Origin: Kiritimatiellales bacterium
GTDB lineage: Bacteria > Verrucomicrobiota > Kiritimatiellia > Kiritimatiellales > Pontiellaceae
Length of the DNA stretch: 35,690 nt
Assembly (NCBI GenBank): GCA_030595785.1
Contig: JAUVCG010000004.1
Span: 1-35,690, forward strand
Reading direction: 5' to 3'
A program made the translations under genes and the position numbers. The notes under the pieces are model-generated. The model did no database searches, was not told the origin of the DNA, and was given only the letters and a program-made list of their open reading frames with translations. Below are positions 1-35,690 of the stretch, one piece after another (position 1 is the first letter of the stretch; each line of letters opens with the position of its first letter).

Positions 1-290
1 TGGTACGGAAGCCCCCTCAGGCCGCGTTCATAATCCCAGTTGTTTCGTTCACCGATCGCGAGCAACTGCTGCTCGAATCCCTCCTCCTGGTAGATGTGAT
101 ACATTTCCGCAAAACCGGCGAAAGCGGTTGCATTAATCCAATTGCCCGATGCGCCGTTCTTGAATTGTCCAAGCTGCCAACCGGCGACCCGCTTCATTTT
201 CTCCAGCACCTGTTCTGCTTGTGGCTCAGCCGCCCACGAAAGTCCGCTCACTAGCAACGTTCCCAGCAATACCATCCTAATTTTTTTCAT
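1..290 (-). CDS. Glycoside hydrolase family 88/105-like (unsaturated uronyl hydrolase), N-terminal part, truncated by window edge
   Basis: Minus-strand ORF from ATG at 290 reads MKKIRMVLLGTLLVSGLSWAAEPQAEQVLEKMKRVAGWQLGQFKNGASGNWINATAFAGFAEMYHIYQEEGF...; signal peptide plus GH105-like 'W.NAtafaGf' region; ATG overlaps the sulfatase stop (ATGA). Confidence 0.7.
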   Translation of the reverse strand, partial: MKKIRMVLLGTLLVSGLSWAAEPQAEQVLEKMKRVAGWQLGQFKNGASGNWINATAFAGFAEMYHIYQEEGFEQQLLAIGERNNWDYERGLRGLPY

Positions 291-1768
291 TGTTCAGCCT
301 TGGTTGCTTCATGTTTATTGGCCGCCCGAGTTTTTGCGCGCCAATACTCGTTAATTGAATATTTTGAAACTTTCGAGAGCGGTGCTTGCTGGTTCGGCAG
401 GTGTTCCTTGAATTCCAGCTTCACTGCCGCATACCTCTCATCACCCGCCAGATTGGTCCATTCATTGGGATCGTTGGTCATATGGTAGAGCTCCTCCGAC
501 CCATCTTCGTAGACGATGTAGCGGAACGTGCGGTCGCGCAGCGAAAAGTTGCCAACGCCATACGATGTGACGGCCACATGGTTCCACTCGGCTTCGGGAT
601 TTTCCAGCAGCGGGACCAGGCTGTGTCCATCCGCCTGCGGATTGGGCGGCAGGCCGCACAGTTCGAGCAGGGTTGGATAGATATCGAGTAGCTGGGTCGG
701 GGCGTCGCAGGTGCTACCGGCTGCGGCCTCCGGGGTCTTGAACATCAGCACCGTGCGGGTATCGCGCTCCCAGATCGCCTGCTTGGCGAAGCGGTTTTTT
801 TCGCCGAGGTGATAGCCATGGTCGGCCCAGAGCACCACGACGGTGTTGTCGGCATATTCGCTTTCGCGCAACGCATCAAGCACCTTGCCGATCTGCGCAT
901 CGGCAAACGTGGTGCAGGCGAGGTAGGCTTGGACTATGTTTTTCCACTCCCCATTTTTGATCGCCCATTCGGTGGTCGGCATCATGGGAACCTCGGCTAT
1001 ACGCTTTCCAAGAGCTGGAACATCGTCCATATCGCCGGGCAGATAGGCCGGGGTTTGGATTCGCTCAATGGGATGCATGTCGAACCATTTCTGCGGAGCG
1101 TACCAGGGAACGTGAGGCCGGCAAAACCCCGCAGCGAGAAAGAAGGGTTTTTCGTGTTTTTCCTTTAGCTTGCCGACGGCATAGGCGGCGGTCTTGAAAT
1201 CGGGCATCTGGTTATCGCGCTCGGGATAAGGCGCCCAGTCGGTCTGCGTCCCGCCCGGGAACCCGGAAGACGATCCAAACTTGAACTTGCGCTCCGGCTT
1301 CGGCCCCATATTGGCTCCGCCGGAAAACTCGTCGAATGCCTTGGCCTTATCGCCCTGGTGGAAAATCTTTCCGGCCCCCATGGTTTTATAGCCGTTCTGC
1401 TCGAACCAGTCGGGCAGGAAAATGCTCTTGGACGCCGCAGAGCCGGCCTTCTTGATCTGCGGATCGCTGATCTGCAGATAGATGCCGGTGGTGGTGGGAT
1501 GCAACCCGGTCATGAGCGATGCCCGCGACGGCCCGCAAATCGGAGCCTGACAGTGGTTGTTCAGGAAGAGCACTCCCTCCTTCGCCAAGCGATCGATATT
1601 GGGGGTGATCGCCTGCGGGTGGCCGCCCATGCAACCGATCCAGTCGTTCAGGTCGTCGACCGCGATAAACAACACGTTGGGCTTGGCCGTTTCCCCAGCG
1701 GCAGGAGGAGGTGCGGCGGCCATGCCCAGACCCATCATCGCGGTCACAATAAGCGACAGCCATTTCAT
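287..1768 (-). CDS. Secreted Cys-type sulfatase (S1 family, iduronate-2-sulfatase-like)
   Basis: Sulfatase signature CGPSRASLMTG, N-terminal NVLFIAVDDLNDWIGCMGGHP, and WADHGYHLGEKNRFAKQAIWERDTR. Start placed at MKWLSLIVTAMM (ATG 1768..1766), which overlaps the kduI stop by 1 nt; the ORF-track start at 1882 is less likely. Confidence 0.93.
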   Translation of the reverse strand: MKWLSLIVTAMMGLGMAAAPPPAAGETAKPNVLFIAVDDLNDWIGCMGGHPQAITPNIDRLAKEGVLFLNNHCQAPICGPSRASLMTGLHPTTTGIYLQISDPQIKKAGSAASKSIFLPDWFEQNGYKTMGAGKIFHQGDKAKAFDEFSGGANMGPKPERKFKFGSSSGFPGGTQTDWAPYPERDNQMPDFKTAAYAVGKLKEKHEKPFFLAAGFCRPHVPWYAPQKWFDMHPIERIQTPAYLPGDMDDVPALGKRIAEVPMMPTTEWAIKNGEWKNIVQAYLACTTFADAQIGKVLDALRESEYADNTVVVLWADHGYHLGEKNRFAKQAIWERDTRTVLMFKTPEAAAGSTCDAPTQLLDIYPTLLELCGLPPNPQADGHSLVPLLENPEAEWNHVAVTSYGVGNFSLRDRTFRYIVYEDGSEELYHMTNDPNEWTNLAGDERYAAVKLEFKEHLPNQQAPLSKVSKYSINEYWRAKTRAANKHEATKAEQ

Positions 1769-2610
1769 TATCTCAAATCCTTGACCGCAATATGGTCCAT
1801 ATCGTCGAAGCGCTGGTTTTCGCCGCCCATCGCCCAGCAGAAGGTGTAGGCCTTCGTGCCGCACCCGGAGTGGAGCGACCACATCGGCGAAATGACCGCC
1901 TGTGCGTCGGAAACCACGAGATGCCGCGTTTCGTCGCCCGGCCCCATCATGTGGAACACGCGTCTGTTTTCATCGAGCCCGAAATAGAGATAGACCTCGG
2001 TGCGGCGTTCGTGGGTGTGGCACGGCATGGTGTTCCATACACTGCCCGGTTCCAGCACCGTGAAGCCCATCACCAACTGGCAGCTTTGGATGCCGTTCTC
2101 ATGGATGTATTGATAGATCGTGCGCTTGTTCGAATCCTCCACCGAACCCATCTCAATGGCGTTGGCTTCGGCCTTCTTCGCCTGCGTGGTCGGGTATTCC
2201 GTGTGGGCGGGATAGCTCACCAAATGGAAACGCGCCGGATTTTCCCCGTCCGCACTATCGAACACCACTTCCTTGCTGCCGCGGCCGATATAGAGCCCGT
2301 CGTGGGGTTCCATTTCATACAGGGTTCCATCAACCGTAACCATTCCGTGACTGCCAATGTTGAGTACGCCGATTTCGCGGCGCTGGCAAAAATAGTCGGA
2401 GGCCATCGCCTTGCCGGAATTGAGCGTCAAGCTGCCAATGGTTGGAACCGCCGCCCCGACCATGCTCCGCTCGACCTCGCAATAGAGCAGGTTCAGTTTC
2501 CCTTCCTCAAAAAGATCGATCAGGAATGCGTCGCGCAGCTCCTGCGTCGTCATTCGCTTGTATTCGTTTTTCCCGACGGTATATCGCATATTCATTTTGG
2601 GTTCTTCCAT
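1768..2610 (-). CDS. kduI: 5-dehydro-4-deoxy-D-glucuronate isomerase (4-deoxy-L-threo-5-hexosulose-uronate ketol-isomerase)
   Basis: Protein MNMRYTVGKNEYKRMTTQELRDAFLIDLFEEGKLNLLYCEVERSMVGAAVPT...CHTHERRTEVYLYF...SPMWSLHSGCGTKAYTFCWAMGGENQ, typical KduI with metal-binding His/Glu. Start is either 2610 (MEEPK) or 2595 (MNMRY). Confidence 0.95.
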   Translation of the reverse strand: MEEPKMNMRYTVGKNEYKRMTTQELRDAFLIDLFEEGKLNLLYCEVERSMVGAAVPTIGSLTLNSGKAMASDYFCQRREIGVLNIGSHGMVTVDGTLYEMEPHDGLYIGRGSKEVVFDSADGENPARFHLVSYPAHTEYPTTQAKKAEANAIEMGSVEDSNKRTIYQYIHENGIQSCQLVMGFTVLEPGSVWNTMPCHTHERRTEVYLYFGLDENRRVFHMMGPGDETRHLVVSDAQAVISPMWSLHSGCGTKAYTFCWAMGGENQRFDDMDHIAVKDLR

Positions 2611-2659
2611 TTTTTGGTTTCTATTTTGGTATCCTGTGCAGACGAGCAACCTAACCGGA

Positions 2660-3529
2660 CTATTGATCGTTGAGGTATCGTTTCCATTGGGACTGGCTTT
2701 TAATCGCCCCGGCCTTCTCCCAACCGTAGCCGGCTTGGTAGCGCAGGCGGCCATGGTCGTCGGTTTCGGTGATGATAAAGATATGGCATTCATCGCTTTT
2801 CTTGGATTTCACTTCCTTGATTTCGTCGATGCGCGAGGGATCCATCCTTGTGGCGGTACCCAGATCGCTGCCGTCAATCGTTTCCCAGCAGGCAATCCAG
2901 CCCTTGCCCTTGCTATGAAATGTGTCGGCCTTGCCATCGTGGGTGGTGATGCCGATGCAGACCGGAAGACCGGCGGCAATCTTCCCGTCTTTGGTAAAAA
3001 CCGAATCGACGGAAAAAAGGCGATTACCGAGTTCGATGGTGATGGTCTTTTCCTCGCCATAGACTGTGCCATCGATTTCGCGTTCGTACGTCAGCTTGAA
3101 AACGGTGCGTTCCGGCGTGCATTTGATTACTTTATATTGGGTGTAGGTTTCGAGGGGTTCGCGCTTGCCATTGATCCAGAGCCCCGTCCCTCCGCATCCG
3201 GCCGACGAACCGACATGGTAGGGGTCGTATCCCTCGCCATGATCCTTGTGGTAGGTTTTGCCCTCGGTCGCCTCTTTATACCACTTGTCGATGATGGGGT
3301 AGTCCACGCGCTTGAGCCAGCAGTCGATCCCGCTGTTTTCCTTGCCTTTGCGCAACGGGGGGCCATAGGCACGGAAGGCGATCAAATCGTTCTCCCATGC
3401 AAAGTCGCCCTTCCGCTCCGGCACATGCCGGGCGAAAGTCCGGGCCTCGCCGGATTGTTCCTCCTGGCCCGGCACCATCGCCGGGAGACAGGAAATAATG
3501 AGTATACCCATGATCGATTTTAGCTTCAT
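2660..3529 (-). CDS. DUF4861 family secreted protein
   Basis: Signal peptide MKLKSIMGILIISCLPAMVPG; ENDLIAFRAYGPPLRKGKENSGIDCWLKRVDYPIIDKWYK...YDPYHVGSSAGCGGTGLWINGK pattern of DUF4861 proteins often seen with GH105/sulfatase genes. Confidence 0.8.
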   Translation of the reverse strand: MKLKSIMGILIISCLPAMVPGQEEQSGEARTFARHVPERKGDFAWENDLIAFRAYGPPLRKGKENSGIDCWLKRVDYPIIDKWYKEATEGKTYHKDHGEGYDPYHVGSSAGCGGTGLWINGKREPLETYTQYKVIKCTPERTVFKLTYEREIDGTVYGEEKTITIELGNRLFSVDSVFTKDGKIAAGLPVCIGITTHDGKADTFHSKGKGWIACWETIDGSDLGTATRMDPSRIDEIKEVKSKKSDECHIFIITETDDHGRLRYQAGYGWEKAGAIKSQSQWKRYLNDQ

Positions 3530-3625
3530 AACGTTCTTCTCCTATCAGACCCGTTCTTTTGAGCGGCTGAAAGTAACCCAAAACCTGCAATAAACAACCC
3601 TTTGATTCGATAAATTTTAATATAT

Positions 3626-3639
3626 ATCCAAATATGAAC
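3626..3639 (-). promoter_or_regulatory. Putative operator GTTCATATTTGGAT (minus strand) upstream of DUF4861-kduI operon
   Basis: Plus strand reads atccaaatatgaac; 13/14 match to the motif at 6303 and 9402. Confidence 0.65.
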
Positions 3640-3708
3640 AACCCGTCCTGTGGGTATTATTTGCTTCCCCCCTATCGCAAATTTACGCTCCAATAAAAAT
3701 TTACTTTT

Positions 3709-3722
3709 GTCCGAATATAAAC
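3709..3722 (-). promoter_or_regulatory. Putative operator GTTTATATTCGGAC (minus strand) immediately upstream of the IclR gene
   Basis: Plus strand gtccgaatataaac; 12/14 match to consensus; 12 bp upstream of the IclR ATG. Confidence 0.5.
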
Positions 3723-3734
3723 ATACTGGGTCCC

Positions 3735-4493
3735 ATGAAAGAATATCGAACTCCCAATCTCACCAAAGCCTGCCAGCTGCTTAACCACATCTCCGATACC
3801 CGTGGCGGATGCCCGCTCAAAGACCTCGCAATCCAGCTTGGAATCCCGCGCACCACGGCATTGCGCATCACGCAAACCCTGATGGATGTAGGTTACCTTG
3901 CCCAAAACGAGGACGGCGGATTCACCCTCGGGCCCGCGCTCGTGCAACTCGGAGTGAAAGCACTGGACAATCTTGATATCCGCGGCTTTGCCCGCCCGGT
4001 GCTCCGGGCGTTTTCCACCGACACCGGCGAATCGTCCCACCTTGCCATGCTCAACGGCACCAAGGCATTGCTGGTCGAAGTGGCCGATAGTCCCCACCCC
4101 ATTCGCATTGCGGCGCGCCCCGGCACACTGGTCGATCTGCACTGCTCCTCCACCGGCAAGGTACTTCTGGCGTTCAGCGTTCCCGAACCCCGGAAGTTTT
4201 GCAAAACCCTTGAACTGACCCCGCACACGAAAAACACCCATGCCTCGGTCGAAGCCGTGCTAGCAGGAATCGAGGAGACCCGGAAGAAAGGCTTTGCCAT
4301 CGACGAAGAGGAATATGTCCTCGGCGTACGCTGCATTGCGGTACCGGTCATGAATGCCTTTGGAAAACCCATCGCTGCCGTGGGGATCACCGCCTCCACC
4401 AGCACCTTCACCAAGGCCAAAATCAATCCTATGGCCAAGAAACTAAAAGCCGTTTCCGCGGAAATCTCCGCCAACATGGGGCTCAGCCACTAA
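3735..4493 (+). CDS. IclR family transcriptional regulator (KdgR-like by context)
   Basis: N-terminal wHTH (LTKACQLLNHISDTRGGCPLKDLAIQLGIPRTTALRITQTLMDVGYL) and IclR effector domain (LVDLHCSSTGKVLLAF...GFAIDEEEYVLGVRCIAVPV). Divergent from the DUF4861-kduI-sulfatase operon. Confidence 0.93.
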   Translation: MKEYRTPNLTKACQLLNHISDTRGGCPLKDLAIQLGIPRTTALRITQTLMDVGYLAQNEDGGFTLGPALVQLGVKALDNLDIRGFARPVLRAFSTDTGESSHLAMLNGTKALLVEVADSPHPIRIAARPGTLVDLHCSSTGKVLLAFSVPEPRKFCKTLELTPHTKNTHASVEAVLAGIEETRKKGFAIDEEEYVLGVRCIAVPVMNAFGKPIAAVGITASTSTFTKAKINPMAKKLKAVSAEISANMGLSH

Positions 4494-4528
4494 TCTATAA
4501 GAACCGTGCGTGTGCCTCCCCTCCCCCA

Positions 4529-4551
4529 GCGGCTCTAAGAGCCGCCACTAC
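4529..4551 (-). repeat. REP-like hairpin: GTAG-TG-GCGGCTC-TTA-GAGCCGC (minus strand)
   Basis: Perfect 7-bp stem, TTA loop, GTAG tetranucleotide at its 5' foot; related copies at 9178, 9341 and 15982. Confidence 0.7.
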
Positions 4552-4577
4552 ATGACCCGCAAAATGCAAGGAAGGTG

Positions 4578-6236
4578 ATGCCGTGCGACCGCCGGGGTTT
4601 CGTATCGCTCGGCAGGGTCAAGAAGCTATCGGCCCAGCGCGGTGGTGCTGAGCATCCTGTTCCACGCCGGACTCTTCCTGCTGGCCGGGGTGTTGGTGAT
4701 CTTCACAATCCTCCCGTCGCCACCGGTCGAGTTCGAGCCGCCCCCGCAGGTCAAGGTTCCCAAGATGCCGCTGAAAAAGCTGCAGGTAAAGATGAAGAAG
4801 CCGACCAAGCCCAAGGCAAGCGCGAAGATTACCGCCGTGGTCCCCAAGCTCGACCTGCATGACATCCAGTTTCCGGACCTGGCCTCTAGCGGCATAGGGG
4901 CGGGTCTGGGTACGGGCGGCGATGTGGTTGGCTTCGGCGGCTTTCGGGGAGTCCGAGGCGGAGGGGTATTGCTGGGCCGTGATCTACGAGGGGAAGATCG
5001 TCTATCCCGAAGACATCACCTTCCGCTTTTGGGGGGTGGGCGACAAGTTCAGCGCGGTCCAGGTGAACGGGGAGACGGTTCTGGTCTGTGCCTACAGGAG
5101 CTCGACCCGAGAACTGTTTTCCAACATCTGGCATTCCAACGATCCCAAGAATTGGGTCTATGTTTTTGCCGAACAACTTGCCCAGCCCAGCGACTGGATT
5201 ACGCTGAAGGCGGGAGAGCCGCAAGACATAAAAGTTTTGATGGCGGATGCGGAGGGCGGCCTCGTTACCCACATACTCAGCGTGGAGGTCAAGGGGGGGA
5301 ACCTATCCATGGACCCGCACCAATGGCGGGCCGACCTTCCCGATCTTCACCACCGACGAGATTTCCCGCGACAAGCTTGACCTCTTGTACTCCGGCATCT
5401 ACATCGGAGACATGAGCTTTACCAACGGCCCCGTTTTTTGCGACTTCGGGGGGGGGGCACGTCGGTAGCAAGCACTAACGACGTGGCCGCTGCCAAACCC
5501 CCGCCGACGGACGCCGTCGAGACACCGGAACCCGATCAAAAAATACGGGAGTGGACGGGGCTCACCGGGGAAACCCTGAAAGCCGAGTTCATCATAACCA
5601 TGGGCGATCAAGCCGTTTTCAAGACAGAAAACGGGAAGACCACGAAGATCCCGCTGACTCAACTCTCCAAGGAGGATCTTGAATACATCGACCTCGAAAG
5701 TCCGCTTAAACTATCCATCGACTTCCTCAAGAAAAGCACACAAATTCCGAATCCACCCCTCTCCCCCTTCCTGAACGGAGGCCAGCGCCCTTTGAAAAGG
5801 TTCAACTTTTCATTTGGCGCAAGGGTAAAACAGACCACGGCCCGGACCTACAGCCACAAACTTGCGATTGAATATTTTGCGGTGGGCAAGGAGGTGGACG
5901 GCAACCGCTATATCCTGCTGGAGCGGCATAAGGATTCATTCATTCATTCCCACCAAGGAGAACAAGAGATCGTTTGAATTCCGGGGGAAGCCGGTTCGGC
6001 TGCAACAAATGGCCCTGCGTTCCTCGGCTCCGATGAGAGGCACGGCATATGACGGCTATCTAATCACCATCACGGATGAACGCGGGGAGATCATAACGCA
6101 CAGGGCTTCGAGCAAATTCCTGTTTGAAAACATGGAGAACCTCAAGCAGCTTTCCCCCCGCAACTATTTCGATCGCGACTGCAAGCGCACCCTTCCCACG
6201 CCCATCACCGAAGCCGGCCGCTCACCGTACTTCTAA
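4578..6236 (+). pseudogene. Frameshifted gene: N-terminal TonB-like transmembrane/proline-lysine region, SHD1-like domain, conserved C-terminus
   Basis: Continuous protein similarity pattern moves through frames: SYRPSAVVLSILFHAGLFLLAGVLVIFTILPSPPVEFEPPPQVKVPK... / AFGESEAEGYCWAVIYEGKIVYPEDITFRFWG... / PIFTTDEISRDKLDLLYSGIYIGDMSFTNGPVFCDFGGG / TSVASTNDV...GETLKAEFIITMGDQAVFKTENGKTTKIPLTQLSKEDLEYIDLESP... / SFIPTKENKRSFEFRGKPVRLQQMALRSS...YF*. At least four frame changes. Confidence 0.75.
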
Positions 6237-6302
6237 AGTAGTGATCAATCCCCCGCCTCGATAAATTCCACATCGCTTTTCAGCGAAGGCCGGCATCTGT
6301 GT

Positions 6303-6316
6303 GTTCATATTTGGAC
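6303..6316 (+). promoter_or_regulatory. Putative operator GTTCATATTTGGAC upstream of BNR_4 gene
   Basis: Identical 14-mer (plus following AGTTTT) at 9402; followed by a T-rich tract. Confidence 0.7.
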
Positions 6317-6449
6317 AGTTTTATTTTTTTAATTTTGGGTGCTTGCCCCCGCACTCGCGGAGGCATAGACAGGAACCGTGACCGCAAACCTTGTTTAATC
6401 CGAAGTGGATTGGGGAGGCAGGTAACCATGAAACCCTAAGGAGAAAGAA

Positions 6450-9152
6450 ATGAAAATACTTGCCATTTTGACCGGGCTTGCAGTCGGCATCACAGCCACC
6501 CAGGCAGACGTGTTGGTTAGCTATCTGGAAACAGGAGGTGCGATAGGCGCAAACCCCAGAGACATCGTCCCAGCGGCATCGTCGGCTCCGGGTCTGGCTG
6601 CAAGCGATATGGATATTGAGAACTACCTTGCCGACAGAGATCTCGTCAGAACATCCTTTGGGGACGTAAGCTTCCCGGCAGGAACTGGATACTGGACCAC
6701 ACTCAAGGCCAATGATGATTTCGCTTCCGATCCCGGCACTACCCCCGATTTTAGCGAGGGTTATTTCAAATTCACGCTGACCGCAAATGCCGGGAATATG
6801 ATTGATGCAACCAGCCTTGCCTTTGACTGGGGAAATGGCAGCAACAATGGTGCCTTGACACAGGAAACCTTCGGCTATCGCGCGTATGCCAGTGTAGACG
6901 GCGGGGCATTCACTTCGGTTGGTTCCGACTCCGTTACTATGAATCTGGCCGACAACACATTCATTCAAAACACCTCTGCCAACATCGACCTCAGCGGATT
7001 GGCAACCACCGCCGACGGGGGAAGCATTGAAATCAGAATCCTGCAGTTCACCTCGAATGGAAACACCGGAACGATCAGCGACTTTCAGAACATCAAGCTT
7101 AATGGCGATATCCCCACCTTCACCGACACCGATGGTGACGGGATGGGCGACAACTGGGAAAACAACAACGGCCTGGTGGTCGGGGTTAACGACTCCGCCC
7201 TAGATGAAGATTCAAACGGCGGCCCCGATGGGCTGACCAACCTCCAGGAATACAACCTCGGAACCGATCCGCAGGACAGCGATACCGACGACGACGGGCT
7301 CCTCGACGGCGTGGAGACCGGCACCGGCATCTACGTCTCCCCCTCCGATACCGGCACAGACCCCCTTATTGAGGATACGGATGGCGACTACTATCCCGAT
7401 GGCGAAGAGGTCGCAAACGGCTCCGACCCCACCGATTCCGACAGTATTCCACCCCCTCCCCCCGGAATGGTTGAAGTCGCCCCCGATGGCGCATGGACCT
7501 GGTTCAACGACGAACGCGCCATTTTCCACAATGGCTTTCTCTACTCGGGCTATGTCCGCACCGACGGCTATCAAGGCATCACCCGCTACGACCCGGCCAC
7601 CGGCGCGGCCATCCACATGCAGCTTGGCACCGCCGCCTCGCGGCAAACGGACGATCACAACAACCCGTCGCTCACCGTGCTTCCCGACGGGCGCCTGCTG
7701 GCAGTCTACTCGAAACACAACGACACCTCGGGTTTCCGCTATAGAACCTCCAAGGTGGCTGCGCCATCCACGGATGCCGACTGGAACGCCGAGCAGATCA
7801 AGTCCACTGTGAAAAACTCCTACTCCAACACCTACCGGCTCACTGCGGAGTCCAATAAAATCTACAACTTCCACCGGAGCATCAACTGGAACCCGACCCT
7901 CACCCGCTCGGTGGACAATGGCAGCACTTGGGACACGCCCACCCAGTTCATTAGCAAGGATGATGGCGAACGACCCTATGTGCGCTACTGCTCGAACCAT
8001 GGCAACCGCATCGACCTGATCTACACTGATGGCCACCCGCGCGACATCAACAATTCGATCTACCACCTCTACTACCAAGGCGGCAACTTTAACCAAACCG
8101 ACGGGACGCTGGTGAAAACCCTCGCCAACCTGCCGATCAACCACGATACCGGCGAGCGCGGAGCCGTCGTCTATCCCTACTCATCCGCCGCATGGGGCGC
8201 CGGCGAAGGCCCCGACGACTGGATCCCCTCCGGCCGCGCATGGACCTGGGACATCCACTACGGTTCCGACGGCCACCCGGTCTGCACCTTCCAGGTCCAG
8301 CGCGACGACGTCACCGGCTCCGGCTGGAACCACGACCGCATCTACTACTACTACGCCCGCTGGACCGGCACCGAATGGCAGCGCCGTTTCATTGCCCATG
8401 CCGGCCGCGGCCTCTACGACCACGAAGACGACTACGGCGGCGGGATGGCCATCGACCCCGACGATCCGCAGGTGATCTACATCTCGTCGAATGCCGCCGA
8501 TCCCTTCAACATTTCCGACATCGACAACGTCCCGCTTGGACCGAACGAACGCTATGAAATCTGGCGCGGCTTCACCGCCGACGGCGGACTGACCTTCACA
8601 TGGCAATCGGTCACCACCGGCTCCAACGCCGACAACCTGCGCCCGATCGTTCCCGAAAACCATGGCCGCACCCGGCATGTACTCTGGTTCAACGGCACCT
8701 ATTCGAGCTATACAAGTTTCTCGACCAAGGTGCTCGGCGTGTTCGATGACCCGAAGGAGGAATTTACCGCATGGCAAACCGGATTCGATATTGGCGGCGC
8801 GGCCCTCGATGACGACTCGGACGGCGATGGCCTCGTCGACCTGCTCGAATACGCGCTCGGAGGCAGCCCCACCGATCCGGAGGACACCCCCTTCCCGACC
8901 ATTTCCAGCGACCGCTTCTCGTTCCACCACCTACCCCCGCGCACGGATGTCGAATGGATCGTGGAAGCTACGCCCGACCTTCTCGGTACGTGGACCGAAA
9001 TCGCCATCGTTCGCGCCGCCGGATTGCCGAATGATATCGCCGATGGCTATACCCTCGGAACCGACAGCGGCGATCCCGCCCTGCTCACCATCGATCCAGA
9101 TGCGGAAAGCCCCCAAGGCTTCTACCGACTGAAGGTGCGCTACGGGAATTAA
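6450..9152 (+). CDS. Secreted BNR_4 beta-propeller protein with thrombospondin-type-3/calcium-binding repeats; putative polysaccharide lyase-like (PL24/PL25-type fold) enzyme
   Basis: Signal peptide [31 protein letters not shown] / [14 protein letters not shown] / [19 protein letters not shown] repeats; BNR_4-like [47 protein letters not shown]...[24 protein letters not shown]-terminal ...FYRLKV domain. SD AAGGAG before ATG. Confidence 0.75.
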
Positions 9153-9177
9153 GCAGTCGTTCCTCAATCCTCATACT

Positions 9178-9200
9178 GTAGCGGCGTTTCTTAGAAACGC
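9178..9200 (+). repeat. REP-like hairpin: GTAG-CG-GCGTTTC-TTA-GAAACGC
   Basis: Same architecture as the 4529 element, with compensatory stem changes. Confidence 0.65.
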
Positions 9201-9217
9201 TCACCGAGCTGCCCCCA

Positions 9218-9353
9218 GCGGCTCGATTTCTCCGGCATGAATAGGTTGGATTTTGAAAGTAGAGCAAGCGTCCCGCTTGCCTGAACGAGCGGGACGCCCA
9301 TTCTACTTTATACCGAGAAGTTTTAGTCGATGGTATTAGAGAGCCGCCACTAC
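9218..9353 (-). repeat. REP-like element split in its loop by a nested ~116-bp insertion
   Basis: Left half cccccaGCGGCTC (to 9224) and right half GAGCCGCcaCTAC (9341-9353) match the intact copy at 4529; 9225-9340 lies between them. Confidence 0.6.
9257..9309 (+). repeat. MITE-like inverted-repeat unit AAAGTAGA...GCGTCCCGCT-loop-AGCGGGACGC...TCTACTTT
   Basis: 8-bp outer inverted repeat (9257-9264/9302-9309) and 10-bp perfect inner stem (9268-9277/9288-9297). Confidence 0.65.
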
Positions 9354-9401
9354 ATGCCCCAAAAACAACCCGCCTGAAGAGGGGGACATAAACTCCTGTT
9401 T

Positions 9402-9415
9402 GTTCATATTTGGAC
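9402..9415 (+). promoter_or_regulatory. Putative operator GTTCATATTTGGAC upstream of PEP-CTERM gene
   Basis: Identical 14-mer to 6303; followed by AGTTTTCGTTTTTCC T-rich tract. Confidence 0.7.
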
Positions 9416-9554
9416 AGTTTTCGTTTTTCCTATTTTTTTTTATGGTTCCCCTTCCGCTCTGGGTATACGACACACGTACGTAGGCGGCATCCGACTCGAT
9501 CAGAAAGATTGGGGGGGGGCGCCTAGAGTAGACACAACATAAGGAGAGTACCTC

Positions 9555-10256
9555 ATGATGAAGTATATAAATAAAGGGTTCCTATGCTTGGCGATTGCCG
9601 GGCTGGGGATTTCTGCAACGGCCGACGAATTTTTTGATTTTGAATCAGATAATGTCGGTTATTCTTACGGTGGCAGTGCAGTTGTCGTCGCTGGGGGAAG
9701 TGCCAGTGCGCAGTCGCTTGAGCTGCCTGCCACAAGCAACAGCTCCGGCTATGTGCCCTTGACGCCTATTGACCAGGCAGATGACTCAACAACCGTCCAA
9801 TTCGATGCGCAGTGGAGTGATTCCAATAATGGAGATTTTGGGATAGGATTATCCGAGGTTGCTACTATTAGCGAGTGGAATCAGTTCGGTCCTTATGTGG
9901 CAGGGACCACTGCTGGCGACCTACTTTATAGGGACGGCGGTAGTTCCCTTAAACTCACCACCCTCCCCGTTGACTTCAGTATACATGATTGGCACACCTT
10001 CAAAATGGTTTTGAGCCAAACCACTGAAACCTACGACCTGTTTATTGATGGAGTTCAGTATGCAACGGGCGCAGCATATCGCGATCAAGGAACCAATGAA
10101 GACCTTGTAACTTTAGGCATGAAGGGAAATAGTGACTCCACAACTGGTTTTGCCAGAGTAGATAACATTACTGTGATTCCTGAGCCGGCCACTCTGGGCA
10201 TGGTTGCCGCGTTTGGAGGGGGACTCCTCTTCATCCGCCGCCGCTTAATGATCTAG
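9555..10256 (+). CDS. PEP-CTERM sorting domain protein with LamG/jelly-roll-like domain
   Basis: Signal peptide; single domain; C-terminus VIPEPATLGMVAAFGGGLLFIRRRLMI is a canonical PEP-CTERM tripartite signal. Confidence 0.88.
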   Translation: MMKYINKGFLCLAIAGLGISATADEFFDFESDNVGYSYGGSAVVVAGGSASAQSLELPATSNSSGYVPLTPIDQADDSTTVQFDAQWSDSNNGDFGIGLSEVATISEWNQFGPYVAGTTAGDLLYRDGGSSLKLTTLPVDFSIHDWHTFKMVLSQTTETYDLFIDGVQYATGAAYRDQGTNEDLVTLGMKGNSDSTTGFARVDNITVIPEPATLGMVAAFGGGLLFIRRRLMI

Positions 10257-10282
10257 TATTTCGCGAATTGGAAATCTGATCG

Positions 10283-10315
10283 GGCCGGAATTGATTTTTC
10301 TTTTCCGGCCTTTTT
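10283..10315 (+). terminator. Rho-independent terminator after PEP-CTERM gene
   Basis: GGCCGGAA ... TTCCGGCC followed by TTTTT. Confidence 0.75.
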
Positions 10316-10422
10316 CGGCTAAAAGGTCGCCGGGGGCGAATGGATCCCGAATATCTGTTCACTGCAATCAGGAGCCCCTGCCTCACGGACTGGGTTCTGA
10401 ACATTTAGAAGGATTATTGAAG

Positions 10423-13311
10423 ATGAAAAAGTTATGCCTCATGAGTTTGCTAGGGCTGTTGGGCTCTATGGGTGTATTGCAACCCGTTTATGCGGAATGG
10501 GTGTTGCTGGATGATTTTAATTCGTATTTCGAGTCTTCTGACATCTCCACCGTTTCGGGGAGTGGATGGGTGACGCCGGATAAACCCTTCGCGGTGGTGC
10601 CAGCACCGGATAGCGATGGTGGATTCGGGCTACGCAATGCCGAAATGCCGGAAAGCTCAACGGCTGCCCGGAAGGATTTAATGCAAACGGTGAGTTCCGG
10701 CAAGGCTGCCCTGCGATTCAGGTTCCACACGTCGGACAAGGGGTGCGGAACCGCGATGGGTTTTTCGAATGGTGATGATAACGAGTACACCGCCTTCAAT
10801 GCGTATGCAAGTTTCAGCAGTTCCGGCGATTTTCTCGTTCGGGACGGAGCGAGCAATTATACGACCGATCAGAGCGACTCCGTGCTGGCAAACACGTGGT
10901 ACACGCTTTGGCTGGTTGCCGACAAGGGGAGCAATAGCTACGAAGCTTGGATTCAAGGCGGTGTTTTTTCAACACAGACACAACTTTCCCATTCAACAGG
11001 GGATTCCTCCTTTGCATTTCGCTCAACGGATAGCATCCAGGAGTTCCAGATGGTCAAGTCGACCACCGGGGTTGGGGAAGTCCTGATCATTGATGATATC
11101 TATGTGGACTACACGGGAGAATTAGCTCCAGAACCAGCAGGGCTGGTGGTTTATTTTTCCATAGAGGGGAGTTCAAACGTGACCGTCAATGCTACGGGAC
11201 TGTCCGGGTTGCTGGAATATACGCTGCAAAGCACATCGAGTTTGGTGTCTGGAACGTGGATGAATGTCGCCCCGCCGGTGTCTGGAGTGATTGAAGCCAA
11301 TTGGTCGACTCCTCTTGACGCCCCTGCAGGTTTTTTCCGTGTTGTTGGAGTCGAAGCCTGGATAGCCGATCTGGCTTTGTTTCAGGAGCAGTTTGTTGAC
11401 ATCCATGCAAATGATCCCCCCGAGAGCTCGACCGTGCAGGAATTTCTCGATACCCAACTGGCGAATGGAAGCTGGCTGGCCATTGATTATACCAGCACCG
11501 TGCCGGGAAACTGGCCAACGCGCGAGCATTTAGACCGGCTTGTCGCAATGGCAGTGGCCTATGTCAGCCCAGATTCATCTTTCTATCATGATGCAACGCT
11601 GAAAAACGGGATTCTTGTCGGATTGGAATTCTGGCTGGATAATGATTTTCGAAATAGCAACTGGTACAATGATCAGATTGGGGTGCCGGAGCGGATTGGC
11701 AAGGTAATGGTGCTGCTGGGGTCGGAGATGCCGGATTCATTGGTGGACCAAGCGATGGGAACGGTTTTCAGTAGTTCACGAACCTTTTTTGGCCTAACCG
11801 GTCAGAACAAGGTTTGGAAAGCGGGCGTTGAGCTGATGAAAGGCTGGCTGAACAGCGATGCCGGGCTAGTAGAGGAGGCCGCCACCGAAATTTGGTCGGA
11901 GTTGCTGGTCACAACCGGTGAGGGAATCCAACCGGATTGGAGCTTTTATCAGCACGGAGCCATGTTCCAGATCGGCAACTACGGCCTCTCCTTTGCAGAA
12001 AGCCAGAGCCTTTGGGTCGGCGCATTGAATGAGACCCTTTTTGAGGTTGATGAAACCCGGCTGGATATTCTGAGAAACTTCTTGCTGAACGGGTGTGCGT
12101 GGGTGCTTTGGAACGACATGTTTGACCTGAGTGCATGCGGGCGGCAGATTGACGAGGGGAATCAGGCCGGAAAAGGGGCGCGGCTTCGTAGCCTCTTGGC
12201 GAGAATGGAAACGGTGGATACCGCTTATCAAGCGGACTACGCAACCCGTCTTCAATGGCCGAACGAGCTGGTGGGGAGCAAGGTTTTCTGGCGCTCGGAT
12301 TTTACGATGCACCGCCGCACGAATTGGTATGCTTCGGTAAGAATGTGTTCCAACCGCATTGAGGGCGGTGAGGATACAAATGAGGAGAATATGCTGGGCC
12401 TACACCAATCCGATGGAGTTCTGCTGGTTCACCAGACCGGTCAGGAATATGCCGACATCGCCGGACTGTGGAACTGGCGCCGCCCACCGGGAACCACGGT
12501 GGATCAAGGCATTTCCAATCTGCGCCCCACGGATAGTGCCATGTTGGGCCGTACGGCGTTTGTCGGAGGTTTGGGCGATCATGATGCCGGGGTTTCCTCC
12601 ATGATGTATGAACGTAACTCACTGTCCGCCCGGAAGGCATGGTTTTTTGAGGAGAACGCGATCATCTGTCTCGGGGCGGGAATTGATGGAACGACCCTTT
12701 CCAACGTGTTTACCTCCATCGAACAATCGCTTCTGAACGGATCGGTCACTAGTTCGGTCGGATCGGTTTCAGTTGGAAAAACAGCGCTGCCGGCGGGAGC
12801 ATGGGTTCATCATGCCGACATCGGCTATCAATTGGAGCAGGCGGCAAGCGTGCAGGTTGAGACCGTTGTCGGAAACTGGGAAGACGTGTTTTACAATCTC
12901 GGAAACCGGCCCGTCACGGGAGAAGTATTTAGTGTCTGGATGGATCATGGCCAGTCACCGGGTCAACAAACCTACGCCTATACGGTCTATCCGCAGACCA
13001 GCGCGAGCGAGATGGCAAGCAGAATTCAGAACCACCAGACCACGATTCTCTCGAATACAACCGAATTGCAGGCCACGGAAGGAGCCCAAGGCGTTCATGC
13101 GGTCTTTTACTCCGCCGGACAGCTGTCCACAGGAGCCGGAAATGTGATTGAAGTTAGCGACCCCTGCATTCTTAGCTTGCGGTCGAATATCCTGCAGGTC
13201 TGCGATCCCACCCAAAGCCTAAACTCCATTACCGTGACGGTTGATGGGCAAGCAGCGTTGGTGGATCTCCCAACGGGGGGATACGCCGGAAAACAGGTGA
13301 TTGTACAATGA
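10423..13311 (+). CDS. Polysaccharide lyase family 8-like (hyaluronate/chondroitin/xanthan lyase superfamily) with N-terminal jelly-roll-like domain
   Basis: WYNDQIGVPERIGKVMVLLG, QPDWSFYQHGAMFQIGNYGLSFAESQSLW (His/Tyr catalytic region), MHRRTNWYASVRMCSNRIEGGEDTNEENMLGLHQSDGVLLVHQTGQEY...LWNWRRPPGTTVD typical of PL8. Signal peptide MKKLCLMSLLGLLGSMGVLQPVYA; true start near 10423 rather than 10291. Confidence 0.88.
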   Translation: MKKLCLMSLLGLLGSMGVLQPVYAEWVLLDDFNSYFESSDISTVSGSGWVTPDKPFAVVPAPDSDGGFGLRNAEMPESSTAARKDLMQTVSSGKAALRFRFHTSDKGCGTAMGFSNGDDNEYTAFNAYASFSSSGDFLVRDGASNYTTDQSDSVLANTWYTLWLVADKGSNSYEAWIQGGVFSTQTQLSHSTGDSSFAFRSTDSIQEFQMVKSTTGVGEVLIIDDIYVDYTGELAPEPAGLVVYFSIEGSSNVTVNATGLSGLLEYTLQSTSSLVSGTWMNVAPPVSGVIEANWSTPLDAPAGFFRVVGVEAWIADLALFQEQFVDIHANDPPESSTVQEFLDTQLANGSWLAIDYTSTVPGNWPTREHLDRLVAMAVAYVSPDSSFYHDATLKNGILVGLEFWLDNDFRNSNWYNDQIGVPERIGKVMVLLGSEMPDSLVDQAMGTVFSSSRTFFGLTGQNKVWKAGVELMKGWLNSDAGLVEEAATEIWSELLVTTGEGIQPDWSFYQHGAMFQIGNYGLSFAESQSLWVGALNETLFEVDETRLDILRNFLLNGCAWVLWNDMFDLSACGRQIDEGNQAGKGARLRSLLARMETVDTAYQADYATRLQWPNELVGSKVFWRSDFTMHRRTNWYASVRMCSNRIEGGEDTNEENMLGLHQSDGVLLVHQTGQEYADIAGLWNWRRPPGTTVDQGISNLRPTDSAMLGRTAFVGGLGDHDAGVSSMMYERNSLSARKAWFFEENAIICLGAGIDGTTLSNVFTSIEQSLLNGSVTSSVGSVSVGKTALPAGAWVHHADIGYQLEQAASVQVETVVGNWEDVFYNLGNRPVTGEVFSVWMDHGQSPGQQTYAYTVYPQTSASEMASRIQNHQTTILSNTTELQATEGAQGVHAVFYSAGQLSTGAGNVIEVSDPCILSLRSNILQVCDPTQSLNSITVTVDGQAALVDLPTGGYAGKQVIVQ

Positions 13312-13694
13312 AAATCGAACATCTTGCTTATCAGGTAGCTGATCCGGCAACCGTGGCCAACTGGTATGGGGAACAGCTTGGCTTTACCGTCAAACGGGCA
13401 TCTGATTCGCCGGTTCCAGTTCGCTTCCTAGCGGATGAAACAGGACAGGTGATGCTTGAGATTTACAACAATCCAACCGTCGAAACGCCAGACTACGCTT
13501 CGATGGATCCTCTTCTGCTCCACCTCGCCTTTGTCTGCGATGATGTGCCCGGAACGGTAGACCGGTTGGTGGGCGCGGGTGCCAGCAAGCTATCTGGGCC
13601 AGAGAAGCTCGATAGCGGAGACCAATTGGCCATGCTGCGCGACCCGTGGGGGTTGGCGATCCAGCTTTGTTGCCGTGCCCAGCCGATGGTGTGA
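13308..13694 (+). CDS. VOC (glyoxalase/bleomycin-resistance) superfamily protein
   Basis: MKIEHLAYQVADPATVANWYGEQLGFTVKRA...LHLAFVCDDVPGTVDRLVGAGAS...LRDPWGLAIQLC; ATGA overlap with PL8 gene. Confidence 0.88.
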   Translation: MKIEHLAYQVADPATVANWYGEQLGFTVKRASDSPVPVRFLADETGQVMLEIYNNPTVETPDYASMDPLLLHLAFVCDDVPGTVDRLVGAGASKLSGPEKLDSGDQLAMLRDPWGLAIQLCCRAQPMV

Positions 13695-13717
13695 TTCGCA
13701 TGGGGGATTCGCACATG

Positions 13718-13731
13718 GTTCATATGTGAAC
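13718..13731 (+). promoter_or_regulatory. Putative operator GTTCATATGTGAAC upstream of multidomain lectin-like gene
   Basis: Perfect GTTCA-N4-TGAAC inverted repeat; followed by GTTTTTTAAATTTTTT. Confidence 0.65.
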
Positions 13732-13938
13732 GTTTTTTAAATTTTTTAGATTATGTTTTTGTGTAACGCCTTTTTGTTAATGTACTCTGCTCCCATATCG
13801 GAAAAGGCATGTAGCCGGATGGGGAAATGCAAGGTTGCAAGCTGTAAAGTTCGGTGGAAACAAATGAGTTGGCTCCGGTGAAAACCCGAGCTGGAAAATC
13901 GTGGCACGCATGATGGTCATGCAACAAATAGGGGAAGT

Positions 13939-15864
13939 ATGATGAAAACAAGAGTAAAAGTATGTGCAGGGATTGCTTTGCTGCTTGGTGCAGTGATGAG
14001 TATTAACGCTCAAATCGTTACGAATGTGGTGGAGGAGTTTGATTTTGAATCAGATGCTCCCGGTACAAGTTACGGGGGCAATGCCGTCGTCGCTACTGGA
14101 GGAAGTGCCAGTGCGCAGTCGCTTGAGCTGCCTGCCACAAGCAACAGCTCCGGCTATGTGCCCTTGACGCCTATTGACCAGGCAGATGACTCAACAACCG
14201 TCCAATTCGATGCGCAGTGGAGTAGTTCCAATAATGGAGATATTGGGATAGGATTATCCGAGGTTGCTACTATTAGCGAGTGGAATCAGTTCGGTCCTTA
14301 TGTGGCAGGGACCACTGCTGGTGCCCTACTTCATAGGGACGGTGGTGCTTCCGTTCCGGTACCCAACCTCCCCGTTGGCTTCAGTATAAATGATTGGCAC
14401 ACCTTCAAAATGGTTTTGAGCCAAACCACTGAAACCTACGACCTGTTTATTGATGGAGTTCAGTATGCAACGGACGCAGCATATCGCGATCAAGGAACCA
14501 ATGAAGACCTTGTAACTTTAGGCATGAAGGGAAATAGTGCCTCCACAACTGGTTTTGCCAGAATAGACAACATTGTGGTCAAGGCCGCTTTTGACCTTTC
14601 GGAAAACCATCCTCCGGTGTTCTCGGAGAATCCAATCACCGGAACCAATGCCACAGAGGGTGTCGCCTACAGCGATACCATCGCAGGCTCCGCAATAGAT
14701 CCCAATGGCGATCAGGTGTACTACTATAAAGTGAGCGGACCGGATTGGTTGATTGTTGCAACCAATGGGGATCTATCCGGCACTCCTGATGTTGCGGGCG
14801 GCGGGGGTGTAATTGGATTTGGCGTGAGCGCATCCGACGGTTCGCTCTCAAACCAAGCGACGTTGAACATTGATGTCACCCTCGAAGATGGCGCAACCAT
14901 TTTCGAGGCCACAATCGATGATAACCTGCTCAATGCTGCAAACTGGAGTGAAGGCCTTCCCTCCGGCAACGCCAGAACAGAAGGTGTGATCGCCATCGAT
15001 GGCTCGTATACAGGCGTCACCCAACTCCATCCATGGATATCCGGAGCAACCGTTGTCGTCTCCAACAACGCTGTTTTAACCCTAGCCTACGACCTGTCGG
15101 TCAAGGATGCAACGATGATCGTCAACGATGCTACCCTCATCATTGCCGACGATATCTACATTGAAGGCGGTACGCTGATTTTCAATGCCGGCAGTGCGTC
15201 ATCCTGTACCGATGATCTTCGGGCAACCAAGTTTGGGGGAAAGATCATCATCAATGGCGGAACACATTCCTCGGGGCCTGATCCCGACCATAGTGTCGGC
15301 GCAAGCGCAACGTGTGGAATGGAGCTTCTTGGTGGCACCATAACAGCTGGTTCATTCAGCTTTGCAGCCGGATCGACCAATAGCGTTGGCGGTTCCGCGG
15401 TTCTGGCCAGCGCAGGTTCATCGACCACATTTGTCGACGCGGAGGGAGCGATTGACCTTGCTCCGGACTGGACCGGTTCATGGACTATTGGATCTTTTGT
15501 TGCCGGCGACTGGAAGACCATCGTGACCAACACCGCCAATGGCTTCACCTTGGAGGGCACAGCGATTGATGGGGCAAGCTTCGACGTTGGTTTTGCCGTT
15601 TCACCCGATGGAACGACCCTGACCAGAGTCTTCACCAAGATTCCTGCCGAACTTTCTATCGCACCGGTTTCCGGCGGCACAGAAATCGAGATTTCATGGT
15701 TTGGAGAGCCGTTGCTGGTCTATGAGGTGCAAACCAACTCCAATCTAATTATTTCAGAGGGTTGGCAGCCGTTTATGATCAATATTGATGGCGAAGGAGA
15801 AACCATCACCGTCACCAATATGATTGGACCAGACCAAACCTTCTACCGGGTCATTACGAAATAA
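13939..15864 (+). CDS. Secreted multidomain protein: jelly-roll/LamG-like domain, He_PIG/cadherin-like Ig domain, beta-helix-like repeats, C-terminal 'FYRV' domain
   Basis: Signal peptide; N-terminal domain nearly identical to 9555 protein; NHPPVFSENPITGTNATEGVAYSDTIAGSAIDPNGDQVYYYKVSGPDWL...GDLSGTPDVAG Ig-like; ends YEVQTNSNLIISEGWQPF...DQTFYRVITK. Confidence 0.85.
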   Translation: MMKTRVKVCAGIALLLGAVMSINAQIVTNVVEEFDFESDAPGTSYGGNAVVATGGSASAQSLELPATSNSSGYVPLTPIDQADDSTTVQFDAQWSSSNNGDIGIGLSEVATISEWNQFGPYVAGTTAGALLHRDGGASVPVPNLPVGFSINDWHTFKMVLSQTTETYDLFIDGVQYATDAAYRDQGTNEDLVTLGMKGNSASTTGFARIDNIVVKAAFDLSENHPPVFSENPITGTNATEGVAYSDTIAGSAIDPNGDQVYYYKVSGPDWLIVATNGDLSGTPDVAGGGGVIGFGVSASDGSLSNQATLNIDVTLEDGATIFEATIDDNLLNAANWSEGLPSGNARTEGVIAIDGSYTGVTQLHPWISGATVVVSNNAVLTLAYDLSVKDATMIVNDATLIIADDIYIEGGTLIFNAGSASSCTDDLRATKFGGKIIINGGTHSSGPDPDHSVGASATCGMELLGGTITAGSFSFAAGSTNSVGGSAVLASAGSSTTFVDAEGAIDLAPDWTGSWTIGSFVAGDWKTIVTNTANGFTLEGTAIDGASFDVGFAVSPDGTTLTRVFTKIPAELSIAPVSGGTEIEISWFGEPLLVYEVQTNSNLIISEGWQPFMINIDGEGETITVTNMIGPDQTFYRVITK

Positions 15865-15887
15865 ACATCGAGTGGCCGATCTGGGAA

Positions 15888-15913
15888 AAGCACCTGCAAA
15901 GGTGCTTTTTTTA
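15888..15913 (+). terminator. Rho-independent terminator
   Basis: AAGCACCT-GCAA-AGGTGCTTTTTTT. Confidence 0.8.
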
Positions 15914-15981
15914 TTCGTCTTGATTGGATATGATTAAGTGGCCGGCGTTCCTCAAGCCTCTTTGCTCGAGCCACCGCCAGT

Positions 15982-16002
15982 GGCTCTAAGAGCCGCCACT
16001 AC
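15982..16002 (-). repeat. REP-like hairpin: GTAG-TGGC-GGCTC-TTA-GAGCC (minus strand)
   Basis: ggctctaagagccgccactac identical over this span to the copy at 4531-4551. Confidence 0.65.
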
Positions 16003-16080
16003 ATGCCCCTCAAGAACGCAACAAAGATAACGCGGTCTTGGCCGCCCCACCCAACGCCCAAACCAAGAAAAATAGATATT

Positions 16081-16094
16081 ATCCATATCTGGAC
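16081..16094 (+). promoter_or_regulatory. Putative operator ATCCATATCTGGAC upstream of GH105 gene
   Basis: Inverted repeat TCCA-N4-TGGA; 11/14 match to GTTCATATTTGGAC; followed by GATTTTGTTTTTTTCG. Confidence 0.6.
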
Positions 16095-16246
16095 GATTTT
16101 GTTTTTTTCGATAATAAGGACTGGTAAACACCCGTGGGTTATCGTTTTGTGTCGGGTGATCGGGGGCATGCTCCTGCGGAGACGGGATCCGGAGCCCGAC
16201 CCCAAAAACCACAAGACCTCGTCACAACCAAACTCGGAGTGGAATT

Positions 16247-18685
16247 ATGATAAACTTGAAGAAAAATCCGTCATTTCAGAAGGATCGCCCACCGCAGGTG
16301 GTTCGTGCGGGGTTGTTCGCCTTGTTTCTCCTGCTGGCGACGTCCATCGCGAATACCGTCTGCGCCCAGACAAATCTTCCGTCCTTTAGCGAGGTCGAGG
16401 AGGTCGTGCGGCGGGCGAACGATTATTGGATAGCCAACCACGCGCTTGGAAATGCCGGATGGGCCAACAGCACCTACTACACCGGCAACCAAAGGGCCTT
16501 CCGGATAACGGGTGAAACGGCCTACCTCGACCGCGCCCTGGACTGGGCCAACGCCAACCAATGGCTGGCCGGACCGGAATCTGGCGGTTCCGCCGCCGCC
16601 GATTCACAACTGTGCGGCCAGACCTATGTGGATCTCTACCGCCTGGATCCGCAGCCGATCCGCATGGCCGACATCGATTCGGCAATCCAAGCCTTGGTGA
16701 ACAATCCCGCCGCCGACAACGACTGGTGGTGGATCGACGCCTTCTACATGGCGGGGCCAACCTTTGTTAAACTGGGGAACGAGGCCGACGACCCGGATTA
16801 TTTCGAGCAGATGCTGACCATGTACGACTACATGAAAACCACGCGGGGACTCTACGATGCAACCTCGGGGCTTTGGTGGCGCGACAGCCGGTTTATCGAT
16901 ACCGAGGTTTTCTGGGCTCGCGGCAACGGCTGGGTGCTTGGCGGCCTGACCCGCATCCTTGATGAACTTCCCGCCGACGCCCCGCAGCGGCCGGAAATGG
17001 TGGAGATGTTCCAGACCCTGTGCGCCGCACTCAAGCCGCTACAGGGAGCCGATGGAATGTGGCGCTCCGACCTGCTGAGCCCCGGCGACTATCCCAACCC
17101 GGAAACCAGCGGAACCGGGCTTTTCACCTACTCCATGGCCTGGGGGGTGCGCAACGGCCTCCTGGATCCGGGCGAATATACAAATACCATCGCCAAGGCC
17201 TGGCTCGGCCTGACCACCCTGGCGCTGAAGCCCAGCGGTTTGGTGGGATACGTCCAAGCTCGGGATTATCGGCCTAATCCCGCAGATGAAAACGAGACGC
17301 ACGACTTCGGCGTGGGCGCGTTCCTGCTGGCCTGCACGGAAATCGGCCTGCTCGCTGCGGATAGCCCTTCGGCGAGCGCGTGGGCCGGGCCGAACGAATC
17401 CGTGCTGGATTTGGATGGCAGCGGACAGGAGCTCGTCACACTGGATGCGACAGCCACCGAGGTCTACCGGGAAACGGTGAACAACTACACATGGTGGATC
17501 GACGGCAGTCCGATCGCCACGGGTATCACGGCCCAGGTATCGCTGCCGCTGGGAACAAACAGCATTGCCTTGAAGGTGTCGCACAGCGATGGACAAATCT
17601 ATACCAACTCGGTCGTAAAGACGGTGATTGCGATCATCCCGGACGCGGGGCCAGACCAGGTGGTCTGGGACAACGATGGAGACGACACCGCAAGCGTCAC
17701 GCTCGATGCCTCCGGCACGGTGGGGACGGTTTCATCGTTCGACTGGTGGATGGGCAGCATCTGGCTGGCCTCCGGCAGCAATACCCAGGTGGTGCTGCCG
17801 TTGGGCCGGCATGTGATCACCCTGAAGGTATTGGGCATCGGTGGGATGGAGTCCAGCGACGAAGTGGTAAAGCACGTAACCCCGGTGGTCATCGCCACCG
17901 CGAGCACGTATCAGGACGGCAATCCGCCGGAGCACACCGTGGACGACGATCTAGGCACCCGCTGGTCGGCAGATGGCGACGGGCAATGGATCAGCTTCGA
18001 CATGGGAAGCACCAACGCGGTGTCGGCCCTCCACTGCGCCTTCTATCTGGGCAACGCCCGCCAAACGTTTTTCACCGTGCAAACCAGCTTGGACGGCTCG
18101 GTTTGGGCAACCGTCGGTGACTACACCAGCAGCGGGACGACCCTCGATCGCGAACGGTTTTCCTTCCCCTCCCCAATGGACACCCGCCACGTCCGGATCA
18201 TCGGTCACGGCAACTCGTCGAGCAGCTGGAACAGCTACACGGAGGTCACCATCGAAGCCCAATCTTCCATGGAGGATGCCGATGCGGACACCCTCCCGGA
18301 CCGGTGGGAGATGACCCGGTTCGGAAACCTGTCCGGAAATGCCGGCACGCTCTCGGACACCGACCTGCTGCCCGATGGCGACGAGTACATCGCCGGCACC
18401 GACCCCAGCGATGAGCTGGATGTACCCGAATTATCAATGGATCTGGCGAATGAGGGCACGCTCGAACTGACTTTCGCAACCCGTGCCGCCCTCGGTCCGG
18501 GCTACACCGGGCTAGAACGCAAGTATGCCGTGGAGCAAACCACCAATCTGCTGTCCAACTCCTGGGTCAACGTGACCGGCTGGGGCGACACCCTCGGCGA
18601 CAATCTGCTGAAGACGGTGAAACTCGTTCCTACGAACCCCACCACCCTCTACCGTCTGAGCATCTGGCTCCAGCCCATGCCATAG
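16247..18685 (+). CDS. GH105/GH88 unsaturated uronyl hydrolase with PKD/Ig-like regions, F5/8-type-C (CBM32-like) domain and C-terminal 'TTNL..W..YRL' domain
   Basis: NDWWWIDAFYMAGPTFVKLG...LWWRDSRFIDTEVFWARGNGWVLGGLTRILDELP...GMWRSDLLSPGDYPNPETSGTGLFTYSMAWGVRNGLLD is classic GH105. F5/8-C: VIATASTYQDGNPPEHTVDDDLGTRWSADGDGQWISFDMGS...RHVRIIGHGNSSSSWNSYTEV. Confidence 0.92.
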   Translation: MINLKKNPSFQKDRPPQVVRAGLFALFLLLATSIANTVCAQTNLPSFSEVEEVVRRANDYWIANHALGNAGWANSTYYTGNQRAFRITGETAYLDRALDWANANQWLAGPESGGSAAADSQLCGQTYVDLYRLDPQPIRMADIDSAIQALVNNPAADNDWWWIDAFYMAGPTFVKLGNEADDPDYFEQMLTMYDYMKTTRGLYDATSGLWWRDSRFIDTEVFWARGNGWVLGGLTRILDELPADAPQRPEMVEMFQTLCAALKPLQGADGMWRSDLLSPGDYPNPETSGTGLFTYSMAWGVRNGLLDPGEYTNTIAKAWLGLTTLALKPSGLVGYVQARDYRPNPADENETHDFGVGAFLLACTEIGLLAADSPSASAWAGPNESVLDLDGSGQELVTLDATATEVYRETVNNYTWWIDGSPIATGITAQVSLPLGTNSIALKVSHSDGQIYTNSVVKTVIAIIPDAGPDQVVWDNDGDDTASVTLDASGTVGTVSSFDWWMGSIWLASGSNTQVVLPLGRHVITLKVLGIGGMESSDEVVKHVTPVVIATASTYQDGNPPEHTVDDDLGTRWSADGDGQWISFDMGSTNAVSALHCAFYLGNARQTFFTVQTSLDGSVWATVGDYTSSGTTLDRERFSFPSPMDTRHVRIIGHGNSSSSWNSYTEVTIEAQSSMEDADADTLPDRWEMTRFGNLSGNAGTLSDTDLLPDGDEYIAGTDPSDELDVPELSMDLANEGTLELTFATRAALGPGYTGLERKYAVEQTTNLLSNSWVNVTGWGDTLGDNLLKTVKLVPTNPTTLYRLSIWLQPMP

Positions 18686-18771
18686 TTGCTTTGGATCCAT
18701 AGGCGGATGGTTGTGGCTTTGGCGCGCTGAACCTATCTGAAGATGCTTTCACAAAGAGGTTCTTCGTAATT

Positions 18772-18838
18772 TTCACTAATCAACACTAATTTTATTGGAG
18801 AACCAAAGGTAGATTAGTGTGAATTAGTGTTTAGTGAA
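18772..18838. repeat. Imperfect inverted repeat (TTCACTAATCAACACTAAT ... ATTAGTGTTTAGTGAA)
   Basis: Arms 18772-18790 and 18823-18838; right arm lacks 3 nt. Confidence 0.6.
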
Positions 18839-19048
18839 GGGCTGCAAAAAGTCGCTGGAAGCGGGCTTGTCCCCCGGCAGCATTTCCATTTGGCTATTTC
18901 AGGAGGTGGAAAAAGTGTTTGGGGAAACCAAAACCGGGGAACGGCAGCGCGGGAAGTCCGCTGCATCCGGTTTTACTGCCCGGATGCAGGAGCAGTTTGC
19001 CGCCATCGACCAACCCATGAAAAAGGTTGCCTAGCAAGCGTTAGATTT

Positions 19049-19074
19049 ACCTTCACTTATTCACAAGTGAAGGT
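19049..19074 (+). promoter_or_regulatory. Perfect 10-bp inverted repeat ACCTTCACTT-attcac-AAGTGAAGGT upstream of AbiEi; probable autorepression operator
   Basis: Read directly; ends 11 bp before the AbiEi ATG. Confidence 0.65.
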
Positions 19075-19085
19075 ATGTTTACCGC

Positions 19086-19685
19086 ATGACAGAAGCAGAT
19101 AAAAAAGTGATAGCGACAATCGTAAAGCACGGGGGGCTGGCCAGAACCCGCGACATACTCGCAAACGGAGTACATTCCGACACGCTTTACAGAATGCGAG
19201 ATGAAGGCAGTATTCTGTGCATCACACGCGGACTGTACCAGCTGCCCGGTGCCCAGCTAGACGACCCCGATCTTGAGACGGTACTTAAAAAAGCGCCTCA
19301 CGGGGTTGTCTGCCTTATATCCGCCCTATCACTGCACAACATTACAACGGAGATTCCACACGTAGTCAGCATTGCCCTGCAACGTGGAGCCGAAAAGCCG
19401 CGTATCGACTATCCCCCGGTTCAGTTTTTCTGGATGTCGGGGAATGCCTACAGCGAAGGCGTGGAAACCCATACGAAAGGCACAGCCTCCATCCCGGTCT
19501 ATTGCGTGGAAAAAACGCTGGCCGATTGCTTCAAGTATCGCAACAAGATCGGAATGGATGTTGCGCTTGAAGCCCTCAAGCTCTACCGGGAACGCTACCG
19601 CTTCAACGGAAACAAGCTTTCGCACTATGCGCGGGTCTGCCGGGTTTTCAACATCATGCGTCCCTATCTGGAGGCTTCGCTATGA
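19086..19685 (+). CDS. AbiEi-type antitoxin/transcriptional regulator (type IV TA)
   Basis: N-terminal wHTH (ATIVKHGGLARTRDILANGVHSDTLYRMRDEGSILCITRGLYQLP), C-terminal VYCVEKTLADCFKYRNKIGMDVALEALKLY; precedes AbiEii. Confidence 0.9.
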   Translation: MTEADKKVIATIVKHGGLARTRDILANGVHSDTLYRMRDEGSILCITRGLYQLPGAQLDDPDLETVLKKAPHGVVCLISALSLHNITTEIPHVVSIALQRGAEKPRIDYPPVQFFWMSGNAYSEGVETHTKGTASIPVYCVEKTLADCFKYRNKIGMDVALEALKLYRERYRFNGNKLSHYARVCRVFNIMRPYLEASL

Positions 19686-20593
19686 GTACCACTCCCCGAA
19701 ACATGGCCGCATCGGTCAAGGCACGGCTGCAAAATACAGCCCGCGAATCAGGCAAGGCTTTTGCGGAACTGCTCCAGCTCTATGTCATGGAACGATTCCT
19801 CTATCGCCTGTCTCAATCTGACTATGCCGACAAGTTCGTGCTCAAAGGCGCGCTGTTATTTGCTGCGTGGGAATCCGACTACCAACGGCGCACCACACTT
19901 GATATTGACCTGCTCGGATTCACCGACAACTCGCTGGAAGCTTTGGAAACGATTATCGGGGAGCTATGCGCAATTAACGTAGAGGATGATGGAATCCAGT
20001 TTGATCCCGAAAGCATACGACTCCAGCGGATCACGGAGGATGCCGACTATGAAGGGGTTCGTATCAAGTTTTTCGCCCGGCTCGAAAATAGCCGAGTACC
20101 CATGCAAATAGATATTGGATTCGGAGATGCTCTTGTCCCCGATGCCGTATCCGCATCCCTGCCATCCATCCTTGATTTCCCCGCCCCGAATCTTCGTTGC
20201 TATCACCATCTCACCGTCGTTTCCGAAAAATTCGAGGCCATGATAAAGCTTGGAAACCTCAATAGCCGGATGAAGGATTTCTACGATATATGGAATATTA
20301 TCCAGCACGAGGAAATAGACGGGAAACAACTGCAAGCCGCTTGCACCGCGACTTTCCAACATCGGGAAACACCATTGAACCTTGATGCCGACTTTTTCAG
20401 CAACGCGTTTTCCGAATCCCCGGAAAAGGAAATGCAATGGACGGCTTTTCTGCGGAAACAGAAACTAATGGAAACCGCTCCTTCCCGTTTCCAAGACGTT
20501 GTTTCCCAATTGCAGGCGTTCTTTCTACCGCTTGTCGAATCCCAGCTTGCGGAACAGGAACTTTCCATGCACTGGAAACAGGGATGGAAATAG
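19682..20593 (+). CDS. AbiEii-type nucleotidyltransferase toxin
   Basis: FVLKGALLFAAWESDYQRRTTLDIDLLGF NTase motif, EKFEAMIKLGNLNSRMKDFYDIW; ATGA overlap with AbiEi. Confidence 0.9.
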   Translation: MSTTPRNMAASVKARLQNTARESGKAFAELLQLYVMERFLYRLSQSDYADKFVLKGALLFAAWESDYQRRTTLDIDLLGFTDNSLEALETIIGELCAINVEDDGIQFDPESIRLQRITEDADYEGVRIKFFARLENSRVPMQIDIGFGDALVPDAVSASLPSILDFPAPNLRCYHHLTVVSEKFEAMIKLGNLNSRMKDFYDIWNIIQHEEIDGKQLQAACTATFQHRETPLNLDADFFSNAFSESPEKEMQWTAFLRKQKLMETAPSRFQDVVSQLQAFFLPLVESQLAEQELSMHWKQGWK

Positions 20594-20729
20594 TTACCCG
20601 ATAAGTTGCAGGGAAAGGAAAGGCGCGGAAACAAGTCGGAAATCGTGTTTTCCAACACTTTCCACTTTCTGACGGGGCGGGTTTGGGCTGCTTGGGACAA
20701 TGGGAAAAAGAAATACACTTTCCGGACGG

Positions 20730-20885
20730 AAAGGGAAACTCACCAGAAATATCAAGCTCATCACCGATTCGTAATAGTGCAGCAAGCACGTTCGTTTTAA
20801 TTGTAGTCGATTCTCCTCGATGGTCTTTGTCTTTTATCTCAGCAAGGGTTTCTTTTGTAACCTTAGCCCATTGCTTCAAGATCAC
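20730..20885 (-). pseudogene. Remnant of an HD-domain/ATP-binding-type protein (internal fragment)
   Basis: Minus-strand MILKQWAKVTKETLAEIKDKDHRGESTTIKTNVLAALLRIGDELDISGEF resembles the 'aAlLRiaDeLDi' segment of HD-type proteins; no coherent continuation on either side. Confidence 0.4.
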
Positions 20886-20986
20886 ATCTGTCTAAGATGC
20901 TTATACGGATGCAAATCTTCTGCCGAAAGTGGCCTCGATCCACAGCCTCCCGAATCTGGGTTATGTCCCACGTGCTGCCCCCACAA

Positions 20987-21026
20987 ATGGGACAAAATGG
21001 GACAAAGCCAGTCCCGCCTTGTCCCA
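20987..21026. repeat. Direct/inverted TGGGACA repeats next to tRNA-Leu
   Basis: ATGGGACAAA x2 tandem (20987-21006) and inverted TTGTCCCA at 21019-21026; another TGTCCCA at 20964-20970. Confidence 0.6.
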
Positions 21027-21110
21027 AACTCAAGAGGGCGCGACCCCACTTTCGAGTAATAATAAGGGGGTAATGGGGATCTTCAGTCCTAATATGACCC
21101 AAGGAGGGAA

Positions 21111-21195
21111 TGGTGCCGGAGGTGGGACTCGAACCCACACAGATTTCTCCGCGGGATTTTGAATCCCGTGCGTCTACCGATTTCGCCACTCCGGC
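21111..21195 (-). tRNA. tRNA-Leu (anticodon CAA), 3' CCA encoded
   Basis: Minus strand GCCGGAGTGGCGAAATCGGTAGACGCACGGGATTCAAAATCCCGCGGAGAAATCTGTGTGGGTTCGAGTCCCACCTCCGGCACCA; acceptor, anticodon, long variable arm and T arm all fold. Confidence 0.95.
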
Positions 21196-21420
21196 ATGGG
21201 GTGTGAAAGACGAGGAAGATACCAAACCTTCCCTGTTTGGCAACTGCTTTTCCGAATCAGATTAACGGGAAGAAGCATCAACCACGGAGGATAAGGAGCG
21301 CGCGGAAACTGATCAATGGCTATATTATTTCACCACAACCGGCCTTCGCTAAAAGCTACGGTGGTCGAGGGGGACACGGCGGTTTCTGCGTCTTCGTGTG
21401 AGAATCCAACACAGGCGTAT

Positions 21421-22065
21421 TCAGCCGGCGGCGGGGAAGATGTCGAGTAGCTGGGCTGGATCGTTGACGAGGTAGTCGGGGTTTGCACAGGCCAGGGTTT
21501 CGGCGGTGTTGAGGCCCCATGAGACGGCGACGGTCCGGGCTCCGACATGGCGGGCGCTTTCGATGTCGATGGTGGTGTCGCCGACATAATAGAGATTTTT
21601 GGGGTCGAGCCCCCTGTTGCGGATATATTTTTCCACGCGGCGCTTCTTGCTCAATACGGCATGCGTGGCTTCCACCTCATCGAACCAGTCGATGCTGTGG
21701 CGCGCCAAAAACCTCAACACGTTTTTCCTGCGGTTGGAGGTGAGGATATCCATGATGTAGCGACCGCTTTCATGGATCTGGGTCAAAACCTCTGCCAGCC
21801 CCGCCGGCGGATGGATTTCGTCCATGTCGTGATGCATCAGGCGGCGGGCATGGATGGCAATCAGCGGCACCTTCCATCGGGAAATCCCGACATGGTCCAT
21901 AAACTCGTGTATGCTGAGGTGCCGGACCGCCTCGATCTCCTCCTCCGGCAGGTGGCGATAGCCGTAGGTACCGGAAAGCCGGTTGAAGATGGTGTGGATA
22001 AGCATCATGGTATCCGCCAGCGTGCCGTCGAAATCGAATAGAATGGTCGTTGTCTTCTCACTCAT
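21421..22065 (-). CDS. HAD-superfamily hydrolase (phosphoglycolate phosphatase-like)
   Basis: ILFDFDGTLADTMMLI..., DILTSNRRKNVLRF, YYVGDTTIDIESARHVGARTVAVSWGLN. Confidence 0.92.
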   Translation of the reverse strand: MSEKTTTILFDFDGTLADTMMLIHTIFNRLSGTYGYRHLPEEEIEAVRHLSIHEFMDHVGISRWKVPLIAIHARRLMHHDMDEIHPPAGLAEVLTQIHESGRYIMDILTSNRRKNVLRFLARHSIDWFDEVEATHAVLSKKRRVEKYIRNRGLDPKNLYYVGDTTIDIESARHVGARTVAVSWGLNTAETLACANPDYLVNDPAQLLDIFPAAG

Positions 22066-22163
22066 GGAACAGGTGACTGTACGACCTGAAGGATGGGCAA
22101 ACCAGCAGAAACGGGCCGGATTTTATTCGCCTTCAATGTGGTTTTACTGTTCAATCCCCGCCT

Positions 22164-24560
22164 ATGAGAAACATTGTATATATAACCGCTTTTGCCTCAC
22201 TTCTGCTTGGTGCACTCCCCTGTCATGCCCTCGATTTTACCGATCAGGGCGAATATCTGGGATCGTCCGACTGCCTGGCCTGCCATGAGCGCTTCTACGA
22301 ACTGTGGAGTAACTCGCACCACGGCAAGGCGATGGAGGCGTTCAGTGTATCGCTTGCTAAAACCCTCGAACCGATGAAGGAACCTCTCCAAATCGGCGAT
22401 GAAAAGTTTTTTGTCGAATTCGACGAAGGCGGCGGCATTCTCAAAGGGATCTCGGCATGCGGCGAGGAGAAAACATGGCGTCTGCGCCTCTCATTCGGCG
22501 GGCGCAACGTGCGCTATTTTCTGATTCCCATGGACAAGGGGAAACTGCAGGTGGCCCCCCTTGCCTACTATGTCCATCAGCGCGAATGGTACGACGCCAC
22601 TGGCAGCATGGTCCGCGACTTTCAGGACGAAGGCCCGCAGGACGAGGCATTGCACTGGACCGACAGGCAATTGACCTTCAACACCTCCTGCCACGACTGC
22701 CACGTCAGCCAGCTCGAAAAAAACTATAACCCCGAAGACGACAGCTACACGACTACCTGGAAAGAGGCTGGCATCAATTGCGAAACCTGCCATGGTCCCG
22801 CCGAGGCACACGTTAAGGCCGCTGAGGAGGCCTTAGCCAAGGGGGAGGAGCTGAAATCGGATGATTTGAAACTGCTCCGCTTCCATGAGGACCTCGACAT
22901 GGCGCAGCGCGACGCCACCTGCGGGCCCTGCCACGCAAAGGGCGTGATGCTCACGAGTGACTTCACCCCCGGCGAACTCTTTTTCAACCACTATGACCTT
23001 ACCTCATACGAAGACCGTGATTTCTGGCCCGACGGCCGTGACCTCGGCGAAAACTATACCCAGACCGGATGGATGGCCAATCCCTGCGCCAACTCCGGCC
23101 AGCTTGAGTGCATCCACTGCCACACATCGAGCGGCCGCTTCCGTTTCGCCGATGAGCCCAACAAGGCCTGCCTGCCCTGCCACCAGAAACGCGTAGACAA
23201 TATCCTTACGCACTCGCACCATGCCGCAAGCAACAATGTTGCCTGCATTGACTGCCACATGCCCACCACCGCCCAGGCCTTTATGTCACGGTCGGACCAC
23301 ACCTTCCGCCCACCCTCCCCGTCCGCCACACTCGAGTTTGGATCGCCCAACGCGTGTAACCTCTGCCATCACGACAAAGATGCCATCATGGGCGACTACA
23401 AAGGCCACCAGAAAGAGAACGTGGAATGGGCGGACAAACATGTGAAGGAATGGTTCGGCAAGGATTCCGGCATCACCATCATCGAACAGGGACGTATCGT
23501 GAAGGCCTGCCGCCAGAACGACTGGGACAAGCTACCCGAAATCCTGGCCTACCTCGACGATCCGAATTGCGATCCCGCTGCCGCCGTCGCCATCCTCCGC
23601 CTGCTTATCAACTGCCCCTACCCCGAAAAATGGCCCGCTATTCGCAAACAACTTGAAAACAAACATGAGTGGGTGCGGGCAACAGCGGCTTCCTCCCTTC
23701 AGTATGACAACACTCCGGAAGCCACCAAAGCGTTACTCAAAGCCGCTGCGGACAAATTCCGCACCGTGCGCATCCGAGCGGCCGGATCCCTGCTCACACG
23801 CAATCTGACCGGTTACTCCGAAGAGGAGCAAAAGGCGTACGAACAAGCCCATGCAGAATACTGGAACTCGCTCATCATCGGGCCTGACCGTTGGTCGACT
23901 CACTACAATCAGGGCGTCTATTACGACCGCATCGGCGAAGCGGAGAAGTCGCTGGCGGCGTACGAGAAGTCGCTAACGCTGCGCGACGATGTGATTCAGC
24001 CCATGATCAATGCCTCGATGGTGTATGCACGCTCCGGCGATAGCACCAACGCCTATGCGTTGCTGCAGAAGGCGTTCAAGATCGAACCCGAAAACCCGAT
24101 GGTTAATTTCAATCTGGCCTTGATGGAGGCCGAGTTCAAGAACCTGGAGGCCGCCGAAAAGCACCTCCGCACCACTCTCGAATTTGATCCTCAGATGGCA
24201 CAAGCCGCCTACAACCTGGGTGTGCTGCTCCTCCAGAAAGACAACAACGAGGGTTTCCAGTGGTTGCACACCGCGGCAAGGCTTGTTCCTGAAAACTGGA
24301 ACTACCTCTCGGCATACATCTATTTTCTCAGTCAGGCCAACCGGACGGCAGAGATTGAAGCCGCACTCAAGGAAGCCGTTGCGAGCGGGCGTGCCGCACC
24401 CGAGGCCTACTTCGCCCTCATCGCCAACTACCAGCGCGAAAGCCGCATTGCCGAGGCCATCGAAATCTGCAAAAAAGCCAAGCTCAACAAAAACCTGCCC
24501 ATGGACGCCAAGCGCCATGCCGCCCAAATGGAGCAACGTTTGCGCGACGGAGGTATGTAA
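22164..24560 (+). CDS. Octaheme c-type cytochrome with HEAT-like and TPR repeats
   Basis: Signal peptide; eight CxxCH motifs (CLACH, CHDCH, CETCH, CGPCH, CIHCH, CLPCH, CIDCH, CNLCH) followed by TPR repeats (YYDRIGEAEKSLAAYEKSLTL... etc.). Confidence 0.93.
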   Translation: MRNIVYITAFASLLLGALPCHALDFTDQGEYLGSSDCLACHERFYELWSNSHHGKAMEAFSVSLAKTLEPMKEPLQIGDEKFFVEFDEGGGILKGISACGEEKTWRLRLSFGGRNVRYFLIPMDKGKLQVAPLAYYVHQREWYDATGSMVRDFQDEGPQDEALHWTDRQLTFNTSCHDCHVSQLEKNYNPEDDSYTTTWKEAGINCETCHGPAEAHVKAAEEALAKGEELKSDDLKLLRFHEDLDMAQRDATCGPCHAKGVMLTSDFTPGELFFNHYDLTSYEDRDFWPDGRDLGENYTQTGWMANPCANSGQLECIHCHTSSGRFRFADEPNKACLPCHQKRVDNILTHSHHAASNNVACIDCHMPTTAQAFMSRSDHTFRPPSPSATLEFGSPNACNLCHHDKDAIMGDYKGHQKENVEWADKHVKEWFGKDSGITIIEQGRIVKACRQNDWDKLPEILAYLDDPNCDPAAAVAILRLLINCPYPEKWPAIRKQLENKHEWVRATAASSLQYDNTPEATKALLKAAADKFRTVRIRAAGSLLTRNLTGYSEEEQKAYEQAHAEYWNSLIIGPDRWSTHYNQGVYYDRIGEAEKSLAAYEKSLTLRDDVIQPMINASMVYARSGDSTNAYALLQKAFKIEPENPMVNFNLALMEAEFKNLEAAEKHLRTTLEFDPQMAQAAYNLGVLLLQKDNNEGFQWLHTAARLVPENWNYLSAYIYFLSQANRTAEIEAALKEAVASGRAAPEAYFALIANYQRESRIAEAIEICKKAKLNKNLPMDAKRHAAQMEQRLRDGGM

Positions 24561-24567
24561 AAAGTTC

Positions 24568-24587
24568 GTAGCTCCGCCTTCAGGCGG
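24568..24587 (+). repeat. GTAG-headed hairpin GTAG-CT-CCGCC-TTCA-GGCGG
   Basis: 5-bp perfect stem with GTAG foot, analogous to the other REP-like units. Confidence 0.45.
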
Positions 24588-24624
24588 TTCTTATACCAAC
24601 CTCAGAAACAGCCCGGTAGAAATT

Positions 24625-24689
24625 CCTCGCAGAGGCGCTGAGCACGCAGAAATAAGATCCGGATCTTCGATCTCTGTTGCTCTGCGAGG
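24625..24689. repeat. Nested palindrome: CCTCGCAGAG ... AAGATCCGGATCTT ... CTCTGCGAGG
   Basis: 10-bp perfect outer inverted repeat and a 14-bp perfect inner palindrome at 24654-24667. Confidence 0.7.
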
Positions 24690-24880
24690 AAAAACCCTGC
24701 GGATATTCCGAATAGTTTTTGTTGATGGTACTATCCCACTCATTTTATTGCATGCCGCCTTGATGTCTAATGCATGAAAAATCCAGCGGAGCTGGTGGGG
24801 GGACTAATAGGCGGAACGACAAACCTTGTAAATAGTCTTTAATCCCTCGCCCGCCTTCTTATAATCCGCCGGTACTAATT

Positions 24881-25765
24881 ATGGAAGAAATGGACACTAA
24901 TCTGGATGCCGAGATACGCCTCTGGCAGGAAAAGCTTTTCAAGAGCTCCGTCCGCCGTGTCCGCAAACTAGCCAAAATCGAAAGCCTGGCGGGAAATACA
25001 AGCGGCCTCCAGTGTCTGGAGATAAGCTACGGCGACGGTATAATCAGCGCACATTTGCGCTCTCTGGGAGGGAGCTGGAAGACTGCGGTTTCCACCAGGA
25101 GTGTGGCCGATTCCGTTGGCTACGGCATTAACGAAAAAATCGTACTCATTGAAAACGGGAAGCTTCCCTTTGAGGAAAGCGCATTCGACATGGTCGTAAT
25201 CGTCGACGCCCTCAAAGGCATCGCGGCAGACCACGACTTTATCCGCGAATGCCACCGCGTACTGAAAAGTTCTGGATGGGTAGTCATCAGCGAAGAATTC
25301 CGCCGCCCTATCGGCGCCGTCGCCCTGCTCCAACGCCTGTTCGGTGTCTCACCTGTCGCGAGGGGCCAAAAACGCAACGGCTATACCAACCACGAACTTT
25401 ACAACATCCTCAAAGATGGATTCGACGTACCCGAAACCCTGCTCTACTCCAACGGCCTTCTCGAATCCGCCGCCGCCATCGGCGAAGCGATTCAAAAGCT
25501 TATTATCCCCGATCCCTACTGGATGATCCGCGAAAAGGCCGGACAGGAAGAACTCTACCGCTACCGACGGCTGCATACGCTTGCAAGTATTGCCCGTCCC
25601 CTGCTCTGGATGCTCTCCCTGCTGGACTTTCTGCCGGGACACAAGTTGCTCGTCAAAAGCCGGCGACGTCCGTGGCGTCCGCGCCTGCAGCCTAAGCTGG
25701 TTGACGGTCGCTCCATCGCCGAAGCCGCCATCAATACCAAAATCGGAACTGCCGCCCCATTTTAG
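24881..25765 (+). CDS. SAM-dependent methyltransferase-like protein (type 11-like)
   Basis: LQCLEISYGDGIISAHLRSLGG (motif I-like), KLPFEESAFDMVVIVDALKGIAADHDFIRECHRVLKSSGWVVISE. Confidence 0.7.
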   Translation: MEEMDTNLDAEIRLWQEKLFKSSVRRVRKLAKIESLAGNTSGLQCLEISYGDGIISAHLRSLGGSWKTAVSTRSVADSVGYGINEKIVLIENGKLPFEESAFDMVVIVDALKGIAADHDFIRECHRVLKSSGWVVISEEFRRPIGAVALLQRLFGVSPVARGQKRNGYTNHELYNILKDGFDVPETLLYSNGLLESAAAIGEAIQKLIIPDPYWMIREKAGQEELYRYRRLHTLASIARPLLWMLSLLDFLPGHKLLVKSRRRPWRPRLQPKLVDGRSIAEAAINTKIGTAAPF

Positions 25766-25851
25766 ACAGTTGCCACGGATGAACACGGTAAAACACAGAT
25801 GCAAAAATTTGAATCCGCATTCAACGGTGTTGATCCGAGGTTAAGAATTTT

Positions 25852-26541
25852 ATGATGAAAGTCAGCTACCGCGAACTCGAACAAGCGATCGGCTACCGGT
25901 TTAAGAAAAAGCCCGTACTGGAGCTCGCGCTCACACACCCCTCCTTCCGCTACGAGAACCCGGAAGCCAAAGACGACAACCAACGGCTCGAATACCTCGG
26001 CGATGCCGTGCTCAGCCTCATCTCCGCCGAATACCTTTTCAACAACAACCCCGATGCGCGCGAAGGCGACATGAGCCAGCTGCGCAGCCGCCTGACGGAA
26101 GACCGAAAACTCGCGCAGATCGGCGACTCTATCGGTATCGGCAAGTTCCTGCGCCTCGGTCGGGGTGAAGCGAAAAACGGCGGTGCTGAGCGCGCCTCCA
26201 ATCTAGCCGATGCCGTTGAAGCCATCATTGGAGCGGCATGGATCGACGGCGGAGCCCGTGCCGTGAATAAAATCTTCAAGAAGGTCTTTATTCCCGAGCT
26301 CGACGAATTGCAGGGCGCCGCGGTTAAAAGCAACCCCAAAGGCGATCTGCAGGAATATGCGCAAAGCCAAGGATTCGGCATTCCCGCCTACGAAACCATC
26401 GAAACAGCAGGCCCCGAGCACGACCGCGTTTTCACCGTTGAAGTTACTGCCTGCGGAAAGACATGGAAAGCCTCTGCGGGAAGCAAACGTGAAGCCGAAC
26501 GTCTCGCTGCCCTGCTGGCAATGGAAGAATTGGATCTTTAA
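25852..26541 (+). CDS. rnc: Ribonuclease III
   Basis: ALTHPSFRYEN..., DNQRLEYLGDAVLSLISAEYLF, SNLADAVEAIIGAAWIDGG, C-terminal dsRBD (NPKGDLQEYAQSQGFGIPAYETIETAGPEHDRVFTVEV...). Confidence 0.95.
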   Translation: MMKVSYRELEQAIGYRFKKKPVLELALTHPSFRYENPEAKDDNQRLEYLGDAVLSLISAEYLFNNNPDAREGDMSQLRSRLTEDRKLAQIGDSIGIGKFLRLGRGEAKNGGAERASNLADAVEAIIGAAWIDGGARAVNKIFKKVFIPELDELQGAAVKSNPKGDLQEYAQSQGFGIPAYETIETAGPEHDRVFTVEVTACGKTWKASAGSKREAERLAALLAMEELDL

Positions 26542-26832
26542 ATCAAAAACCATTTCCTCATGGATTTATCCCATACTCCTATTTTTTCGAAACCTATTGC
26601 TCAAAATACGGGGTAAGACCAAAATCAATAATCTGGGTATACCAGGCAGCAAGAAGTTTTAGATACACACTAACAGTTCGGGGTTTAATGCGAGAGCCCA
26701 TGCAACGCAGAAGCGCTGCACTGCCCGCCGTGAAAGAACGTACTTCGAAGCCACGCTGTTTCTTGACTCCAAGCATCTAAAGATGAACAATAAGATCATT
26801 ATTTATGTAGTCGTTTTAACCTGAGGTTATAG

Positions 26833-26979
26833 ATGAATCAGAAAACAGCGACGGACTATCGCAACAAGATTCTGGGAGCTGGAGGATCGAAAGATGCCTC
26901 CGATTTGGTTGAGGATTTCCTCGGCCGGCCGTACAGCTTCGAACCGTTTGCCAAGTGGCTGAACAGCGATGCGCAATAA
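26833..26979 (+). pseudogene. C-terminal fragment of an M3-family oligopeptidase (thimet oligopeptidase-like)
   Basis: 48-aa ORF MNQKTATDYRNKILGAGGSKDASDLVEDFLGRPYSFEPFAKWLNSDAQ matches the M3 C-terminus pattern (YR..IL..GGS.DA...l..FLGR.P...aFl); in-frame TAG directly upstream of the ATG. Confidence 0.7.
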
Positions 26980-26997
26980 CCGACACAAAGGATCCGA

Positions 26998-28614
26998 ATG
27001 ACTCTGAGCACCCACACCCTTTTCCTTTGCGCAGCAACGGTCCTGTTCGGATGTACCAAACGTGAAACGCCGGTTCAGATTGGAAACCGCGAACAGATTC
27101 TGCATCGCAATGCCGGATCGGAACCGCAGGATCTAGATCCTCAGACGACCACAGGAAGTGTCGAATCGTATATTCAGGACGCCTTGTTCGAAGGACTGGT
27201 GGCATGGGAACCGGACCATACCGACCCCGTACCAGGCGCTGCCGAACGTTGGGATATCTCCAAAGACGGCACGGTGTATACCTTCTATATCCGCCCCGAT
27301 GCCAAATGGTCGAACGGGGATCCGTTAACCGCACAGGATTTTGTATTTTCCTACCAGCGTCTGTTTTCCCCCGCCCTGTCCGGGCCGTATGCCTATATGC
27401 ACTATGTCATCAAAAATGCAGAGGCGTATACCAAGGGAGAAATCACCGATTTCACCCTGGTGGGCGTAAAGGCACTCGACGAGAAAACACTGGAGTTCAC
27501 GCTGCGGGCACCAACGCCCTATTTTCTTCGCCTGGTCCGCGACCGTTCTGCCTATCCGGTTCATCCGCCGACCATCCTGAAATTCGGCACGCTCGATGAG
27601 CGCAATACAAAATGGACGCACACGGGTAATCTTGTTAGCAACGGTCCCTTTATGCTTGAGTTCTGGCAAACCAACCGGAAGATTAAAACGGTTAAAAACC
27701 CGCACTATTGGGATGCCGAAACGGTCCGACTTAATGAGATCCATTTTTATCCCATTGAGGATATGGTTTCCGAAGAGCGGGCATTTCGAACCGGGCAACT
27801 GCACATCACGAAGGAAACCCCTCCTGACCGTATTAAGTTCTACCGGGAAAATCATCCGGATCTGATCCGGCTTGATGACTGGCTCGGCACCTACTTTTAT
27901 GAAATAAACACCACCAAGCCTCCGTTTGACGATATGCGGGTTCGCCAGGCACTGGCCATGTCGCTTGACCGTGACAAGATCGTTAAATATGTCTGCAAGG
28001 CTGGGGAAAGAGCAGCCTACTGCCTGACCCCTGGAGATATGGCAGGTTATACCTCAACGACAAAAATCGAGTATAATCCTGAAAAAGCCCGCAAGCTGCT
28101 GGCGGAAGCAGGATACCCAAACGGGGAAGGTTTCCCGAAAACGGAACTACTCTACAATACACATAAGGCCCATATGAGTATTGCGGAGGTTGTTCAGCAA
28201 CTATGGAAGGAAAGCCTCAACATCGACATACAGTTGCTGAATATGGAATGGAAAACGTACCTTGCCATGAAGCATGAGCACAAATATGACGTGGCACGAG
28301 CCAGCTGGATCGGCGACTACATCGACCCCTCCACCTTTCTTGAACTCTATATTACCGGAGGCGGGAATAACAATGCCGGCTGGTCCAATGAAAAATATGA
28401 TGCCTTACTGATGGCTGCAGGCAAAGAGATGGACCCTGCTAAACGGAACGCACTGTTCCAGCAGGCCGAAGAAATCCTGATCAATGAAGTGCCGATGATT
28501 CCGATCTACTATTACCGGAACAAAGCATTGGTTCACTCTGCCGTTAAAAACTGGCATCACAATCCGCTTGATCGCCACCCCTATAAATATGTCTACCTTG
28601 AAGCTGATGAATAG
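26998..28614 (+). CDS. Oligopeptide ABC transporter substrate-binding lipoprotein (OppA-like, copy 1)
   Basis: Lipobox VLFGC; SBP_bac_5 features (AERWDISKDGTVYTFYIRPDAKWSNGDPLTAQDFVFSYQR). Confidence 0.93.
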   Translation: MTLSTHTLFLCAATVLFGCTKRETPVQIGNREQILHRNAGSEPQDLDPQTTTGSVESYIQDALFEGLVAWEPDHTDPVPGAAERWDISKDGTVYTFYIRPDAKWSNGDPLTAQDFVFSYQRLFSPALSGPYAYMHYVIKNAEAYTKGEITDFTLVGVKALDEKTLEFTLRAPTPYFLRLVRDRSAYPVHPPTILKFGTLDERNTKWTHTGNLVSNGPFMLEFWQTNRKIKTVKNPHYWDAETVRLNEIHFYPIEDMVSEERAFRTGQLHITKETPPDRIKFYRENHPDLIRLDDWLGTYFYEINTTKPPFDDMRVRQALAMSLDRDKIVKYVCKAGERAAYCLTPGDMAGYTSTTKIEYNPEKARKLLAEAGYPNGEGFPKTELLYNTHKAHMSIAEVVQQLWKESLNIDIQLLNMEWKTYLAMKHEHKYDVARASWIGDYIDPSTFLELYITGGGNNNAGWSNEKYDALLMAAGKEMDPAKRNALFQQAEEILINEVPMIPIYYYRNKALVHSAVKNWHHNPLDRHPYKYVYLEADE

Positions 28615-30217
28615 ATTCTCCCTTCTATCCATCCTTCTGCTTCTGGCGGGTTGCGCGAAGCGCGAAACGCCGGTGGAAATCGGAAACCGTGAACAGATCC
28701 TTCACCTCGGCAATCTATCCGAACCGAAGGATCTTGATCCGCATATCATAACCGGCCTATCCGCATACAACGTCATTGCGGCGCTGCACGAAGGACTCGT
28801 TGCGGAAGCCCCGAATACCTCATCCCTAAGACCTGCGCCCGGTGTTGCTGAAAGCTGGAGCGTGTCCAAGGACCGAACGGTCTACACCTTCACACTCCGC
28901 CCTGACGCAAAATGGTCGAACGGTGATCCGGTGACGGCAAATGATTTTATTTTCTCTTACAAACGTATGCTTTCCCCGGCTCTGGGCAGTCCATATGCCT
29001 ACATGCTCTACATTCTGAAAAACGGAAGAGTCTACAATCATGGAGAGCTCGTGGATTTTTCCAGCGTGGGAGTGAAAGCAATAAATGTCCATACGTTGGA
29101 ACTGACACTTGAAACGCCTATTCCCTCCTTTCTATCCCGGCTTAATCATTGGTCATGGTTTCCCGTTCATCCCGCCACGATCCTAAAGCATGGATTGATC
29201 GATGAGATGGGTACGCCCTGGACCCGCCCCGAAAACCATGTCGGCAACGGCGCCTTCACCCTGGAATCCTGGCGTCAGAACCAGGCCATCGTCGTGGAAA
29301 AGAATCCACAATACTGGGATGCGGATAAAGTTAAACTGAACGAGATTCATTTCTATCCGATCGGTGATCATATGATTGAGGAACGATCTTTCCGCGCCGG
29401 TCAATTGCATGTCACGGGAACAGTTCCCGTTGAACGGGTTCAATACTACAAGACAAGAAACCCCGGCCTGCTGCATCTGGATCCCTATCTCCGCTCCTAC
29501 TACTATCTGCTCAATATAAACAAGCCGCCGCTGAACGATCTCCGTATCCGCAAGGCACTGGCAATGGCCATCGATCGCGAAGTGCTTGCCGATTTCGTTA
29601 CCAAATCCGGAGAAGAGCCGGCCTATACATTCACTCCTCCGCATATTGGAACCTATGCTCCTGAAAAACGCTTTTCCACCAACATAGAAACGGCACGGCA
29701 ATTGATGGTCGATGCGGGTTTCCCAAACGGGGAAGACTTCCCGAAGCTTACCTTGTTGTTCCATACCTCGGATCTGCACACCCGGATTGCGGAAGTCATC
29801 CAGCAAATGTGGAAGGATAATCTCGGCATCCGGATCGAACTCGAAAATGTAGAGTGGAAAGTCTATCAGGCGCGGCGGGAAAACCGCGACTACGATATCG
29901 CCCGCGCGGAGTGGGTGGCGGATTATATTGATCCCTCTTCATTCCTCGATGTATGGCTTACCGGCGGCGGGAACAACCATGCGGGATGGTCATCGCCCGC
30001 ATACGACCAGTTGATCCATGAGGCTTCGCTCACGGCAGACGAGACAAAACGCATGGAGCTTTTCAAACAGGCGGAAACGACACTTATCGATGACCAACCG
30101 ATCATTCCCCTGCTCTTCCTACCCAGCAAATCCCTGGTCCAGCCTTCAGTTAAAGGATGGAATCCCTCGATTTTAGATCACCATCCGTATAAATATATCT
30201 ATCTCGAAGCCCAATAA
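28607..30217 (+). CDS. Oligopeptide ABC transporter substrate-binding lipoprotein (OppA-like, copy 2)
   Basis: Lipobox LLAGC; strong paralogy to copy 1 (CxKRETPVxIGNREQILH...). Start 28607 overlaps the end of copy 1. Confidence 0.93.
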   Translation: MNRFSLLSILLLLAGCAKRETPVEIGNREQILHLGNLSEPKDLDPHIITGLSAYNVIAALHEGLVAEAPNTSSLRPAPGVAESWSVSKDRTVYTFTLRPDAKWSNGDPVTANDFIFSYKRMLSPALGSPYAYMLYILKNGRVYNHGELVDFSSVGVKAINVHTLELTLETPIPSFLSRLNHWSWFPVHPATILKHGLIDEMGTPWTRPENHVGNGAFTLESWRQNQAIVVEKNPQYWDADKVKLNEIHFYPIGDHMIEERSFRAGQLHVTGTVPVERVQYYKTRNPGLLHLDPYLRSYYYLLNINKPPLNDLRIRKALAMAIDREVLADFVTKSGEEPAYTFTPPHIGTYAPEKRFSTNIETARQLMVDAGFPNGEDFPKLTLLFHTSDLHTRIAEVIQQMWKDNLGIRIELENVEWKVYQARRENRDYDIARAEWVADYIDPSSFLDVWLTGGGNNHAGWSSPAYDQLIHEASLTADETKRMELFKQAETTLIDDQPIIPLLFLPSKSLVQPSVKGWNPSILDHHPYKYIYLEAQ

Positions 30218-30226
30218 CGTGAGTCT

Positions 30227-31147
30227 ATGCTTAAATTCATATTAAGACGATTGCTTGAACTGATTCCGGTTCTCTTGATTTCCATCACCATCGTATTCTT
30301 CATGGTGCGCCTTGCTCCCGGCGGACCGTTTACGGCTGAAAAGAGCTTCTCTGCCGAAGCCATTGCCCGGCTGAACGAGCACTACGGTCTCGACAAACCC
30401 ATCCTGGCACAATACGGCAACTATCTGCTGAACCTGCTTAAGGGTGATCTGGGGCCATCCTTCCAGTACCCCAGCCGGAGCGTAAACGACATCATCAAGG
30501 AAACCTTTCCTGTCTCGCTGGAGCTCGGTGCTCTGGCCATGCTGTTTGCGCTTTTCGTCGGCTTGCTCGCCGGCATTGTGGCATCTTTGAAACCCAACTC
30601 GATTCAGGACCACGTGCCCATGGGTCTTGCCATGACCGGCATCTGCATGCCGTCGTTTGTGCTGGGGCCACTGCTGATTCTGATCTTTGGCCTCTGGCTG
30701 GGCTGGTTCAATGCATCGGGATGGGAACTACCCAGCGATCGTGTGCTGCCCGTCATCACGCTGGGCGCAGCCTATGCTGCCTATATCTCCCGCCTCACCC
30801 GCGGAAGCATGTTGGAAGTCCTGCCCTCAGACTATATTCGCACGGCCCGTGCGAAGGGACTTTCTGAAGCCAACGTGATATACATGCACACCCTTAAAAA
30901 TGCCCTGCTTCCAGTAGTCTCCTATCTTGGCCCTGCAACGGCTGGCATCCTGACCGGTTCTTTTGTGGTGGAAACCATTTTTAACATACCCGGCATGGGT
31001 CGAATGTTCGTACTGGCGGCCTTCAACCGTGACTACACCCTGATTCTTGGATTGGTGGTCTTCTTTGCACTGCTCGTCGTCGTCTTCAACGCGGTCGTCG
31101 ACATTCTGCTTGGCCTGCTTAACCCCAAACTGAGAATGCATTCATGA
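30227..31147 (+). CDS. oppB: Oligopeptide ABC transporter permease
   Basis: MLKFILRRLLELIPVLLISITIVFFMVRLAPGGPF; TRGSMLEVLPSDYIRTARAKGLSE EAA-loop. Confidence 0.93.
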   Translation: MLKFILRRLLELIPVLLISITIVFFMVRLAPGGPFTAEKSFSAEAIARLNEHYGLDKPILAQYGNYLLNLLKGDLGPSFQYPSRSVNDIIKETFPVSLELGALAMLFALFVGLLAGIVASLKPNSIQDHVPMGLAMTGICMPSFVLGPLLILIFGLWLGWFNASGWELPSDRVLPVITLGAAYAAYISRLTRGSMLEVLPSDYIRTARAKGLSEANVIYMHTLKNALLPVVSYLGPATAGILTGSFVVETIFNIPGMGRMFVLAAFNRDYTLILGLVVFFALLVVVFNAVVDILLGLLNPKLRMHS

Positions 31148-32016
31148 GCGACAGCAAGCCTCAGAAAAGTTCTCTTTGGGCGGATTCGTGGAAACAGCTC
31201 CGCAAAAACCACGCCGCCATTGCCGGCCTGGTCATTCTGATTGCATTGATAACGGCTTCGGCCATTGCGCCCTGGCTCACACCCTATTCCTACGAAGAGC
31301 AGAATCTGGCCCTTGGTGCCAGCAAACCCTCGATTGAGCATTGGCTCGGCACCGATACCCTTGGGCGCGACCTGTTTACCCGACTGCTTTACGGCGGACG
31401 CACATCCTTCATGGTTGGCATTTGCGCCACCGTGGTTTCGCTGCTGATCGGCGTTCCCTACGGCGCAATATCCGGTTATACCGGCGGACGCGTTGACTCC
31501 GTCATGATGCGAATCGTGGATATTCTATACACGATGCCATTCACTATCCTCGTCATCATCCTGATGGTCGTGTTCGGGCGGAATATCCTTTTGATGTTCG
31601 GAGCGATCGGAGCCATTCAATGGCTTGTCATGGCCCGGATTATCCGCGGGCAGGTACTGGCGCTACGAAAACAGGCCTTTATCGAATCCGCGATCGCCAT
31701 CGGTGCCTCGAGACGAAGGATCATCTTCAAGCACATTATCCCCAATGTGCTGGGCATCATAATCGTCTACACCACATTAACGATCCCACACGTAATGCTG
31801 ATGGAAACCTTCCTGAGCTTCCTCGGCCTCGGCATCCAGCCGCCCATGAGTTCGTGGGGGCTGTTGATTAAAGACGGCGCTGCCGTAATGGAAACCTACC
31901 CTTGGTTGCTGATATCTCCGGCCATCGTTTTTTCTGTCACTCTGTTTTCCATGAATTTTCTCGGCGATGGCCTGCGCGATGCATTGGATCCCCGTTTTTC
32001 GAAAGAGAGGTCCTGA
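31144..32016 (+). CDS. oppC: Oligopeptide ABC transporter permease
   Basis: WLGTDTLGRDLFTRLLYGGRTSFMVG; QAFIESAIAIGASRRRIIFKHIIPN; ATGA overlap with oppB. Confidence 0.93.
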   Translation: MSDSKPQKSSLWADSWKQLRKNHAAIAGLVILIALITASAIAPWLTPYSYEEQNLALGASKPSIEHWLGTDTLGRDLFTRLLYGGRTSFMVGICATVVSLLIGVPYGAISGYTGGRVDSVMMRIVDILYTMPFTILVIILMVVFGRNILLMFGAIGAIQWLVMARIIRGQVLALRKQAFIESAIAIGASRRRIIFKHIIPNVLGIIIVYTTLTIPHVMLMETFLSFLGLGIQPPMSSWGLLIKDGAAVMETYPWLLISPAIVFSVTLFSMNFLGDGLRDALDPRFSKERS

Positions 32017-34016
32017 TGGGTTCGCCGCTGCTTGAAATTGAAAACCTGCAAACCTGGTTCCGTACGGATGCCGGGCCCGCGCGTGCCGTCGACGGGATTT
32101 CCCTGACGATAAACGAAGGTGAAACGTACGCACTCGTCGGAGAATCCGGATCCGGAAAATCGGTTACCGCGCTTTCGATCATGCAGTTGCTTCCCAAAGC
32201 CATTGGCTACATCGAGAACGGCAGCATCCGCTTCTGTGGCGAAGAGATCGTCAATAACAGCCCCGCGGAAATGCGCGAGCTGCGTGGCAACGATATTTCG
32301 ATGATCTTCCAGGAACCCATGACCGCTCTGAATCCTGTTTTCACGGTCGGGTATCAAATTTCCGAAGTGTTCAGGCTTCACCAAAACATGGGTAAGAAGC
32401 AGGCAAGTACACATTCCATTGAAATGCTCGATATGGTGGGCATTCCAGAAGCCGAAGCACGGTTCGAAAACTATCCCCACGAACTCTCCGGCGGCATGCA
32501 GCAGCGCGTAATGATTGCCATGGCGCTGGCCTGCAAACCCAAACTGCTGATTGCCGATGAACCAACCACCGCACTCGACGTCACCATCCAGTCTCAGATT
32601 CTAGTCCTGATGAAAGAGCTGCAGGAGAAGACCGGAACCGCCATTTTACTCATCACCCATGACATGGGTGTGGTGCGCGAAACAGCGGATCGAGTAGGTG
32701 TAATGTATGCGGGGAAGTTGGTGGAAGAGGCTCTGGTTGAGGAGCTGTTTAATCGCCCGGCCCATCCCTATACCGAACTGCTGATGAGGGCACTGCCTTC
32801 GCAAAGCAGTCGGAAAAACAAACTCGACACCATCGAGGGTCTTGTGCCCAAAGCCACATTGCAACTGGATGGCTGCCGCTTCGAAAACCGCTGTCCGGCT
32901 CGTATGGATTGCTGCCTTACCGGTGCACCACCCAGCATAGCCATTACGGAGAACCATGCCACGGCCTGCCATCTGTTTGCCAACACCAAGGAAAGGGGAG
33001 ATCTGCCGGTCACGCGGAAAACCGCCCTGCCCAGTCCGCTTGATACACATTCGATCCAACTCAAGACAACCGACCTGAAAATGCACTTCCCCCTGAAGAA
33101 AAGTTTCCTGGGAAAATCGCGGGGGCATGTAAAAGCGGTCGATGGCGTTTCCATCCATCTTTACAAAGGTGAAACTCTGGCACTGGTTGGTGAGTCCGGC
33201 TGTGGGAAGACTACCGTTGGAAAGAGTATTATCCAACTGCTGAAACCAACGGGTGGAAGCGTTGAGTTTAAATCCCTTAATTTAGCAGATGTGGATAAAT
33301 CCGCCTTGAAATCCATGCGACAGGATATCCAGTTTGTTTTCCAGGATCCCTTCTCAAGTCTCGATCCACGCCAGCCCATCGGCGAAATCATCATCGAAGG
33401 CATGGTCGTTCATAAAATCGGCAGATCGCGAAAAGAGCGGATTGAAAAAGCACAGAAGCTTTTACAGCGCGTCGGACTTAGTTCAGACATGGTCTATCGC
33501 TATCCTCACGAATTTTCCGGCGGCCAGCGGCAGCGTATCGTGCTGGCCCGGGCATTGAGTACCGACCCGGAAATACTGATCTGCGACGAAGCGACCAGTG
33601 CGTTGGATGTGTCTGTACAAGCCCAGATTCTCAATTTGCTTAAGGAACTTCAATCCGAGTTGAAGCTTTCCTATATTTTCATCACCCACGACCTGAGCGT
33701 TGTGCATTATCTCGCCGATCGGGTTGCCGTCATGTATCTCGGTCGGATTGTTGAGGAAGGCACCACCGAAGAAATCTTTGAAAGCCCCAAACATCCATAT
33801 ACTCAGGCTCTGCTATCAGCGGCTCCGCAAGTTTCTACAGAGGATCGGCTGGAAAAAATAATCCTTGAAGGTGATGTTCCCTCACCGATCAGCCCGCCTG
33901 AAGGCTGCCATTTTCATCCTCGATGCCCCAAAGCCACTCCTGAATGCTCAACGGCTTATCCTGAACAGGTTCCTTTCAGCGACACCCATTCCTGCAAGTG
34001 CATTCTGTACAAATAA
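32016..34016 (+). CDS. Fused OppD-OppF ABC transporter ATP-binding protein
   Basis: Two complete ABC domains: [35 protein letters not shown] and [35 protein letters not shown]. Start at 32016 (TGATG overlap with oppC) rather than 31902. Confidence 0.93.
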
Positions 34017-34047
34017 AGCCCTCCCTGCCATTAGCAGTGAGGGCTTT
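34015..34047. terminator. Bidirectional terminator between oppDF and secG
   Basis: AAAGCCCTC ... GAGGGCTTT between convergent genes. Confidence 0.8.
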
Positions 34048-34072
34048 GAACTTCCGGCTCGTATGAGAAAGT

Positions 34073-34453
34073 TTACATGCTGGCTGCAGGTTCTACAGGA
34101 ACTTCGGCGGCAGGCTGCTGTTCCGGAACAACCAGATCAACGGGATCAATGGGTTGGGTCTGCATAGCGGCAGGCTGTGCCGCCGGCGCGGGCGCCTGCT
34201 CCATCAGCGTCTTGTCCTTTTGTGCAAAAAGCACGCCCAGCAACAAGCTGTTGGCCATGAAGACAATTCCAAGAATAACCGTCGCCCGGCTCAGAACGTT
34301 TCCGGCACGCGCACCAAAGAGTGATTCGCCTGCCCCGGCGCCAAACGCCAGACCAAGACCTTCGCTTTTCGATTTCTGCAACAGAACAAGGCCGATGAGT
34401 AAAAGGCAGCTGAGCACCTCGACCACAATAAACAATGCTTTTAGAAAAATCAT
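34073..34453 (-). CDS. secG: Preprotein translocase subunit SecG
   Basis: LLLIGLVLLQKSKSEGLGLAFGAGAGESLFGARAGNVLSRATVILGIVFM typical SecG with Ala/Pro-rich tail. Confidence 0.93.
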   Translation of the reverse strand: MIFLKALFIVVEVLSCLLLIGLVLLQKSKSEGLGLAFGAGAGESLFGARAGNVLSRATVILGIVFMANSLLLGVLFAQKDKTLMEQAPAPAAQPAAMQTQPIDPVDLVVPEQQPAAEVPVEPAASM

Positions 34454-34488
34454 AATACGTTCCTTTATTAACTGATAACTGTCCTTAA

Positions 34489-35244
34489 CTACATACCCGC
34501 TTTAACAATGCCGGCAAACGATGTGGCGTCGAGTGCAGCTCCGCCGATCAGGCCTCCGTCGATATCGGGCTGCGCCAACAGCTCCGGCGCATTGCCCGGC
34601 TTCATGCTGCCGCCATACTGGATGCGCACGGCATCGGCGGCTTCCGCACCCACCATGTCCTTGACGATGCTGCGAATAAAGGCGTGTACTTCCTGCGCCT
34701 GTTCGGAGGTGGCGGTCTTGCCGGTTCCGATCGCCCAGACCGGTTCGTAGGCAATCACCAGTTCAGTGTAGGCCGAGACCGGAATATCCTTCAGGCCTTC
34801 GCGAACCTGTACTTCAACCACGGATTCGGTACTGCCGGCTTCACGGTCTTCGAGCTTTTCGCCTACGCACAAAATCGGGCGAAGGTTCTTATCGAGGGCT
34901 TTTTTCACCTTCTTGTTAATCCAAAAATCAGTTTCCTTGTAGTATTCGCGCCGCTCGCTGTGGCCGAGGATAACGTAGCGCACAAACAGTTCCTTCAGCA
35001 TCGTGTGGGAGATTTCGCCGGTGTAGGCACCTTCGTCCTCGGAGCTCATGTTTTGAGAGCCGACATTGATGAGGGTTTCAGAAATCACATCGCTAACTGC
35101 TTTGAGCGCTGTAAACGGAGGGCAGAGCACTACATCAACATCCTTGCAGTCGGCCAGTTCAAGCTTGATCGCGTTGGCCAGCTCAACCGCTTCCTCGACG
35201 GTCTTATTCATCTTCCAGTTTCCGGCAATAATATTCTTTCGCAT
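34489..35244 (-). CDS. tpiA: Triosephosphate isomerase
   Basis: MRKNIIAGNWKMNKT, VILGHSERREYY, VIAYEPVWAIGTGKTA, IQYGGSMKPGNAPELLAQPDIDGGLIGGAAL. Confidence 0.98.
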   Translation of the reverse strand: MRKNIIAGNWKMNKTVEEAVELANAIKLELADCKDVDVVLCPPFTALKAVSDVISETLINVGSQNMSSEDEGAYTGEISHTMLKELFVRYVILGHSERREYYKETDFWINKKVKKALDKNLRPILCVGEKLEDREAGSTESVVEVQVREGLKDIPVSAYTELVIAYEPVWAIGTGKTATSEQAQEVHAFIRSIVKDMVGAEAADAVRIQYGGSMKPGNAPELLAQPDIDGGLIGGAALDATSFAGIVKAGM

Positions 35245-35539
35245 AAAATCTCTCCATTCAGTGGATATGTCGTGGGTTTCAACCCATATTCATCGGGAAA
35301 AACAAGCAGGGAACTTAGCGGAACCCCTCCGATGAAGCAAAGTCCAAAAACGGAAAAAGGATGACCTCATCGCGCTGGTTTATCCACTCTTTGTCGTGCA
35401 AAGCAGAGGCTGCGTGCTAATCTGAAACTGTGGTAACACGAAAACACCCAATTGGGGTCAGCGCAGCGTCTTTAGAGAACAAGGCTGCCTTACAGGAATC
35501 CTTTAGAGGTTCTCTATAGGGAAATGATGGGAATATGAG

Positions 35540-35690
35540 ATGAATTCCTCCAAACAGATGGTCAGCGTACGCACATTTAACACAAACAATCAGCTGGTTT
35601 CCCAAACACGGGAGCTTCTTCAAGAAACCCTGTCTACTCCTGGAAATCTGATGTTAAGCGGTGGCTCGACGCCGTATGTCATATATAATC
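35540..35690 (+). CDS. 6-phosphogluconolactonase/glucosamine-6-phosphate isomerase-like protein, N-terminal part (truncated by window edge)
   Basis: Open frame MNSSKQMVSVRTFNTNNQLVSQTRELLQETLSTPGNLMLSGGSTPYVIYN; LSGGSTP motif of the family. Confidence 0.7.
   Translation, partial: MNSSKQMVSVRTFNTNNQLVSQTRELLQETLSTPGNLMLSGGSTPYVIYN

Follow-up and report, generated by a model that had tools for sequence, protein, structure and literature searches.

Two genes of a polysaccharide-degradation locus in a Kiritimatiellales bacterium carry the same jelly-roll domain, and the two copies form a mosaic of near-identical and diverged segments. We interpret them, with a probability of roughly 0.6, as older paralogous domains that were partly homogenised by recent gene conversion, the domain itself likely being a non-catalytic carbohydrate-binding module common to both genes (A and B) and to the polysaccharide lyase family 8 (PL8) gene that lies between them. 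The mosaic is read directly from the alignment, and conversion is the process that we infer from it. The case is a fairly ordinary one: it adds an example of paralogue conversion, itself a known process, in an uncharacterised domain of a known fold. It matters because a recombination mosaic can mimic diversifying selection at the level of a loop, and the contrast at silent sites tells the two apart. The window analysed here is the whole stretch of 35,690 nt at the start of contig JAUVCG010000004.1; it belongs to a MAG of 137 contigs and 1.78 Mb that is about 59% complete, which bounds every whole-assembly count given below.

A domain shared by two genes of different architecture

Gene A (9555–10256, forward strand) is an ORF of 233 aa with a signal peptide, the jelly-roll domain, and a PEP-CTERM-like sorting tail. 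Gene B (13939–15864, forward strand) encodes 641 aa, in which a signal peptide and the same jelly-roll domain are followed by an Ig-like Big_9 domain and a beta-rich tail. The two domain copies (9696–10169 in A and 14101–14574 in B, both on the forward strand) form a gap-free alignment of 474 bp at an offset of 4405, exactly where the initial annotation had placed them. They are 95.1% identical, far beyond chance (BLAST E 3.5e-229), with 23 nucleotide differences across 18 codons. Exact alignment bore out the earlier manual count of 15 codons with replacements and three with silent changes, and the clustering of changes described at the time is present as well. The homology is in fact longer than had been noticed: it extends ungapped in the 5′ direction to 9633 (9633–9695 against 14038–14100, where 17 of the 63 bp differ), and at the other end divergence resumes at 10158 and homology stops near 10178.

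A search for extra copies, as the initial annotation had suggested, left A and B as the sole DNA copies in the assembly. Within the organism's own genome the domain was found only in A, B, and, as a distant version, the PL8 gene, the remaining matches mainly covering the PEP-CTERM tail; viral contigs gave no match. Orthologues of either gene's domain were absent from 29 genomes of the family, and 388 genomes of the phylum yielded only distant matches. We found no close homologue of the A/B domain outside; the nearest, and the only relative spanning the whole domain, comes from an Anaerohalosphaeraceae MAG (L033) and is 45% identical. There too the domain stands at the N-terminus of a multidomain protein (encoded at L033:3788–5836), ahead of Ig-like and LamG domains, and the protein closes in a dockerin-like stretch.

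Parts of both genes recur elsewhere. The C-terminal tail of gene A is VIPEPATLGMVAAFGGGLLFIRRRLMI, and dozens of same-genus proteins end in the same way, which likens gene A to the PEP-CTERM/exosortase-sorted proteins of Pontiella-type bacteria; gene A differs in scoring slightly under the curated cut-offs (14.6 against 20.7 for Pfam, 15.9 against 16 for TIGR02595), and gene B differs in having no such tail. The tail of gene B occurs in other genomes attached to other N-termini. Within the genus, its Ig and tail region is found on other N-terminal parts, and the repeat-like middle part of this region also exists as a stand-alone PEP-CTERM protein. Because the Ig and tail region of gene B is not tied to one N-terminus within the genus, we regard the domain as modular, and such free swapping of parts indicates that the A/B pair arose among domain-shuffling proteins.

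A mosaic of near-identical and diverged segments

All segments of the pair lie on the forward strand and are given here in gene A, with copy B in brackets. The homology opens with 18 identical bp at 9633–9650 (14038–14055), followed by a first diverged patch at 9651–9695 (14056–14100), where 17 of 45 positions differ. The near-identical tract T1 then covers 9696–9914 (14101–14319; 3 of 219 positions differ, none silently). A diverged island at 9915–9986 (14320–14391), which corresponds to a predicted hairpin and loop of the domain, differs at 16 of 72 positions and separates T1 from a second near-identical tract, T2, at 9987–10157 (14392–14562; 2 of 171 positions differ, none silently). Divergence resumes over 10158–10178 (14563–14583; 8 of 21 positions differ), where the homology ends.

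The differences are strongly clumped, 16 of the 23 falling inside the 72-bp island 9915–9986 (permutation, P = 5e-5). Third codon positions tell the same story: they differ in 0 of 130 codons in the tracts versus four of 24 in the island (P = 5e-4), and in six of 15 codons in the first patch, which carries a TCT/AGT serine switch, and three of six at the 3′ end. Of the island's four third-position changes, two fall in codons that differ at more than one position. The five changes in T1 and T2 are all replacements with none silent, a skew that is not significant. A two-state segmentation (HMM) beats a single rate (BIC 282 vs 322), with states of 0.32 (diverged) and 0.015 (conserved); it places its own island boundaries at 9917–9961, and the diverged patches that it delimits are similar in total divergence (31%–38%). 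The initial annotation had proposed duplication or gene conversion, and the better fit of a two-state mosaic supports that proposal: the pair displays the alternation of near-identical and diverged segments, with a contrast at silent sites, that is the hallmark of a conversion mosaic between paralogues.

In the scenario that we favour, genes A and B would have started with two older paralogous copies of a ConA/LamG-type jelly roll, separated by 4.4 kb within the same polysaccharide-degradation locus. RecA-type recombination between these direct repeats would have led to recent gene conversion, with most of one domain overwritten by the other, in either direction, over at least two tracts (9696–9914 and 9987–10157). 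Whatever the tracts left untouched, the 72-bp hairpin and loop island included, would retain the older divergence. This reading is carried by only 23 differences, and the island counts against it in one respect, as its survival within a converted region requires two tracts or patchy mismatch repair. There is a precedent in neighbouring PE_PGRS paralogues, between which a block of clustered SNPs was moved by gene conversion (PMC1762029). PE_PGRS17 and PE_PGRS18 of M. tuberculosis resemble our pair in showing a block of clustered differences between adjacent, otherwise near-identical paralogues, with conversion acting patchwise (PMC1762029); the process was shown there by many strains (PMC1762029), whereas here we have one genome. 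Our pair also differs in that a single domain is shared by proteins of two architectures, and in that its diverged patches would have been left in place, not transferred.

The sharp ends of the mosaic would also suit whole-domain copying followed by a short conversion of the island from a third, unseen paralogue, and such a donor could be sought in a genome that is about 59% assembled and of a kind rich in PEP-CTERM proteins. Yet neither the window nor the fetched loci hold a donor for the island or for the first patch, and the assembly has no further DNA copy, which makes a third paralogue a distinctly improbable source. Local hypermutation of the island, whether by template switching, error-prone repair, or a diversity-generating retroelement, would fit so dense a cluster, its three-base run (AAA/CCG), and the predominance of transversions (10 of 16). 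We consider it very unlikely nonetheless: the assembly (about 59% complete) contains no reverse transcriptase and no third template copy, no inverted source longer than 9 nt lies nearby, and several of the changed positions have no adenine in either copy. A search for template-switch sources or donors of the island and the first patch returned matches of chance length only. The retroelement-target variant was also rejected as a candidate in its own right, with no RVT_1 in the assembly (about 59% complete), no template repeat, and changes that are not adenine-specific. Finally, a MAG of 137 contigs at about 59% completeness invites the suspicion that reads of both copies were mixed in assembly, the more so as a nearby gene (4642–6236) looks frameshifted. 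We give this artefact scarcely any credence, since the copies share a contig yet have different flanks, and since a misjoin might exchange islands between them but does not generate long silent-site identity.

Substitution pattern and comparison with an outside homologue

The initial annotation had read the excess of replacements as diversifying selection. On that account, which we judge unlikely, the domain was simply duplicated or shuffled in the recent past, and one ligand-contacting loop then changed rapidly under adaptation. The account draws on the 15 replacement versus three silent codons, on a maximum-likelihood dN/dS of about 2, and on charge and proline swaps among the changes in the hairpin and loop of the model. 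Codon counting exaggerates the case for selection, however, since even random change produces replacements about three quarters of the time. For the 474-bp pair, NG86 gives dN 0.051, dS 0.048, and a ratio of 1.07 with a codon bootstrap of 0.46–3.48, compatible with neutrality, and YN00 gives about 1.4; the three diverged patches pooled have a dN/dS of about 0.7. Equally few silent changes arose in 41% (path count) or 18% (codon count) of neutral simulations. A dN/dS significantly above 1 was thus sought for the A/B pair and found neither by the NG86 bootstrap nor by the neutral simulation, the values above 1 not rising beyond noise. Taken together, the range of dN/dS and the simulation provide no evidence of positive selection, leaving diversifying selection unsupported, and there is little sign of strong purifying selection either.

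The distribution of silent changes also speaks against an adaptive loop. They are concentrated in the same island, a pattern that selection acting only on amino acids would not yield, and since silent and replacement changes climb together, differing ages of the segments fit better than selection on the loop. A second, silent-rich patch (9651–9695, the one with the serine switch) lies outside the loop altogether. Against the distant L033 homologue, identity is 41% in the island, 44% in T1, and 55% in T2, whereas A and B are 58% identical to each other in the island and 97% in the tracts. The island is therefore about as conserved as T1 with respect to L033 and is neither unusually variable nor a generally fast loop; the contrast between the two comparisons again favours segments of differing age. 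We conclude that the excess of replacements is what an older, weakly constrained pair of paralogues shows in those patches and no proof of positive selection. Where L033 agrees with one copy in the island, it sides with A at S108, T113, T114, and D118 and with B at V110. Copy B may thus carry more of the derived states there, as judged from a distant outgroup that does not by itself fix the direction of conversion.

Predicted fold and putative sugar binding

Models of the A and B domains, built from a four-sequence alignment, have a confidence that is low to medium (mean pLDDT of 63 for A and 58 for B). They predict an all-beta jelly roll in which the island (residues 99–122) would form a short hairpin, with strands near 101–105 and 108–111, and a loop before strand 125–132. 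The variable residues are placed by the model mainly in this hairpin and loop, and a role of the loop is possible.

A Foldseek comparison with the PDB placed the low-to-medium-confidence model of mean pLDDT 63 in the fold of the ConA-like jelly-roll superfamily (probability 1.00, best E 1e-5, TM-scores of about 0.4–0.6). The top matches were ConA-like lectins and glycan-active enzymes, among them calreticulin, the sialidase BT_1020, GH16, alginate lyases, and galectins. Neither domain matched a curated LamG/ConA-like sequence family in Pfam or NCBIfam, and a sequence search of solved structures in the PDB gave no match. We take the domain to be a divergent concanavalin/LamG-type jelly roll. 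It resembles the ConA-like lectin/glucanase superfamily (LamG/Laminin_G_3 and the sialidase-like CBM PF22585) in its modelled jelly roll, in its fold matches to BT_1020, GH16, and galectins, and in having related domains on polysaccharide enzymes; it differs in lacking a Pfam match of its own and in TM-scores of about 0.4–0.6. Its distant relatives sit N-terminally on pectate-lyase-like proteins, one of them with a weak Sialidase-like_CBM match. Because of the fold matches and of relatives on pectate-lyase-like proteins and at the N-terminus of the PL8 lyase, a carbohydrate-binding role is likely, and the A/B domain would be a putative non-catalytic carbohydrate-binding module.

The polysaccharide locus and its upstream motif

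The PL8 gene between A and B (10423–13311, forward strand) is identified by Lyase_8 (E 4e-66) and Lyase_8_N (E 1e-30). At its N-terminus (10477–11130, forward strand) it carries the third, distant copy of the domain, which the initial annotation had missed; this copy is 24%–25% identical, with the match itself at 10633–10980 (E 7e-5). Around these genes the locus contains a sulfatase, a KduI-type isomerase, a DUF4861 protein, an IclR regulator, a BNR_4 protein, a glyoxalase-like protein, and a GH88 unsaturated glucuronyl hydrolase. This content fits the breakdown of a sulfated, uronic-acid-containing polysaccharide, with chondroitin sulfate as a presumptive example of the substrate. The domain would tie the surface-sorted A, the modular secreted B, and the PL8 lyase with its distant copy to the same uronic-acid polysaccharide. 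Through this jelly-roll domain, which has no name, three genes of the degradation locus are connected, and they offer concrete candidates for tests of glycan binding in polysaccharide degraders of the Pontiella type.

Genes A and B are further joined by an operator-like motif, the palindromic TTCATATNTGRAC-NN-TTTT, at 9403–9421 upstream of A and 13719–13737 upstream of B. It has four matches in the whole assembly, all at this locus and on the forward strand, against none for a control pattern; the other two lie upstream of the BNR_4 gene (6304–6322) and the GH88 gene (16082–16100). Weaker sites on the reverse strand (3626–3638 and 3709–3721) lie beside the IclR regulator gene (3735–4493). The motif is likely the operator of an IclR regulon, and sharing it makes A and B probably co-regulated. 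Segmental conversion could conceivably serve as a slow cassette system, in which the scaffold is kept uniform and the ligand loop exchanged among co-regulated surface proteins. We hold this to be highly improbable; if true, it would mean that glycan recognition is tuned among the co-regulated surface proteins of a polysaccharide locus.

Several other features of the window were noted. A hairpin-plus-tail repeat, GGCTCTAAGAGCCGCCACTACATG, lies past the stop codons of three genes (4520–4562, 9322–9364, and 15971–16013); these are its only copies in the assembly, two same-genus genomes have a single copy each, and it is REP-like or terminator-like. An SHD1-domain gene (4642–6236) appears split across frames into ORFs at 4642–5415, 4922–5380, 5438–5977, and 5862–6236, apparently as a frameshifted pseudogene or through sequence errors. 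Farther downstream, an AbiEi/AbiEii type IV toxin–antitoxin pair (19086–20593) lies near a tRNA-Leu gene (21111–21195), and a multihaem cytochrome with HEAT and TPR repeats is encoded at 22164–24560.
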